Made by a program: the position numbers and the translations under genes. Positions 1-64,000 of a stretch of 64,000 bases of DNA are shown here, piece by piece (within the stretch, counting starts at the first letter, position 1; every line of letters begins with the position of its first letter). Under the pieces are notes generated by a model. It searched no databases. It saw nothing but the letters and a program-made list of their open reading frames with translations, and was not told the origin of the DNA. The DNA lies in contig CP167917.1 of the NCBI GenBank assembly GCA_041504365.1, positions 558,001 through 622,000 of the forward strand, written 5' to 3'. The DNA comes from Dryocola sp. LX212 (GTDB lineage: Bacteria; Pseudomonadota; Gammaproteobacteria; Enterobacterales; Enterobacteriaceae).

Positions 1-246
1 GAGGATCCGCAGGTGTTTCTTGCCGCCACCAGCGCCAGTGGTAACGACGCGAGTTCGGGCGTGGGGCTGGCGTTATTTGACAGCCAGCAGCAGCTTATTA
101 TTCCGAATACGGAACCGGGCTATTTCGCCGCCATAAAAACTCGCGAAATGATTTTTCATTTCACCGCTCGTTATCGCTCGGTGTCAGAAAGCGTTAAGCC
201 AGGAAAACTCCACTCTGATGTCTGGTTTACGCTGGTCTATCCCTGA
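1..246 (+). CDS. fimI: Fimbrial subunit, FimI-like (C-terminal part; 5' end outside window)
   Basis: The frame is open from base 1 and gives 81 residues of a type 1 pilin-like subunit. It shows the family C-terminus: a GVGLALFD strand, an alternating FTARYRSV strand and a final VWFTLVYP ending in the aromatic-x-aromatic pattern used in donor-strand exchange. It lies just upstream of the chaperone gene, the position of fimI in the Salmonella fim operon (fimA-fimI-fimC-fimD-fimH-fimF). The N-terminus and signal peptide are missing, so it could also be the major subunit fimA if fimI is absent here. Confidence 0.75.
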
Positions 247-267
247 TTCGCCGTTTAATAAAAGTCT

Positions 268-975
268 ATGGTATCTGTCGTGATGAATAATGTAATTAAG
301 TCAGGCGCTGTCTTATTAGGATGGTTACTTTTCTCGTTTACGGTTCAGGCCGCCGGCGGAATTGGTCTTGGTGCCACGCGGGTGATCTATCCTGCCGATG
401 CAAAACAAACGTCCCTTTCTATTACCAACAGCGACAAAACGGAAAGATATCTGGTGAACTCCTGGGTCGAGAATAATCTCGGCGCAAAAGATAAGAGCTT
501 TATCGTGACGCCACCGCTGTTCGTCAGCGAGCCGAAAAGCGAAAATACCCTGCGCATTATTTATGTCGGCCAGCCGCTGCCGACGGATCGCGAATCTATT
601 TTCTGGATGAACGTGAAGGCGATCCCTTCAGTGGATAAAAACAGCGTGGAGAACCGCAACGTGCTCCAGCTGGCAATCATGTCGCGCATCAAGCTGTTCG
701 TACGCCCTAAAAACCTGCCAATGAAGCCGGAAGACGCGCTGAAGCAGCTGCGTTTTACGCGCAGCGGCGCGCATCTGAGCATCCATAATCCTTCCCCGTA
801 CTACGTTTCCACGGTCAACCTGAAGATAGGTAACGATAAGCTGCCCAACACGATGGTTGCGCCGAAAAGCGTGGCGCAGGTGGCCGTTGCGACCGGCATG
901 CAGGGAAAGATCACCTTTCAGACGGTGAACGATTACGGTGCGGTGACGCCGATGCAAGCAGGCCAGATGCAGTGA
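268..975 (+). CDS. fimC: Periplasmic fimbrial chaperone FimC (PapD family)
   Basis: Predicted 235-residue precursor with a hydrophobic signal peptide ending near QAA (about residue 28). The mature start [17 protein letters not shown] holds the conserved Arg of the PapD-family subunit-anchoring site, and the [17 protein letters not shown] stretch (about residues 131-147) is the G1 strand and domain linker with its conserved Lys and Arg-Pro. It binds pilus subunits in the periplasm and delivers them to the usher. The start is uncertain: a second ATG at 283 gives a more ordinary signal peptide, and neither start has a strong ribosome-binding site. It lies between the subunit and the usher in one operon. 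Confidence 0.9.
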
Positions 976-1006
976 TGCTGGCGGGCCGCAAAAGGGAATT
1001 CCGCAA

Positions 1007-3577
1007 ATGATGATTAAGCCGCTCGCGCCACTGGTGGTGGCGATCCTCACCGCGCTCTGCTCAGGGGCAGGCCACGCTGAAAGCTATTTTAACCCCCGCT
1101 TTTTGTCTGACGATGATGGCGCCGTGGCGGATTTGTCGCGCTTTGAAAAAGGCAGCCAGCAGGCGCCCGGCAGCTACCGCGTGGATATCTGGCGCAACGA
1201 CGAGTTTATCGCCACCGAAGACCTGCATTTTGTCGATGCGGGCAAGCAGGCGGCGGACCAGGCGACGAACGGCGGCCTTACACCGTGCCTGGACGGCGAC
1301 TGGCTGAAGCGGCTCGGGCTGAATATGCAGGCGTATCCGGCATTAGCGAAAGTGAAGGCGGGGGAGTGCATACCGCTGCCGCAAGCCATACCCGGCGCGA
1401 CTACTGCGTTTGATTTTAACAAGCTGCGCCTGGATATCAGCCTGCCCCAGGCGTCGCTGAACAACAGCGCACGCGGCTATATTCCGCCGGACCAGTGGGA
1501 CGAGGGGATCCCCGCGGCGCTGGTGAACTACACCTTTACCGGCAACCGCGGCAGCAACGACGACAGCTATTATCTCAGCCTGCAAAGCGGCCTTAACTGG
1601 GGAGCGTGGCGCCTGCGTAACAGCGGGGCCTGGAGCTATACCAGCGGGGACGGCTACCACAGCAATACCTGGAAGAACATCAGCACCTACGTGCAGCGCA
1701 CGGTTATTCCGCTCAAGGGCGAGCTGGTAATGGGCGACAGTAATACCGGCAGCGACGTATTCGACAGCGTTGGCTTTCGCGGCGCGCGCCTCTATTCGTC
1801 CGACAGTATGTATCCCGACAGCCTGCAAGGCTACGCGCCGACGGTGCGTGGGATTGCGCGGACCAATGCCAAAGTCACCGTTCGGCAGAACGGCTATGTG
1901 ATTTATCAAAGCTACGTATCGCCGGGGGCGTTTGCGATAAGCGACCTCAACCCGACCTCTTCCAGCGGCGACCTTGACGTCACCGTCGAAGAGAAAGACG
2001 GCAGCCAGCAGAACTACTCCGTGCCTTACTCCACCGTTCCGCTGCTGCAGCGCGAAGGGCGCTATAAGTACGATCTTGTGGCCGGGGATTTCCGCAGCGG
2101 CAACAGCCAGCAGGAGACGCCGTTTTTCGCCCAGGGAACGCTGATTGCCGGGCTGCCACACGGCTACACCGCCTACGGCGGGACGCAGCTGGCGGAGCGT
2201 TACACCGCCGCAGTGCTCGGCGTGGGCAAAAACCTCGGGGATTGGGGGGCCGTCTCCATGGACATTACCCATGCCCGTAGCACCCTGGCGGACGACAGCG
2301 ATCATCAGGGTCAGTCCCTGCGTTTTTTGTACGCCAAATCCCTGAGCGGCTACGGCACCAACTTCCAGCTTCTGGGGTATCGCTACTCAACGAAAGGGTT
2401 TTATACCCTTGATGAAGTGGCCTACAAAAACATAGAGGGCTACGAGTACGAGCTGGAGGACGACGGCAGCCACAACAAGGTGCCGGTCGCCCAGAGCTAC
2501 CACAACCTGCGCTACAGCAAGCGCGGGCGTTTTCAGGTGAATATCTCCCAGGCGATGGGGGATTACGGTTCGCTTTACGTCTCCGGCAGCCAGCAGACCT
2601 ACTGGGGCACGGACGACGACAATACCTGGTATCAGGCGGGCTACGCCAGCGGCTGGAAGGGAATCAGCTATTCGGTTTCTACGTCGTGGAGCAAGTCGAT
2701 TGGCCTCGCGGGCACCGATCGCATCGTGGCGTTCAACCTGTCGGTACCGTTCAGCGCGTTTCTGGGGAACGGCTATTCGCGGGACAGGGCAATCGATCGC
2801 GCCTACGCCACCTTTGTGACCAGCCGTAATTCCGACGGGCAGAGTACCGTGCAGGCGGGCGTCGGCGGCACGCTGCTGGAGGACCGCAACCTGAGCTACA
2901 GCGTGACACAGGGCCACAGCAGTTCAAACGGCTACAGCGGTAGCGCCACGGCTAACTGGCAGGCGACCTACGGCACCCTGGGGCTGGGCTACAACTATGA
3001 CCGCGATCAGCGTGAGTTTAACTGGCAGGCCGCCGGTGGGGTGGTAGGGCATGCCGACGGTGTCACCTTCAGCCAGCCGCTCGGGGACACCAACGTGCTA
3101 ATTAAGGCGCCGGGCGCGTCGGGCGTGAGCGTGGAAAACCAGACGGGGGTGAAAACCGACTGGCGGGGCTATGCCGTTATGCCTTACGCCACCGTCTACC
3201 GCTACAACCGCATCGCGCTGGATACCAATTCCATGGATAACCACACGGATATCGACAACAACGTCAGCAGCGTAGTGCCAACCGAAGGCGCGCTGGTGCG
3301 GGCGGCGTTTAACGCGCGGATCGGCGTGCGGGCCATCATCACCGTAAAACGCGCAGGCAGGCCGGTGCCGTTTGGTTCGGTGGTGCGTGAAGAGACCGGC
3401 GGGGCAACCAGCATGGTCGGCGACGACGGGCAAATTTACCTCAGCGGTCTGCCGCTTGCCGGGAAGCTGCTTATTCAGTGGGGCGACGGCAAAGGATCGC
3501 GGTGTACCGCCCCTTACGCGCTGCCAGAAGCGAGCCTGAAGCAGGCCGTGGTGGTTGCCACCGCCACCTGCTCATAG
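1007..3577 (+). CDS. fimD: Outer membrane fimbrial usher FimD
   Basis: Encodes 856 residues, the usual length for a fimbrial usher. It has a signal peptide ending near GHAES, then [20 protein letters not shown], the N-terminal chaperone-binding domain of FimD-type ushers. A long aromatic-rich beta-barrel part follows with a plug domain ([21 protein letters not shown], about residues 282-302). The C-terminal domain has the typical [13 protein letters not shown] and [12 protein letters not shown] strands, and a terminal Cys pair ([10 protein letters not shown] and the final TCS). It forms the secretion pore and assembly platform for the pilus. It may start at 1007 or 1010, and runs just ahead of the adhesin gene. 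Confidence 0.95.
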
Positions 3578-3596
3578 CGCCGTTAAGGAATTGAAA

Positions 3597-4601
3597 ATGA
3601 AACTAAAGACATCTCTTGCTGCCCTCGCGCTGCTGACCATTTCGACCCAGACGCATGCCACGGTCTGCCATAACACCGACGGCGTGCCAAAAGAGGTGAG
3701 CTATGACCTGTCCGACAAGTTTAATAGCTCCAATAACAACGTCGGGCAGATAGTCACGCTCGCGGAGAAATCCGGTTGGGTAGGGGTTAACGCCACCTGT
3801 CCCGCCGGGACGAGCGGCAAAACCACGATGCGCAGCTACGAGACCGACCTGCCCATTCAGGAAACCCTGGACGGTTATAAATATCTGAAGATAAATGACT
3901 ACCTGAACGGCGGCATGCGGATCACCGACAGCTACGCCGGCGTTTTTTATCCGCCGGTCAGATATATCCAGATGGGGTCGCACCCGAACGTTCCCAAGCA
4001 GAAGCCCTTTCCGGTTAAGGACTCCAACCTAATCTTTCGCCTCAAGGTGACGCGTAAGTTTATCAATATGGTGCCGATCCCCCGGCAGACCATGTTCCGC
4101 GTCTATGTCACGACCAGCAAATCCGACCCGCTGACCACGGCGGTTTACACCATCAGCTACAGCGGCAAAGTCGAGGTGCCGCAGACCTGTGAAATCAACG
4201 CCGGACAGGTCATCGAGTTCGATTTTGGCGATATCGGCGCGGCGCTCTTTAGCCAGGCGGGCGCCGGAAACCGCCCGCAGGGAGTCACGCCGCAGAGCAA
4301 AACCATCGGCATAAAATGCACTAACGTCGACGCGCAGTCGTACCTGACCCTGCGGCTTGAGGCGGAAAAGCAGTCCGGTAACATGATGGTTTCCGACAAC
4401 AGCGATCTTGGCTTTATCGTTTCCGACAGCAGCGGCGTGCCGCTGACGCCGAACAATCTGGGCAGCAAAATTAATTTCCGTCTCGACGACGCCGCCGCGG
4501 CCCGGGTGGGGGTCCGCGCCTGGCCGGTGAGCGTGACGGGGAATAAGCCCGCCGAAGGGCCCTTCACCTCACGCGGCTATTTACGGGTGGATTATGACTG
4601 A
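3597..4601 (+). CDS. fimH: Two-domain tip adhesin, FimH-like
   Basis: Encodes 334 residues from the ATG preceded by AAGGAA at good spacing. The signal peptide ends at THA (about residue 20). Residues 21-180 form a divergent lectin-like domain with a Cys pair (TVCHN...NATCPAG). Residues 190-334 form a pilin domain starting at PQTCEINAGQVIEFDFGDIGA with its own disulphide (CEIN...IKCTN) and the closing GYLRVDYD strand. This matches FimH-type adhesins, which sit at the fibre tip and bind glycans. The position after the usher agrees with Salmonella fimH. The receptor cannot be inferred. Its end overlaps the next gene by 8 nt, so the two are translationally coupled. Confidence 0.88.
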   Translation: MKLKTSLAALALLTISTQTHATVCHNTDGVPKEVSYDLSDKFNSSNNNVGQIVTLAEKSGWVGVNATCPAGTSGKTTMRSYETDLPIQETLDGYKYLKINDYLNGGMRITDSYAGVFYPPVRYIQMGSHPNVPKQKPFPVKDSNLIFRLKVTRKFINMVPIPRQTMFRVYVTTSKSDPLTTAVYTISYSGKVEVPQTCEINAGQVIEFDFGDIGAALFSQAGAGNRPQGVTPQSKTIGIKCTNVDAQSYLTLRLEAEKQSGNMMVSDNSDLGFIVSDSSGVPLTPNNLGSKINFRLDDAAAARVGVRAWPVSVTGNKPAEGPFTSRGYLRVDYD

Positions 4602-5121
4602 TATACGCATCAGCAGCCTGCTGGCGCTTACGCTCGCAGCGTTATCCGCCAGCGCCGGAGCGAACACTTCTCTCGGGGAAATCAACATCGAACTGCGCGG
4701 CAACGTCGTGGACTACAGCTGCTATGTGGAAGCCGGGGAAGATAATAAAACCGTGCAGCTGGGCACGTGGCCGACCAAACAGCTGAGTACGGTCGGCAGC
4801 ACCACCCAGAGCATGCCCTTCACGGTGAAGCTAAACGGCTGTCCGCCTGGATCCGCCTCCATTACGTTTTCTGGTAAAACGGCCAGCGGCAACCCGAGCC
4901 TGCTGGCGCTAAACGGCAGCAGCAGCGCGAAGAATGTTGCGGTGCAGCTGCGGGATAAAGATAAGGTGCAGCTGCCGCTGGAGCAGGCCAGCCAGGACGT
5001 GGCTGTGGATGCGGACGGTAACGCGACGCTAAGATTTTACGCTAATTATATCGCGTTGACGGATAACCCACAGCCCGGCAAGGCGGACGCAGATGCGACA
5101 TTTATGATTAATTATTATTGA
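4594..5121 (+). CDS. fimF: Minor fimbrial subunit FimF-like
   Basis: Encodes a 175-residue pilin with a signal peptide ending near AGANT. The mature protein begins with an N-terminal donor strand (GEINIELRGNVVDYSCYVE), has a conserved Cys pair (DYSCYV and LNGCPPG), and ends with DATFMINYY, the penultimate-Tyr pattern recognised by chaperones. As the last gene of the structural operon, after the adhesin, it corresponds to Salmonella fimF, an adaptor between the tip adhesin and the rod. The start overlaps the fimH stop. A strong terminator follows. Confidence 0.85.
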   Translation: MTDIRISSLLALTLAALSASAGANTSLGEINIELRGNVVDYSCYVEAGEDNKTVQLGTWPTKQLSTVGSTTQSMPFTVKLNGCPPGSASITFSGKTASGNPSLLALNGSSSAKNVAVQLRDKDKVQLPLEQASQDVAVDADGNATLRFYANYIALTDNPQPGKADADATFMINYY

Positions 5122-5147
5122 GTGTCCAGGATGATTCTTGGGGCATT

Positions 5148-5183
5148 AAAAAAGTCCGGGGGCCAACAACTCCCGGATTTTTT
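5148..5183. terminator. Bidirectional rho-independent terminator between fimF and fimZ
   Basis: Stem TCCGGG/CCCGGA with an 11-nt loop, preceded by six A and followed by six T, so it can end transcription from both converging units (fimF on plus, fimZ on minus). Confidence 0.85.
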
Positions 5184-5196
5184 GCAGGTTACGACT

Positions 5197-5829
5197 TTAT
5201 AATAATTCTTTGACGCGGGCGTAATCGATAAGCTCAACGATGGAACTGACGCGCAGCTTGGAGAAAATATTTGCTTTGTGGGCGCTGATCGTTTTGTTAC
5301 TCAACAATAGCTGCTCGGCGATTTCCTTATTGGATAAACCGTTAGCCAGATAGCGTAATACCGTCACTTCACGATTCGAGAGCGGCATATCGTCAACCGT
5401 ACCCTGCTGTGATTTAGCATTGCTGATAAAATTCAGCGTGTCCGACGGGAAGAAGGAGTAGCCCGAAAGCAGCATTTCCACCGCGTTATAGATATCTTCC
5501 TGCTCTTTTCTTTTGCTGACAAAACCGTTGGCGCCCGCCTGAATGGCGCGCCCGGCATAGAAGCGTTCAGACTTGGAGGAGAGGAATAATATTTTTGTAT
5601 CTTGTTGTATTCCCTTTATTCTCTTCAGTAAAGAGAAGCCATCAACGCCCGGAAGTTCAATATCCAGGATCACCAGATCGACAGGATGGCTGCGCATATA
5701 CTCAATGACCTCCCGGCCACTGTCCGTTTTTAGCACGACACTGATATCTTTATTTTTCTGTAACAGCACTTCTATCGACATGCGGACAATAGGGTGCTCG
5801 TCCATAATGATTACGGATGCAGGTTTCAT
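5197..5829 (-). CDS. fimZ: Response regulator FimZ, activator of type 1 fimbriae
   Basis: Encodes a 210-residue NarL/FixJ-type response regulator closely resembling Salmonella FimZ as I recall it (opening MKPASVIIMDEHPIVRMSIE). The receiver domain has acidic residues at 10-11 and the phospho-acceptor Asp56 in DLVILDIELPG. The LuxR-type helix-turn-helix spans about residues 147-205 (LSNREVTVLRYLANGLSNKEIAEQ). A longer frame exists upstream, but the ATG chosen has GAGG about 8 nt before it and gives the family length. FimZ binds the fimA promoter in Salmonella. It is encoded opposite to the structural operon, as in Salmonella, with no partner kinase gene nearby. Confidence 0.93.
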   Translation of the reverse strand: MKPASVIIMDEHPIVRMSIEVLLQKNKDISVVLKTDSGREVIEYMRSHPVDLVILDIELPGVDGFSLLKRIKGIQQDTKILFLSSKSERFYAGRAIQAGANGFVSKRKEQEDIYNAVEMLLSGYSFFPSDTLNFISNAKSQQGTVDDMPLSNREVTVLRYLANGLSNKEIAEQLLLSNKTISAHKANIFSKLRVSSIVELIDYARVKELL

Positions 5830-6419
5830 TTTTTTTGCCTCGGATTGTTTGAGGTAAACATCGCGTTGACGCAGGGTCAATGGCAGCGAAAGTTATGAAA
5901 TGTTAACTGGCTGATTTTGAAAATATATGTCTGGCACACTCCCTGATTAGAATAATGATTCCGTGATGTTATATATTTTTGATAAGTGATGGGCGTCATG
6001 AAAAATTATCTGAAGGTTGCCAGAGATTCATTTTCATGGTGCTGAAATAGATGGGCTGATTATACAGTCATAATATTTGAGAGAAAGTCTGCTGTTTCCA
6101 GCGGGGGCCGGAAGCGTTATTAAGTTCTAAATGGCTGGCGGTTATTTCTACAATCCAGATAAACATACCACTTCTCACCTGGCGAATGGATGGAAAGTTT
6201 GTTTTAATTATCAAAAATAGTAGTAAACACCTAATGTTTAAAAGTTGTTAACAGTTTGCTGGCGAAAACAATCGTTTGATCACCCTGGCTGTACTTTTAC
6301 CGGGATTATCGCACTCCAGGAATTTTTATAAGTGTTAATTGAATGATCTAATTTAACAACTTATAAACATTGAAAATAAGTAGTTTCTTAACTTTCATCC
6401 GCAAGTCAGTAGGTTACGC
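5830..6419. other. AT-rich intergenic region between fimZ and the fimY-like gene
   Basis: About 590 nt, clearly richer in A and T than the flanking genes. No convincing open frame, tRNA or repeat is visible. It must hold the fimZ promoter, because fimZ reads leftward from its left edge. Long AT-rich leaders are typical of H-NS-controlled fimbrial regulators (inference). Confidence 0.5.
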
Positions 6420-7181
6420 TTATACCCTGCGCTCTGATGCGGGGGTCGATAATTCATTAAGCAAATGAATCAATGCCTTTCTACTTGCCAGGCCAATGCG
6501 TTTGGCCAGCCGCCCGAGGGTGTAGACCACCGAGTGGTAGGGCTTATTCAGCGAGGCGGCAACGGTTTTTAGCGAATCCCCCTGTGCCAGCGCCATCAGC
6601 AGGCGCCACTCCCTGCGGGTGAGCGCATCATTCTGCCGCGTATAGTTAGCCTGAACGGACGGCTGCGAACAAGGTTGCTGCATCAATAAAAGTGACAAAA
6701 TGCCCGGAGGTAGCCTGCGTTCAATGACGCTACAGTTTGCCGCCGCGACAATCAGGCAGGACGCGGCGGGATTGCGACCGGCAGTAAGCAGAATGATGAT
6801 GATGCCGGGATAAGCCTGGTGCCACTGGCGCAGGGTATTGAGTACGCTGATGGCGGAAGCGGCAATGCCGTCGAGATCGATAACGATTCGCGGTATGGGC
6901 TTCTGCTCGAAAAACCACGTCACCTCTTCGAGGGTAGAGCAGAGATGCGTTCGGATGTGGCGGAAAATGTAGCGGGTGAGGGCCAGGGAAAGATAGGCGT
7001 CATGACTGACCAGCAGCAGTTCGACGGCCGGTTGTGGGCTTCCCGTTCGCAGCTGCTGCTGCAAATACTCTAGCCTGTCGAAAATCATCGGCTTGCTCAG
7101 GCTAATCGGATTAACGGGACCATCGATGCTGATGCGGCGGTATTTTCTTTTACGTGCGGCTAATTGCAAATGCTCACTCAC
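6420..7181 (-). CDS. fimY: LuxR-type regulator, FimY-like
   Basis: Encodes 253 residues. Residues about 50-160 are a degenerate receiver-like domain (VELLLVSHDAYLSLALTRYI, PRIVIDLDGIAASAISVLNTL), and about 190-245 a LuxR-family helix-turn-helix (LTRREWRLLMALAQGDSLKTVAASLN). Between fimZ and fimW, on the same strand as both, this is the place of Salmonella fimY, a co-activator of fim expression. The assignment rests on position and architecture; similarity to FimY was not computed. The longest frame starts at GTG and no clear ribosome-binding site decides the start. Confidence 0.72.
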   Translation of the reverse strand: MSEHLQLAARKRKYRRISIDGPVNPISLSKPMIFDRLEYLQQQLRTGSPQPAVELLLVSHDAYLSLALTRYIFRHIRTHLCSTLEEVTWFFEQKPIPRIVIDLDGIAASAISVLNTLRQWHQAYPGIIIILLTAGRNPAASCLIVAAANCSVIERRLPPGILSLLLMQQPCSQPSVQANYTRQNDALTRREWRLLMALAQGDSLKTVAASLNKPYHSVVYTLGRLAKRIGLASRKALIHLLNELSTPASERRV

Positions 7182-7528
7182 TGGCTGACCGATCGGGTTT
7201 GTTTTCAGAGATAGTGCCCGACGCTGGATACTTCAGAATGCCTTAGATTAATACTGAATCGCCGGGCGCATCAGCGCTGTTTGTGGCGAACAATCCCTCT
7301 GCCCGGCTAATTTCACTTAAGGAGAGTTAAAATAATCAGAAACCGGAACCGTGGCAGTTTCTGATAATGTTGAAGTTGAAGCTATTTTGTCAGTAGAGAA
7401 AATTGGCGGATATTAGTGGTGGCCTAAAGAGCGTAAGGAAAAATCTTAATGGTAAGGCTGAAAAGTGAATGTAGTCGGCAAGAAAATAAAACCAACGGAC
7501 TTTTGCACTTTATTTAACGCGTCCGCAA
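7182..7528. other. Intergenic region between the fimY-like gene and fimW
   Basis: 347 nt without a supported gene. It contains a perfect 9-bp inverted repeat ATCAGAAAC/GTTTCTGAT (arms 7335-7343 and 7357-7365, 13-nt spacer), which could be an operator or a leader hairpin for the fimY-like gene. Confidence 0.45.
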
Positions 7529-8131
7529 TCAGGGGAATAAGAAATGTAGGTTGACTCGGATGAATCTAATCAGCCCCTGATTATTATTGATGCTGAGTTT
7601 TTTCATGATCGCCTTACGATGCTGCACGGCCTGCGACTCGTCAATTTTCATCAGTAACGCCGCGTTTGAGAGCGAATGCCCGCAGGCGATATATTTCAGC
7701 AGTTCACGCTCGGTAATGGAGAAATGGCGCGTGGTGCAGAATTTACAAACGGCGGCGGGCACGGCAAGCGTATGTTTGCCCCGTCTGGATAACTCCGTCC
7801 AGTGGGCGATCTTGGCGGCTATTTGATCGATTTCTTCTTCGCGATAAATAACCGGCAGCATATATAGACAGGGGCGGAACATCAGCCTTTCATGTTCCAG
7901 GCGGCGGCAAATAAGGATCACCCGCTGGGTTCGCGTGGTTTGGGGAATTTTATAGCAGTCGGCGGTAATCCAGCTGTCATCAAGAGAAATAAAAGCCACG
8001 TCGGCGGCGTCATGATGCTCAGCGGATAAAAACTGAAAAGCTTCGTGCCGTCGGCTGCATATTTGTTCAACAATGATTTTTATTCCGTGGGCAAAGGGGC
8101 GATTTTTTTCCCGCAGGGCAATGGTAAGCAT
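7529..8131 (-). CDS. fimW: FimW-like regulator of type 1 fimbriae
   Basis: Encodes 200 residues from the ATG that follows AAGGA at 5-nt spacing; a longer GTG-started frame (to 8197) is less likely. The length is close to Salmonella FimW. The N-terminal half is a receiver-like fold without a clear phospho-Asp (MLTIALREKNRPFAHGIKII, CLYMLPVIYREEEIDQI). The C-terminal half carries a LuxR-type helix-turn-helix (FSITERELLKYIACGHSLSNAALLM, about residues 135-160) and a CxxC-like KFCTT segment. In Salmonella FimW represses fim expression, acting through FimZ. Its position beyond fimY supports the call. Confidence 0.8.
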   Translation of the reverse strand: MLTIALREKNRPFAHGIKIIVEQICSRRHEAFQFLSAEHHDAADVAFISLDDSWITADCYKIPQTTRTQRVILICRRLEHERLMFRPCLYMLPVIYREEEIDQIAAKIAHWTELSRRGKHTLAVPAAVCKFCTTRHFSITERELLKYIACGHSLSNAALLMKIDESQAVQHRKAIMKKLSINNNQGLIRFIRVNLHFLFP

Positions 8132-8281
8132 AAGGATCCTTGTGGCAGTCGAAACCGGAACAGGATCATAGATAAAATTTATCGAATTAAGAATCACTTG
8201 CGACTTAATTCCCCCGGCGTGCGGGATGAGTTATTGCCAGGCTATTTCCTGGCATACCCGAACGCTGTCGGGAGGAATTTG

Positions 8282-9217
8282 CTATAAGCGCACCACCATA
8301 TCCGCCGCGTCGCTTTGCCGGAGCCAGTCGCGAGCGTTAATCCTCAGCATCTCCAGAAAGGTGTTGCCTGCGGTGGAGAGGCGGCCAATGTTCGGGCACA
8401 GCACGCCGATGCTGGTGGCGGGCAGCACTTCGCGCAGCGCCAGCGGACGCAGGTTAACGTTATAGCCCGGAAAGCGCAGGCGCACCGACGTCCACATGCT
8501 CACCATGTCCGCCTGCTCCATCATGCGCGCCATCACCCACGGCGAGGAGCAATGCACGATATTCTGCGGCTGTGGCAGGTTATAGCGGCGGAATACCTGC
8601 GCCAGAATGGAGTGCTCCCCCGGCTCGTCCCAGTCCAGCCAGGGATAGTTCATCAGGCTTTTTAACGAGGTGGTGTGGGTGATCGGATGCTGGTCGCCTG
8701 CGATGATCGTATTGCTCAGGGCGTACAGCGGTTCGTAATACATTCCTGACTGAACGATGCTGGTACCCGCGGTCAGCACCGCGATATCCAGCCGCTGGTT
8801 TTGCAGCGCGTCGAGGATCTGATGCGGCCGACCCTCCATCGCTACCAGCTTGACGCCGGGATAGCGGGACTGAAACTCAATCATCGTGTTGGTAAACGGC
8901 CCGTAGGAGGCGGCAGAGGTGAAGCCTACCCGCAGCTGGCGCATGGCCTTGCCGAGCAGGTGGTCAATCTCTTCACGGGCCTGGTGCAGCGAACGATCGA
9001 TGTCACGGGCATGGCGCAGCAGCACCTGGCCATATTCGTTTAACGTCACGCCGCGTGACGAGCGTTGCAGAATTGGCAGGCCGATTTCCGCCTCCATCTC
9101 CTGAATGGTTTTCGAAATGGCGGGCTGCGTCAGGTTCAGCGCCTTCGCCGCTTTGCCAATGCTGCCCTGTGCCGCAACTTCCAACAGAATATCTAATTGA
9201 TTTAGCTTTAATTTCAT
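8282..9217 (-). CDS. LysR-family transcriptional regulator
   Basis: Encodes 311 residues with an N-terminal winged helix-turn-helix (LDILLEVAAQGSIGKAAKALN, about residues 8-28, then LTQPAISKTIQEMEAEIG) and a C-terminal periplasmic-binding-like effector domain (LRVGFTSAASYGPF onward). It is transcribed away from the MFS transporter gene with about 170 nt between, so it most likely controls the transporter-amidohydrolase pair. The effector is unknown; an aromatic or acylated amino acid would fit the hydrolase. The protein is complete and has no unusual features. Confidence 0.9.
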   Translation of the reverse strand: MKLKLNQLDILLEVAAQGSIGKAAKALNLTQPAISKTIQEMEAEIGLPILQRSSRGVTLNEYGQVLLRHARDIDRSLHQAREEIDHLLGKAMRQLRVGFTSAASYGPFTNTMIEFQSRYPGVKLVAMEGRPHQILDALQNQRLDIAVLTAGTSIVQSGMYYEPLYALSNTIIAGDQHPITHTTSLKSLMNYPWLDWDEPGEHSILAQVFRRYNLPQPQNIVHCSSPWVMARMMEQADMVSMWTSVRLRFPGYNVNLRPLALREVLPATSIGVLCPNIGRLSTAGNTFLEMLRINARDWLRQSDAADMVVRL

Positions 9218-9385
9218 TGGATGCCTTCGCGAGATTCACCGCAGTGGTGCAAATTTTGCCCAGCAACAATACAAAGAATATAACCAAAGGCATAACGAAT
9301 TTTTATGATTGCGATGTTCTTTTTTTATGCAGATAGTGCAAAAGGCGCCCATTTTTCACATCTTCGCAACAGAAAGGAAATGAGC

Positions 9386-10720
9386 ATGAAAGAGTCAGTC
9401 AGCTATGTCCCGAGCCGGGCCGACTTCACGGGCTCGCCTGCGGTTGCCGCGTCCTCAACGTCGAACGGGCCCAGCGTAACATCGCTGGTTGCCGTGACGC
9501 TGGGCAATGGCCTTGAGATCTACGATTTTGCCGTGTACAGCTTTTTCTCCGTGATTATTGGCCACCTGTTTTTTCCGGCCAGCAACGATTACGTTTCCCT
9601 GCTTCTCGCCGTCGCGACCTTCGGCGTCGGCTTTATCATGCGCCCGCTGGGCAGCATGGTCTTAGGCAATTATGCCGATCGGCACGGACGCAAAGCCGCC
9701 ATGACGCTGATCATGGGCCTCATGTCGCTGGGCGTTCTGATGGTGGCTTTTGCCCCGACCTACAAAGACGTGGGAATTTTCGCACCGATAGTCCTGATTG
9801 CCGGACGCCTGCTGCAGGGGTTTTCGGCGGGCGGTGAAGTCGGTGCGGCGACCACCTGGCTGATGGAGGCTGGCGGGCATTCCCGGCGTGGCGTACGCGT
9901 AAGCTGGCAGATGACCAGCCAGGGCGGGGCTGCGTTACTGGGGGCTGCGATGGGAGCCGGACTAAGCCACGTGCTGAGCGAGCAGCAGCTGTATGACTGG
10001 GGCTGGCGAGTTCCATTTATCTTCGGGTTGTTAATTATGCCGGTTGGGCTGTATATCCGTCGCCAGCTGCCGGAAACCCACAGCACGACGGCGGACAGCA
10101 CCGTTGCCAATCCGGCCCTGACGCTCTGGCGCGAGCATCGTCGGGCGCTGGTGCTGGGGATCCTGCTGGTGATGAAAGGCACCACGACGTTCTACATCAT
10201 TATCTATTACATGCCCGCCTACATGGTGAATACCCTGCACATGCCCACCAGCATCTCCTACTGGATAAGCCTGACGGCGGCGCTGCTGACGCTGCTGATC
10301 CCCTTCTGGGGCGGCAGGCTTGCAGACCGGCTGCCGAAGCGTAAACCGATACTGATCGGCTGCGCGATCGTCTCTTTCCTGCTGATCTGGCCGATCTTTG
10401 CCACAATTCTGTATGGCGTTCCGCTCGGCTACACCATCGCGCTGATCGCCGTAGATCAGATCCTCGCCAACATCAGCGCCGTAGCAATGTTCCTGCTGGT
10501 GCTCGAGACCTTCCCGAAAGCGGTACGCGCCTGCGGTATGGCGATGGTTTATGCGGTAGGTGTTTCACTGTTCGGCGGCTTCGCACAGTTTAACGTTACC
10601 TGGCTGCTGAAAGTCACGAATGCGCCGATGGCCCCGGCCTGGTACCTGATGTTTTGCTCTCTCGTTTCCCTGGCCGCGCTGATGGCCTGGCGCGAACGTC
10701 ACCTCGATCACGACGAATAA
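9386..10720 (+). CDS. MFS transporter, metabolite:H+ symporter type
   Basis: Encodes 444 residues with about 12 membrane segments. The loop GNYADRHGRKAAMTLI between segments 2 and 3 is the MFS signature motif, and FSAGGEVGAATTWLMEAG in segment 4-5 is typical of the MHS subfamily (ProP, ShiA, KgtP). The start is the ATG 7 nt after AGGAA; the frame is open further upstream but lacks a start site. It is followed after 20 nt by the amidohydrolase gene, so the pair probably imports and cleaves one substrate, for example an N-acyl amino acid. Confidence 0.9.
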   Translation: MKESVSYVPSRADFTGSPAVAASSTSNGPSVTSLVAVTLGNGLEIYDFAVYSFFSVIIGHLFFPASNDYVSLLLAVATFGVGFIMRPLGSMVLGNYADRHGRKAAMTLIMGLMSLGVLMVAFAPTYKDVGIFAPIVLIAGRLLQGFSAGGEVGAATTWLMEAGGHSRRGVRVSWQMTSQGGAALLGAAMGAGLSHVLSEQQLYDWGWRVPFIFGLLIMPVGLYIRRQLPETHSTTADSTVANPALTLWREHRRALVLGILLVMKGTTTFYIIIYYMPAYMVNTLHMPTSISYWISLTAALLTLLIPFWGGRLADRLPKRKPILIGCAIVSFLLIWPIFATILYGVPLGYTIALIAVDQILANISAVAMFLLVLETFPKAVRACGMAMVYAVGVSLFGGFAQFNVTWLLKVTNAPMAPAWYLMFCSLVSLAALMAWRERHLDHDE

Positions 10721-10740
10721 GATGAATAAAAGGAAAACCT

Positions 10741-11907
10741 ATGCTAATCAAAGAAATTCTCGACCATGAAGCGGAGATGATCGCCATTCGCCGCGACTTC
10801 CATCAGCATCCGGAGCTGGGCTTTGAAGAGTTCCGCACCAGCGATCGCATCGCGGAGCTGCTGACCAGCTGGGGCTATGAGGTGCATCGCGGGTTAGGCG
10901 GCACCGGCGTAGTGGGGACGCTACGGGTTGGCAGCGGCGGCAGGCGGCTTGGCATTCGTGCCGATATGGACGCGCTGCCCATGCAGGAACAGACCGGGCT
11001 GCCGTGGGCGAGCGCGGTGGAAGGCAAGATGCACGCCTGCGGCCACGACGGCCACTGCGCAATTCTGCTGTCCGCGGCGCGCTATCTGGCTGAACATCGG
11101 CCATTTAGCGGTACGCTGCATCTTATTTTCCAGCCGTCGGAAGAGTCCGTCGGCGGCGCAAAACGCATGATAGACGACGGGCTGTTTACCCTTTTCCCCT
11201 GCGATGCGATCTTCGGCCTGCACAACTTCCCGCTGATCCCGGCAGGGCAGATCATGACTAAGCCGGGCGCGCTGATGGCCTCGTCCGACAGCATGACCGT
11301 TCACCTTGAAGGCAAAGGCGGTCACGGGTCGATGCCGGAAAACAGCATCGATCCTACCGTCGCGGGAGCTGCGATCGTCATGGCGCTGCAAACCATTGTT
11401 TCCCGCAACGTCGACCCGCAGGATGCCGCAGTGGTGACCGTGGGCAGCCTGCAAAGCGGAACAACCCACAACATCATTCCGCACAATGCGGTGCTTAAGC
11501 TGAATATGCGCACGTTCAAACCTGAAGTGCGAGATGCGGTGAAAACACGTATTCAGGCCATCGTGCAGGGCCAGGCGGAAAGCTTTGGCGTGAAAGCTTC
11601 TATCGAGCCGGACTTTGGCTATCCGGTAACGATTAACGATCCGGCGCAGACCGAGTTCGCCCTGCAGGTGGCCCGCGACGCGTTTGGCGCAGAATGGGTT
11701 GCGGATCCGCAGGAGGTGAAAAGCGCGATGGGCAGCGAAGATTTCGCGTTCATGCTCGAAGAGGTGCCGGGCTGCTACGTCTGGCTGGGCACCGGCAAAG
11801 GCAAAGATGATTATTCCGTGCATCACCCTCTGTATCAGTTTAACGACGAGTGTATTTCCATCGGCGCGACCTACTGGGTGAAGCTCACCGAGGCCTATTT
11901 ACGTTAG
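10741..11907 (+). CDS. M20-family amidohydrolase (hippurate hydrolase-like)
   Basis: Encodes 388 residues, the size of M20D peptidases that split N-acyl or N-aroyl amino acids. Metal-site motifs are present: HQHPELGFEE near the N-terminus, GIRADMDALPMQEQTGLPW (about residues 76-94), MHACGHDGHCAILL (about 97-110) with the conserved Cys and His, EESVGGAKRMID and GLHNFP. A dimerisation domain lies in the middle (GGHGSMPENSIDPTVAGAAI). AAAAGGAAAA gives a good ribosome-binding site. With the upstream MFS carrier and divergent LysR gene it forms a small catabolic unit. The exact substrate is not determined by sequence. Confidence 0.9.
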   Translation: MLIKEILDHEAEMIAIRRDFHQHPELGFEEFRTSDRIAELLTSWGYEVHRGLGGTGVVGTLRVGSGGRRLGIRADMDALPMQEQTGLPWASAVEGKMHACGHDGHCAILLSAARYLAEHRPFSGTLHLIFQPSEESVGGAKRMIDDGLFTLFPCDAIFGLHNFPLIPAGQIMTKPGALMASSDSMTVHLEGKGGHGSMPENSIDPTVAGAAIVMALQTIVSRNVDPQDAAVVTVGSLQSGTTHNIIPHNAVLKLNMRTFKPEVRDAVKTRIQAIVQGQAESFGVKASIEPDFGYPVTINDPAQTEFALQVARDAFGAEWVADPQEVKSAMGSEDFAFMLEEVPGCYVWLGTGKGKDDYSVHHPLYQFNDECISIGATYWVKLTEAYLR

Positions 11908-11915
11908 TTTTTTAC

Positions 11916-11941
11916 GGCGGATGACGCTGCGCTTATCCGCC
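11916..11941. repeat. REP element after the amidohydrolase gene
   Basis: Hairpin GGCGGAT/ATCCGCC around GACGCTGCGCTT, the enterobacterial REP pattern. Lies 9 nt after the amidohydrolase stop and may protect or end the mRNA. Confidence 0.75.
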
Positions 11942-11966
11942 CTGGCGCCGTTGTGGCTAACACTTT

Positions 11967-12005
11967 GTGTATTCATTTGCTACACTGTATAACGAATGAA
12001 TACAC
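11967..12005. promoter_or_regulatory. Palindromic operator/promoter of tacA-tacT
   Basis: Perfect 11-bp inverted repeat GTGTATTCATT/AATGAATACAC with a 17-nt spacer that contains a -10-like TATAAC. It ends 10 nt before the antitoxin start codon. Ribbon-helix-helix antitoxins of this type repress their own promoter through such palindromes (inference from the family). Confidence 0.65.
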
Positions 12006-12015
12006 GAGAAATGTC

Positions 12016-12288
12016 ATGAGAACCCAGCCGAAAGAAACCCCAATCAACATACGAGCGAAGGCCGCCCAGCGCGATCTGATCGATCGCGCGGCGGAGCTGG
12101 TCTCTAAGTCCCGCACTGACTTTGTGCTGGAGGCCGCGTGTCGTGAAGCAGAGGATATCCTTCTCGATCAGCGGCTCTTCATGGCGGACGAAAATCAGTT
12201 CAACGCCTTCCTGAAAGCCTTAGAAGCCCCCGTTTCCGAAAACGTCGGCCTGGCCGATCTGCTGAGCAGGAGAGCTCCGTGGGAATAA
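12016..12288 (+). CDS. tacA: DUF1778 (TacA-type) antitoxin
   Basis: Encodes 90 residues: an N-terminal ribbon-helix-helix (TPINIRAKAAQRDLIDRAAEL, about residues 8-28), SRTDFVLEAACREAEDILLDQ, and a C-terminal tail (FNAFLKALEAP, then LLSRRAPWE) that in TacA proteins wraps the toxin. The ATG chosen is the one giving the family N-terminus; the frame is open further upstream through the promoter palindrome. The stop overlaps the GTG start of the toxin gene by 10 nt, the usual TacA-TacT arrangement. The toxin gene is interrupted, so this antitoxin now seems to lack a partner in cis. Confidence 0.88.
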   Translation: MRTQPKETPINIRAKAAQRDLIDRAAELVSKSRTDFVLEAACREAEDILLDQRLFMADENQFNAFLKALEAPVSENVGLADLLSRRAPWE

Positions 12289-12758
12289 CAGCGCCAGAAC
12301 TGCTCAGGGCTGAGCACGTAACGGCAGAATTTTATTGCAGTGAAAATACGCTGGATGTATGGCTTAAACGCAAGGCGCTTAAGAATTAGGTTATCGGTGC
12401 TTCCCGCACCTTCGTCGTTTGTGAAGCGGGAAACAAAAGGGTCGTTGGCTTCTATGCATTAGCGACCGGCAGCGTAGAACGCGCGTCGGTTCCCGGCCTG
12501 GTAAGACGTAATATGCCCGACCCGGTACCCGTATGCGTGCTTGGCAGGCTGGCCGTAGATGCCAGTTTTCACGGACAAAAAATTGGCGTGGCCCTGCTGA
12601 AGGACGCGGTGCTGCGAACCCGCCAGGTCTCGCAGCACGTTGGCATGCGGGCGCTGCTGGTTCACGCCCTGTCTGACAACGCAAAGGCGTTTTATCAGCG
12701 CTTTGGATTTATTGAGTCAGGCCTGCAGCCCAGCACTTTGCTCTTACCGCTCTGGTAA
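12279..12758 (+). pseudogene. tacT: TacT-type GNAT toxin gene with an in-frame amber stop
   Basis: Read from the overlapping GTG, the frame gives a 159-codon TacT-like N-acetyltransferase with a single defect: codon 37 is TAG (12387-12389), directly after ALKN, where family members normally have Gln (CAG). After it the same frame continues without change through SRTFVVCEAGN, VVGFYALATGSV, RRNMPDPVPVCVLGRLAVD and HGQKIGVALLKDAVLRT (the acetyl-CoA loop) to a normal end. TacT toxins acetylate aminoacyl-tRNA and stop translation. One C-to-T change therefore explains the loss. An internal ATG at 12513 would give only the last half and no complete active site. Confidence 0.85.
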
Positions 12759-12793
12759 GATTTGCGCCCCCGAAACCGAAGGCACGAAGCGGA

Positions 12794-12865
12794 TCAGTGA
12801 TGGACCAGCGTGGCGAAGTAATAGATCAGCGGGATCGCCAGCAGATACAGCCCCACGGGGATCTC
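12794..12865 (-). pseudogene. C-terminal remnant of a membrane protein gene
   Basis: On the minus strand the 23 codons before a TGA read EIPVGLYLLAIPLIYYFATL followed by VHH, a hydrophobic tail typical of a membrane protein's last helix. The frame is cut at the left end of the IS3-family element. I do not recognise the gene. Confidence 0.45.
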
Positions 12866-12895
12866 TGATCCTACCCACGTAATGTGGACACGGCC

Positions 12896-13750
12896 CTAAG
12901 CGAGGTTCTGGTTTTCAAACTGTTCGGGACTGAGACCGCCACAGGCACTGTGGCGGCGCCACCGATTGTAATCACACTCGATATAATTAAACACTGTCGT
13001 CCGCATGATTTCCCGGCTGATAAAACGTTCCCCGTGGATACATTCCACCTTCAGCGAGTGGAAGAAGCTTTCCGCGCAGGCATTGTCGTAACAACACCCT
13101 TTCGCACTCATGCTACCGTGCAGATTATGCCGCTTCAGCAGCGCCTGATAGTCCGCCGAACAGTATTGCCCACCGCGATCTGTATGGACAATGACATTTC
13201 CCGGTCGCTTACGTCGCCAGAGTGCCATCTGCAGCGCATCGCAGGCCAGCTGCGCTGTCATCCGCGACGACATTGACCAGCCGATGACAGCCCGCGACCA
13301 CAGGTCAATCACCACCGCGAGGTACAACCAGCCCTCGTCGGTGCGAAGATACGTGATGTCTCCTGCCCACTTCTGATTCGGGCCACTCGCGTAAAAATCC
13401 TGTTTCAGCAGATTTTCAGACACCGGCAGGCCATGTTCTCTGTAGCTGACCGGGCTGAACTTCCGGGCAGCCTTTGCACGAAGTCCCTGACGTCGCAGGC
13501 TGGCGGCAATCGTTTTGACGTTGTACTCAGGCAGTTCGTCAGTGAGACGAGGCGCACCATAACGCTGTTTTGCGTCAGTGAATGCCTTTCGGACAGCAGC
13601 ATCGCAGACAAGCCGGAACTGCTGTCGAGGGGTTATCTGATGACGACGCAGGCGCCAGGCATACCAGCCACTGCGGGCAACCCGCAGAACCCGACACATG
13701 GCTTTGACGCTGAACTCAGCCCGATGTTTTTCAATAAAGACATACTTCAT
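12896..13750 (-). CDS. IS3-family transposase OrfB (integrase core)
   Basis: Encodes 284 residues with the rve integrase core. The catalytic triad is visible: Asp in [14 protein letters not shown] (about residue 130), Asp in [16 protein letters not shown] (about 190) and Glu in [17 protein letters not shown] (about 226). An N-terminal HTH_21-like region precedes it ([11 protein letters not shown]). Expression usually needs a -1 frameshift from OrfA or translational coupling; the ATG lies in an ATGA overlap with the orfA stop. The protein is full length. Confidence 0.93.
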
Positions 13751-14046
13751 TTCGGGCGCTTCGCGAAGTATGTCGCGGCCTTTTGGAGAATGGCCAGCTC
13801 CTCGTCCCGTTCAGCCAGCTGGCGTTTAAGGCGGGCAATTTCAACGGACATTTCCTGCTCACGTTCGGAAGAGCAGCGGGCATTGTTAATCTTACTGCGC
13901 CATGCATAGAGCTGGGATTCATACAGGCTGAGTTCCCGGGCAGCGGCAGCAATACCGACACGTTCCGCAAGCTTCAGGGCTTCGTTGCGGAATTCAGGCG
14001 TGTGCTGTTTGCGGGGCTTCTTACTGGTTGATACTGGTTTTGTCAT
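13747..14046 (-). CDS. IS3-family transposase OrfA
   Basis: Encodes 99 residues: a helix-turn-helix of the transposase_8 family ([20 protein letters not shown], then [10 protein letters not shown]) followed by a leucine-zipper-like coiled coil ([20 protein letters not shown]) used for OrfA multimerisation. It starts about 63 nt inside the right end of the element and directs DNA binding to the terminal repeats. Confidence 0.92.
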
Positions 14047-14109
14047 GAGTCACCTCTGATTGAGAGTTTACTCACTTAGTCGCGTGTCCACTATTCGCGG
14101 GTAGGATCA

Positions 14110-14229
14110 CTCCACGCTGAATTATCAGACACCGTCTGAATTTGCGGCGGGCTGGAGAAAGGGTCATTCTGAGAATGAAGAATCCGACGTTACTAACTGA
14201 GTGTTGTATCTAATCCTGGGGGCAGGTCA
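14110..14229 (+). mobile_element. Right-end remnant of a second, older IS3-family element
   Basis: Codons 14111-14200 read STLNYQTPSEFAAGWRKGHS and end in DVTN plus a stop, the C-terminus of another IS3-group transposase on the plus strand. The stop is followed by TGTTGTATCTAATCCTGGGG and GCAGGTCA, a typical IS3 terminal repeat. The rest of that element is absent, and the intact IS lies directly against it. Confidence 0.72.
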
Positions 14230-14486
14230 AGATTTCTTATCGTTCGTTTTTAGTCGATTCCGGGTTGGTGAAAAGTTCGGTACTGAGATCTGAGTACAAG
14301 GCATTTTGTCGGCGGGGTTAAAGCTGATCAGGTGAACGAGATTTTAAATCAGGCGGAAAAATACAGACGGTACTTTTTCCTAAGTAAAAGATTACTTAAG
14401 GTTTTTTGCCAAAAATCAGGATGCCTGGGATTTGATTATTTTTTGCACTAAAGGCCAGTAACCTAATCGCTTTCGTATTCACGTAC
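14230..14486. other. Gene-free stretch between the IS remnant and the effector locus
   Basis: About 257 nt, AT-rich towards the right. No frame longer than about 30 codons shows recognisable sequence. It may be decayed DNA from the island that carried the PAAR effector. Confidence 0.4.
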
Positions 14487-14513
14487 AAGAAAAGCCGCTT
14501 TAGCGGCTTTATA
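14487..14513 (-). terminator. Terminator of the PAAR effector-immunity operon
   Basis: Perfect 8-bp stem AAAGCCGC/GCGGCTTT with a 4-nt loop. On the minus strand it is followed by TTTTCTT, 9 nt beyond the stop of the small membrane protein gene. Confidence 0.8.
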
Positions 14514-14521
14514 AAATAGAC

Positions 14522-14905
14522 TTAGAGAAATAAGTAAGATGTCATGATGGTTGTACAAAACATAACAATCATTACTAAGAATAAAGTGAACTTAATTTTT
14601 AGCCAAGATACTTCCTCTTTAGGTAAATTTTTGATGAAATCATAATGTTCGGGGTTCATATTTCTCACAGGAAAACTTCCCTTTTTAAAAGCAAATGGGA
14701 AGATGAAGTACATATCTTTTTGAAAAGCTAAAAATATCCCCCCTGCTTGTGCAAGGATTATACCCGCGGGTACGTATCCAAATCGTTCTTTAAAAATATC
14801 GCACAATAAAAGATGTTGTTTATTCTTCGTCACCGAATATGCACATGCTACAATTGTCGATAAGACAAACAATATGAAAATGATAGCAGATATAATTTTC
14901 ATCAT
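14522..14905 (-). CDS. Small inner membrane protein, candidate immunity protein
   Basis: Encodes 127 residues with an N-terminal membrane helix (IISAIIFILFVLSTIVACAY), a central hydrophobic stretch (VPAGIILAQAGGIFLAF) and a C-terminal helix (FTLFLVMIVMFCTTIMTSYL). No family is recognised. Its ATG overlaps the stop of the PAAR effector gene (ATGA), so it is translated together with it, and the DNA is equally AT-rich. Partners of membrane-acting type VI effectors are usually small inner membrane proteins, which makes immunity the best guess, but no direct evidence is available. It may start at 14905 or 14902. Confidence 0.7.
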   Translation of the reverse strand: MMKIISAIIFILFVLSTIVACAYSVTKNKQHLLLCDIFKERFGYVPAGIILAQAGGIFLAFQKDMYFIFPFAFKKGSFPVRNMNPEHYDFIKNLPKEEVSWLKIKFTLFLVMIVMFCTTIMTSYLFL

Positions 14906-16311
14906 TTTCCTACTGCGTTATAAATTATTTCACCATATTCTTCACCTTTGTCTGAGAGATACTCTCCGCCTACATACCCCCCACCAGTACCAAGAATTAC
15001 ACCACAAGCTAATGCACCTGCTCCGGCAGCTTCTATTGTTAAAGCCCCCAAAATAACAGAACAGAGGCCAACACCAGCAGCACCGCCAGCATAACTACCA
15101 GCAAGCCCCCCTGCAAAGCTACCTATTTCCGTGTATTTCTTTTTAGTACATTCGCTTTCACGACCAATAGAACAAGCCTCATTTATTTCATTGATAGAAT
15201 GCAAAGCACTAAAGCCGATCCCGACATAACCAACATATCGCATAGCTGCTACATATTTTGCCGCTCGCTCTATATGTGTAGCGTAGCCATCAATATCACT
15301 TATTCCCGTTTCATTCCATTTATGAGTTATCGATTTAGTTGATAAACCAAGAGCACTTTTTAGGTTGTTGTGCTCACCAAGTTTCATACCTTTATTAAGG
15401 AAGCCGACTTTAAGGACATGATCAAGTTCCTTGAATAGTTGAGCTCGTCTTACATAGAACTGCTCACCAATCAAAGCCCCTCTTGTGATGTATGTATTCT
15501 TGTACGTTTCCTGAATCTCTTTCAGGATTTTCTCTATATTTTCGAAATACTTCCCAACAGGTTCAGCAGCAAGCCCGATTCCTTTATCGGCGATGTTGCT
15601 AAAGTTAGCTATTGTTGCATAGTGATCGTGTAAGAAATTAGCTTCTTTATGCGTAAGCGGCTCTAATGCTGTATCAATACGTTGTTTAGCGACCTGCATA
15701 TGTGCGATCTGATCACTGTCCTGTTTTTCTGGATCAACAACAAGCAGGATAGAACCAGCTTTGTATTCCTTACCTTCTCCATTCAATGAGCGGTAAAGTT
15801 CGCGTGTTCCTGCTGGTGGTTCACTTTCGAACAACCAGGGCTCATAGGCCCTCGTTTCAGCACCGTAAGGAAGTACACAGAAGCCAGCATCTACTGGTTC
15901 ACGTTTAGTTTCTTCCTTATGTGGTTTTTTAGCTGTCTGGGCGTGCTGTACGGGTTCTTCCGCTTTTGTTGGTGCAGGAACAGCTAAAGGGGCAGCAGTA
16001 ACTACAGGGGCAGCCTTAACTGCTTTCTTTTCCTCGACCCAATAGGAAGCATTTGGGAATGACGAAATGAAACTTGCGTTACAGGGGCATGTACTGCGGC
16101 TATGCAAAGTACCTGCGGCTGCTACGCCGTGAATCGTGTAAGTGGGGATACCACCCGCGATGTGATAGATTTTGCTATCTTTTCCACATGATACGGAATC
16201 TCCGTTTCTCGCAGTCGCAATCCCCCCAAAGCTGTGATTTGGGGAGCCTGAAAGAATACTACCGCCGCACGTTGTTTTGTCGCCAATACGCAGAAAATGA
16301 CCAGTTGCCAT
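14902..16311 (-). CDS. PAAR-domain type VI secretion effector with glycine-rich C-terminal membrane domain
   Basis: Encodes 469 residues. Residues 1-90 are a PAAR domain (GIATARNGDSVSCGKDSKIY, IAGGIPTYTIHGVAAAGTLH, then CPCNASF), which caps the VgrG spike of type VI secretion systems. A Pro/Ala/Lys-rich linker (about 95-140) leads to a mostly helical region (about 195-390). The C-terminus (about 395-455) has two Gly/Ala-rich hydrophobic segments (GSFAGGLAGSYAGGAAGVGL and GAGALACGVILGTGGGYVGG), like glycine-zipper pore formers. I infer a membrane-disrupting toxin. The start has AAGGAT upstream. No vgrG, tss genes or adaptor lie in this window, and low GC plus flanking ISs point to transfer. 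Confidence 0.82.
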   Translation of the reverse strand: MATGHFLRIGDKTTCGGSILSGSPNHSFGGIATARNGDSVSCGKDSKIYHIAGGIPTYTIHGVAAAGTLHSRSTCPCNASFISSFPNASYWVEEKKAVKAAPVVTAAPLAVPAPTKAEEPVQHAQTAKKPHKEETKREPVDAGFCVLPYGAETRAYEPWLFESEPPAGTRELYRSLNGEGKEYKAGSILLVVDPEKQDSDQIAHMQVAKQRIDTALEPLTHKEANFLHDHYATIANFSNIADKGIGLAAEPVGKYFENIEKILKEIQETYKNTYITRGALIGEQFYVRRAQLFKELDHVLKVGFLNKGMKLGEHNNLKSALGLSTKSITHKWNETGISDIDGYATHIERAAKYVAAMRYVGYVGIGFSALHSINEINEACSIGRESECTKKKYTEIGSFAGGLAGSYAGGAAGVGLCSVILGALTIEAAGAGALACGVILGTGGGYVGGEYLSDKGEEYGEIIYNAVGK

Positions 16312-16565
16312 AGTATTATCCTTAATGAAGATTGTTTGCTGGTTTGCTCCCGTGGACTATAGATGAGGAGTCCTCACTGCGTGAGCACTCTCATTAACTA
16401 CCTGAAACAGTTCACTTGCTTCGCAGCTCCTGATTTCAGATAGTTGATTCGCTTTCGCTCTTTGTGATGTCGTAAATTTATTACCTAAAGACTCTATGAG
16501 GTATAATTTTCGGACACTTGTTGTTTATGATGGTGTTTCTGACAAATACGCGGGAGAGCATTCAT
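16312..16565. other. Upstream region of the PAAR effector gene
   Basis: 254 AT-rich nt between the effector start and the IS256-family element. It must contain the effector promoter (minus strand). No gene is seen. Confidence 0.4.
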
Positions 16566-17836
16566 AATTCTGTGTCACGTTAAAAATCACTACAACGTCA
16601 TCACTTTATCGAGGCGGCCTTCAAAATAAATCGCCAGCTGCGACAATGTCAAATTCCAGCTCTGGATCGGCATTGTCCATTTTTCCTGCGCATTCATTAA
16701 CCCCAGATAAAGCAGCTTCAACAGACTGTTTTCATTCGGGAATGCACCTTTCGTTTTCGTCAGTTTTCTGAACTGGCGGTGCACTGATTCAATGGCGTTT
16801 GTGGTGTAAATCACCTTACGGATCGTCGCCGGATACCGGAAGTAATGGGACAGATTCTCCCATTTTCTCCGCCATGACTGAATAACCACCGGGTACTGCT
16901 GGCCCCATTTCTCCTCCAGTTCATCCAGAGCCACCTCTGCCGCCTCTTTCGAGACTGCACGATAAACGGGCTTCAGGTCGGCCATGAACGCCTTATGGTG
17001 CTTTGAGGCGACATATTTAATCGAGTTGCGGATCTGATGGATAACACAGAGCTGAACTTCGGTATCCGGGTAAATGCTGTTTATCGCTTCCGGGAACCCC
17101 GTCAGGCCATCCACACAGGCAATCAGAATGTCGTTCACGCCGCGGTTTTGCAGATCGGTCAGTACTGACAGCAAGAAGTTAGCCCCTTCGCTTTCAGACA
17201 GATAAAGGCCCAGGATCTCTTTCTTGCCTTCGAGATTCAGTGCAAGAACGGTGTACACGGCTTTGCTCTGGTAACGCTCATCCTCACGAATTTTATAATG
17301 AATAGCGTTCAGCCAGACGAAGGGATAAACCTTCTCCAGCGGGCGCAGCTGCCACTGTTTTAATTCAGGGATGACTTTATCCGTAACCGCGCTGATGGTG
17401 GCGCTGGAGACGCTGAAAGCATACAGGTCTTCAATTTCCTGGCTGATATCTTTGTAACTCATGCCCAGCGCGAACATGCGGATGATCTTGCGCTCAATCT
17501 CATCGGAAAGTGTGGTCTGATGCTTTTTGACCAATTGAGGCTCAAAAGAGCCGTTACGATCGCGGGGCGTGGCGAGTTCAAAGGCACCGGTTGGCGTTTT
17601 GAGCGTTTTTTTGGACGAACCATTTTTCAGGTTAGCGGCAATATCCTGAGCCAGATGAGAGTCCAGCTCAGCAGCCAGCACAGCCTCAGTTAACTGTTTG
17701 ATTAACGGCGTTAAGATGCCATCTTTGCCAGTCAGCGCCTGACCATCCTGAAGTGCTTTCAGGGCTTTATCGAAATCGAAGGGTTGGGACATGTGTCATT
17801 CCTTTTGATTATATATTACTGGAATGACACAGAATT
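16566..17836 (-). mobile_element. IS256-family insertion sequence (about 1.27 kb)
   Basis: Terminal inverted repeats AATTCTGTGTCA at 16566-16577 and, inverted, at 17825-17836 bound a single transposase gene. The 8-9 bp on the two sides (GCATTCAT and TCTAACAC) do not match, so the expected IS256 target duplication is missing. That suggests a deletion or recombination at one end after insertion. The element separates the PAAR locus from a LysR gene that has lost its N-terminus. Confidence 0.88.
16590..17792 (-). CDS. IS256-family (mutator type) transposase
   Basis: Full-length protein of 400 residues: N-terminal region (MSQPFDFDKALKALQDGQAL), central catalytic domain with VLTDLQNRGVNDILIACVDG (second Asp) and the C-terminal IYTTNAIESVHRQFRKLTKT carrying the catalytic Glu. 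In the first catalytic motif residue 162 is Asn (VWLNAIHYKIRED), where IS256-family proteins normally have Asp. A single G-to-A change would explain it. The neighbouring GANFLLSVL also differs from the usual GANFWLSVL. The protein may thus be inactive although the frame is intact. Confidence 0.9.
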   Translation of the reverse strand: MSQPFDFDKALKALQDGQALTGKDGILTPLIKQLTEAVLAAELDSHLAQDIAANLKNGSSKKTLKTPTGAFELATPRDRNGSFEPQLVKKHQTTLSDEIERKIIRMFALGMSYKDISQEIEDLYAFSVSSATISAVTDKVIPELKQWQLRPLEKVYPFVWLNAIHYKIREDERYQSKAVYTVLALNLEGKKEILGLYLSESEGANFLLSVLTDLQNRGVNDILIACVDGLTGFPEAINSIYPDTEVQLCVIHQIRNSIKYVASKHHKAFMADLKPVYRAVSKEAAEVALDELEEKWGQQYPVVIQSWRRKWENLSHYFRYPATIRKVIYTTNAIESVHRQFRKLTKTKGAFPNENSLLKLLYLGLMNAQEKWTMPIQSWNLTLSQLAIYFEGRLDKVMTL

Positions 17837-17841
17837 TCTAA

Positions 17842-18420
17842 CACTCCCTCCCGGAGCTGCTGGCGGAGCATTACCCTCGTCTGCGCGTTGAGTTTCACGA
17901 TCAAACCAATGATTCCCTGATTAGCCAGCTGGAAAACGGCCAGCTGGACTTTGGCATCGGCGCGCTGGACAGCTCGGTGCCCGAAACGCTGGAGATCCAC
18001 CCGCTGCAGGACGATCCGTTTGTCGCCGTGATGCACCGCGACGATCCGCTGGCTGCCTCCAGCCAAATCCCGTGGCGGCACCTCTCCCGCCGCGATATCG
18101 GCGTATTTTCAAAAGGGAATATCAGCCGCCTGGTGGCCGCTATGGCAGAAAGCCAGCGGCTTAATCTCACCGCGCGCTATCAGGTCGACTATATCGAAAC
18201 CCTGTACGGGCTGGTGCGCTCCCGCCTGGCTATCGCGATCCTGCCGGAGCTTTACACCACGCATTTACAGGACAAAGAGCTGGTGGTGGTGCATCTTCAG
18301 CAGCCCTCTCTGAGCCGAACGGTGGCGCTGATGCGCAGCACGCAGCAGGCGTTCCCACCCGTCATCGACGACTGTTTCCAGCTGATTGCTAAAGCATTTC
18401 AGCAAAGGAAGCTAAACTAA
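17842..18420 (+). pseudogene. LysR-family regulator, N-terminus removed by the IS256-family element
   Basis: The frame opens at the IS edge with PELLAEHYPRLRVEFHD and continues as a typical LysR effector-binding domain (DFGIGALDSS, VDYIETLYGLVRSRLAIAIL) to a normal stop, 192 codons in all. The DNA-binding helix-turn-helix and linker, about 100 residues, are gone. The remaining piece has a possible GTG start but could not bind DNA. Its original target is unknown. Confidence 0.82.
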
Positions 18421-18454
18421 CCGCATAATTTACTCTCAAGGACGATCGTTTTTC

Positions 18455-19207
18455 ATGAAGAAGACCCTCCGCGCCGTTTTATTCCTGATGCTTCTTGTGC
18501 TGCTGGCCGCTGCCGGATGGCTGCTGTATATCCACGCCAACAGCGACGCGCTGTGGAAGATTGTCAGCCAGCAGTGCGTGCCCGGCCAGCAGCAGCAGCA
18601 GGATCCTGCCCCTTGTTTAGAGGTTGATCTGGATAACCATTTCGTGGTGTTCAAAGACGCTAAAGGCCCGCTGCACATGCTGGTGATGCCGACCGAGGAA
18701 ATTACCGGCATTGAAAGCCCTGAACTCCAGAAGGCGGATACGCCCAACTACTTTTATTACGCCTGGCAGGAGCGCGGTCGCTTAAAGCAGTGGGGGGCGG
18801 GGTCCGTGGACGAGCGTTATCTGGGGCTGGCGGTCAACGCCTGGTACGGCCGCTCCCAGAACCAGCTGCATATCCATCTTGCCTGCCTGCGCCCGGAGGT
18901 TTATCGGGAACTTAGCCAGCAGGAAGGGCTTATCAGCACCAGCTGGCAGCCGCTGGCCGTGAAGCTCAAGGGCCATGATTATCTGGCGATGAAAATCCCT
19001 GCCGACACGTTTGCGCAGCAAAGCCCCTTTGCGCTGCTGAACCGCTACGTTCAGGTGCACGGCGACGACATTGCGAAATATGGCCTGGCGGTGACCGTTA
19101 ACGAGCAGGGTGAGTTTGTGCTGCTGGCAAACCGGCTGAAGGTGAAGGACATGAATCTGGGCACCGCCGGGGAAATACTCGATTACGGCTGCGCGCTGCA
19201 AAATTAG
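18455..19207 (+). CDS. cdh: CDP-diacylglycerol pyrophosphatase
   Basis: Encodes 250 residues, almost the E. coli Cdh length (251). An N-terminal signal anchor (AVLFLMLLVLLAAAGWLLYI) precedes a periplasmic domain of the HIT-like fold. The catalytic His motif is visible in SQNQLHIHLACLRP (about residues 132-145). The enzyme splits CDP-diacylglycerol into CMP and phosphatidate. AAGGA lies about 11 nt before the ATG. It follows a broken LysR gene and precedes gfrR; neither is its usual E. coli neighbour (there cdh lies elsewhere on the chromosome). Confidence 0.92.
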   Translation: MKKTLRAVLFLMLLVLLAAAGWLLYIHANSDALWKIVSQQCVPGQQQQQDPAPCLEVDLDNHFVVFKDAKGPLHMLVMPTEEITGIESPELQKADTPNYFYYAWQERGRLKQWGAGSVDERYLGLAVNAWYGRSQNQLHIHLACLRPEVYRELSQQEGLISTSWQPLAVKLKGHDYLAMKIPADTFAQQSPFALLNRYVQVHGDDIAKYGLAVTVNEQGEFVLLANRLKVKDMNLGTAGEILDYGCALQN

Positions 19208-19337
19208 CATGAACGATGGGCGGCGCCTTTTGTGCTGCCGTCCACAAAATCGAAAATCCCCGGCAGGCTTTTGGTCACGGCGCGATCTTTCACTGCATCA
19301 TTGGGGCAAGCGTATACCGCAGCGTAAGGAACGCCCC

Positions 19338-22112
19338 ATGCGTAAAGACGATTTGCTCACCTTCCTGAAAAACCAGACCGACTTTTTCGACCCTCATGAC
19401 GTCAGTGACATCTTCACTGCCGGCCACCTTGCCGGGCGTTTTGAACTACGGCGCAATACCGCGAGCCACTATCTCAACCAGCTGGTGGCGCAGGGCGTGC
19501 TGATAAAAATTAACACCCGCCCCGTTTACTTCCTGCATAAAGCGAGCTTCGAGCAGCAGTTTTATCGCCTGTCGCGCACCGAGTTTGCCAGCGTCGACGA
19601 GCTGCTGGCAGAAAGCGACGGCGGGAAACAGCAGCATGACCACTTTTCCCTGCTGATCGGCCATGAAGGTTCGCTCAGGAAGCCGATTGAGCAGCTGAAA
19701 ACCGCGCTCTTTTATCCCGACGGCGGCCTGCCGCTGCTGATCACCGGCGACAGCGGCACAGGTAAAAGCTACCTTGCGCAGCTGATGCATGAATACGCCA
19801 TCGCGCAGCGGCTGATTGGGGCAGATGCCCCTTTTGTCACGTTCAACTGCGCCCAGTACGCCAGCAACCCGGAGCTGCTGGCGGCAAACCTGTTCGGCTA
19901 TGTTAAAGGGGCTTTTACGGGAGCCAGCACTGACAGAGCCGGCGCGTTCGAAGCGGCGGACGGCGGCATTCTGTTTCTGGATGAAGTTCACCGGCTGCAT
20001 GCCGAAGGGCAGGAGAAACTCTTCACCTGGCTCGACCGGGGGGAGATTTACCGGCTGGGCGAGACCGCCAGCGGCCACGCCGTTTCGGTTCGGCTGATTT
20101 TCGCCACCACCGAGGACATTCACAGCACTTTCCTGACCACGTTTATTCGCCGTATCCCCATTCAGGTTGTCCTGCCGGAACTTGAAAGCCGCAGCCGCAA
20201 AGAGAAAGAGGCGCTGATCCTGCAGTTCTTCTGGATGGAGGCAAAAAAAGTCGGCCTTGGCTTAAGCCTCAGCCCGCGGCTGCTCTCCGTGCTGTCGCAC
20301 TATGTTTTTCGCGGCAACGTAGGGGAGTTGAAAAACGTTATCAAATACGTGGTGGCCTCTGCGTTTGCTAAACAGGGGGCGGGGCCGACGTTAAGCGTGA
20401 CGATCCACGATCTTCCTGAACCGGTGATGGCCCAGCTGCCCGCGCTCAGCGAAGCCGTGACCGACCGCCAGGATGATATCCTGCTCGACGAGAAAACGTG
20501 CCTGCCGTGGCTGCTGCAAAGCCAGGATGCGGCCCGCATGCTGATCCACGATCTCCAGCTCAGTGTGCTGGCCCTGTATGAGAAATACCGCAGCGCTCAC
20601 CACGCCTGGGATGATATCGAACTGCGTATCGGCAACGAAATTGAAGAGCTGTTTGACCGGCTGATTTTCGACAGCCAGGACAAAGCCAGCTCGCAGATGC
20701 TGCTGCTGGTGACGAGCCAGGTGCGGGAGGAGTTTTACCGGCTGGAAAAAAGCTACAGCGTCCAGTTTAACGGCAACTGTATTTACGCCATCGGGCATTA
20801 CCTGGTGCATCGCTCGAACGTCGAGCCCTCAAAACTTAACGCCGAAGTGTGCAAACAGCTCGACCGCTTTTTAGAGCAAAAGTACCCGCTGCTCTACCTG
20901 TTTTGCGACGAGGTGCTGACGTCGCTGACCCGCAGGCTGGATTTGAACATTCAGGCGATGGACCGCGTGCTGTTACTGCTCTGGCTGAATAAAACCGGCG
21001 TGCAGACCAGCCAGCTGGTGACCAAAGCGGTGATCCTGGCGCACGGCTATGCCACGGCGAGCAGCATTGCCAACGTGGCGAACCGGCTTTTGAAGCAGAC
21101 GGTTTACGAGTCGTTCGATATGCCGCTGGACGTGACGCCCGAGGCCATCGCTCAGCAGGTGACGCAGTACGTCGAGCGTAACGCGCAGGCCAGCAGCCTG
21201 GTGATTCTGGTGGATATGGGCTCGCTTAACGATATCCACCAGTATTTCAGCCACCGGGTGACGATGCCGGTGGCCATCATTAATAACGTGTCCACGCGGA
21301 TGGCGCTGTACGTCGGCGAGCGGATTTTGCAGGGGGACTATCTGGAAAATATCGCCAGCGACATCGCGACAGATTTGCCCGTCGAGCATAAAATCATCTG
21401 GCCCGAGCGGAATAAACCGAAGGCGATTATTACCACCTGCGCGACGGGTATCGGCGCCGCCAGCAATCTTTGCAGCCTGCTGAAAGCGAGCATTCCCCAG
21501 GAGCTGGGGATCGAGGTGGTCGCCTATGAGTACGAGACGCTGGCGGAAAACAAGCGCCGCGAGCCGATCTTTTCCCGCTTCGACGTGCTGGCGCTGGTGG
21601 GGACGCTCGATCCCAACATCCCCGAGGTGCCCTATATCCCGCTGGATACGCTGATCTCCGGGCAGGGCAACGAGACGCTGCTGGGGCTGTTCGGGGCGCT
21701 GACCGGTCCGGAGGAGGTGAAGCAGATTAACGAGCGCATCGTGAAGAACTTCTCGCTGCGGCGGGTGATTGAGTCCGTCACCATTCTCGATACCGGCAAG
21801 GTGATTAATAAGGTAGAGCAGTTTCTGACGCGCTATCAGCACCTGGCCACAATCTCCGTGCCCAACGATCGCAAGGTTGCGCTCTACGTTCACGTAAGCT
21901 GCCTGATTGAGCGGCTGATCCGCCAGGCGGCGATTCAGGTCTACGCCGGACGGCGCGCTCAGTGTCAAAGAAATCACCTCGCCGCGCTGCGGGAGGCCTT
22001 TAGTGTCATTGAGTCCAGCTACAGTGTCAAAATCCCCGAGGCCGAGCTGTTTTATATCCACGATATTCTGCATCTGGAAACTGAATTTCTTCAGTACGAT
22101 CAAGAGTTTTAG
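19338..22112 (+). CDS. gfrR: Sigma-54-dependent LevR-family activator, GfrR-like
   Basis: Encodes 924 residues from the ATG after AAGGA; the frame extends upstream but without a start site. An N-terminal helix-turn-helix (about 1-60) is followed by an AAA+ domain: Walker A GDSGTGKS (about 137-144), the sigma-54 contact loop GAFTGA (about 191-196) and Walker B GGILFLDEV. Then come PTS regulatory domains: a PRD, an EIIA-Man-like domain with a candidate phospho-His (AHGYATASS, about 569), an EIIB-like segment (TTCATGIGAAS) and a second PRD. It activates the gfr operon, whose sigma-54 promoter begins 50 nt after its stop. DgaR-type homologues are the main alternative. Confidence 0.9.
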   Translation: MRKDDLLTFLKNQTDFFDPHDVSDIFTAGHLAGRFELRRNTASHYLNQLVAQGVLIKINTRPVYFLHKASFEQQFYRLSRTEFASVDELLAESDGGKQQHDHFSLLIGHEGSLRKPIEQLKTALFYPDGGLPLLITGDSGTGKSYLAQLMHEYAIAQRLIGADAPFVTFNCAQYASNPELLAANLFGYVKGAFTGASTDRAGAFEAADGGILFLDEVHRLHAEGQEKLFTWLDRGEIYRLGETASGHAVSVRLIFATTEDIHSTFLTTFIRRIPIQVVLPELESRSRKEKEALILQFFWMEAKKVGLGLSLSPRLLSVLSHYVFRGNVGELKNVIKYVVASAFAKQGAGPTLSVTIHDLPEPVMAQLPALSEAVTDRQDDILLDEKTCLPWLLQSQDAARMLIHDLQLSVLALYEKYRSAHHAWDDIELRIGNEIEELFDRLIFDSQDKASSQMLLLVTSQVREEFYRLEKSYSVQFNGNCIYAIGHYLVHRSNVEPSKLNAEVCKQLDRFLEQKYPLLYLFCDEVLTSLTRRLDLNIQAMDRVLLLLWLNKTGVQTSQLVTKAVILAHGYATASSIANVANRLLKQTVYESFDMPLDVTPEAIAQQVTQYVERNAQASSLVILVDMGSLNDIHQYFSHRVTMPVAIINNVSTRMALYVGERILQGDYLENIASDIATDLPVEHKIIWPERNKPKAIITTCATGIGAASNLCSLLKASIPQELGIEVVAYEYETLAENKRREPIFSRFDVLALVGTLDPNIPEVPYIPLDTLISGQGNETLLGLFGALTGPEEVKQINERIVKNFSLRRVIESVTILDTGKVINKVEQFLTRYQHLATISVPNDRKVALYVHVSCLIERLIRQAAIQVYAGRRAQCQRNHLAALREAFSVIESSYSVKIPEAELFYIHDILHLETEFLQYDQEF

Positions 22113-22145
22113 GCTTTTTCTCCCGCTTCATCCCCGCCACCCACC

Positions 22146-22170
22146 GCCGTGCCACTAATGCTGGCACGGC
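22146..22170. promoter_or_regulatory. Palindrome overlapping the gfrA sigma-54 promoter
   Basis: Perfect 9-bp inverted repeat GCCGTGCCA/TGGCACGGC with a 7-nt spacer. Its right arm is the -24 half of the sigma-54 promoter. It could weaken read-through from gfrR, or bind a protein that competes with RNA polymerase. Confidence 0.55.
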
Positions 22171-22178
22171 AGTTGCAA
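22162..22178 (+). promoter_or_regulatory. Sigma-54 promoter of gfrABCDEF
   Basis: TGGCACGGCAGTTGCA matches the sigma-54 consensus TGGCACG-N4-TTGCA exactly at every consensus position, with GG and GC at the right distance. It lies 40 nt upstream of the gfrA start and next to a sigma-54-dependent activator gene, so it almost certainly drives the PTS operon. Confidence 0.93.
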
Positions 22179-22217
22179 ATTAAAGCTCAGACAGCGGGAT
22201 TTATTTTCGAGGACAGG

Positions 22218-22640
22218 ATGAAACGACACTATATTTTTGCCAGCCACGGCACCTTCGCTAGCGGTATCCTCAACTCGGTTGAGCTGATTCTGGGCAAGCA
22301 AAATAATATCCATACGCTTTGTGCCTATATTCACGAGGGCGAGGATCTGACCGAGCAGGTGAATAACCTGATGGCTTCTTTTCCGGCTCAGGACGAGCTG
22401 GTGGTATTAACGGATATTTTTGCCGGCAGCGTAAACAATGAATTTATCCGCTTTATTCACCGCCCCGGCTTTCATCTGCTGGCCGGGCTGAATCTGCCGT
22501 TAATCATCGAAATGCTTATTTCCCCGCAGGATGAAGAGACGACGCTGCTGATTAGCGAATCGCTGGCGAGCGCCCGCCAGAGCATCCAGTACTGCAACCA
22601 GACGCTGAATACGGCGCTGGTGACGGATAAAGACTTTTAA
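22218..22640 (+). CDS. gfrA: PTS mannose-family EIIA component, GfrA
   Basis: Encodes 140 residues. The phosphorylated His is His10 in IFASHGTFASGIL, the family signature, and VLTDIFAGSVNNEFIRF follows. GAGGACAG precedes the chosen ATG. It receives phosphate from HPr and passes it to EIIB (next gene, 15 nt away). In Salmonella the gfr PTS takes up fructoselysine and glucoselysine; the same role is inferred here from the whole gene set. Confidence 0.88.
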   Translation: MKRHYIFASHGTFASGILNSVELILGKQNNIHTLCAYIHEGEDLTEQVNNLMASFPAQDELVVLTDIFAGSVNNEFIRFIHRPGFHLLAGLNLPLIIEMLISPQDEETTLLISESLASARQSIQYCNQTLNTALVTDKDF

Positions 22641-22655
22641 CCGAGGACCAGAAAA

Positions 22656-23129
22656 ATGATAACACTCCTGCGCGTTGACCACCGCCTGCTCCACGGCCAG
22701 GTTGCCTTCTCCTGGACCCAGTACATCAGCGCCGACTGCATCCTGATTGCCAACGATGCGGTGATGGACGATGAGCTGCGTAAAACCACCATTAAACTTG
22801 CCAAACCGCCTGCGGTGAAGCTGGTGATGAAAAACATCGCCGATTCGATTGCGGCAATAAAAAGCGGTGTCACCGACAAATATAAATTATTTATCGTCGT
22901 GGAATCCATTGAGGATGCATGGCGGCTGGCCAGCGAAATTCCAGAAATAAAAAGCATTAACTTAGGCGGTATTAAAGCCAAAGAGGGAAGCCAGAATATT
23001 TCAAAAGCGATTAATGTCCTGCCAGAGGAAATTAATTTGCTGAACGAACTGGTTAAAGCGGGTACGGAAGTGGAAATCCGGCAGGTGCCTAACGACAGGA
23101 AATTATTATTCACCGAATGCGTTGAATAG
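22656..23129 (+). CDS. gfrB: PTS mannose-family EIIB component, GfrB
   Basis: Encodes 157 residues of the sorbose/mannose EIIB family. The phospho-His lies in LLRVDHRLLHGQVAFSW (His14, in LLHGQV). The middle (LFIVVESIEDAWRLASEIPE) and end (LLNELVKAGTEVEIRQVPND) are typical. It transfers phosphate from EIIA to the sugar entering through EIIC/EIID. Confidence 0.9.
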   Translation: MITLLRVDHRLLHGQVAFSWTQYISADCILIANDAVMDDELRKTTIKLAKPPAVKLVMKNIADSIAAIKSGVTDKYKLFIVVESIEDAWRLASEIPEIKSINLGGIKAKEGSQNISKAINVLPEEINLLNELVKAGTEVEIRQVPNDRKLLFTECVE

Positions 23130-23142
23130 TGAGGGAAGCATC

Positions 23143-23922
23143 ATGGTAGAAGCATTACTGCTCGGTCTGGTGGCCTTTATTGCCCAGTCCGAATATGCAT
23201 TAGGCACGTCGTTAATTTCCAGGCCGATTGTCACCGGCCTGCTCACCGGGCTGGTGTTGGGTGATGTGCAAACCGGCGTGATGATGGGCGCGACGCTGGA
23301 GCTGGCGTTCATCGGTTCGTTTTCGGTGGGGGCCTCCATTCCGCCAGACGTGGTCACCGGCGGCATTCTGGGCGTTGCTTTTGCGATTACGTCCGGGGCG
23401 GGGACGGAAACGGCCCTGTTGCTGGGCCTGCCGATAGCCACGCTGACGCTGGTGCTGAAAAACGTCTATCTCGGGCTGTTTATCCCGACCCTGAACCAGA
23501 AGGCGGACGCCTATGCGGAGCAGGCGGATACGCGGGGCATTGAGCGGATGCACCTCATCGCCGGGTTCGGTCTTTCGCTGATGCTGGCGACGGTGGTGAC
23601 CGTCTCCTTTATGGTCGGCAGCGGCGCGGTGAAGAGCCTGCTGGATGCCATTCCGGAGTTCATCAAGCACGGGCTGAGCGTGGCAACGGGGATTATTCCC
23701 GCGCTGGGCTTTGCGATGCTGGCTCGTTTGCTGATTAACAGGAAGGTTGCGCCTTACTTCTTCCTCGGCTTCGTGTTGATGGCCTATCTGAAAATCCCGG
23801 TAACCGGCATAGCCATCCTCGGTGCGATTACCGCTGTGGTAATGGTGAACGTCACGCAACTTAATTCCCCGCGCCCGACGGCGGCACAAGGAGTCCAGAA
23901 TGACGATGAAGATGATTTCTGA
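23143..23922 (+). CDS. gfrC: PTS mannose-family EIIC component, GfrC
   Basis: Encodes 259 residues with about six to eight membrane segments. Family hallmarks are LGTSLISRPIVTGLLTGLVL and GATLELAFIGSFSVGASIPP. The ATG has GAGGGAAGC in front. It forms the membrane channel with GfrD, whose gene overlaps its 3' end by 23 nt. Confidence 0.9.
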   Translation: MVEALLLGLVAFIAQSEYALGTSLISRPIVTGLLTGLVLGDVQTGVMMGATLELAFIGSFSVGASIPPDVVTGGILGVAFAITSGAGTETALLLGLPIATLTLVLKNVYLGLFIPTLNQKADAYAEQADTRGIERMHLIAGFGLSLMLATVVTVSFMVGSGAVKSLLDAIPEFIKHGLSVATGIIPALGFAMLARLLINRKVAPYFFLGFVLMAYLKIPVTGIAILGAITAVVMVNVTQLNSPRPTAAQGVQNDDEDDF

Positions 23923-24748
23923 GGAAACTCAGGCGGCAGAAGAGGAGACCGGCGGCATTACCGATAAAGAGCTGCGCAGCGTTTTCTGGCGTTCGTTCCA
24001 GATGGAATTCTCCTGGAACTATGAGCGGCAGATGAACCTGGCGTTTGTCTACGCGATGATCCCGGTGCTGAAAAAGCTCTACACCCGCAAAGAGGATCTG
24101 GCCTGCGCGCTCAAACGCCACCTGGCGTTCTTCAACACCACGCCTCACATTGTCACGCTGATTCTGGGCATTACGGCAGCGATGGAAGAGAAAAACAGCC
24201 AGTCGAAGGGCATGGACGCGGCCTCCGTGGACAGTGTGAAGGCCTCGCTGATGGGGCCGCTGGCCGGGCTTGGCGACTCGTTCTTCTGGGGCACGCTGCG
24301 TCTGATTGCCACGGGGATTGGTACAAGCCTCGCGCTTAAGGGCAGCATTCTTGGCCCTATTCTGTTCCTGCTGGTGTTTAACATCCCGCACCTGGCCGTG
24401 CGTTTCCTGTTTACCCGCTGGGGGTACGTGCTGGGAACCGGCGTGCTGCAGCGTATCCAGAAGAGCGGGATGATGGAGAGCCTGACCTATGGCGCATCGA
24501 TAATCGGCCTGATGGTGGTGGGGGCAATGACCGCCTCAATGATTGATATCACCATCCCCATTACCTTCGGGACGGGGGATGCGAAAACCCACGTGCAGGA
24601 CATTATCAACGACGTCATGCCTGCTTTACTCCCGCTGCTGAGCTTTGGCGTCGTCTACTGGCTGCTGGGCAGAAAGGTTAAACCGCTGGCTATTCTGGGC
24701 GGCATGGCGGTGGTGGGGATAGTAGGTTCATGGATTGGTTTATTCTGA
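23900..24748 (+). CDS. gfrD: PTS mannose-family EIID component, GfrD
   Basis: Encodes 282 residues. An N-terminal cytoplasmic part (ITDKELRSVFWRSFQMEFSW) is followed by ALKRHLAFFNTTPHIVTLIL and MGPLAGLGDSFFWGTLR, signatures of EIID, and C-terminal membrane helices. It starts inside gfrC after AAGGAG. Confidence 0.9.
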   Translation: MTMKMISEETQAAEEETGGITDKELRSVFWRSFQMEFSWNYERQMNLAFVYAMIPVLKKLYTRKEDLACALKRHLAFFNTTPHIVTLILGITAAMEEKNSQSKGMDAASVDSVKASLMGPLAGLGDSFFWGTLRLIATGIGTSLALKGSILGPILFLLVFNIPHLAVRFLFTRWGYVLGTGVLQRIQKSGMMESLTYGASIIGLMVVGAMTASMIDITIPITFGTGDAKTHVQDIINDVMPALLPLLSFGVVYWLLGRKVKPLAILGGMAVVGIVGSWIGLF

Positions 24749-24758
24749 GGATTATACA

Positions 24759-25820
24759 ATGTCAACCATGCTGGATTATATCGGCCGGGAGTCAGAGGCG
24801 CTGGGGGTTATTCTTAATGAATACGAGGCTAAGCTTGCGCCGCTAAAAGAGTACCTGACTAACAAAACTGTAAATAAAATAATGATTCTGGCAACGGGAT
24901 CGTCATATAACGCGGTGCTTTGCGCGAAGTATTATTTCGAAGATCGCTTCGGGATTCTGGTAGATATTAAAGAACCGTATAATTTCACCCATTATGAACG
25001 GCTGGATCCGACTACGAGTTTGGTTATTGCGGTGTCGCAGAGCGGTAAAAGCGCGTCGACGCTGGAAGCCGTTAAGAAAGTGCAGGCACGGCATATTCCG
25101 GTCTTTTGCCTGACCTCTAATCCCGCAAGCCCGGTGGCGCAGCAGGCCGACGGCGTGCTGGATATTAACACCGGCATAGAAAGCGTCGGTTTCGTGACGC
25201 TGGGCTTCAGCGCCACGGTGCTGAACCTGCTGCTTATCGCCCTGACCGTTGCCGAACACGGCGGTCAGCTTGAGGCCGGAGAAAAGGAGCGGGCGCTGGC
25301 AGAGCTGAAGGATATAGCGCTGGCGATACCGGGCGTTATAGACAAAACCAACGCCTTCATCGCTCGCCATCGGCAGCATTTCATCGGGGCGCAGCGCTTT
25401 GTGGCGACTGGCTATGGCGCGCTGGTTGGCGTGGCGAAGGAGTTCGAAACGAAGTTTACCGAAACGGTGCGGCTGCCCTCCAGCGGCTTCGAGCTGGAGG
25501 CCTACATGCACGGCCCGTACCTTGAGGCCAGCGCAAAGCACACAATCTTCTTCATTGAAGACCAGCCCCATGCGCGCAGCGCTGCGTTACGGGACTATAT
25601 GCGGCCCGCGCTGGGTGGCGCATTTACCGTTACCCTGGCTGCGAAAAGTAATGACGAAGATACGCTGGCGCTGGATTATTCAGCAAGCCATAACTTTGCG
25701 CCTTTATTATTAATAGTTCCCTTCCAGCTGCTGGCTTTTAATATCGCCATGGCGAAGGGTACAGATCTGAGTGTGCGTATTTTTGACGATTTTGACAGAG
25801 TGCTTAAAAGCAAAATTTAA
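24759..25820 (+). CDS. gfrE: SIS-domain deglycase, GfrE-like (glucoselysine 6-phosphate deglycase)
   Basis: Encodes 353 residues with two sugar isomerase (SIS) domains, as in the isomerase half of GlmS. SIS-1 has the phosphosugar loop MILATGSSYNAVLCAKY (about residue 40) and VIAVSQSGKSASTLEAVKK (about 90-110). SIS-2 has TGYGALVGVAKEFETKFTET and SGFELEAYMHGPYLEA. The family cleaves the N-glycosidic link of phosphorylated Amadori compounds to give glucose 6-phosphate and lysine. Which of the two deglycases takes which substrate is inferred from gene order in Salmonella. Starts 10 nt after gfrD. Confidence 0.82.
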   Translation: MSTMLDYIGRESEALGVILNEYEAKLAPLKEYLTNKTVNKIMILATGSSYNAVLCAKYYFEDRFGILVDIKEPYNFTHYERLDPTTSLVIAVSQSGKSASTLEAVKKVQARHIPVFCLTSNPASPVAQQADGVLDINTGIESVGFVTLGFSATVLNLLLIALTVAEHGGQLEAGEKERALAELKDIALAIPGVIDKTNAFIARHRQHFIGAQRFVATGYGALVGVAKEFETKFTETVRLPSSGFELEAYMHGPYLEASAKHTIFFIEDQPHARSAALRDYMRPALGGAFTVTLAAKSNDEDTLALDYSASHNFAPLLLIVPFQLLAFNIAMAKGTDLSVRIFDDFDRVLKSKI

Positions 25821-25841
25821 TTCCTTTTCAGGAGAAAAACT

Positions 25842-26852
25842 ATGTTAGGTTTTAATCAGGACGAGTACCTGACCAGTGCTCGCGATATTATCTCTGCGCG
25901 TAAAGTTGCCGAGCAGGTAGCCGGGAATATTCACGATGCCGGGTTTAATAATATATTTTTTGCCTCGGTGGGCGGTTCGCTGGCACCGATGATGGCCATG
26001 CAGGAGTTTGCCAAAGAGGTGACCGCGCTGCCGGTTTATACCGAGCAGGCGGCAGAGTTAATCTCTAAGGGAAATAAAAAGCTCACTAAAGACTCGGTGG
26101 TGATTACGCTTTCAAAATCGGGTGATACCAAAGAGTCGGTGGCGATTGCCCGCTGGTGCAAGGAGCAGGGCATTCGCGTGGTGGCTATCACTAAAAATGC
26201 GGACTCACCGCTGGCCGAAGCGGCAACCTGGCACATCCCGATGCAGCACAAAAACGGCGTGGAGTTTGAATACATGCTGCTGTACTGGCTGTTCTTCCGT
26301 CTGGTCGCGCTCAACGGGGAGTTCAGCGGCTACGATCGCTTTGCAGGCCAGCTGGAGCTGCTGCCGGAAAATCTGTTACAGGCTAAACACCAGTTCAACG
26401 ATCGCGCCGACGAGATTGCCAGCCGCTACCATAACGCGGAGTACATGATGTGGATCGGTGGGGCCGAGATGTGGGGCGAGGTCTATCTGTTCTCGATGTG
26501 TATACTGGAAGAGATGCAGTGGAAACGAACCAAATCGGTCAGTTCGGCGGAGTTTTTCCACGGCACGCTGGAGCTGCTGGAAAAAGACGTGCCGCTATTT
26601 CTGGTGAAGGGAGAAGGGAAGTGCCGCGCGCTCGACGATCGCGTGGAGGCCTTTGCCAGCAAGATCACCGACGATCTGGTGGTTATCGATCCTCGTGAAT
26701 TTGCGCTTAACGGCATTGACGATGAGTTCCGCTGGATAATGGCGCCGTGCGTGGCATCCACCCTGCTGGTGGACAGGCTGGCCGCTCATTTTGAACATTA
26801 CACCGGGCACAGCCTGGACATCCGACGCTATTACCGTCAGTTCGACTATTAA
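25842..26852 (+). CDS. gfrF: SIS-domain deglycase, GfrF/FrlB-like (fructoselysine 6-phosphate deglycase)
   Basis: Encodes 336 residues. SIS-1 carries IFFASVGGSLAPMMAMQEFA and VVITLSKSGDTKESVAIARW; the second half has MWIGGAEMWGEVYLFSMCIL and SSAEFFHGTLELLEKDVPLF, with the His-Gly pair typical of FrlB/GfrF proteins. Last gene of the operon, with AGGAG in front. Only about 25% similar by eye to the preceding SIS protein, so they are distinct enzymes and not recent duplicates (visual estimate only). Confidence 0.85.
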   Translation: MLGFNQDEYLTSARDIISARKVAEQVAGNIHDAGFNNIFFASVGGSLAPMMAMQEFAKEVTALPVYTEQAAELISKGNKKLTKDSVVITLSKSGDTKESVAIARWCKEQGIRVVAITKNADSPLAEAATWHIPMQHKNGVEFEYMLLYWLFFRLVALNGEFSGYDRFAGQLELLPENLLQAKHQFNDRADEIASRYHNAEYMMWIGGAEMWGEVYLFSMCILEEMQWKRTKSVSSAEFFHGTLELLEKDVPLFLVKGEGKCRALDDRVEAFASKITDDLVVIDPREFALNGIDDEFRWIMAPCVASTLLVDRLAAHFEHYTGHSLDIRRYYRQFDY

Positions 26853-26859
26853 AAGCCCT

Positions 26860-26928
26860 GTCGGATGACGCTGCGCTTATCCGACCTACGAATCAAGTGG
26901 GGTGGAAAAGCGGCAGCGCCATCCACCC
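26860..26928. repeat. BIME: two REP hairpins between gfrF and yjjA
   Basis: The first hairpin (26860-26885) is GTCGGAT/TTATCCGAC around GACGCTGCGC. The second (26900-26928) is GGGTGGA/TCCACCC in the opposite sense. Together they form a BIME between two converging genes and may end both transcripts; the second hairpin is followed by CTTTTAT. Confidence 0.8.
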
Positions 26929-26946
26929 TTTTATGCGCAAAACGGA

Positions 26947-27450
26947 TTATGAAACGAAGTTAGCGGCCTGCTTCAGGACCATATCGCACGCTTTGGTTTT
27001 CACCTTTTCCGCCAACGGCGAGCTGCCGATAGTGGTCAGATCCAACTGCTGGCCTTTGCCGGTATTCAGCAGGCCCATCAGGCCCTGGTTGTAGTCCGGT
27101 TTTTCAACCGCCTTAGCGGTGTCTTCCATGCCGAGCTTGTTCATCAACTGGCTTTTCAGGTTTTCAGTGCTGGTCACGGAAGCAAGCTTGTTCTTCGCGC
27201 AGTACTCCATCACGCCCGCCGCGTTGGTCATGCTGTTGGCGCTAAGCGCCTGGTTGCCGCCGTTCAGCAGCCCGGTCAGCGTAGAGAGGGACAAGCCGCT
27301 GCTTGCGGTGTCCGCAGTAGAGGCTGTGCCGCTTTTGCTCAGTTCGCTCGCCGCGCTGGAGAGCTGATCCTGCCAGCTGGCCGCCAGCGCCTGGCCTGCG
27401 AATACCGATGATGCCAGCGCCATAGCGCAGAGTAATTTGTTTGCTTTCAT
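26947..27450 (-). CDS. yjjA: DUF2501 periplasmic protein YjjA
   Basis: Encodes 167 residues with a signal peptide ending at AGQALA (about residue 23). The mature part starts ASWQDQLSSAASELSKSG and contains a Cys pair (MEYCAKNK, KACDMVLKQ). It belongs to the uncharacterised DUF2501 family. In E. coli it lies beside dnaC; here its upstream neighbour is a TetR gene. Confidence 0.88.
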   Translation of the reverse strand: MKANKLLCAMALASSVFAGQALAASWQDQLSSAASELSKSGTASTADTASSGLSLSTLTGLLNGGNQALSANSMTNAAGVMEYCAKNKLASVTSTENLKSQLMNKLGMEDTAKAVEKPDYNQGLMGLLNTGKGQQLDLTTIGSSPLAEKVKTKACDMVLKQAANFVS

Positions 27451-27546
27451 CTTCTCATTCCCTGTTATTTCCTGCTGCGCAGGAGCATGTAGCCCCTGAG
27501 TATAACCCCTCGCTGCTGGCGGGCGCAGACGGAGTGTTCCTAATAC

Positions 27547-28188
27547 CTACGGCCCGATGTAGCGCAGCACCACCTTCACCGCCATCTCACGGTAGTGGGC
27601 CGTGTTCTGCGCCGGGTCGGCCCCCTCTTCAAAAAGGTTCGAAAAGGTATAGCTGTTAGCGACGTGGTGGAAGCTGAAGCTGCTGATCAGACGGTGAACG
27701 TCTTTGGCGTTAATCGATTTGCTGAACAGGTGCAGGGCCTGGCCGCGACTCAACACGTCTTCCAGCAGCGTTAACGCACTGCGGTTCACCTCTCGCAGGT
27801 AGGTGGACTCTTTCACAAAGCGCCCGCGCTGCATGTTCTCCATGCAGATAATACGAATGAAATCCGGGTTGCCGGCGTGGAAATCAAACGTCCACTCCAC
27901 CAGCTGCACCATGGCCTCAACCGGCGGCTGGTCGGCCAGGTTGAGCCTGCGCTCCGAGCTGCGGATTTGGGTGTAGACATATTCCAGCACCTGCACATAC
28001 AGCAGCTCTTTGCTCTTGAAGTGGTAAACCACCATACGTTTGGTGGTGCCTGCTTTCTCGGCGATTTGCTCCATACGCGCGCCGTTAAGGCCAAATTCGG
28101 CAAACAGCTCAATGGCGCTAAAGAAGATTTTCTCTTTCAGGCTCGCCTCTTCAAAGCGTTCCGGGAGATAGATCTCGTGGCTTTCCAT
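27547..28188 (-). CDS. TetR-family regulator
   Basis: Encodes 213 residues. The helix-turn-helix is in IFFSAIELFAEFGLNGARME and QIAEKAGTTKRMVVYHFKSK (about residues 19-62), and the C-terminal ligand domain follows. It is divergent from the AAHS transporter gene, with about 210 nt and a candidate operator between them, so it most likely represses that carrier. The effector is probably an aromatic acid (inference from the carrier family). Confidence 0.9.
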   Translation of the reverse strand: MESHEIYLPERFEEASLKEKIFFSAIELFAEFGLNGARMEQIAEKAGTTKRMVVYHFKSKELLYVQVLEYVYTQIRSSERRLNLADQPPVEAMVQLVEWTFDFHAGNPDFIRIICMENMQRGRFVKESTYLREVNRSALTLLEDVLSRGQALHLFSKSINAKDVHRLISSFSFHHVANSYTFSNLFEEGADPAQNTAHYREMAVKVVLRYIGP

Positions 28189-28224
28189 GCGGGCTCCTCG
28201 TGAGTGGATCCAAAAAGTTATTCT

Positions 28225-28243
28225 ATAACCTGATTTCGGTTAT
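28225..28243. promoter_or_regulatory. Candidate TetR-family operator
   Basis: Inverted repeat ATAACC/GGTTAT with a 7-nt spacer, 37 nt upstream of the tetR start, in the divergent control region. Confidence 0.45.
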
Positions 28244-28399
28244 TGAATCATTAGGTTCGTTTTGTGAATAAATTGTTTAAAAAATGTGATCTCATACCGG
28301 GCGATAACGCACCTTATACACTAACTTCTACTGTTCCCAGGCGCCCCGTTGCGAATATTATCACTGACGTGGCGCCTTTCCACGGCGCGGAGAATCTTA

Positions 28400-29779
28400 A
28401 TGTCAGATGCAAAAGTCATGGATGTAAGAGAATTAATCGACCACAGCCCGCTGGGAGGCTACCAGAAGCTCATCGTGCTGCTGGGGTTTTGCGTGATTGC
28501 GCTGGACGGCTTTGATATCGCCATTATGGGCTTTATCGCCCCCGTGCTGAAAGAGAGCTGGGGAGTGACAAACCACGAGCTGGGCTTTGTTATCAGCGCG
28601 GCGCTTATCGGTCTTGCCCTGGGGGCGATGCTATCCGGGCCACTGGCCGACCGGCTCGGGCGTAAGAAAATCATTATTAACAGCGTCTTTTTCTTCGGCT
28701 TCTGGACCTGTGCCACCGCCTTCTCGCAGAACATCGATCAGATGATGATCTTCCGCTTCTTGACCGGGCTGGGACTGGGCGCGGCGATGCCAAACATGGG
28801 GACACTGGTGTCGGAGTATGCGCCCGAGAAAAAACGCTCGTTTATTATTACGGTGATTTTTTGCGGCTTTACCTTTGGCGCGGCGAGCGGCGGATTTGCG
28901 GCATCGTGGATGATGCCGAACCTGGGCTGGCATTCGCTGATGGTGCTGGGCGGCGTTTTGCCACTGCTTTTCGTTCCGCTGCTGATGTGGAAACTGCCCG
29001 AGTCCGTGCGCTTTCTGGTGAGCAAGCGTGCCGAGCAGCGGCGCATCCGCCAGATCGTGGCGAAGCTTTATCCCAAAGCCGTAGACGCGGCAACAGAGTT
29101 TGTGATCCCTCCGCCGTCCGCAGTGAAGAAAGGCGCAATAGAAATCGTGGTTTCGGCAGAGTACCGTTTTGGCACCCTGATGCTGTGGCTGGCCTATTTT
29201 ATGGGGCTTTTTCTGGTTTACGTGCTCGGCAGCTGGCTGCCGTCGATGGTCAAAGGCATCGGCATGACGGTGGCGCAGGCGGCGGTGATTGCCGCACTCT
29301 ACCAGGCCGGCGGCACCCTCGGTTCGCTGTTTGCCGGCTGGCTGATGGATCGGATTAACCCTCACCGGGCGCTGGGGCTGATGTATGCCACCGGCGGCGG
29401 CATGACGATTGTCATCGGCCTGGCTGGAGAGAGTTTCACGCTGCTCGGCGCGCTGGCCTTTTTCTGCGGCTCCTGCCTGAACGGGGCAAACACCGGCATG
29501 AACGCGCTTTCCGCCAGCTACTACCCGACGGAAGCCCGCGCAACCGGTTCGAGCTGGATGCACGGCGTCGGGCGCATCGGCGCAATCCTTAGCGCCTTTG
29601 CCGGCGCGGAAATGATGTCGCTCAGCCTGGCGTTCCAGACGGTTTTCTTTATTCTCGCCGTCCCGGCAATAATTACCGCGCTGGCTATTTTTGCCAAGGG
29701 CAGGCGGGCGGCCGAGAGGAGCCCTTCCCCTCAGGAACCTCCCCTTACCCCGGCCCTCTCTATGGTGGAAAGGGAGTAA
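28400..29779 (+). CDS. MFS aromatic acid:H+ symporter (AAHS family, PcaK/BenK-like)
   Basis: Encodes 459 residues, about 12 membrane segments. Segment 1 contains LDGFDIAIMGFIAPVLKESW, the AAHS hallmark DGFD, and LADRLGRKKIIINSVFFFG is the MFS loop. Such carriers import 4-hydroxybenzoate, protocatechuate or similar acids, and pobA lies 1.5 kb away beyond yjjB-yjjP. The ATG used has GGAG upstream. The last 19 residues (from SPSPQEPP) are low in complexity and read into a GC-rich intergenic repeat-like sequence, so the original C-terminus may have been shorter. Confidence 0.88.
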   Translation: MSDAKVMDVRELIDHSPLGGYQKLIVLLGFCVIALDGFDIAIMGFIAPVLKESWGVTNHELGFVISAALIGLALGAMLSGPLADRLGRKKIIINSVFFFGFWTCATAFSQNIDQMMIFRFLTGLGLGAAMPNMGTLVSEYAPEKKRSFIITVIFCGFTFGAASGGFAASWMMPNLGWHSLMVLGGVLPLLFVPLLMWKLPESVRFLVSKRAEQRRIRQIVAKLYPKAVDAATEFVIPPPSAVKKGAIEIVVSAEYRFGTLMLWLAYFMGLFLVYVLGSWLPSMVKGIGMTVAQAAVIAALYQAGGTLGSLFAGWLMDRINPHRALGLMYATGGGMTIVIGLAGESFTLLGALAFFCGSCLNGANTGMNALSASYYPTEARATGSSWMHGVGRIGAILSAFAGAEMMSLSLAFQTVFFILAVPAIITALAIFAKGRRAAERSPSPQEPPLTPALSMVERE

Positions 29780-29785
29780 AAAGGG

Positions 29786-30259
29786 CTACACCCGCGGGTG
29801 CTTGCGGTAGAGCCACAGGCCCGGCAGCGACAGGCCGATGGACAGCGCGCCTACGATGAAAGAGGCCTTCAGGAAGTTGGTCATCAGCAGGATCATAAGG
29901 TCTTCGCTGTAGCCAAAGTGGCTCATCTTCACGGCGGAAATCATTGCCGTATAGGCGGAGATCCCCGGGAACATCGGGATCACCGCCGCGACGGTAAATA
30001 CCTTCGGGTGGGCCAGATACCAGCGCGACCACTGAATGCCAATCATGCCGATCACGATTGCGGCAACGAATGAACTCCACTCGATATTTACGCCCGCCGC
30101 CATCAGCGCCATGCGCGAACCGTGGCCTACTGCCCCCAGCAGGGCACACCAGGGCAGCGCCCGTTGCGGCACGTTGAATACCAGTGCGAAGCCAGCCGCC
30201 GGAATGGCCGCCAGCGCCATGTCATGTAGCAGCGCCAGAACAAAATCAATTATGCCCAT
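29786..30259 (-). CDS. yjjB: Membrane protein YjjB (ThrE-family exporter subunit)
   Basis: Encodes 157 residues, mostly hydrophobic: five membrane segments, including [20 protein letters not shown], the conserved Pro-Gly motif of the C-terminal ThrE half. With YjjP it makes a split ThrE-type transporter; in E. coli the pair has been linked to succinate export. Overlaps the 3' end of yjjP by 10 nt, so the two are co-translated. Confidence 0.9.
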
Positions 30260-31026
30260 CCGCGTAGCCCCCAGATCGCCATCGCCATGATCACGCCGAT
30301 ACAGGTGGCAAGCGTCAGCAGGCTCGCCATTGCCCAGCGCGCAAGGCCGGTATTCACGTGTCCTTTGAACATGTCGGCTACGGCGTTAATGAGCGGAAAG
30401 CCGGGCACCAGCAGCAGCACGCTTGCCGCCATCGCAATATTAGAGGTGCTGGCAAACGGGCCTTTAGCAATTAGCAGGCCGGAGAGGGTGGTTGCCACAA
30501 AAGCCGTGATGCAGAAATTAATTTGCGGGTGCAGGTGGCGCTGGGTCAGCAGCTGGCGGACGTACATGGCCACCGTGCTGGCAATAAAAGTGACGAACGC
30601 CCCGTCCCAGCCTCCGCCGTTGAGTTTGCAGAAGCAGCCGCAGGAAATGCCGACCATCAGCACGACCAGCCAGCGCGGATAGCGTAGCGGCTTGATATGC
30701 GCGAAGCGCTTCTGCACGTCCTTATAGTCCAGCAGCTTATGCTCGGTCATGATGACAATGTGCTGCACCTCGGTGACGACGTGCATGTTGATGCCGCGAT
30801 CGACATTTTTACGCGTGGTTGTCAGGCACTGGTTCTCTTTAATCGTGCTCAGGACGATGGCATTGGCTGAAATGGAGCTTTCCACGCTGTCCATGCCCAG
30901 CGCGAGGCCTAAGCGGGTAGAAAGTTCTTCTACCAGCGCGCTTTCTGCCCCGTGCTGCAATAAAAAAAGCGCGCACTGTATGCATAAACGGGTCACTTCC
31001 CGTTGAATGCTGACTTCTGTTTGCAT
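30250..31026 (-). CDS. yjjP: Membrane protein YjjP (ThrE-family exporter subunit)
   Basis: Encodes 258 residues from the ATG that matches the E. coli start ([15 protein letters not shown]); a longer frame to 31095 adds an unlikely leader. The cytoplasmic N-terminal half holds [20 protein letters not shown] and [15 protein letters not shown], the family signature, and the C-terminal half has about five membrane segments ([20 protein letters not shown]). It works with YjjB. Confidence 0.92.
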
Positions 31027-31192
31027 GCCTGACCCTGGAGGAAAAGTAAGCGCGTATCGCGCAAAAAAAGGACTTTCCATTAGTAACATACCCACCCCCT
31101 CGCGCTCCGACGTGCCAGATCAAACTTTGTACGAATAAACGCCGGCGAGCGCTATTACAGTAAAATTTGAGGTCGCTCGCAGTTCTGGTTAA

Positions 31193-32509
<1,317 letters not shown>

Positions 32510-32601
32510 GGGACCCACGGCGGCAGCCTTGCAAACCTGTTGAATGAACTACACTTATTCAGGGCGGCTCTTTCCCGCCCTGACACGATCGCGAGCGAGA
32601 G

Positions 32602-33489
32602 ATGAGCCTGAGCCAATCTATCCCCGTCTTTAAACTGTACGGCGAAAACCTGAACTGGCCGACGCGAGATTTGCTGCACTGCGAATCTATTCACAGCCGC
32701 AGCAGCCTGTATGAATGGCATATCCGCGTGCATCAGCATGCGGATCTGGTGCAGCTCCTGTACCTGCATAAGGGCCAGGCAGAGATAGAAATTGAAGGTA
32801 GCGTGCATCACGTGGAACAGGCCTGTCTGCAGGTGGTTCCCGCGCTTTGCGTTCACGGCTTTCGTTTTTCGCCCGGCACCCAGGGATATTCGCTCTCTTT
32901 TTCTGCCCCGCTGGTGGCCCAGTTCGAACAGCAGTTTGGGCGGCCGTTGCAGGTATTATCCAGGGCGGCATGTTTACCCGTTAACGCCTCACGCGGCCAG
33001 ATTAACACCCTGTTTCGTACCCTGCAGAGCGAGTACGAAGGGGACGGAGAAGCGCGGGACATGATGATTCACTCGCTGACTGGCGCGCTTCTCGTCTGGC
33101 TTAACCGCCAGAGTGCGCCTCTTCCCGCAGCCGGTGGGCGAGTCGAACGCAAGCGGGCCGTGATACGTTCTTTTAATAAACTGCTTGAGAGGCATTATCG
33201 CGAGCATCTGCCGGTATCGCATTATGCGAGCGTCATTGGGCTGTCCAGCGTCCACCTCAATAATCTCTGTCAGCAGCTCCATGGACAGAGCGCGCTGAAC
33301 GTTATCAACCAGCGTTTGCTGCTGGAGGCGAAACGTAGCCTGCACTATACCAGCATGACGATAAGTCAGATTTCAGACTATCTTGGCTTCAGCGACGCGA
33401 CCTATTTCTCCCGGTTTTTTCGACGCTATACGGGCACCTCGCCAAAAGCATTCCGTCGTGATGAAGAGCGAATAATTGTCCATTTTTAG
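32602..33489 (+). CDS. pobR: AraC-family regulator, PobR-like
   Basis: Encodes 295 residues. An N-terminal cupin-like effector domain (WHIRVHQHADLVQLLYLHKG, about residues 40-60) precedes two C-terminal helix-turn-helix motifs (LPVSHYASVIGLSSVHLNNL and TISQISDYLGFSDATYFSRF). It lies directly downstream of pobA on the same strand. AraC-type PobR proteins of Pseudomonas activate pobA in response to 4-hydroxybenzoate, usually from a divergent position, so the tandem arrangement here is slightly different. Confidence 0.85.
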   Translation: MSLSQSIPVFKLYGENLNWPTRDLLHCESIHSRSSLYEWHIRVHQHADLVQLLYLHKGQAEIEIEGSVHHVEQACLQVVPALCVHGFRFSPGTQGYSLSFSAPLVAQFEQQFGRPLQVLSRAACLPVNASRGQINTLFRTLQSEYEGDGEARDMMIHSLTGALLVWLNRQSAPLPAAGGRVERKRAVIRSFNKLLERHYREHLPVSHYASVIGLSSVHLNNLCQQLHGQSALNVINQRLLLEAKRSLHYTSMTISQISDYLGFSDATYFSRFFRRYTGTSPKAFRRDEERIIVHF

Positions 33490-33748
33490 TAAAAAATAAG
33501 CGCCTTTTTCTAAAACCATTATTTTATGAGCGGTTGCTAATATTTATTTTAATATTACCTTTCGGTTATTTATTATGGTAATGGCTGTATGAAATATTAT
33601 TTATTCTGCAATGCCAGCCCTTCCGAAAGCACCTAATGTCATATAAGGCGTTTTTTTACTAATAAATGATGACGCAAATTCTGCTCGCCTCACCCAGGCT
33701 CACTAGTAGTACTGTAAGTCAATGACCATCATATTTTCTTTAAATGAA

Positions 33749-33785
33749 CCGGTAACGGTTTTTTAATCTATTAAGCCGTTACCGG
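33749..33785. promoter_or_regulatory. Long inverted repeat with LacI/GntR-like half-sites
   Basis: Perfect 10-bp arms CCGGTAACGG and CCGTTACCGG with a 17-nt AT-rich spacer. The arms resemble those of the palindrome ahead of the PTS genes (AACCGGTTAC), so both may be bound by the same LacI-type repressor. There is no T-run, so a terminator role is unlikely. Confidence 0.45.
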
Positions 33786-33812
33786 CAGAAGATAGTGAAA
33801 GGCGTGATTCAT

Positions 33813-33837
33813 CGAGGACCGCATAGAGTGGTCCTCG
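33813..33837 (-). terminator. Hairpin after the YbaK-like gene (possible terminator)
   Basis: Perfect 8-bp stem CGAGGACC/GGTCCTCG with a 9-nt loop, 9 nt beyond the stop of the minus-strand gene. No clear T-run follows, so its strength is uncertain. Confidence 0.45.
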
Positions 33838-33845
33838 ACGGTATA

Positions 33846-34304
33846 TTACAGGCAGACGTCCACCCACGTAGCTTCGGTCAGCTCGGCCAGACGATCTGGG
33901 GTGATACGCACCGCGCTATGGGTAGCGCCCGCGGCGGGCAGGACTTCTGCGTAATTTTTGAGTGAGACATCGCAGTACACGGTGAGGGGATTTTCAAGAC
34001 CGAACGGGCAGACGCCGCCGACAGGGTGGCCCGTCCAGGTCACGACCTCGTCGCTGCTTAGCATGCGTGCTTTTGCCCCAAAGGCGGTTTTGAGCTTCTG
34101 GTTATCCAGCCTGGCATCCCCTTTGGCGACAACGAGAATCACAGCATTTTTGACTTTCAGCGACAGCGTTTTGGCTATCTGGCCCGGCTCAACCTGATGC
34201 GCGGCAGCAGCAAGTGCAACGGTGGCGGTACTTTGATTAAGCTCGATAATATCAATATCGGGGGCGTGGTCAGCAAAGAATTGCCGAACGGACTGCAGAC
34301 TCAT
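33846..34304 (-). CDS. YbaK/EbsC-family aminoacyl-tRNA deacylase
   Basis: Encodes 152 residues from the ATG preceded by AGGAG; the upstream extension has no site. The YbaK/ProX fold is shown by GQIAKTLSLKVKNAVILVVA, LDNQKLKTAFGAKARMLSSD and the catalytic-site loop TGHPVGGVCPFGLENPLTVY. These proteins remove wrongly attached amino acids from tRNA, commonly Ala or Cys from tRNA-Pro. The specificity cannot be assigned. It stands alone, divergent from the PTS genes. Confidence 0.9.
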   Translation of the reverse strand: MSLQSVRQFFADHAPDIDIIELNQSTATVALAAAAHQVEPGQIAKTLSLKVKNAVILVVAKGDARLDNQKLKTAFGAKARMLSSDEVVTWTGHPVGGVCPFGLENPLTVYCDVSLKNYAEVLPAAGATHSAVRITPDRLAELTEATWVDVCL

Positions 34305-34416
34305 GTGTTTCTCCTGATTTAGCTGCAAATAATTTCGCATAAGGTCGGCCTTTTCGCAAATTGCTTCTCCGTCTCGCCCGGGTTTATTTTATTCAATTGT
34401 GGATCTCCTTCACAAT

Positions 34417-34449
34417 CACTGCAACCGGTTACTGTAACCGGTTGCAGTG
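34417..34449. promoter_or_regulatory. 33-nt perfect palindrome upstream of the PTS genes
   Basis: Arms CACTGCAACCGGTTAC and GTAACCGGTTGCAGTG pair perfectly around a single central T. Each arm contains AACCGGTT, a LacI/GntR-type operator core. It lies 63 nt before the IIB start and is a strong candidate operator. No regulator gene is adjacent. Confidence 0.75.
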
Positions 34450-34511
34450 TGCTTCAGAGCAGGGAATACTAAATTCGTAACTCCCCCTGTACCCCATAAT
34501 AAGAGCTGTCT

Positions 34512-34817
34512 ATGAAACGTATCCTTTTATGTTGTGCCGCAGGTCAGTCTACCAGCATGGTCGTGAACAGGATGAAGCAAGCCGCTTTAGCGCAACGGAT
34601 TGATGTAGAAATTAAAGCTGTCGGTATTGAAGCATTCACGGACGTGATGTCCGGTTACGATTGCTGTTTGCCTGGTCCACAAATCAACTCTCGTCTGGAG
34701 GATTTTAAAGCACAGGCAGCACCCAAACAGATCCCGGTCACGGTGATCAACCCTATGGATTACGGAATGATGCGCGGCGACAAAATTCTCGCTGACGCAC
34801 TCGCGTTGACAGCCTGA
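34512..34817 (+). CDS. PTS lactose/cellobiose-family EIIB component
   Basis: Encodes 101 residues. The phosphorylated Cys is Cys8 in the loop CAAGQSTSM. The rest (YDCCLPGPQINSRLEDFKAQ, then PVTVINPMDYGMMRGDKIL) is typical of EIIB-Lac/Cel. It hands phosphate to a beta-glucoside-like sugar entering through EIIC, encoded 13 nt downstream. No EIIA gene is present, so phosphate must come from an EIIA made elsewhere. Confidence 0.9.
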   Translation: MKRILLCCAAGQSTSMVVNRMKQAALAQRIDVEIKAVGIEAFTDVMSGYDCCLPGPQINSRLEDFKAQAAPKQIPVTVINPMDYGMMRGDKILADALALTA

Positions 34818-34830
34818 CAGGAGAATTGTG

Positions 34831-36177
34831 ATGTCTTCTAACCACGCCGCCTTTAATTTGATTTTCCGCTTTGTTGAAAACTACGTGAGTCCGGTTGCCG
34901 GGCGTATTTCTTCCCAGCGTCACGTCATGGCGATTCGTGACGGATTTATCTCCGCCATGCCGTTTATGATTGTCGGCTCATTCCTGCTGGTCTTTGCTTA
35001 TCCACCCTTCTCGCCAACCACCACCTGGGGCTTCGCCCGTGCCTGGCTGGATATGGCAAAACAGTTCGAGGGGCAGATCCTGACGCCGTTTGATATGACG
35101 ATGGGCATCATGTCTATCTATATCTGTATGGCAATCGCCTATAACCTCGGCAAGCATTACGTGAAGTCGCACGCGCTGGATCCTTTCATGTGCGCGATGC
35201 TGTCGCTGATGGCTTTCCTGCTGGTTGCCGCCCCGAAAACCAAAGGCGCCATGCCGGTCGACAGCCTTGGCGGGACGGGGATCTTTACGGCGATTCTGGT
35301 TGCGGTGTACTGCGTGGAGCTGATGAGGTTCCTCAAGGCGCACAATATCGGGATCAAGCTGCCGGACCAGGTGCCGCCGATGATCAAAAACTCGTTTGAT
35401 CTGCTGATCCCGGTGCTGGTCGTGGTGCTGACGCTTTATCCCCTGAGCCTGCTGATCCAGTCTCAGTTCGATATGCTGATCCCGCAGGCCATCATGTCCG
35501 TATTTAAGCCTCTGGTTTCCGCGGCGGATTCGCTGCCGGCGATTCTTCTGGCGGTGCTGATTGGCCACCTGCTGTGGTTTGCGGGCATCCACGGTGCGGC
35601 AATCATCTCCGGCATGCTGCAAATGTTCTGGCTGACTAACCTCGGCATGAACCAGAGCGCGCTGGCGACGGGTGCGCCGCTGCCGCATATCTTTATGGAA
35701 GCATTCTGGACCTTCTTTATTGTTATCGGCGGTTCCGGTGCCACCATGGGCCTGGTCATCTGCTACCTGCGCAGCCGCTCGGCGCATCTGCGTTCCATTG
35801 GGCGACTGAGCGTGGTGCCAAGCTTCTTTAACATCAACGAACCGGTTATTTTCGGGACGCCAATCGTCATGAACCCGGTGTTCTTCATTCCTTTCCTGCT
35901 GGCACCAATGGTGAACGCGGTGCTGGCATGGGGCGCGATGAAAATGGATCTGATTGGCCGCGTGATTTCAGTCGTGCCATGGACAGCCCCTGCGCCAATC
36001 GGCGCGGCCTGGGCGCTGGGCTGGGATTTCCGCGCGGCGATTCTGGTGGTGGTGCTGGCCGTGGTGTCCGCCATCATCTACTTCCCGTTCTTCAAGGTGT
36101 ACGAGAAGCAGCTGCTGGAGCAGGAAGCCGAAGAGGCGCAGAAAGCTTCTGGCGAAGAGAGCCAGCAGGCAGCGTAA
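34831..36177 (+). CDS. PTS lactose/cellobiose-family EIIC component
   Basis: Encodes 448 residues, about 10 membrane segments. Conserved features of EIIC-Cel are FVENYVSPVAGRISSQRHVM near the N-terminus, HLLWFAGIHGAAIISGMLQM (about residue 250) and SVVPSFFNINEPVIFGTPIV (about 328-347) with the NEP substrate-site motif. AGGAGA precedes the ATG. There is no phospho-beta-glycosidase or EIIA nearby, so the sugar is unknown. Confidence 0.92.
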   Translation: MSSNHAAFNLIFRFVENYVSPVAGRISSQRHVMAIRDGFISAMPFMIVGSFLLVFAYPPFSPTTTWGFARAWLDMAKQFEGQILTPFDMTMGIMSIYICMAIAYNLGKHYVKSHALDPFMCAMLSLMAFLLVAAPKTKGAMPVDSLGGTGIFTAILVAVYCVELMRFLKAHNIGIKLPDQVPPMIKNSFDLLIPVLVVVLTLYPLSLLIQSQFDMLIPQAIMSVFKPLVSAADSLPAILLAVLIGHLLWFAGIHGAAIISGMLQMFWLTNLGMNQSALATGAPLPHIFMEAFWTFFIVIGGSGATMGLVICYLRSRSAHLRSIGRLSVVPSFFNINEPVIFGTPIVMNPVFFIPFLLAPMVNAVLAWGAMKMDLIGRVISVVPWTAPAPIGAAWALGWDFRAAILVVVLAVVSAIIYFPFFKVYEKQLLEQEAEEAQKASGEESQQAA

Positions 36178-36189
36178 GACAGGATGTGA

Positions 36190-36218
36190 AAACGGCGGGG
36201 AAACCCGCCGTTTATTTT
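36190..36218 (+). terminator. Terminator of the PTS operon
   Basis: Perfect 10-bp stem AAACGGCGGG/CCCGCCGTTT with a GAAA tetraloop, followed by ATTTTAG. Confidence 0.92.
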
Positions 36219-36230
36219 AGATGCTTTTTT

Positions 36231-36265
36231 GTAGGAGGGGATAAGCGTCAGCGCCATCCACCGGG
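36231..36265. repeat. Degenerate REP element
   Basis: GATAAGCGTCAGCGCCATCC after GTAGGAGGG resembles a REP sequence in reverse orientation, between the PTS terminator and the end of fhuF. Confidence 0.6.
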
Positions 36266-36277
36266 AGTTGTTAGAGG

Positions 36278-37066
36278 CTATTTTAAGGTGCAGTCACCGC
36301 AGCCCTGAACGCCCGGCAGCTTATAGCGCTGGCAGCAGGTGCGGCGTACCAGCAAACCATCACGCGGCACCACGGTGCGGTAGAGCGGGTTATCCTGCCC
36401 GTCCGACAGCTGCTTTTCAAAGAAGCAGGCGTGGCGCAGGTCGGCCAGTGTCTCATCGTTCAGCAGGCCTTTGATCTCCCCGAGGAACCAATTGATAAGA
36501 TAGCCTGTATTCGCCCAGATAAGCTTGCCGTTGATATCACCACTCGCCTCGAGTGCATCCACAACCGGCTTCACTCCTTCACTTATCAGTTTTTCCACCC
36601 GCAGGCGCAGCGGTAAGTCCGTTGCGGCGCCGTCTTCTTTTACGTCCAGCCAGAAGCTTTCCGCCCGGCCCGTTTCGTGAAATTTTACCTGGATATGCTC
36701 CGGGCTAATATTAAGCGCGCGAGGGTACGTGACCAGCGCCATCAGCAGCGGCGGAACCAGCAGCCCCAGATACCATTGCGCCCAGAGTGACTTCAGCGGC
36801 TTGCCTTCACGCGCCTGCTGCGGGTGATTGCGATAAATATGGTCCGCATAGCAGGCCATCAGCGTCGTAAGCGTGGCGGGCTGTGCCCACTGATAAAAAG
36901 TGAGGGCGTTATCCGGCGCGCCTTCGTTGAGCTTGATAAAGTCGTTGAACCAGGCACGATGGAGGGTGAAATGGTCGCGCAGATCGTCGGCAAAGGCGGG
37001 CAGCGCGCACGTAAGCGGCGTTTGCCATAGCATGTCATCAATAAATCTCTGGGACTGAAGCGCCAT
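36278..37066 (-). CDS. fhuF: Siderophore-iron reductase FhuF
   Basis: Encodes 262 residues, the E. coli length, when started at MALQSQRFIDDMLW; the frame runs further upstream through the Fur box. The C-terminal [2Fe-2S] motif is intact: RRTCCQRYKLPGVQGCGDC (Cys-Cys-x10-Cys-x2-Cys). HIYRNHPQQAREGKPLKSLW and NGKLIWANTGYLINW are family signatures. It reduces ferric iron of hydroxamate siderophores in the cytoplasm. Iron control by Fur is supported by a box 26 nt upstream. Confidence 0.95.
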   Translation of the reverse strand: MALQSQRFIDDMLWQTPLTCALPAFADDLRDHFTLHRAWFNDFIKLNEGAPDNALTFYQWAQPATLTTLMACYADHIYRNHPQQAREGKPLKSLWAQWYLGLLVPPLLMALVTYPRALNISPEHIQVKFHETGRAESFWLDVKEDGAATDLPLRLRVEKLISEGVKPVVDALEASGDINGKLIWANTGYLINWFLGEIKGLLNDETLADLRHACFFEKQLSDGQDNPLYRTVVPRDGLLVRRTCCQRYKLPGVQGCGDCTLK

Positions 37067-37091
37067 TGCCTGATACGACCGGGAATCTAAA

Positions 37092-37106
37092 TGAGAATGA
37101 TTGCCA
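37092..37106 (-). promoter_or_regulatory. Fur box of fhuF
   Basis: TGAGAATGATTGCCA on the plus strand matches the 7-1-7 Fur consensus TGATAATGATTATCA at 12 of 15 positions, just upstream of the fhuF start. Confidence 0.7.
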
Positions 37107-37176
37107 ATCCTAGCTTTAGCCAAAAGCGTTAGCAAGATGAATTTGTGCGTCCTGTAGAAGAAAACTCAAATTGGGA

Positions 37177-38241
37177 TCAGGCAGCCTGCAGCGCGTTGCT
37201 GGTGAGGATAGTGTTACGACCCTGGTTCTTTGCCCGGTAGAGCGCTTTATCAGCCATGACCAGCGCGTCATCAATACCGTCGTCTACTAAAGGCGCAAGA
37301 CCAATACTTACAGTGACGTTTGTGGCGACCTGTTCATTGAACAGGTGCAGGATTTTCAGATCGAATACCCGCAGGCGGATACGTTCGGCGGTTTCCAGCG
37401 CCGTATCAGCATCGCTGTTTGTCAGCAAAACCATAAATTCTTCGCCGCCGTAGCGGGTTACGACGTCCCTGGAGCGGACCGCGTCGCGAATGGCGGCGGA
37501 CACGCGAATCAGCGCCTGATCCCCCATGCTGTGGCCGTAGTTATCGTTGTAGGCCTTAAAGTGGTCGATATCCAGCAGTAACACAAAGTGATTGCCGCTG
37601 CCCGCGGCCAGGATGTTCTCCAGACGATTCTGGAAGCCCCGGCGGTTATACAGGCCGGTGAGCGGGTCGATCATGCTGAGATCGGTCAGCTGCTCTTTCT
37701 CCTCCAGCAGCTTGTTCATTAACCGCTGGGTGAAGTTATCATTTCTGCGCTGAATAATATGCTGGATGGTGATGCCAACCCCCGGAAGCGCAATGGAATA
37801 TAAAACCCGCAGCCAGTGCTCCCCCTGATCGAGCCAGAGGATGGTTAACGTCACCGGCAGACAGTGCAGTATGAAAGGGCGTAAATTATTGATAAACGAG
37901 ATAGAACCGATAAAAAGAATGGTCAATAACGCAATAATCAAATAGGAAGCATCGGTATTGGGAATAGCGTCATTTTTAATAATGATATGCCACGCCCATA
38001 ATATTCCCAGCGAAAAAGAGACCAGGTTAATATTAATTAGTCTTTGTTTATCAATTAATTGCCAGATGAGCAGCAGGCTGCTGCCGAACAACACCAGCAC
38101 AGCAGGCACGGTGAACGGCTGCGTGTGGTAAATGGGGCTTGCCATACTAAAACTGGCGGAAATTGCGTTCAGTAACAGGAATAAACGTAAAGAAAGCTGA
38201 TGCTTACCTTTCAGTAATGCCCGCCAGGTTTTTGCACTCAT
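37177..38241 (-). CDS. Membrane-bound diguanylate cyclase
   Basis: Encodes 354 residues. Six or so N-terminal membrane helices (about 15-165; for example AVLVLFGSSLLLIWQLI and LIIALLTILFIGSISFI) are followed by a linker helix and a GGDEF domain (about 190-350) with DPLTGLYNRRGF, LLLDIDHFKAYNDNYGH and the active-site RYGGEEFMVLL. The inhibitory I-site RxxD (RSRD) is present five residues before GGEEF, so product inhibition is likely. It makes cyclic di-GMP. The sensory domain matches no type I can name, and this gene is not at this site in E. coli. Confidence 0.9.
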   Translation of the reverse strand: MSAKTWRALLKGKHQLSLRLFLLLNAISASFSMASPIYHTQPFTVPAVLVLFGSSLLLIWQLIDKQRLININLVSFSLGILWAWHIIIKNDAIPNTDASYLIIALLTILFIGSISFINNLRPFILHCLPVTLTILWLDQGEHWLRVLYSIALPGVGITIQHIIQRRNDNFTQRLMNKLLEEKEQLTDLSMIDPLTGLYNRRGFQNRLENILAAGSGNHFVLLLDIDHFKAYNDNYGHSMGDQALIRVSAAIRDAVRSRDVVTRYGGEEFMVLLTNSDADTALETAERIRLRVFDLKILHLFNEQVATNVTVSIGLAPLVDDGIDDALVMADKALYRAKNQGRNTILTSNALQAA

Positions 38242-38490
38242 AAAATAATAGATTCTTTCGGCCAGATGTCTGTGTTAACTGTTTGCGATGGTTAAACGTT
38301 ATTTTGACGGCTAACTGATTAACGTCATCCGTTATCTATTGGTGAATTTTATTAACGTTATCGCTCAATCTATCACCTTCATGAATGTATGTCATCCGAT
38401 GATGAGCACGGCTCACGCTGCTCTTGCTGACAAATGAGAAATTTTATCATATGATAATGCTTGCCATTACTAATTGGTGAGACGATCGGT

Positions 38491-38724
38491 ATGTTACATC
38501 GACAGCTTGGAAGTGCCTGGGGAGTTATCGTGCCGGGTTTAATTGTCGCCGTGCTGATTTGGATGGATCTGTCATTCAGCCAGTGGCGGGTGCTGGTTGT
38601 GCTGGGGCTGGTAGCTTCGGCGGGCATGTTGTATCACAAGCGGTTGCGCCATTACGTACTGCTGCCATCGGGCATTGCGTTCGCCAGCGGGATCGCTCTG
38701 GTGATGATGACTATCTGGAGATAA
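38491..38724 (+). CDS. yjjZ: DUF1435 small membrane protein YjjZ
   Basis: Encodes 77 residues from the ATG that has GGTGAG nine nt before it. Three hydrophobic helices are seen (GVIVPGLIVAVLIWMDL, VLVVLGLVASAGMLY, LLPSGIAFASGIALVMMTIW). Position between fhuF and the leu tRNA genes and its size match E. coli yjjZ. Function unknown. Confidence 0.8.
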   Translation: MLHRQLGSAWGVIVPGLIVAVLIWMDLSFSQWRVLVVLGLVASAGMLYHKRLRHYVLLPSGIAFASGIALVMMTIWR

Positions 38725-38797
38725 GAAAAACGAGGTAAAATTTATGCAGGAAACGACTGAGGAATTACTGAATCACTTCTGGGAAACAACCAGAAAG

Positions 38798-38884
38798 TGG
38801 TGCGAAGAGAGGGACTTGAACCCTCACGTCCGTTAGGACACTAACACCTGAAGCTAGCGCGTCTACCAATTCCGCCACCTTCGC
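38798..38884 (-). tRNA. tRNA-Leu (CAG), third gene of the leu tRNA operon
   Basis: 87 nt including the encoded CCA. On the minus strand the acceptor GCGAAGG pairs with the 3' end, the D-arm GGAATTGGTAGACGC and the anticodon CAG in CTAGCTTCAGGTGTTAG are clear. The long variable arm is GTCCTAACGGAC, slightly different from the two upstream copies. Confidence 0.97.
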
Positions 38885-38930
38885 ACAGTTTTTCCAGGCT
38901 TGCGCCTAAAGGTCAGATATCGCCTTCGCA

Positions 38931-39017
38931 TGGTGCGAAGAGAGGGACTTGAACCCTCACGTCCGTAAGAACACTAACACCTGAAGCTAGCGCGTCTACC
39001 AATTCCGCCACCTTCGC
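38931..39017 (-). tRNA. tRNA-Leu (CAG), second gene of the leu tRNA operon
   Basis: 87 nt with encoded CCA; same anticodon CAG. The variable arm GTTCTTACGGAC is identical to that of the first copy. Confidence 0.97.
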
Positions 39018-39049
39018 GCAGTGCGAACGATATCTTGCGTGGTTGTTGG

Positions 39050-39136
39050 TGGTGCGAAGAGAGGGACTTGAACCCTCACGTCCGTAAGAACACTAACACC
39101 TGAAGCTAGCGCGTCTACCAATTCCGCCACCTTCGC
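39050..39136 (-). tRNA. tRNA-Leu (CAG), first gene of the leu tRNA operon
   Basis: 87 nt with encoded CCA and anticodon CAG, promoter-proximal copy. Three tandem copies at this place correspond to leuQ-leuP-leuV of E. coli. Confidence 0.97.
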
Positions 39137-39174
39137 ATACCTGTAATACCGAAGTATCACAACCACGGAGGCGC

Positions 39175-39202
39175 ATTCTAGATGTTTTCTGAGCTTCGTC
39201 AA
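39175..39202 (-). promoter_or_regulatory. Promoter of the leu tRNA operon
   Basis: On the minus strand, -35 TTGACG and -10 TAGAAT with a 16-nt spacer, followed by GCGCCTCC, a GC-rich discriminator as expected of stringently controlled stable-RNA promoters. Confidence 0.85.
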
Positions 39203-39257
39203 CAGTTAATTTGGCACCGCTTTCGCAATTGCTGCAAAAAGCGGCGCTGGGGCGTGT

Positions 39258-40295
39258 TTAGCGCTTCTTCGCCTTGGCTGCACGGGCCAGTACGGCGCGG
39301 TAAACTTTAAAACGACCTGTTTGTGCGATGACCTCATGGCTGCCAAACACTTCGTCCAGCACGTTCGGATAGGCCAGGAAGGCGTTGGCAACGATGCGGA
39401 GTTCGCCACCCATGTTCAGATGACGAGCCGCCCCGCGGATCAGCTGGTGGGCTGCATCCAGGCTGGTCTGCATGCCATCATGGAACGGTGGGTTGGAGAT
39501 AATCATGTCGAAACGGCCATTGATTTCTGAATAGACGTTGCTGGCGATCACTTCACCTTCGATTTCGTTTGCGGCAAGCGTTGCACGGCTGGCTTCCACC
39601 GCCGGGGCGCTCACGTCGCACAGCGTCAGACGCACCTTCGGAGAATGGCTTTTCAGCGTAATGGCCAGCACGCCCGCGCCGCAGCCTACGTCCAGCACTT
39701 TACCTTTGGTATGCGCGGTCAGGGTGGAAAGCAGCAGCTTGCTGCCGGTGTCCAGGCCATCGCGGCTAAATACGCCCGGCAGAGTTTTTACCGTCATGCC
39801 TTCGTGGTTGTACTCATCCCACCAGGCCTGTTCGTCAAACTTAGGCTGCGATTCGAGGCGGCCGTGGTACAGACCGCAGCGGCGCGCGCTGTCGATTTTG
39901 GTCAGCGGGCAATAGTCTTCAAGGATTTGTTCCGCGCTCCGCACGCCGCTGCGGTTTTCACCCACAACGAAAACGTCGCAGCCAACCGGCATCAGGGAGA
40001 GAATATTCATCAGCTGGAATTGCGCTTCCGGCTTGTTCTTCGGCCAGTAGTAAATCAGCGTATTGCTGTCGCCGACGATGTCCGCGTCAGCGACCAGGCC
40101 GTAACGTGCGTCTTCACCCATCTGGGCGCTAAGCACCTGCCAGTGGTGGAACTGCTGCGTATGAACACGACTTGACGCGGTCTCATAGCGGGCTGGTAAA
40201 TCGTCCTGTAAGTCACCGGCAAACAGCACGCGGCTTTCGGTAAAATCATCGCTGTGGCGCAGCAGCACTTCGCTTGCCGGGGTTAACGCAGTCAT
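39258..40295 (-). CDS. rsmC: 16S rRNA m2G1207 methyltransferase RsmC
   Basis: Encodes 345 residues (E. coli 343) from the ATG preceded by AGGAG. It has the duplicated methyltransferase fold; the active C-terminal half shows the AdoMet motif [17 protein letters not shown] (about residues 199-215) and the catalytic [16 protein letters not shown] (about 264-279). It methylates guanine 1207 of 16S rRNA in 30S subunits. Divergent from holD. Confidence 0.96.
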
Positions 40296-40402
40296 CAAAT
40301 TACTCCTGGAAAATCAGATCCGGGATTATAGAGCTTTAATGGCGCACATTCGATGTATTTGCTATATTTGCGCCCCAATTGGCACTCTCTAAAGGTTTCG
40401 CT

Positions 40403-40816
40403 ATGACTTCGCGACGCGACTGGCTGTTACAGCAACTGGGCATCACCCAGTGGCAGCTGCGACGACCGCTGGTGTTGCAGGGCGAAATTGCCGTCTCGTT
40501 ACAGGCGGATACCCGGCTGGTGATGGTGGCCGACGCGCTTCCGGCCCTTAACGATCCGCTGGTCTGCGACGTCCTGCGCACCCTGGCGCTGGCGCCCGCA
40601 CAGGTTTTGCAGCTGACGCCGGATCGTGCGGCGATGCTGCCCGCAGACTTGCCCTGCAACAGCTGGCGTCTGGGCGTTGATGCACCGCTGTCACTTCCCG
40701 GCGTGCAGTTATCAACGCCTGCCTTAAACGAGCTTTATCACAATGGCACCGCCCGCCGGGCGCTGTGGCAGCAAATTTGCAAACATGAACATGATTTCTT
40801 CCCTGACGCCGGATGA
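40403..40816 (+). CDS. holD: DNA polymerase III psi subunit
   Basis: Encodes 137 residues (same as E. coli). MTSRRDWLLQQLGITQWQLR is the conserved N-terminal stretch that binds chi; WRLGVDAPLSL and ALWQQICKHEHDFFPDAG are also typical. Psi links chi and SSB to the clamp loader. Its 3' end overlaps rimI by 32 nt, as in E. coli. Confidence 0.95.
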   Translation: MTSRRDWLLQQLGITQWQLRRPLVLQGEIAVSLQADTRLVMVADALPALNDPLVCDVLRTLALAPAQVLQLTPDRAAMLPADLPCNSWRLGVDAPLSLPGVQLSTPALNELYHNGTARRALWQQICKHEHDFFPDAG

Positions 40817-41228
40817 TTTACCGGCGGCGTACGCCATTGAGCAGCGCAGCCATGCCTTCCCATGGACTGAAAAGACCCTCGCCAGCAACCAGGGCGAGCG
40901 CTATTTCAATTTGCGGCTTGATGTCGACGGTCAGATGGCGGCCTTTGCTGTCACCCAGGTCGTCCTCGACGAGGCGACACTATTTAATATCGCGGTCGAT
41001 CCCGCATGGCAGCGCAAAGGATTAGGCCGCCAGCTGCTGGAGCATTTAATCAGCGAGCTGGAAGCGAAAGATGTTTTTACCCTGTGGCTTGAAGTGCGCG
41101 CCTCGAATGCGGCAGCCATCGCTCTCTACGAGAGCCTGGGCTTCAACGAGGCGACGATTCGCCGCAACTATTACCCCACAAAAGAGGGTCGGGAAGACGC
41201 CATTATCATGGCGTTACCGCTTGGTTGA
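40785..41228 (+). CDS. rimI: Ribosomal protein S18 N-alpha-acetyltransferase
   Basis: Encodes 147 residues (E. coli 148). GNAT fold with the acetyl-CoA loop PAWQRKGLGRQLLEHLI (about residues 70-86) and WLEVRASNAAAIALYESLGF (about 101-120). It acetylates the N-terminal Ala of S18. The start lies inside holD. Confidence 0.96.
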   Translation: MNMISSLTPDDLPAAYAIEQRSHAFPWTEKTLASNQGERYFNLRLDVDGQMAAFAVTQVVLDEATLFNIAVDPAWQRKGLGRQLLEHLISELEAKDVFTLWLEVRASNAAAIALYESLGFNEATIRRNYYPTKEGREDAIIMALPLG

Positions 41229-41249
41229 AACGAAAAGAAAGGTGTGTTG

Positions 41250-41927
41250 ATGAACTGGGACTGGATTTTATTTGATGCCGACGAAACGCTGTTTACCTTT
41301 GACGCTTTCGGCGGCTTACAGCGGATGTTTCTCGACTACAGCGTGACCTTTACCGCTGAAGATTTCCAGGATTACCAGGCGGTCAACAAGCCTCTGTGGG
41401 TGGATTACCAGAACGGTGCCATCACTGCCTTACATCTGCAACACCAGCGTTTCCAGGGCTGGTCGGAAAGACTGAATGTGCCCGCGGGCGATCTCAATGC
41501 CGCGTTTCTTAAAGCGATGGCCGAGATTTGTACCCCGCTGCCGGGTGCCGTATCCCTGCTTAACGCTCTGAAAGGCAAAACGAAGATCGGCATTATCACT
41601 AACGGCTTCACGGCACTGCAGCAAATCCGCCTTGAACGTACCGGCCTGCGGGATGCTTTCGACCTGCTGGTTATCTCCGAGCAGGTTGGCGTCGCCAAGC
41701 CGGATCCCCGCATTTTCGATTATGCTTTTGAGAAGATGGGCAATCCGCCGCGCGACCGCGTGATGATGGTGGGAGACACCGCCGAATCAGACATTCTGGG
41801 CGGCAACAGCGCAGGCATTGCGACCTGCTGGCTAAACGCCCACGGGCGCAGCCTGCCGGAGGGCATTCACCCGACGTGGCAGGTATCCTCCCTCAGTGAA
41901 CTGGAGCAACTGTTGTGTAAGCCATGA
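41250..41927 (+). CDS. yjjG: Pyrimidine/house-cleaning 5'-nucleotidase YjjG
   Basis: Encodes 225 residues (E. coli 225), HAD superfamily. Motif I is FDADETLF with the nucleophile Asp, motif II IITNG, motif III Lys in [12 protein letters not shown] and motif [11 protein letters not shown]. It removes phosphate from dUMP, dTMP and modified pyrimidine nucleotides. The start ATG follows AAAGG; an earlier in-frame start two codons upstream is weaker. Confidence 0.94.
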
Positions 41928-42026
41928 TTGTTGATTGTTAAACCCACACTGATGGGTAAAATAGCCGCCAGAAACGTTCATTCGTCGCGTGGCCTGGAGC
42001 CGCGCGCATTCACAGAAGATACAATT

Positions 42027-43616
42027 ATGACTTTGTCTCCTTTCCTGCAAGAGGTGTCGAAACGCCGCACCTTTGCGATCATTTCCCACCCGGATGCCGG
42101 TAAAACGACCATCACTGAAAAAGTGCTGCTGTTTGGACAGGCCATTCAGACCGCCGGTACCGTTAAGGGCCGTGGCTCAAGCCAGCACGCAAAATCTGAC
42201 TGGATGGAAATGGAAAAGCAGCGTGGTATCTCCATCACCACGTCCGTGATGCAGTTCCCGTACCGCGACAGCCTGGTTAACCTGCTCGATACCCCTGGGC
42301 ACGAAGACTTCTCTGAAGATACCTACCGTACCCTGACGGCGGTGGACTGCTGTCTGATGGTTATCGACGCCGCAAAAGGTGTAGAGGATCGTACCCGTAA
42401 GCTGATGGAAGTTACCCGCCTGCGCGACACGCCAATCCTCACCTTTATGAACAAGCTGGACCGTGACATCCGCGATCCGATGGAAGTGCTGGATGAAGTT
42501 GAACGCGAGCTGAAAATCGCCTGTTCGCCGATCACCTGGCCAATTGGCTGCGGCAAGCTGTTCAAAGGGGTTTACCACCTCTATAAAGACGAAACCTATC
42601 TTTACCAGACCGGTAAAGGTCACACTATCCAGGATGTTCGCATCGTTAAAGGGTTGAACAACCCTGAGCTGGAAGCTGCCGTAGGTGAAGACCTGGCCGC
42701 GCAGCTGCGTGACGAACTTGAGCTGGTACAGGGAGCTTCCCACGAGTTCGATCGTGAGCTGTTCCTTGAAGGCGAGCTGACTCCTGTCTTCTTCGGCACC
42801 GCACTGGGTAACTTCGGCGTGGATCATATGCTGGATGGCCTGGTGGAGTGGGCGCCTGCGCCGATGCCGCGCAAGACCGACAGCCGCGAAGTTGAAGCTG
42901 CGGAAGAGAAGTTCTCCGGCTTCGTCTTTAAAATTCAAGCCAACATGGATCCGAAACACCGCGACCGCGTGGCCTTTATGCGCGTGGTGTCCGGCAAATA
43001 CGAAAAGGGTATGAAGCTGCGCCAGGTTCGTACCGGTAAAGACGTGGTCATCTCTGACGCGCTGACCTTTATGGCGGGGGACCGTTCCCATGTAGAAGAA
43101 GCCTATCCGGGCGATATCATCGGCCTGCACAACCACGGCACCATCCAGATTGGCGATACCTTCACCCAGGGCGAGATGATGAAATTCACCGGCATCCCGA
43201 ACTTCGCTCCTGAACTGTTCCGCCGCATCCGTTTGCGCGATCCTTTGAAACAGAAGCAGCTGCTTAAGGGCCTGGTTCAGCTTTCCGAAGAGGGCGCGGT
43301 ACAGGTCTTCCGCCCAATCGCCAATAACGATCTGATCGTAGGTGCGGTTGGCGTGCTGCAGTTCGACGTGGTTGTGGCTCGTCTTAAGAGTGAATACAAC
43401 GTGGAGGCGATTTACGAATCGGTGAACGTCTCTACCGCCCGCTGGGTTGAAAGCACTGATGTGAAGAAGTTTGAAGAGTTCAAACGTAAAAACGAAATGC
43501 AGCTGGCGTTAGATGGTGGCGATAATCTGGCCTATATCGCGCCGACGATGGTTAACCTCAACCTGACGCAGGATCGTTACCCGGAAGTTGTGTTCCGCAA
43601 AACACGCGAGCACTGA
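42027..43616 (+). CDS. prfC: Peptide chain release factor 3
   Basis: Encodes 529 residues (exact E. coli RF3 length). GTPase motifs: [17 protein letters not shown] (P-loop, about 13-29), [12 protein letters not shown] (switch region), [13 protein letters not shown] (about 84-96), and [12 protein letters not shown]. It removes RF1/RF2 from the ribosome after peptide release. The ATG chosen agrees with E. coli; the frame is open 33 codons further upstream. Confidence 0.97.
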
Positions 43617-43626
43617 TCCCCTCGCA

Positions 43627-43659
43627 GGGCGCGGCAGCCGCCGCGTCCCGCTACTTTTC
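43627..43659 (+). terminator. Terminator of prfC
   Basis: GC-rich stem GGGCGCGGC/GCCGCGTCCC with one bulged base, followed by a short CTACTTTTCC tract. Confidence 0.55.
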
Positions 43660-43760
43660 CAGTCTTATTAACCCCTTACGGAATACTCTTAATTACCCCT
43701 CTTTCGCCCTCGTTTGCCGCTTTTTCAGCCGTTCAGACCATGCAATTTTGCGATTGTTGT

Positions 43761-43767
43761 CTATATT
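43761..43767 (+). promoter_or_regulatory. Candidate sigma-S -10 element of osmY
   Basis: CTATATT followed by TAA has the C at -13 and the TATA core favoured by sigma-S. osmY is a classic sigma-S gene. The transcript leader would be about 260 nt, which is long, so a nearer start is possible. Confidence 0.35.
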
Positions 43768-44034
43768 TAACATTGTGATGACAAGTTACACCGATAAATA
43801 TCCCTCAGATAAGCAATATGGCGGGATGTTTTTAAGGTTAATTTTTCTATTGCGATATTAATAACTGCTTTAACTCATAAAGGGCGAGATATCGAACACG
43901 GCAGTAGCCAATAAGTTTGGTAATCAACAAAGCCGCTGACTGAGAGCAAGCTTAGGCCAGACGGGCCTTTTCAGCAAAGCTGCCACGTTGTGGCTTAGAG
44001 CTCAAATTATGAGCAAACCTACAGGAATAAATCG

Positions 44035-44646
44035 ATGACTACGACTAAGATTTCGAAAACTCTGCTGGCAGTAGTTCTGGGTTCTGTTCTGGCAAGCGGC
44101 ACGGCCCTTGCGGAAGACACCATGATGAACAAAACTGAATCAACGGCTGATAGCGCAGGGAAAAAAATCGATAGCTCAATGAATCAGGTCGGTAACTTCA
44201 TGGACGACAGCTCCATCACTGCGAAAGTGAAAGCGGCGCTGGTTGATGATGAGAACATTAAAAGCACCGATATTTCGGTGAAGACCGATAAGAAAGTGGT
44301 GACGCTGAGCGGCTTCGTTGAAAGCCAGGCCCAGGCCGAGCAGGCGGTTACCGTTGCCAAAGGCGTGGAAGGCGTCTCTTCCGTGAGCGATAAACTTCAT
44401 GTACGCGATGGCAAAGACAAATCCGTAAGCGGTTATGCGGGCGATACCGCAACCACAAGCGAAATCAAAGCTAAACTGTTAGCAGACGACATCGTTCCGT
44501 CTCGTAACGTGAAAGTAGAAACCACCGATGGTGTTGTTCAGCTTTCAGGCCATGTGAAATCTAACGCTCAGTCCGAGCGTGCTGAGAGCATTGCCAAGGC
44601 CGTTGATGGCGTAAAAAGCGTTAAAAACGACCTGAAAGTTCAGTAA
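44035..44646 (+). CDS. osmY: Periplasmic chaperone OsmY
   Basis: Encodes 203 residues (E. coli 201) with a signal peptide ending at GTALA (about residue 28). Two BON domains: about 56-125 ([20 protein letters not shown]) and about 135-203 ([20 protein letters not shown]), each with VQLSG/VTLSG strands. Induced by high osmolarity and stationary phase in E. coli. CAGGAATAAATCG precedes the ATG. Confidence 0.96.
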
Positions 44647-44790
44647 TTACAGCATACCAAAAACTCTTTCCCTCGGGGGTGTCCGGGGGAAGCAGTCAGC
44701 ACTACCGCTACTCATACATCGCCAGTGGGAAAGCCTGAAGGGCACCCATTAAGAAGCGATTAGAGTTCACTATGGTTTAAGGAGAGGCTT

Positions 44791-44952
44791 ATGTTTCGTT
44801 GGGGCATTATTTTTCTGGTTATCGCGTTGATTGCAGCAGCGTTGGGCTTTGGTGGCCTTGCTGGTACCGCAGCAGGTGCTGCAAAAATCGTCTTCGTGGT
44901 AGGTATTATTCTGTTCCTGGTCAGCCTGTTTATGGGCCGCAGACGCCCATAG
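44791..44952 (+). CDS. ytjA: DUF1328 small membrane protein YtjA
   Basis: Encodes 53 residues: [20 protein letters not shown], then [19 protein letters not shown] and a closing FMGRRRP. Two membrane helices. GGAGAGG is a good ribosome-binding site. Position after osmY matches E. coli ytjA. Function unknown. Confidence 0.93.
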
Positions 44953-44979
44953 CGTGCTATAACAGTTAGAGACCGACCA

Positions 44980-45013
44980 GAGAGCCAGTCAATTGACTGG
45001 CTCTCGCATTTTG
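44980..45013 (+). terminator. Terminator after ytjA
   Basis: Perfect 13-bp self-complementary sequence centred on AATT (GAGAGCCAGTCAA and its complement), followed by GCATTTTG. Confidence 0.85.
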
Positions 45014-45049
45014 TCAGATAAGTTTTTCAAAAGGCCAAATAATAATTTA

Positions 45050-45172
45050 TAACCTTTAAATTTCGAGTTGCAGGTAGGCGGCAAGGGAGTGAGTCCCCAG
45101 GAGCTTACTAAAGTAAGTGACTGGGGGGAAGGAGTGCAGCCAACACCCCTGCAGCTTGAAAGATGAAGGTTA
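45050..45172. repeat. ERIC element
   Basis: About 123 nt with imperfect terminal repeats TAACCTT/AAGGTTA and the ERIC core GAGTCCCCAGGAGCTTACTA followed by AAGTAAGTGACTGGGG. It lies between the ytjA terminator and yjjU. Confidence 0.88.
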
Positions 45173-45187
45173 GAAAAGGAAAGCAGG

Positions 45188-46261
45188 GTGGGACTACGTA
45201 TACCCGTTACGCTCGGCAATATCGCGCCGCTTGCGTCAAAACCGTTTAGTCCCGGCAAGCTTGCCATCATTTGTGAGGGTGGAGGGCAGCGTGGGATATT
45301 CACCGCCGGGGTTCTGGATGAATTCATGCGGGCGGAATTTAACCCGTTCGATTTTTTCCTTGGTACCTCTGCCGGTGCGCAAAACCTTTCCGCCTACGTC
45401 TGTAACCAGCCCGGATATGCTCGCCGCGTCATCACCCGCTTTACCACAACCCGAGATTTCTTCGATCCGCTGCGCTTCGTGCGCGGGGGTAACCTTATCG
45501 ATCTGGACTGGCTCGTTGAAGCGACAGCGGCAAAAATTCCGCTTTCCATGTCCCATGCGGACAAGCTTTTCGAGACGGGCAAACAATTTTATATGTGCGC
45601 CTGCCGCAGCGATGACTATACGCCGGGGTATTTTTCGCCGACGGATGAGACCTGGCTTAACATCATCAAAGCTTCCAGCGCCATACCTGGTTTTTACCGT
45701 ACGGGCGTAGATATCGATGGCATTAGCTACCAGGACGGCGGGATAAGCGATGCGATCCCGGTGCGGGAGGCCGTTCGCCTTGGCGCAGAGACGCTGGTGG
45801 TGATCCGCACCGTACCTTCCCAGATGTATTACACCCCGCAGTGGTTTAAACGTATGGAACGCTGGCTGGGTGACAGCAGCCTGCAGCCGCTGCTGAATCT
45901 GGTGCAGCACCACGAAGCCAGCTATCGCGAGATCCAGAGCTTTATTGAAAAGCCGCCGGGTAAACTGCGCATCTTTGAGATCTTTCCGCCGAAACCATTG
46001 CAGAGTATCGCCCTTGGCAGCCGTCTGCCGTCGCTGAACGCCGACTATAAAACCGGGCGTATGTGTGGCAGGTACTTCCTGGCCACCGTCGGCAGGCTGC
46101 TGGCCGATAAGCCACCCATCAAGCGCCATCGTCCGCGCATCGTCACGACGGGGCCGCTGGTGGTGCCGCCTGCAGCCGTCGCCAATGAGCCGTTGATAAA
46201 GCCCGTCATCGGCGCTACGGAGGCCAACGACGCTTCGTTTACCAGCGAGGACAGCGCGTGA
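45188..46261 (+). CDS. yjjU: Patatin-like phospholipase family protein YjjU
   Basis: Encodes 357 residues (E. coli 357) from a GTG. Patatin features: oxyanion loop CEGGGQRGIFTAGVLDEF (about residues 28-45), nucleophile Ser in FLGTSAGAQNLS (about 58-69), and the dyad Asp in YQDGGISDAIP (about 181-191). It is expected to hydrolyse acyl lipids; the true substrate is unknown. The end overlaps yjjV by 4 nt. Confidence 0.94.
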   Translation: MGLRIPVTLGNIAPLASKPFSPGKLAIICEGGGQRGIFTAGVLDEFMRAEFNPFDFFLGTSAGAQNLSAYVCNQPGYARRVITRFTTTRDFFDPLRFVRGGNLIDLDWLVEATAAKIPLSMSHADKLFETGKQFYMCACRSDDYTPGYFSPTDETWLNIIKASSAIPGFYRTGVDIDGISYQDGGISDAIPVREAVRLGAETLVVIRTVPSQMYYTPQWFKRMERWLGDSSLQPLLNLVQHHEASYREIQSFIEKPPGKLRIFEIFPPKPLQSIALGSRLPSLNADYKTGRMCGRYFLATVGRLLADKPPIKRHRPRIVTTGPLVVPPAAVANEPLIKPVIGATEANDASFTSEDSA

Positions 46262-47034
46262 CGAACAGATTCTACGATACCCACTGCCATTTCGATTTCC
46301 CTCCCTTTACCGGCAGGGAGGCTGATAGCCTGGAGACGGCAAAAAGGGCCGGGGTGGAGAAGATCGTCGTTCCGGCGATCGAAGCCGGACGTTTCGCTAC
46401 GGTACTGACGTTGGCCGCGCAGCATTCTGCGCTCTATGCCGCAGTTGGGCTGCACCCCATCGTCATCCATAAGCATAACGAGGCGTCCCTTACGCTGCTA
46501 GAACATCACCTGCAGCAGCAGCCGGATAAGCTGGTAGCCATAGGGGAGATCGGGCTGGATCTCTATATGGACGATCCGTTGTTTGACCGTCAGCAGACGA
46601 TCCTCGACGCGCAGCTAAAACTGGCAAAGCGCTACGGTCTGCCGGTTATTCTCCATTCGCGCCGTACCCACGACAAACTCGCCATGCATCTAAAGCGCCA
46701 TGCTTTGCCCCGTACCGGCGTTGTGCACGGCTTCGCGGGCAGCCTGCAGCAGGCGCAACGGTTCATCGATCTGGGCTATTACATTGGCGTGGGCGGGACC
46801 ATAACCTATCCAAGAGCGAGCAAAACACGGGACGTGATGGCCCAGCTGCCCCTCTCGTCTTTGCTGCTGGAAACGGATGCGCCGGATATGCCGCTTAATG
46901 GTTTCCAGGGCCAGCCTAATCGTCCCGAACGCGTCGCTGATGTGTTTAACGCACTCTGCGAACTGCGCTGCGAACCCCCCTCCGACATTGCCAGAGCGCT
47001 GATTTACAATGCAGACAAATTATTTCTCTGGTAA
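46258..47034 (+). CDS. yjjV: TatD-family metal-dependent hydrolase YjjV
   Basis: Encodes 258 residues from the GTG in the GTGA overlap with yjjU. TatD metal ligands are visible: FYDTHCHFDF (HxH, about 5-14), GEIGLDLY (Glu, about 96), ILHSRRTHDK (His, about 133), VVHGFAGSL (His, about 156) and LLETDAPDMPL (Asp, about 207). These proteins are deoxyribonucleases or related hydrolases. Confidence 0.94.
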   Translation: MTNRFYDTHCHFDFPPFTGREADSLETAKRAGVEKIVVPAIEAGRFATVLTLAAQHSALYAAVGLHPIVIHKHNEASLTLLEHHLQQQPDKLVAIGEIGLDLYMDDPLFDRQQTILDAQLKLAKRYGLPVILHSRRTHDKLAMHLKRHALPRTGVVHGFAGSLQQAQRFIDLGYYIGVGGTITYPRASKTRDVMAQLPLSSLLLETDAPDMPLNGFQGQPNRPERVADVFNALCELRCEPPSDIARALIYNADKLFLW

Positions 47035-47050
47035 CTATTCAGTAAATTGA

Positions 47051-47066
47051 TGTGATCCACGTCACT
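47051..47066 (+). promoter_or_regulatory. CRP site upstream of the NupC-family gene
   Basis: TGTGATCCACGTCACT fits the consensus TGTGA-N6-TCACA at nine of ten fixed positions. It is 141 nt before the transporter start, followed by TATATAAGA. cAMP-CRP (with CytR) control is usual for nucleoside uptake genes. Confidence 0.7.
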
Positions 47067-47206
47067 ATATAAGACAATCGTTTGCTTACATTTGTAGAAA
47101 TACGTGATGGCCATGGCAACCTGCCCTGATTCTGCCGCTATAATCCGCGCGTTGGGGGAAAGCCCTTATGGCTTTTCCTGTTTTCTACTATGCACAGGGA
47201 ATATGT

Positions 47207-48484
47207 ATGCAAATCCTCATGGGTCTGGTCGGCATGATAGTTCTGCTGCTGATCGCTGTTCTTCTTTCCAGCAACCGTAAAGCCATTAATCTGCGTACCG
47301 TTCTCGGCGCATGGATTATTCAGGTGGGTATCGGTGCGCTGATCCTCTATGTACCTGTCGGACGTAAAGTCCTGCTAGCCATGTCCGAAGGAGTGGCGAA
47401 CGTCATTGCTTACGGCAACGCGGGGATCTCATTCCTGTTTGGCGGGCTGGTCTCTGACAAGATGTTTGAAGTGTTCGGCGGCGGCGGATTTGTTTTCGCG
47501 CTGCGCGTATTGCCGATCATCGTCTTCTTCTCCTCTCTGATTGCGGTGCTCTACTATCTCGGCATCATGCAGCTGGTTATCCGCGTCCTTGGCGGCGGCC
47601 TGCGTAAGGTGCTAAAGACTTCCCGCACCGAATCCCTCTCTGCAACTGCGAATATTTTCGTCGGGCAGACTGAAGCGCCGCTGGTTGTGCGTCCTTACAT
47701 TGCGACCATGACCCGCTCCGAGCTGTTTGCGGTGATGTGTGGTGGTCTCGCTTCCGTGGCGGGCTCCGTGCTTGCGGGCTACGCGCAGATGGGCGTGCCG
47801 CTGGAATACCTGATTGCCGCATCGTTCATGGCGGCCCCGGGAGGCCTGCTGTTCGCCAAGCTGATCCTGCCTGAGACAGAAGTGCCAAACGATGCGCCCG
47901 AGCTGGAATCGATGAAAAACGATCCGGATCGCCCGGCCAACGTGCTGGACGCTGCTGCTTCCGGCGCGGCTTCCGGTATGCAGCTGGCGCTGAACGTCGG
48001 TGCAATGCTGTTGGCATTCGTTGCTCTGATTGCCTTGCTGAACGGGATGCTCTCCGGGATTGGCGGCTGGTTTAACTATCCGCAGCTTTCAATGGAGCTG
48101 ATTCTGGGCTGGGTGTTCTCGCCGCTGGCGTGGATCATCGGCGTGCCGTGGAGCGAAGCGAACGTTGCCGGCTCGTTTATCGGCCAGAAGCTGATCATCA
48201 ACGAGTTCGTGGCTTACCTGAACTTCGGCGAGTATCTCAAAGATGACGCAACCGTTGCGGCAGCTGGTTTGCAGGTACTTTCTGACCACACCAAAGCAAT
48301 TATCTCCTTCGCGCTGTGTGGATTTGCTAACCTTTCTTCAATAGCCATTTTGATTGGTGGCCTGGGCAGCATGGCGCCAAATCGCCGCCATGAAATTGCT
48401 CAGCTTGGCCTGAAGGCCGTGGCGGCGGGTACGCTTTCAAACCTGATGAGCGCTACGATTGCAGGTGTATTCCTCGCGCTGTAA
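47207..48484 (+). CDS. NupC-family nucleoside:H+ symporter
   Basis: Encodes 425 residues of the concentrative nucleoside transporter family. Motifs: [38 protein letters not shown] (about residues 150-167; Gln-Thr-Glu nucleoside contact) and [10 protein letters not shown] (about 333-342; Asn-Glu-Phe). It is closer in pattern to YeiM/NupX (VGQTEAP) than to NupC (LGQSEN). AGGGA lies before the ATG. It replaces yjjW-yjjI, the genes found here in E. coli, and sits directly ahead of deoC with a DeoR operator after its stop, so it should feed the deo pathway. Confidence 0.93.
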
Positions 48485-48499
48485 TAAAAACATCAGTAA

Positions 48500-48515
48500 T
48501 GTTATAATTCTAACA
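48500..48515. promoter_or_regulatory. DeoR operator 1
   Basis: TGTTATAATTCTAACA differs from the DeoR consensus TGTTAGAATTCTAACA at one base. It lies 15 nt after the transporter stop and may pair with operator 2 by looping. Confidence 0.8.
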
Positions 48516-48529
48516 TTCAACCGAATGAT

Positions 48530-48556
48530 GGCGGGTTCATTACCCGCCAGTTTTTG
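48530..48556 (+). terminator. Terminator of the NupC-family gene
   Basis: Perfect 7-bp stem GGCGGGT/ACCCGCC with a 5-nt loop, followed by AGTTTTTG. Confidence 0.88.
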
Positions 48557-48640
48557 CCTGTTATGGCAAGATCTGGCGCAGTATTGAAATGGTTACTTTG
48601 TTTTTTGTGAATTACGACGCAATTTAACCTGTCCTGTCAG

Positions 48641-48656
48641 TGTTATAATTTTAACA
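48641..48656. promoter_or_regulatory. DeoR operator 2 overlapping the deoC promoter
   Basis: TGTTATAATTTTAACA, a DeoR palindrome with two changes, contains the -10 sequence TATAAT and ends 22 nt before the deoC ATG. The E. coli deoP1 operator has the same arrangement. Confidence 0.85.
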
Positions 48657-48678
48657 TTGTTTTTTTACGGAGAGTGTT

Positions 48679-49458
48679 ATGACCGATTTAACTGCAAGCA
48701 GCCTGCGCGCGCTGAAACTGATGGACCTCACCACCCTGAACGACGATGACACCAATGAAAAAGTCATCGCCCTGTGCCATCAGGCGAAAACGCCAGTAGG
48801 CAACACTGCGGCTATCTGCATCTACCCACGTTTTATTCCGATTGCGCGTAAGACGCTGAATGAGCAGGGCACGCCGGATATCCGTATCGCCACCGTGACC
48901 AACTTCCCACACGGCAACGATGATATCGGCATCGCGCTGGCGGAAACCCGCGCTGCTATCGCCTACGGCGCAGACGAAGTGGACGTCGTTTTCCCGTACC
49001 GCGCGCTGATTGCCGGCAATGAACAGGTTGGTTTTGACCTGGTGAAAGCCTGTAAAGAAGCTTGTGCAGCGGCCAACGTCTGGCTGAAAGTGATCATCGA
49101 AACCGGCGAGTTGAAAGAAGAGCGGCTTATTCGTAAAGCGTCTGAAATCTCAATCAAAGCTGGTGCAGATTTCATCAAGACTTCTACCGGTAAAGTGCCG
49201 GTGAACGCCACGCCTGAAAGCGCGCGCATCATGATGGAAGTTATCCGTGATATGGGCGTTGAAAAAACCGTTGGTTTCAAACCGGCTGGCGGCGTGCGTA
49301 GCGCTGAAGATGCTGCACTGTTCCTGTCTATCGCGGACGATCTGTTTGGCGCCGACTGGGCTGACTCCCGTCACTATCGTTTCGGCGCCTCCAGCCTGCT
49401 GGCCAGCCTGTTAAAAGCGCTGGGCCATGGCGACGGCAAAAGCGCCAGCGGCTACTAA
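48679..49458 (+). CDS. deoC: Deoxyribose-phosphate aldolase
   Basis: Encodes 259 residues (E. coli 259). The Schiff-base Lys lies in [16 protein letters not shown] (near residue 167); [15 protein letters not shown] contains the second conserved Lys, and [15 protein letters not shown] is a further signature. It cleaves 2-deoxyribose 5-phosphate to glyceraldehyde 3-phosphate and acetaldehyde. First gene of the deoCABD operon. Confidence 0.97.
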
Positions 49459-49518
49459 TCACTTCTGACGGCGATCTGTCCGATCGCCGCTTTTACCTGC
49501 TCACCTCAGGGGGTTACC

Positions 49519-52117
<2,599 letters not shown>

Positions 52118-52125
52118 TAAGCGTT

Positions 52126-52199
52126 GCCGGATGGCGCTACGTTTATCCGGCCTACGTGAAACCGTTTGCAGGCCTGATAACGCACAGCCGCCGTCAGGC
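52126..52199. repeat. BIME between deoB and deoD
   Basis: A REP hairpin GCCGGAT/ATCCGGC around GGCGCTACGTTT (52126-52151), then a second hairpin GCCTGA/TCAGGC (52172-52199). Such elements inside operons may separate mRNA stability of the flanking genes. Confidence 0.8.
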
Positions 52200-52224
52200 A
52201 AAAATAAATTAAAAGGACAGAATA

Positions 52225-52944
52225 ATGGCAACGCCACACATTAACGCAGAGATGGGTGATTTCGCAGACGTCGTGCTGATGCCGGGCGACCCGCTGCGTG
52301 CAAAACACATTGCGGAGACTTTCTTCGACGACGTACGCGAAGTGAACAACGTGCGCGGCATGCTGGGTTACACCGGAACCTATAAAGGCCGTAAAGTGTC
52401 CGTGATGGGCCACGGCATGGGCATCCCATCCTGCTCTATCTACACCAAAGAGCTGATCACCGATTTCGGCGTAAAGAAAATCATCCGCGTGGGCTCCTGC
52501 GGCGCGGTACGTGCTGATGTGAAACTGCGCGATGTGGTTATCGGTATGGGCGCATGTACGGATTCCAAAGTGAACCGCCTGCGTTTCAAAGACCATGACT
52601 TTGCAGCTATCGCCGACTTCGACATGGTGCGTAACGCGGTTGACGCAGCGAAGGCGCTGGGTGTTGACGCTCGCGTGGGCAACATCTTCTCTGCCGATTT
52701 GTTCTACACTCCGGATCCGCAGATGTTCGACGTGATGGAAAAATACGGTATCCTGGGCGTGGAAATGGAAGCGGCCGGTATCTACGGCGTGGCGGCAGAA
52801 TACGGCGCAAAAGCGCTGACCATCTGCACCGTCTCCGACCATATCCGCACGCACGAGCAGACCACCGCCGCCGAGCGTCAGACCACCTTCAACGACATGA
52901 TCAAGATTGCCCTTGAATCCGTGCTGCTGGGTGACAAAGAGTAA
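52225..52944 (+). CDS. deoD: Purine nucleoside phosphorylase
   Basis: Encodes 239 residues (E. coli 239). Conserved parts: [20 protein letters not shown] (phosphate site), [10 protein letters not shown]-like [20 protein letters not shown], and [20 protein letters not shown] with the nucleoside-binding Met-Glu. [10 protein letters not shown] holds the catalytic Asp. It splits purine nucleosides by phosphate. Last gene of the deo operon; yjjJ, next in E. coli, is missing. Confidence 0.97.
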
Positions 52945-52961
52945 GTTTTGCTCTTAGTGAA

Positions 52962-52990
52962 AAAGGCGCCTGAGGGCGCCTTTGTTGTTT
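52962..52990 (+). terminator. Terminator of the deo operon
   Basis: Perfect 9-bp stem AAAGGCGCC/GGCGCCTTT with a TGAG loop, followed by GTTGTTTT. The preceding A-run also suits the converging lplA transcript. Confidence 0.9.
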
Positions 52991-53052
52991 TCAATATTTA
53001 TTCTTAAGTCTATTTCTCGCGCCTGGGAAAAGAGGGCGGAGCTGGCGGGAAA

Positions 53053-54069
53053 TCAGCGCACCGTCTGAGCAATCCACGCGCTGACCTCCCGCAGCTCCAT
53101 CTCCTGCTCGGGGAAATCTACGATCAGCGTTTCGCACTGCTCTTGCAGCATGTCGCTGCGGTACAGACAGCCTTGCAGGCGGGCAGCGAGGGCTTCCAGA
53201 GGGGCGGGATTCAGGCTGTCGGTGAAAATCTGCGTACGGGTTATGTGGCCTTTCTCTATGTCGAAGTGCAGCTCGATGCCGCCCCAGGTGAAACGCTGAT
53301 CCAGCATGTGGCTGAACGCGGGCGCCTGGCCGAAGTTCCACTCCCAGCTGCTTTGCCTGGCGAAGGTCTCCGTAAAGCCCGGCAGGTCCGGCAGCGCATC
53401 TGGCGAGATGTGTTCGGCTTCTACGCGTTCACCATAATAAGTAAAGAAAGCCTCGCGTACCGCATCGCTGATTTGTTCGTGGGTCACGCCCGGCAGTAAA
53501 TCGCTGAGGTTGGCAACCCGCCCGCGCACGGAAGTAATCCCTTTAGCCTGGAGCTTTTTCTTGTCCGGGTTCAGGTAGTTCGCCAGGCGGCTTAAATCGG
53601 CACTGAGCAGCAGCGTGCCGTGGTGAAAACCGCGATCCATCGTCTCTTTATAAGCCGACCCTGATACTTTGCGCGCGCCGTCAGGCGTTGACACTTCCAG
53701 ATCGTTCCGCCCGGAGGCCGCCGCTTTGATGCCAAGCGAGTTCAGCGCGTTGACGACAATCGCCGTGGAGACGCTTTTGTCGTATTCCGGCTTCCCGGCC
53801 ATAAAAGTAAAGCAGGTATTGCCCAGATCGTGGAAGACCGCACCGCCGCCGCTGCTGCGCCTTGCCAGCCGCACGTTATCTTCTTCCATACGTCTGGTGT
53901 TGCACTCTTTCCACGGGTTTTGCGCGCGGCCAATCACCACCGTATCGGCATTGCGCCACAGGAACAGCACCCGTTGAGTGGCGGGCATCTGGCGGAAAAT
54001 ACACTCTTCAACGGCCAGGTTAAACCAGGGATCGTATGAATCAGAAATCAGCAGGCGTAGCGTCGACAT
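53053..54069 (-). CDS. lplA: Lipoate-protein ligase A
   Basis: Encodes 338 residues (E. coli 338) when started at [20 protein letters not shown]. The lipoyl-AMP site [20 protein letters not shown] (about residues 69-88) and [20 protein letters not shown] (about 133-152, catalytic Lys) are intact. It attaches free lipoate to dehydrogenase E2 and GcvH. It starts 1 nt after the ytjB stop, with AAGGGATCC inside ytjB as ribosome-binding site. Confidence 0.96.
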
Positions 54070-54070
54070 A

Positions 54071-54709
54071 TCAGGATCCCTTTTCTTCATCTTCTTTCAC
54101 TTCGGTATTGGCAGTCAGCAGGAAGGGGGACTGCTGCCAGCGGGTACGTTTACCCTGTAACAACGTGCGTGTGAGGACGATGCCAATCGCCAGCGCAAGA
54201 AGCATCATCAGGCGCAGAATATTGGTGGTGTTATCGACCTGTTTAGCCTCGGTTGGCAGGCTGTGGGTATCCAGCGTAATACGCAGGTAGCCAATTGGGC
54301 TGTCCTTATCAACGATAGGCTCAACGATTTGCTGATTAAAATAGCCGCCTGCTTTTTTACCGTCCAGCGCCAGTCGATCCCGTACGCCAACCCCTTCGCC
54401 CGCGCGAGCAACCTGATCGCCTTCGTCGTTATAGACGGCGGCATCCAGCACCCGGCTGTCATGGGTTAGTAAAGTCAGCAGGGTATTGATGCGCTTTTCA
54501 TCGGGATTTTCTGATTTCATCAGCGGAATCAAAGTATAACTGACCTGGCGCGCCAGCGTACGTGCCAGCTCTTCAAGCTGCACGTTACGGGCCTGCTGAT
54601 GGCCCTGGCTGAACCACGACGCTCCCTGCATTAAGGCGACCAAAAGTGCGAGACAGATAAGCACAATCACCGCACGATGGAGCCTGAATTTCATTTTTGC
54701 CCGAGCCAT
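54071..54709 (-). CDS. ytjB: Inner membrane protein YtjB (Smp)
   Basis: Encodes 212 residues (E. coli 214). N-terminal membrane helix ([20 protein letters not shown]), a periplasmic domain of about 130 residues ([25 protein letters not shown]), a second helix ([18 protein letters not shown]) and a short acidic tail. Function unknown; cotranscribed with lplA. Confidence 0.93.
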
Positions 54710-54790
54710 TTTGCACCTTCGATAAATTGCTTACTTTAATGTTGCCAGAAGCGGCGTGGACAGGGTAGCCTCATGCGTTGTTTGTTCTGG

Positions 54791-54915
54791 ATACCCTCCA
54801 TCCTTCAAATTGCAGGGGTGTTGGCTGCACTCCCTTACCCCAGTCACTTACTTCAGTAAGCTCCTGAGGATAAGCTCCCTTGCTGCCTGCCTGAAATTCG
54901 AATGCTAAAGGGTAT
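54791..54915. repeat. ERIC element upstream of serB
   Basis: About 125 nt in the opposite orientation to the copy near yjjU: AGGGGTGTTGGCTGCACTCC, then AGTCACTTACTTCAGTAAGC, with ends ATACCCT/AGGGTAT. The right end runs into TATAAT (54913-54918), which may be the serB -10 box. Confidence 0.9.
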
Positions 54916-54938
54916 AATAAACTTATTCAGGAGCCGTA

Positions 54939-55916
54939 ATGCCAAATAGTCTGACCTGGTGCGATCTGCCGAACGATGTTGCTCTCTGGCCAGGATTGCC
55001 GCTGTCCCTCAGCGGCGATGAAGTGATGCCGCTGGATTACCGTGCTGGCCGCAGCGGCTGGCTCCTGTATGGCCGGAACCTCGACAAAGCATGTCTGAAC
55101 CGCTATCAGCGCAAGCTGGGCGCCGCGATGGTTATCGTGACGGCCTGGTGTGTGGAAGATTATCAGGTTATTCGTCTGGCAGGCTCCCTGACACCAAGGG
55201 CAACAAAACTTGCCCACGAAGCCGGGCTGGACGTTGCGCCGCTGGGCAAAATCCCTCACCTGCGCACGCCTGGCCTGCTGGTGATGGATATGGACTCCAC
55301 CGCAATTCAAATCGAATGTATTGATGAAATCGCGAAGCTCGCCGGTACGGGCGAAATGGTGGCGGAAGTTACCGAGCGCGCCATGCGCGGCGAGCTGGAT
55401 TTTACCGCCAGCCTGAAACAGCGCGTGGCAACCCTGAAAGGTGCTAACGCTTCTATATTACGCCAGGTACGCGATGAGCTGCCGCTGATGCCGGGGCTGA
55501 CGTCGCTGGTGCTGAAGCTGGAATCCCTGGGCTGGAAGGTGGCAATAGCCTCCGGTGGCTTCACCTTCTTCGCGGAATACCTGCGTGACAAGCTGCATCT
55601 GACCACCGTCGTGGCTAACGAATTGGAAATCTGCGACGGTAAGCTGACTGGCGAAGTGATCGGCCAGATCGTCGATGCTAAGTTCAAAGCCGAGACGTTA
55701 AAACGTCTGGCAACCAAATACGAGATCCCCGTCGAGCAGACCGTTGCGATTGGCGACGGGGCCAATGATTTACCGATGATTCAGGCCGCCGGGCTGGGCA
55801 TTGCTTTTCATGCCAAGCCGAAGGTGAATGAAAAAACAGAGGTCACCATTCGTCATGCCGACCTGATGGGCGTCTTCTGCATTCTCTCCGGCAGCCTGAT
55901 TCAGGAAGAAAGATAA
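54939..55916 (+). CDS. serB: Phosphoserine phosphatase
   Basis: Encodes 325 residues (E. coli 322). HAD motifs: nucleophile Asp in LLVMDMDSTAIQIECID (about residues 110-126), Ser/Lys region IASGGFTFFAEYLRDKL, and IGDGANDLPMIQAAGLG. The N-terminal third is the regulatory part. It makes L-serine in the last step of its synthesis. AGGAG precedes the ATG. Confidence 0.97.
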   Translation: MPNSLTWCDLPNDVALWPGLPLSLSGDEVMPLDYRAGRSGWLLYGRNLDKACLNRYQRKLGAAMVIVTAWCVEDYQVIRLAGSLTPRATKLAHEAGLDVAPLGKIPHLRTPGLLVMDMDSTAIQIECIDEIAKLAGTGEMVAEVTERAMRGELDFTASLKQRVATLKGANASILRQVRDELPLMPGLTSLVLKLESLGWKVAIASGGFTFFAEYLRDKLHLTTVVANELEICDGKLTGEVIGQIVDAKFKAETLKRLATKYEIPVEQTVAIGDGANDLPMIQAAGLGIAFHAKPKVNEKTEVTIRHADLMGVFCILSGSLIQEER

Positions 55917-55928
55917 GAGGATATTAAG

Positions 55929-57311
55929 GTGGCGAAAGCTCCAAAACGCGCATTCGTTTGTAACGAATGCGGTGCGGATTATCCGCGCTGGCAGGGGCAG
56001 TGCAGCGCCTGTCATGCCTGGAATACCATCACCGAAGTGCGCATCGCCGCCTCGCCAACCGTTGCGCGCAACGAGCGCCTGTCCGGCTATGCGGGCAGCG
56101 CGGGCGTCAGCAAAGTGCAGAAGCTTTCAGATATCAGCCTGGAAGAGCTGCCGCGTTTCTCCACCGGTTTTAAAGAGTTCGACCGCGTGCTGGGCGGCGG
56201 CGTGGTGCCGGGCAGCGCCATTCTGATTGGCGGTAACCCTGGCGCCGGTAAATCTACCCTGCTGCTGCAAACCCTGTGCAAACTCAGCGAACAGATGAAA
56301 ACGCTATATGTCACCGGCGAAGAGTCCTTGCAACAGGTCGCCATGCGCGCCCATCGTCTGGGTTTGCCAACCGCTAACCTGAATATGCTTTCGGAAACCG
56401 GCATCGAGCAGATCTGCATGATTGCTGAAGAAGAAGCGCCGAAGCTAATGGTCATCGACTCCATCCAGGTCATGCATATGGCGGATGTGCAGTCCTCTCC
56501 CGGCAGTGTGGCGCAGGTGCGTGAATCTGCCGCTTATCTGACCCGCTTTGCCAAGACGCGCGGCGTGGCGATTATTATGGTCGGCCACGTCACTAAAGAC
56601 GGTTCCCTGGCCGGGCCAAAAGTGCTTGAGCACTGTATAGACTGTTCGGTCATGCTGGATGGCGACGCGGACTCCCGCTTCCGTACCTTGCGCAGCCATA
56701 AAAACCGTTTCGGTGCGGTGAACGAGCTGGGCGTGTTTGCGATGACGGAACAAGGTTTACGCGAGGTCAGCAACCCGTCCGCAATCTTTTTAAGCCGGGG
56801 CGAAGAGATCACTCCGGGCAGCTCGGTGATGGTGGTCTGGGAAGGTACGCGCCCGCTGCTGGTTGAAATCCAGGCGCTGGTGGATCAGTCCATGATGTCA
56901 AACCCGCGCCGCGTAGCAGTGGGGCTGGAACAAAACCGTCTGGCAATCCTGCTTGCCGTGCTGCATCGCCACGGCGGGTTGCAGATGGCGGATCAGGATG
57001 TGTTCGTTAACGTCGTAGGCGGCGTGAAGGTCACCGAAACCAGCGCGGATTTAGCCCTGCTGCTGGCGATGGTCTCCAGCCTGCGTAACAGAGCGCTGCC
57101 GCAGGATTTAGTGGTCTTCGGTGAAGTTGGCCTGGCCGGTGAAATTCGCCCGGTGCCAAGCGGGCAGGAACGTATCTCCGAAGCGGCGAAACATGGCTTC
57201 AAACGCGCGATTGTCCCGCAGGCCAACGTGCCGAAAAAATTGCCGGAAGGGATGCAGGTTTTCGGCGTGAAAAAACTCTCGGATGCGCTGTCGGTGTTCG
57301 ACGATTTATAA
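55929..57311 (+). CDS. radA: DNA recombination/repair ATPase RadA
   Basis: Encodes 460 residues (E. coli 460) from GTG. N-terminal zinc finger CNECGADYPRWQGQCSAC (residues 10-27), Walker A GGNPGAGKSTLLLQ (about 96-109), the RadA-specific KNRFG motif (in RSHKNRFGAVNELGVF), and a C-terminal Lon-like domain (ALLLAMVSSLRNRALP). It drives branch migration in recombination. Starts 12 nt after serB. Confidence 0.97.
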   Translation: MAKAPKRAFVCNECGADYPRWQGQCSACHAWNTITEVRIAASPTVARNERLSGYAGSAGVSKVQKLSDISLEELPRFSTGFKEFDRVLGGGVVPGSAILIGGNPGAGKSTLLLQTLCKLSEQMKTLYVTGEESLQQVAMRAHRLGLPTANLNMLSETGIEQICMIAEEEAPKLMVIDSIQVMHMADVQSSPGSVAQVRESAAYLTRFAKTRGVAIIMVGHVTKDGSLAGPKVLEHCIDCSVMLDGDADSRFRTLRSHKNRFGAVNELGVFAMTEQGLREVSNPSAIFLSRGEEITPGSSVMVVWEGTRPLLVEIQALVDQSMMSNPRRVAVGLEQNRLAILLAVLHRHGGLQMADQDVFVNVVGGVKVTETSADLALLLAMVSSLRNRALPQDLVVFGEVGLAGEIRPVPSGQERISEAAKHGFKRAIVPQANVPKKLPEGMQVFGVKKLSDALSVFDDL

Positions 57312-57406
57312 TTCACACTGATGACAAATTTAATACGATTGAGTGTCGAAACTTTCTCACCAAAAATAACCAGGAAAATCAATTCATTGGTTTTCGGCTG
57401 CTAACC

Positions 57407-57442
57407 ACAAAGAAGGAAAAACCACGCTTTTTCCTTCTTTGT
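57407..57442. terminator. Terminator of serB-radA
   Basis: Perfect 15-bp stem ACAAAGAAGGAAAAA/TTTTTCCTTCTTTGT with a CCACGC loop. Confidence 0.85.
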
Positions 57443-57488
57443 CAGCAATATCATTGATTATTAATCCTATTTTGCAGGAGCAGGGAGC

Positions 57489-58721
57489 ATGTCGTCTTTC
57501 GAATACCTGAAGACCGCAATTCGTCAGCAGAGCGTTACGTTGCAGCAGGTGGCGGAAGCCTGTGACATGACTAAGGGCTACCTCAGCCAGCTGCTGAACG
57601 CCAAAATCAAAAGCCCGAGTGCCCAGAAGCTGGAAGCATTACACCGTTTCCTGGGGCTGGAGTTCCCGCGCCGGGAGAAAACGGTCGGCGTGGTGTTCGG
57701 CAAATTCTATCCGCTGCACACCGGGCATATCTACCTGATCCAGCGTGCGGCAAGCCAGGTCGATGAGCTGCATATTATTATGGGCTACGACGAAACCCGC
57801 GATCGCGCCCTGTTTGAAGACAGCGCCATGTCCCAGCAGCCGACCACGGGTGACCGCCTGCGTTGGCTGCTGCAGACATTTAAATACCAGAAAAACATCC
57901 GTATTCATTCATTTAACGAAGAGAGAATGGAGCCGTACCCGCACGGCTGGGACGTCTGGAGCCGCGGCATCAAAGCCTTTATGGAAAGCAACGGCATTAA
58001 CGCCGACCGCATCTATACCTCCGAAGAGAGCGATGCGCCGCAATTCACTGAACACCTCGGTATTGAAACCGTACTTATCGATCCGCAGCGTACTTTCATG
58101 AACATCAGCGGCGGACAGATCCGAGAAAACCCGTTTCGCTACTGGGAGTACATCCCCACAGAAGTTAAGCCGTTCTTTGTGCGTACGGTGGCGGTGTTGG
58201 GCGGCGAGTCGAGCGGCAAGTCGTGGATGGTGAATAAGCTTGCCAACATCTTCAATACCACCAGCGCGTGGGAGTTCGGGCGTGATTACGTCTTCTCTCA
58301 TCTTGGCGGCGATGAGATGGCGCTGCAGTATTCAGACTACGATAAAATTGCCCTCGGCCACGCGCAGTACATTGATTTTGCAATTAAGTACGCCAACAAG
58401 GTCGCCTTTATCGATACGGACTTTGTCACTACTCAGGCATTCTGCAAGAAATATGAAGGGCGTGAACATCCGTTCGTCCAGGCCCTGATCGACGAGTACC
58501 GTTTCGACCTGGTGATCCTGCTGGAAAACAATACGCCGTGGGTGGCGGACGGGTTGCGCAGCCTGGGCAGCGACGCGGACAGGAAATCGTTCCAGAACCT
58601 GCTGGTATCCATGCTGGAAGAGAACAACATCAGCTACGTACACGTCGAAGATTCAGACTATGATTCGCGTTTCTTACGCTGCGTGGATCTGGTGAAAGAG
58701 ATGCTGGGCGGGCAGGGGTAG
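57489..58721 (+). CDS. nadR: NAD regulator/NMN adenylyltransferase/ribosylnicotinamide kinase NadR
   Basis: Encodes 410 residues (E. coli 410). Three parts: a Cro-type helix-turn-helix (about 15-55; VTLQQVAEACDMTKGYLSQL), an NMN adenylyltransferase domain beginning VGVVFGKFYPLHTGHIYLIQ (about 62-81), and a kinase domain with Walker A GGESSGKSWMVNKLA (about 238-252). It represses NAD synthesis genes and salvages nicotinamide riboside. AGGAGCAGGGAGC precedes the ATG. Confidence 0.97.
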   Translation: MSSFEYLKTAIRQQSVTLQQVAEACDMTKGYLSQLLNAKIKSPSAQKLEALHRFLGLEFPRREKTVGVVFGKFYPLHTGHIYLIQRAASQVDELHIIMGYDETRDRALFEDSAMSQQPTTGDRLRWLLQTFKYQKNIRIHSFNEERMEPYPHGWDVWSRGIKAFMESNGINADRIYTSEESDAPQFTEHLGIETVLIDPQRTFMNISGGQIRENPFRYWEYIPTEVKPFFVRTVAVLGGESSGKSWMVNKLANIFNTTSAWEFGRDYVFSHLGGDEMALQYSDYDKIALGHAQYIDFAIKYANKVAFIDTDFVTTQAFCKKYEGREHPFVQALIDEYRFDLVILLENNTPWVADGLRSLGSDADRKSFQNLLVSMLEENNISYVHVEDSDYDSRFLRCVDLVKEMLGGQG

Positions 58722-59306
58722 CTCAGGGGGTGATAATAAAATGGGGCGCGCTTTGCGCCTCATCAGATAGACGGCCCTCTAAACTAGTTGAGAAACGGGG
58801 GAGGCCCATCAAACGCATTAATACAGAGCATAAAAGTTTACCATCTGGTTGGTGTTGTTTTTATATACATTATGTGGCCTTAGAGTATAAGCCTGAGTGC
58901 TATCGCTACAGGGATGGCGCTTGCCGAGAGGCTGACTACCTTGTCTCTGACAACCCCGATTTTTCAATGCCCATTAAAATTTTATTGTTCTTATCCCATG
59001 CGACGCTGGACCATATCGTGCTGAAAGCGGAATCCCCGCTCGAGAAAAATGGATAGAGGTGATGTGAAATTTAACGACCCTGTATCAAAAAAGACGACTT
59101 ACTCACTCACTAACGGTGCATTCTGGTTTTAAATCATAATCTATTTGTGTTATTTATTTTTAATTAACTTTTTGCTTGCCTGAAAGCAGGCTTTGAATCA
59201 TTTATACTTGTATTTATTATTTTCCCTGTAAAACATCGAGTTAGTGAAATCCACGTTTTTCAACATATTGTTCTCAGCGGTGCGCACACAACCTCCTCCT
59301 TTTTAA

Positions 59307-59321
59307 TCTAAAAGATTTAGA
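59307..59321. promoter_or_regulatory. Palindrome TCTAAA-AGA-TTTAGA upstream of the SPFH operon
   Basis: Perfect 6-bp arms with a 3-nt centre in an AT-rich stretch, 126 nt before the proposed start. Possible operator. Confidence 0.35.
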
Positions 59322-59386
59322 ATTAATAAAATAACAAATAAATATTATCCAAATGTGTACATCGCATAGCTTAATGCATGGTTGGT

Positions 59387-59398
59387 ATGTTATAACAT
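59387..59398. promoter_or_regulatory. Palindrome ATGTTATAACAT upstream of the SPFH operon
   Basis: A 12-nt perfect palindrome 49 nt before the proposed start codon. It contains a -10-like TATAAC, so it may be promoter, operator or both. Confidence 0.4.
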
Positions 59399-59446
59399 TT
59401 AGCGGTGTGTGCCCAATCACCTGTTTTGCAGGTTTTTTATTCTGTC

Positions 59447-61348
59447 ATGTCGCTGGAGCTAATGGTGCCCGACTTAAAAAGTGAAAACTCTGCTCTGGAA
59501 TCCCGTTTACGATCGCGTTTACTGTGGTGCAGAGCTATTGTGTGTGTGTTGCTGGGGGGGGCGGGTATTGCCTGGTTTACCCTCGAGCTGACGGAGAGCC
59601 AAAATATATGGGGAAATTATGGGCGTCCAATACTCGCCTCATTACTTCTGACATGTATCGTCATTGAAAACATATTGTGGCAGTTTACGTCAGAAAAATG
59701 CATTGCAAACAGCAGTGAGACGAATACTCGCGAAGACAAAGAAAGAAAATTTCTACGCTGGAAATTCCTGCTTTCTGCCAGAACGGTAAGCTGGTTAACG
59801 CATCTCACTCAGCTCGGGTTAACCGCATTAACTACACTACTGGCTATCAAAGTGGTAGCAGGGAATTTTTCTGCATCCACTTCCTTTATAGCGCCAGAAA
59901 ATGGGCACATTCTGGCCGTATCTTTATTATTGGCACTCTGTTTCATATTGCTGGTGTGTGAGCGCATGCTCAGTTTTCGCCGAATCCGTCAATGGTCAGA
60001 ACAGATGGCTGCCGTCGGGCTTCTCCGGGCATTACTGAGCATCTGTCTTCTGGTCATGCTGGCGCTGTTCGTCTCCATGTTTTCCGCAACGTTGGCATAC
60101 TGGGTGATGGTTATCGCTGACGGTATTGTCCTGCTCATTGCCGCTGAGTTTCTTCTACGCACGATAGCTGCAGCCTGTGTAATGCCGACCAACAACCGAA
60201 AGCCAGTTTTTGTGACGCAAAGTTTTATTGCTGAACAATATCGCTGGCCGCTTCATCCTCTATTGATGCTGCGAAAAAAAATCATGCAACATTTCGGAGT
60301 GGATGTCGGCCAAATTCAAGCTTTCAGGTTGATGGGCAAGATCCTATTGCCCGTTGTTTGCGGGATCGCTATTACAGGCTGGTTAGCCAGCTGTCTGAAT
60401 GAGGTCTCTGCCAACCAGCGAGGTGTATATGAACGTTTCGGCCGTCCTGTTGCTGTCTTATCCTCAGGGTTGCATGTGGGGTTGCCGTGGCCTTTTGGGC
60501 GGGTCATCCCGGTAGATTACGGTGCTGTTCATGAGCTACAGCTGAGTGATAACGCGCCCACACAAGAGGAAGCCGCTTTTAAAATAACCGATCCTATTGA
60601 AGGTCCTGCGCCTCAGGAAAGCTGGCGATTATGGGATAATACCCATACCACGGACCAGGCTCAGGTTATCGCCAGTGCTTTGGGAGATAAGCAGAGTTTC
60701 CAGATCGTGAATATGGATATTCGAATAATCTGGCGTGTGGGTATGAAAGATGCTGACGCCATGAATAGCCTTTACCAGACTGACGATCTTCCCACTACGA
60801 TACAGCGTATCGCCCGACAGGTGTTGACCCAGTATTTTGCGCATCAACAGCTGGATTCTTTGCTCAATGAGCAGCGTGCCACCATGTCCGTTGCACTGAA
60901 TCAAGAAATTCAAAAACGTCTTAATCGGCTCAATTCCGGGGTGGAATTATTGTATACACGGGTTGAATCAATTCACCCTCCGGCGGGAGCAGCCAACGCC
61001 TACCATGGGGTTCAGGCAGCACAAATCGCGGCAAGTGCACAAATAGCCCGTGAAAAGGGATATTCGTTCTCTTTAGCAAATGACGCGCAGCGTAAAGCGA
61101 CAACGGCCATTAATTCAGCTGAAGCATCCGCGAATGAATTGCAGGCTAAGGCTAACAATGCAATGACGCGCTATAGCGCTGAACATAATGCCTGGAAAAT
61201 CAATCCTGATGCCTATCTGAACGAGCGGCGCTACCAGACCTACAGCAGAGCGTTGTCCGGCACGCCGTTACTGATCATTGACAGCCAGCTGACTGCAACG
61301 AACGAGCCGATGCTCGACCTGCGTCAATTTTCTCAACCTTCACGATAG
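59447..61348 (+). CDS. Polytopic membrane protein with C-terminal SPFH (HflK-like) domain
   Basis: Encodes 633 residues from this ATG. Starts at 59405 (GTG) and 59462 (ATG) are also possible; none has an ideal ribosome-binding site. About six hydrophobic segments fill residues 20-250 (for example VSLLLALCFILLVCERML, ICLLVMLALFVSMFSATLAY). A further helix (LLPVVCGIAITGWLASCL, about 305) leads into an SPFH/band 7 domain: VSANQRGVYERFGRPVAVLS, LHVGLPWPFGRVIPVDYG and FQIVNMDIRIIWRVGMKDAD. An Ala/Glu-rich coiled coil follows (AAQIAASAQIAREKGYSFSL). Canonical HflK is about 420 residues with a single membrane helix, so the N-terminal part is an addition. Confidence 0.82.
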   Translation: MSLELMVPDLKSENSALESRLRSRLLWCRAIVCVLLGGAGIAWFTLELTESQNIWGNYGRPILASLLLTCIVIENILWQFTSEKCIANSSETNTREDKERKFLRWKFLLSARTVSWLTHLTQLGLTALTTLLAIKVVAGNFSASTSFIAPENGHILAVSLLLALCFILLVCERMLSFRRIRQWSEQMAAVGLLRALLSICLLVMLALFVSMFSATLAYWVMVIADGIVLLIAAEFLLRTIAAACVMPTNNRKPVFVTQSFIAEQYRWPLHPLLMLRKKIMQHFGVDVGQIQAFRLMGKILLPVVCGIAITGWLASCLNEVSANQRGVYERFGRPVAVLSSGLHVGLPWPFGRVIPVDYGAVHELQLSDNAPTQEEAAFKITDPIEGPAPQESWRLWDNTHTTDQAQVIASALGDKQSFQIVNMDIRIIWRVGMKDADAMNSLYQTDDLPTTIQRIARQVLTQYFAHQQLDSLLNEQRATMSVALNQEIQKRLNRLNSGVELLYTRVESIHPPAGAANAYHGVQAAQIAASAQIAREKGYSFSLANDAQRKATTAINSAEASANELQAKANNAMTRYSAEHNAWKINPDAYLNERRYQTYSRALSGTPLLIIDSQLTATNEPMLDLRQFSQPSR

Positions 61349-61376
61349 CACTGAAAGAATAAGGTCAGCCTGAACA

Positions 61377-62381
61377 ATGAAAATCCGTACTATATCCACC
61401 GCCGCAACCGTCGGAAAAGTTGGATTAACTCCCGAAGTGAGGCGCCCATCGCGCATCGCGCCTGTAAAACGTTGGCTGCGTTATAGCATCGCTGCCTTGC
61501 TGGTGTTACTGGCGTTTCTGACCGCCTGCCTGGTTCAAGTGCATGCCGGTAATGCCACTATCATCACCCGCTTTGGCAGCCCGGCTCGCGTTATATTGTC
61601 TCCAGGCCTGGCATGGCGTTTGCCAGCCCCATTTGAAACGCCGGTCGAAGTCGATTTACGTAGTCGTTCAACATCCAGTGGATTGCAGGATGTCGGTACT
61701 CGCGATGGTCTGCGGGTGATTGTGCAGGCCTGGGCTATCTGGAAAGTCAGCCCAGAACAGCAGCACGTCTTGCGTTTTCTACGGGCTGTTCAAAACCAGC
61801 CGGATGAAGCCGCCCGGCAGATTCGGACATTTATTGGTTCCTCACTGGAAACCACCACCAGTAATTATGCCCTGTCCGAAATCGTCAACACTGACGGTTC
61901 AAAGGTCAAAATTCCTCAGTTGGAACAGCAAATTAAGGCGCAATTGAAAACCCAACTGCTTAACAGCTATGGCATAGAGTTGATTGATGTCGGAATTGAG
62001 CGCCTGACCTTGCCAGCGGTTACGCTGAATGCCACCGTTGACAGAATGCGCGCGGAACGAGAAACCATTGCCACCGAGCGTACTGCCGAAGGCAATCGTC
62101 AGGCAGCAGAAATTCATTCGAAAGCTGACAGGGATGCACGTATAACCGAGGCCAATGCCTCAATTAAAGCAGCAACCATTACTGCACAGGCGCAGCAGGA
62201 CTCCGCAGCTATCTATGCCAAAGCCTACGCGCTTGACCCTGAGCTATACAATTTACTGCGTTCGCTAGATACGCTTAATGATGTCGTTAATAAAAGCACG
62301 CGCATTGTGCTTAGCACCGATGCTGCCCCGTTTAAGGCGCTGGTGCAGAAACCTGACAATGCTGAAAAGGCGAATCCATGA
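61377..62381 (+). CDS. SPFH-domain membrane protein, HflC-like
   Basis: Encodes 334 residues. A basic N-terminus and one membrane helix (SIAALLVLLAFLTACLVQVH, about 37-56) precede the SPFH domain (GNATIITRFGSPARVILSPG, WAIWKVSPEQQ, LIDVGIERLTLP), then a coiled coil rich in Ala, Glu and Arg (about 215-285; TIATERTAEGNRQAAEIHSK). This is the layout of HflC, which pairs with HflK to cage the protease FtsH. The protein is too divergent to be the housekeeping HflC, which normally lies beside hflX. Its stop overlaps the next start (ATGA). Confidence 0.88.
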   Translation: MKIRTISTAATVGKVGLTPEVRRPSRIAPVKRWLRYSIAALLVLLAFLTACLVQVHAGNATIITRFGSPARVILSPGLAWRLPAPFETPVEVDLRSRSTSSGLQDVGTRDGLRVIVQAWAIWKVSPEQQHVLRFLRAVQNQPDEAARQIRTFIGSSLETTTSNYALSEIVNTDGSKVKIPQLEQQIKAQLKTQLLNSYGIELIDVGIERLTLPAVTLNATVDRMRAERETIATERTAEGNRQAAEIHSKADRDARITEANASIKAATITAQAQQDSAAIYAKAYALDPELYNLLRSLDTLNDVVNKSTRIVLSTDAAPFKALVQKPDNAEKANP

Positions 62382-63457
62382 GAAAACAGCCCTTAGCGAC
62401 ATCCCCTTGGGGGCAGGCATACCGGATTGCATTTTTTAGTCTCTACGGTGCGACGATCCTGGCGGCTCTGGTGTGGGTATTTTCCAGTTTTCATCAAATA
62501 ACTCCGGATACCCAGGCGGTGGTTTTTCGGTTCGGCAAGCCGATAAAAGTTGAAAACTCGGGAATGCTATTCGCATGGCCAAAACCCGTGGATAGGGTCG
62601 AAATAATCCCTGGCCCTGCGCGTATATTGCAACACGACGTATCTCCCTTGAAGCGACAAGAGCAGCTCAAGCAGCTTACCGGCGATCAGTACACCAGTGA
62701 TGCCGGCGCCGGTGCAGGCTATTTGTTGACGGGAGATTCAGGCGTTGTCCAATTAAATATGCAGATTTTCTACCGAATCAATTCACCGCTACGGTATGTG
62801 CTTCAGCAATCTCATATTGATGCGATGATTGACCGGCTGGCGCTACGAGCCGCCACGCTGGTAAGCGCTGGACGCGATCTGGATACTATTTTGGTCGCTC
62901 GACCGGAAACGCTGCGCAACGACAGCCAGGCGGCCCAGGAGCGCTCACGGCTGCGCAGCGATTTGAAACAGATGATTGCGGGCGATATCGAGAAGCTGAA
63001 AGGGGGTGATAACGATCCGGGCATTACGATTGAACGTGTCGATATCGCCTCCTCGCTACCTGATAATGCCGTTGATGCCTTTAACGCTGTACTGACTGCA
63101 AGCCAGCGCGCGGAACAGAATATTGCCCAGGCGCAAAATGATGCCACTCTGAGTATGCAGAAAGCACAGCAGCAGGCCGATCGGGTCATTCAGCAAGCTA
63201 AAGCCAGCAGCAGTGAAATGCATGCCCGAGCCGAAGTGGCGACCCAGACGATCGTCAAGTTGGCACAGGCCAGAGCGACAGGTACCGATGCCGGTATGCT
63301 TTCGAGGATCTGGCGAGAAAAGATCGCGGCGGTACTGTCCCATGCCGGACAGGTTATTACCGTTACGCCAGACGATAAAAGTAAGCTTATTTTACCTGGT
63401 CCAACCCAACAGGTTGATCAACCAGCTTCAGGACAATGGTTTGGGGGGATCCCATGA
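62378..63457 (+). CDS. SPFH-domain membrane protein, HflK-like
   Basis: Encodes 359 residues: one membrane helix (AFFSLYGATILAALVWVFSS, about 18-37), an SPFH domain (ITPDTQAVVFRFGKPIKVEN, GDSGVVQLNMQIFYRINSPL, about 42-155), a linker, a coiled coil (about 245-300; NIAQAQNDATLSMQKAQQQA) and a C-terminal Pro/Gln-rich tail like that of HflK. It overlaps both neighbours by four bases (ATGA), so the second SPFH gene, this gene and the ATPase gene are translated as a unit. Confidence 0.88.
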   Translation: MRKQPLATSPWGQAYRIAFFSLYGATILAALVWVFSSFHQITPDTQAVVFRFGKPIKVENSGMLFAWPKPVDRVEIIPGPARILQHDVSPLKRQEQLKQLTGDQYTSDAGAGAGYLLTGDSGVVQLNMQIFYRINSPLRYVLQQSHIDAMIDRLALRAATLVSAGRDLDTILVARPETLRNDSQAAQERSRLRSDLKQMIAGDIEKLKGGDNDPGITIERVDIASSLPDNAVDAFNAVLTASQRAEQNIAQAQNDATLSMQKAQQQADRVIQQAKASSSEMHARAEVATQTIVKLAQARATGTDAGMLSRIWREKIAAVLSHAGQVITVTPDDKSKLILPGPTQQVDQPASGQWFGGIP

Positions 63458-64000
63458 GTCATCAATGTAGTCACGGACATATTCATCCTAACTTCAGTCA
63501 GGCTCTTCTTACGCCGGAAGAGCGGCGTAAAATGACCTTGCAACTTACGCTGGCAATGACCACTATTGGCCTGATATTACTAAGTTTATTATGGCGTTCA
63601 CTTGCCCCACAGCAGCCTGCTATCAGCGATCTGCTGGCGGGGGTTGCGTGGCTAATTGTCGCAGTTCCCGTCTTCCGTGCAGGTTGGCATAGTCTGCGCC
63701 ACCCGGATCTACATGGCGTAACGGATTTATTAATAGTACTGGCTATGCTTGGCGCGTGGGCTCTGGGGGACTTAATTACTGCCGCACTCTTACCTGTACT
63801 AATGATTTTTGGTCATATTCTTGAAGAACGCAGCGTGATGGGGACCCGGCAGGCGATTGCCGGCCTGACAAAACTTACACGCAGCAAGGCGCGCCGGGTA
63901 CGCGCTGATGGGGGGCTGGAAGAGGTAGACAGCAGCGTTGTAGGGCCGGGTGATATTGTTGAAATTCGCGCCGGGGATAATGTTCCGGCTGACGGTAAAA
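63454..64000 (+). CDS. P1B-type cation-transporting ATPase (N-terminal part; runs out of window)
   Basis: The first 182 codons are present. The N-terminus is His-rich (MSHQCSHGHIHPNF) and lacks the usual CxxC metal-binding domain. Membrane segments follow (LTLAMTTIGLILLSLLW, LLAGVAWLIVAVPVF, LLIVLAMLGAWALG) with PVLMIFGHILEERSVMGTRQ, the LEERA-like motif of heavy-metal ATPases. VGPGDIVEIRAGDNVPADGK begins the actuator domain. The phosphorylation motif DKTGT, the CPx/SPC helix and the metal specificity lie outside the window. The ATG overlaps the stop of the SPFH gene. Confidence 0.9.
   Translation, partial: MSHQCSHGHIHPNFSQALLTPEERRKMTLQLTLAMTTIGLILLSLLWRSLAPQQPAISDLLAGVAWLIVAVPVFRAGWHSLRHPDLHGVTDLLIVLAMLGAWALGDLITAALLPVLMIFGHILEERSVMGTRQAIAGLTKLTRSKARRVRADGGLEEVDSSVVGPGDIVEIRAGDNVPADGK

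Follow-up and report, generated by a model that had tools for sequence, protein, structure and literature searches.

The locus consists of a single operon of three SPFH genes followed by a P1B ATPase gene, running from 59462 to 65367. The end of the pump gene falls outside the window, the 64-kb stretch of DNA that was analysed (64,000 nucleotides), and was read at 65367 on locus L002, where a position equals the window position minus 54000. The features are as follows.

58760..64000, right end at ~65428 beyond the window, no strand assigned: inserted segment between nadR and ettA, delimited by flank alignment with five same-genus relatives
59382..59398, no strand assigned: predicted Zur box, TTGGTATGTTATAACAT, ~65–80 nt before the SPFH1 start
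59462..61348, + strand: SPFH1, HflK-like, 628 aa, Band_7 67.3 bits
61377..62381, + strand: SPFH2, HflC-like, 334 aa, Band_7 112.3 bits
62378..63457, + strand: SPFH3, HflK-like, 359 aa, Band_7 57 bits
63454..64000 in the window and on to 65367, + strand: HmtA-type P1B ATPase, 637 aa, N-terminus MSHQCSHGHIHP

The gene set and its overlaps agree with the earlier note, which described three HflK/HflC-like genes and a P1B ATPase gene, the last three genes overlapping by ATGA (62378–62381 and 63454–63457). SPFH1 and SPFH2 are separated by 28 nt. The start of SPFH1 is placed at ATG 59462, which is preceded by GGAG and lies about where the relatives begin; the ATG at 59447, proposed before, has no GGAG-like site in front of it and is not retained. 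All three SPFH products exceed the gathering score of PF01145 (23.6) and thus belong to the SPFH / Band 7 superfamily.

Among solved structures, the nearest relatives of the trio are HflK and HflC, which form a cage around FtsH in E. coli (7wi3, 7vhp); the best match of SPFH2 is HflC and that of SPFH3 is HflK. In a tree, SPFH2 groups with the HflC of its own genome (support 98/94). The SPFH domain is common to both systems. However, the window carries three genes rather than a pair, linked to a pump and with no FtsH gene in the operon, and their products score below the NCBIfam equivalog cut-offs, SPFH1 (69.8) and SPFH3 (82.1) for hflK (159.4) and SPFH2 (109.3) for hflC (134.4). The canonical hflK and hflC are found elsewhere in the genome, above those cut-offs (406.3 and 473.7). 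The SPFH genes are therefore not the only hflK/hflC genes of this genome, and the suggestion of a second, divergent set tied to a metal pump stands. That this set may house, protect or control the ATPase, and that the overlapping genes may yield their products in fixed proportion, are proposals of the earlier note.

SPFH1 also differs from the known cage proteins in its layout, in which a six-helix N-terminal domain and a seventh helix precede the SPFH domain. The structure model of the N-terminal domain has a pLDDT of 84.1. In Pfam the domain of the window protein has no match at E 0.5; across 47 rows, 30 families weakly match one to four rows each, the best at E 0.0035. One structure search with the domain gave no match under 0.001. 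A CDF zinc transporter was considered and is not supported. In these transporters Asp and His residues of TM2 and TM5 make up the metal site; the best CDF matches here are not significant (ZnT3, E 0.13; ZnT8, E 0.41), and no Asp or His in TM2 or TM5 is kept in 80% of rows. The SPFH domain of SPFH1 carries four histidines specific to the family, H357, H395, H505 and H515, kept in 116–119 of 119 rows. These family-specific positions are new here.

The operon is directly preceded by nadR and directly followed, on the other strand, by ettA, the two names having been assigned in the earlier note and by eye. In 5/5 same-genus relatives examined by flank alignment, nadR and ettA are adjacent, and the operon, already suspected of being acquired, can therefore be regarded as such. 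GC content in front of it is 38.3%. Near the insert ends a 10-bp inverted match is the sole candidate for a terminal repeat, and no inverted repeat of at least 14 nt is present there.

In an even draw over the class, SPFH1 occurs in 1/369 genomes, its own; pump matches in 3 other genomes of that draw are 35–37% identical and represent other P1B pumps. A megablast search of E. coli genomes and plasmids, which may omit near records, gave no match. Where the genes do occur they are nearly always together. All four are found in 23/24 other Enterobacteriaceae loci and, with order kept, in 79/80 named loci, the lone exception in both counts being one contig that ends. Since the order recurs in 79/80 loci, the set is more than a chance association. 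Among 198 Pseudomonadaceae genomes SPFH1 and the pump mark an identical 28, and the pumps of other Pseudomonas operons are 63–67% identical to that of the window. A genome search for the four proteins as a set thus finds their linkage to be near-absolute, and a loose neighbourhood of SPFH genes and pump is ruled out by these counts. In many bacteria the four-gene unit is present, at differing positions on chromosomes and plasmids; it travels as one piece, which is new here.

These counts bear on a reading in which the trio would modulate FtsH during zinc starvation, adapting proteolysis by this zinc protease, with the pump merely co-regulated. FtsH modulation has been suggested in print (PMC9431628), and the kinship to HflK and HflC is in keeping with it. 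However, all three proteins fall below the HflK/HflC cut-offs while the canonical pair is present, the operon has no FtsH gene, and SPFH1 is never met without the pump in the Enterobacteriaceae loci, named loci and Pseudomonadaceae sets compared. This reading is considered improbable.

The predicted Zur box scores 18.1 against a matrix built without the window site, the best value in 94 kb (next best 14.1). The pattern TGTTATANTATAACA, allowing up to 2 mismatches, occurs at 8 places genome-wide, compared with 13 for the reversed control pattern. The window site is one of the 8, with 2 mismatches in its 15-base core, and four others lie at zinT, znuA/znuCB, a metal ABC transporter and type B L31. 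De novo, a palindrome aTGTTATAntATAACAt was found in 16 upstream regions, and a motif obtained from 13 mostly Pseudomonas loci is a shifted palindrome overlapping the aTGTTATAntATAACAt site. Measured against a background of stretches outside the upstream region, 60/61 Pseudomonas loci score above the 99th percentile with a Zur matrix made from Enterobacteriaceae, and 4/80 loci fall below it, three of them near the clade of the window (L077, L078 and L080). An earlier random background, which could overlap sites, had its 99th percentile at 19.7, a value exceeded by only 9/80 loci. By its predicted promoter box the operon is a candidate member of the Zur regulon, and this control signal suggests induction under zinc shortage. 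In Paraburkholderia sprentiae the operon has zinc-uptake neighbours.

The pump carries DKTGT and CPC (the CPx motif), the former note having asked for both to be read to the right of 64000. With E1-E2_ATPase above its cut-off and TIGR01525 at 516.5 bits (cut-off 346.25), it is a P1B-type heavy-metal ATPase. It shares CPC, DKTGT and near full-length alignment with the ZntA-type Zn/Cd ATPase (4umv). However, TM7 contains WT (Trp-Thr) in place of the Lys of that type and TM8 contains HNLST (HN..T) in place of the Asp, and the scores lie far under the ZntA-type equivalog cut-offs (NF033775, 297.9 vs 1240; NF008262, 317.9 vs 1005), so that the pump is not assigned to the ZntA-type exporters. The altered ligands are found in 112/113 pumps, whereas the ZntA of this genome has both Lys and Asp, and the pump belongs to a separate clade (support 100/100). 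The change in these putative metal ligands is new here; the window pump has C291 and C293, T592, H616 and N617 at the motifs concerned. In 101/101 scored operons a His-rich tail is carried by the pump, by SPFH2 or by each of them; in the window it is on the pump and not on SPFH2. This placement is also new.

P1B ATPases with known direction are exporters, the best family models for this pump are exporter families (TIGR01512, 466 bits), and its His-rich N-terminus could be the usual cytoplasmic metal donor. The pump might thus be an ordinary exporter made at zinc shortage, removing competing copper or cobalt or loading periplasmic proteins inside an SPFH enclosure. The replaced ZntA ligands, the predicted Zur box and the zinc-uptake company argue against this reading, which appears rather unlikely.

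The earlier note knew of no characterised function for the gene set, which is not borne out. The PA2439–PA2435 (hmtA) locus of Pseudomonas aeruginosa, as described in print, contains these genes in this arrangement, responds to zinc starvation by induction (PMC4542158, PMC8531726, PMC10393844) and has a PA2439 promoter reported to be bound by Zur (PMC8531726). Compared by printed gene order with PA2439–PA2434, whose SPFH genes are also named paFlo5-paFlo6-paFlo7, both encode an HflK-like, an HflC-like and a third SPFH protein, then a P1B ATPase, which makes the window operon one of hmtA type by gene order. It differs from this locus, as known from print, in having no gene between SPFH3 and the pump and none after the pump, and in that the pump rather than SPFH2 bears the His-rich tail. 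HmtA is reported to be a Zn/Cu importer (PMC4542158, PMC8531726, PMC10393844). Its overexpression is reported to raise cell zinc and copper, which also speaks against an exporter; according to the same review the importer claim rests on overexpression, confirmation is wanted, and hmtA is an exception to Zur binding (PMC10393844). The level of hmtA mRNA is reported not to fall on zinc addition (PMC8531726).

Deletion of the three SPFH genes in PA14 is reported to have slight effects only, biofilm being ~20% less and virulence in larvae slightly lost (PMC13086221). Such effects would suit a flotillin-like module with a general role in membrane order, its link to a metal pump being fortuitous. 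This is very unlikely given the predicted Zur control and a near-absolute association with a single family of pumps. The assays listed are LB growth, virulence traits, motility, biofilm, tobramycin and oxidative stress, zinc not being among them, and a word search of the main text finds neither Zur nor an ATPase (PMC13086221); the zinc question can therefore be asked directly, as the strains exist.

Because of the linkage, Zur box, zinc-uptake neighbours, P. aeruginosa counterpart, altered ligands, SPFH1 histidines and His-rich tails, it seems somewhat probable that the operon is a horizontally acquired, Zur-repressed zinc-starvation module encoding a zinc-scavenging membrane complex. Counting against this reading are the outward transport by P1B ATPases of known direction, the overexpression basis of the importer claim, the reported hmtA mRNA level and exception to Zur binding, the 4 loci with a low Zur-box score, the frequency of the reversed control pattern and the slight effects of the SPFH deletion in PA14. 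When zinc is scarce, Zur would leave the box and the operon would be made. The three divergent HflK/HflC-type proteins may then assemble in the inner membrane as a mixed, periplasm-facing ring or cage whose cargo is the HmtA-type ATPase. The periplasmic histidines of SPFH1 could help to gather zinc, perhaps copper, beside the pump, which would move zinc into the cytoplasm, where the His-rich tail on the pump (here) or on SPFH2 (other lineages) may bind it on the inner side. Metal import by P1B ATPases is unsettled, the case for it resting on HmtA in the papers cited here, and the operon may show how a normally metal-exporting pump family could take zinc in. Should HmtA-type pumps have three SPFH partners, experiments on an isolated pump may have missed the working unit.

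A stronger form of the zinc-scavenging reading, tentative and on the doubtful side, is that all four proteins work as a single obligate machine. A three-component SPFH cage would enclose the P-type ATPase, collect zinc in a periplasmic chamber and make a pump of an exporter family import, with a metal-binding tail carried by pump, cage or both. If true, this would define a new class of P-type transporters built from several subunits, and transport would be a role not known so far for any HflK/C-type cage. KdpFABC is an importing P-type ATPase that also works with partner subunits; in place of SPFH proteins it has a channel and small subunits.

The operon consists of three HflK/HflC-like genes, here SPFH1, SPFH2 and SPFH3, followed by an HmtA-type P1B ATPase gene (the pump). 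The end of the window falls within this four-gene set, and the end of the pump gene was read on L002, an overlapping stretch of the same genome (L002 position = window position − 54000). The features are:

59462 (start): SPFH1, 628 aa
59462–60175: predicted six-helix membrane domain of SPFH1 (residues 1–238), with invariant E167, R168 and E229
61377–62381: SPFH2
62378–63457: SPFH3
63454–65367 (end beyond the window, read on L002): pump, heavy-metal P-type ATPase, 637 aa

The start of SPFH1 is most likely the ATG at 59462, as this codon is preceded by GGAG and relatives start at about the same point. SPFH1 and SPFH2 are spaced by 28 nt, and the ATGA overlaps claimed earlier for the last three genes are present. 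Band_7 scores above the Pfam cut-off in all three SPFH proteins. The operon is flanked by nadR upstream and, immediately downstream on the opposite strand, by ettA.

The coupling of the SPFH genes to the ATPase described in the earlier note held in every set compared. SPFH1 is present in 25 of 392 Enterobacteriaceae genomes (10 of 154 genera), own genome counted. All four genes, in identical order and strand, occur at 23 of the 24 other loci; at the 24th the contig runs out within SPFH2. One of the 23 (L059, from genome G024) has an in-frame stop in SPFH2, with the other three genes open. Beyond single lineages no neighbouring genes are shared, which leaves the four genes as the sole part common to all Enterobacteriaceae loci. 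Named genomes yielded 420 relatives, of which the best 80 were compared. These derive from Enterobacteriaceae and Erwinia, from many Pseudomonas and from a single Rhizobium. All four genes are matched at 79 of them, although at one of these the contig stops within the pump; the remaining locus is the short contig already described, which ends inside SPFH2. Plasmids gave 15 SPFH1 matches among 72,556 records, ten at 36–61% identity and five at 22–24%, four of the latter annotated hflK. All five plasmids fetched from the ten match four genes; those of Klebsiella aerogenes and Burkholderia ubonensis are typed conjugative, and those of Rhizobium sp., Rhizobium tumorigenes and Paraburkholderia sprentiae non-mobilizable.

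Across Pseudomonadaceae, 28 of 198 genomes match the SPFH1 profile, and 121 of 398 match the pump profile (E 1e-200), once apiece. Within the 198 genomes scanned with both, the two profiles pick the identical 28; the 93 further pump-positive genomes fall outside the SPFH search. Each of 20 regions fetched from the 28 matches all four genes. From the family, named-locus, plasmid and Pseudomonadaceae counts it follows that, within the sets compared and at strict cut-offs that exclude distant relatives, no pump was met without SPFH1 and no SPFH1 without a pump. A class-wide draw returned SPFH1 in the own genome only (1/369), so the distribution is patchy.

Some genes near the operon deserve mention. 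On the P. sprentiae plasmid (L073:73-7667) the genes close to it encode a GTP-binding protein, the components of a zinc ABC transporter and the copper chaperone PCu(A)C. An alkyl sulfatase gene is nearby in two lineages (L045:2925-4925, by Pfam; L070:1263-3239 on the K. aerogenes plasmid, by annotation). Alkyl sulfatases are zinc enzymes.

Judged by its surroundings, the operon is evidently acquired, as had been suspected. In five of five same-genus relatives (G001–G005) nadR adjoins ettA, and in the own genome ~6.7 kb lie between them (58760 to about 65428). One of the five, G002, carries an operon copy of its own on a different contig. GC content is 38.3% in the stretch before the operon versus 54.1% for the window. 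By eye, a nadR/ettA hairpin sequence seems to occur at both sides of the insert (58721–58800 and 65360–65470, L002:11360-11470), and a 10-bp inverted match (58790/65414) lies near its ends.

A palindrome search upstream of 16 Enterobacteriaceae operons returned aTGTTATAntATAACAt with a log-likelihood of 85.2, versus 24.9–32.3 for five shuffled sets; L044, L045 and L070 have nothing but poor sites. The gamma-proteobacterial Zur box has been printed as GAAATGTTATANTATAACATTTC (PMC2706843), and we identify the palindrome as a predicted box of this kind. With a matrix built from 11 of the upstream sites, the window site left out, the predicted box at 59382 scores 18.1, the top value across the 94 kb of own sequence; the runner-up (14.1) also precedes this operon, 61 bp farther upstream. 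The 99th percentile of 800 background stretches (11.9) is exceeded at 76 of 80 named loci, a test partly circular for Enterobacteriaceae, and likewise at 60 of 61 Pseudomonas loci; L077, L078, L080 and L120 fall below it. The top background stretch scores 25.1, above every upstream site. With at most two mismatches, TGTTATANTATAACA occurs at eight places in the whole own genome. These include this operon, zinT, the znu locus (on its znuA/znuB side), a type B L31 gene and a metal ABC transporter; the ATPase of this transporter comes closest to AztA but scores under the AztA cut-off (200.3 versus 220). The remaining three, by eye two within long frames and one ~100 bp before a cysS-like gene, are taken for chance. 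Since a reversed control pattern occurs at 13 places, the case for Zur depends on the location of the sites and not on how many there are.

We equate the operon with PA2439–PA2435 of Pseudomonas aeruginosa on content, order, genus and regulation rather than on alignment to the PAO1 sequence. In a znuA mutant, induction of 5.6- to 14.4-fold is reported for PA2434, PA2435 (HmtA) and PA2437–PA2439 (HflC/HflK family), together with a predicted but weak Zur site (PMC4542158). Zinc-poor medium raises the proteins of this locus, PA2438 and PA2439 significantly by the paper's own account (PMC11761036), and N-acetylcysteine induces the three SPFH genes (given by PA14 numbers), read there as zinc starvation (PMC9431628). 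Reports on Zur binding differ: PMC8531726 describes the PA2439 promoter as bound by Zur, and PMC10393844 names hmtA as the exception to such binding. HmtA overexpression is described as increasing zinc and copper sensitivity and cell content, with confirmation asked for (PMC10393844). The SPFH proteins have been named PaFlo5-7; their deletion in PA14 is reported to leave LB growth normal, with ~20% less biofilm and somewhat lower larval virulence, and the operon is called uncommon in other gamma-proteobacteria (PMC13086221). A word search of that paper's main text finds 'zinc' once, and neither 'Zur' nor 'ATPase'. None of the open-licence papers met in the searches treats the SPFH trio and the pump as a single working system. 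The evidence for a zinc-starvation operon is good, and we hold this view with high confidence. Joint action of the four proteins in zinc uptake is the reading we favour, with moderate confidence; in the mechanism proposed, the SPFH proteins would form a cage and the pump would work inward.

Band_7 gives six matches in the own genome, three of them in the operon. Two adjacent genes elsewhere exceed the cut-offs for HflC and HflK, so the operon indeed represents a second SPFH set, as the earlier note proposed. The sixth, a frame of 314 codons, is probably QmcA, to judge by its location close to copA. SPFH1, SPFH2 and SPFH3 all score under the curated HflK/HflC cut-offs, and their best solved sequences are HflK, HflC and HflK, respectively. 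In a tree with long branches (eleven sequences each), they form one clade apiece, each spanning Enterobacteriaceae, Pseudomonas, Rhizobium and Burkholderia; SPFH2 clusters with own HflC (98/94).

At its N-terminus SPFH1 carries an additional six-helix domain (model pLDDT 84.1, pTM 0.79; full-length model pLDDT only 65.0). In the window's protein this domain matches no Pfam family. A fold search gave insignificant matches only, CDF zinc transporters among them, and the aligned rows conserve no metal site of the CDF kind. If the N-terminus is inside, the six helices plus a seventh would place the SPFH domain in the periplasm. Four conserved histidines of the SPFH domain, H357 (116 of 119 rows), H395, H505 and H515 (119 of 119 each), may form a periplasmic metal site; own HflK, HflC and the QmcA-like protein have other letters or gaps at these positions.

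A set of 26 operon pumps forms one clade (100/100) apart from own ZntA, own CopA and seven other P1B pumps, in a tree that carries a long-branch warning. Among 119 distinct frames, six that had been mis-read and hold no DKTGT were set aside; CPC is present in all 113 scored (as CPCV in L188). In place of the TM7 Lys and the TM8 Asp of ZntA, the operon pumps carry Trp-Thr and HN..T (112/113, the remaining one being cut by a contig end). These replacements suggest an altered metal site, which would fit either direction of transport.

A histidine-rich tail, defined as at least three histidines before the first helix of the pump or SPFH2, was scored at 101 loci (130 less 19 without an anchor and 10 duplicates), whose sequences are related and not independent. 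It occurs on SPFH2 only at 49, on both at 43, on the pump only at nine and on neither at none; the 43 is an upper figure, since residues before the true start were counted for some pumps. All nine pump-only loci belong to the window's close group, so this state probably arose in a single event; in the pump tree this close group forms one clade with the Kluyvera-Kosakonia-Erwinia group. A tail on either protein would fit two N-termini at one site of a complex. Some Pseudomonadaceae have a gene between SPFH3 and the pump (L191:8255-8707, L201:8242-8694; also L190 and L200) that codes for a 150-aa protein without a family in a Pfam search. The protein has a signal-peptide-like start, and its gene lies where PA2436 would be.
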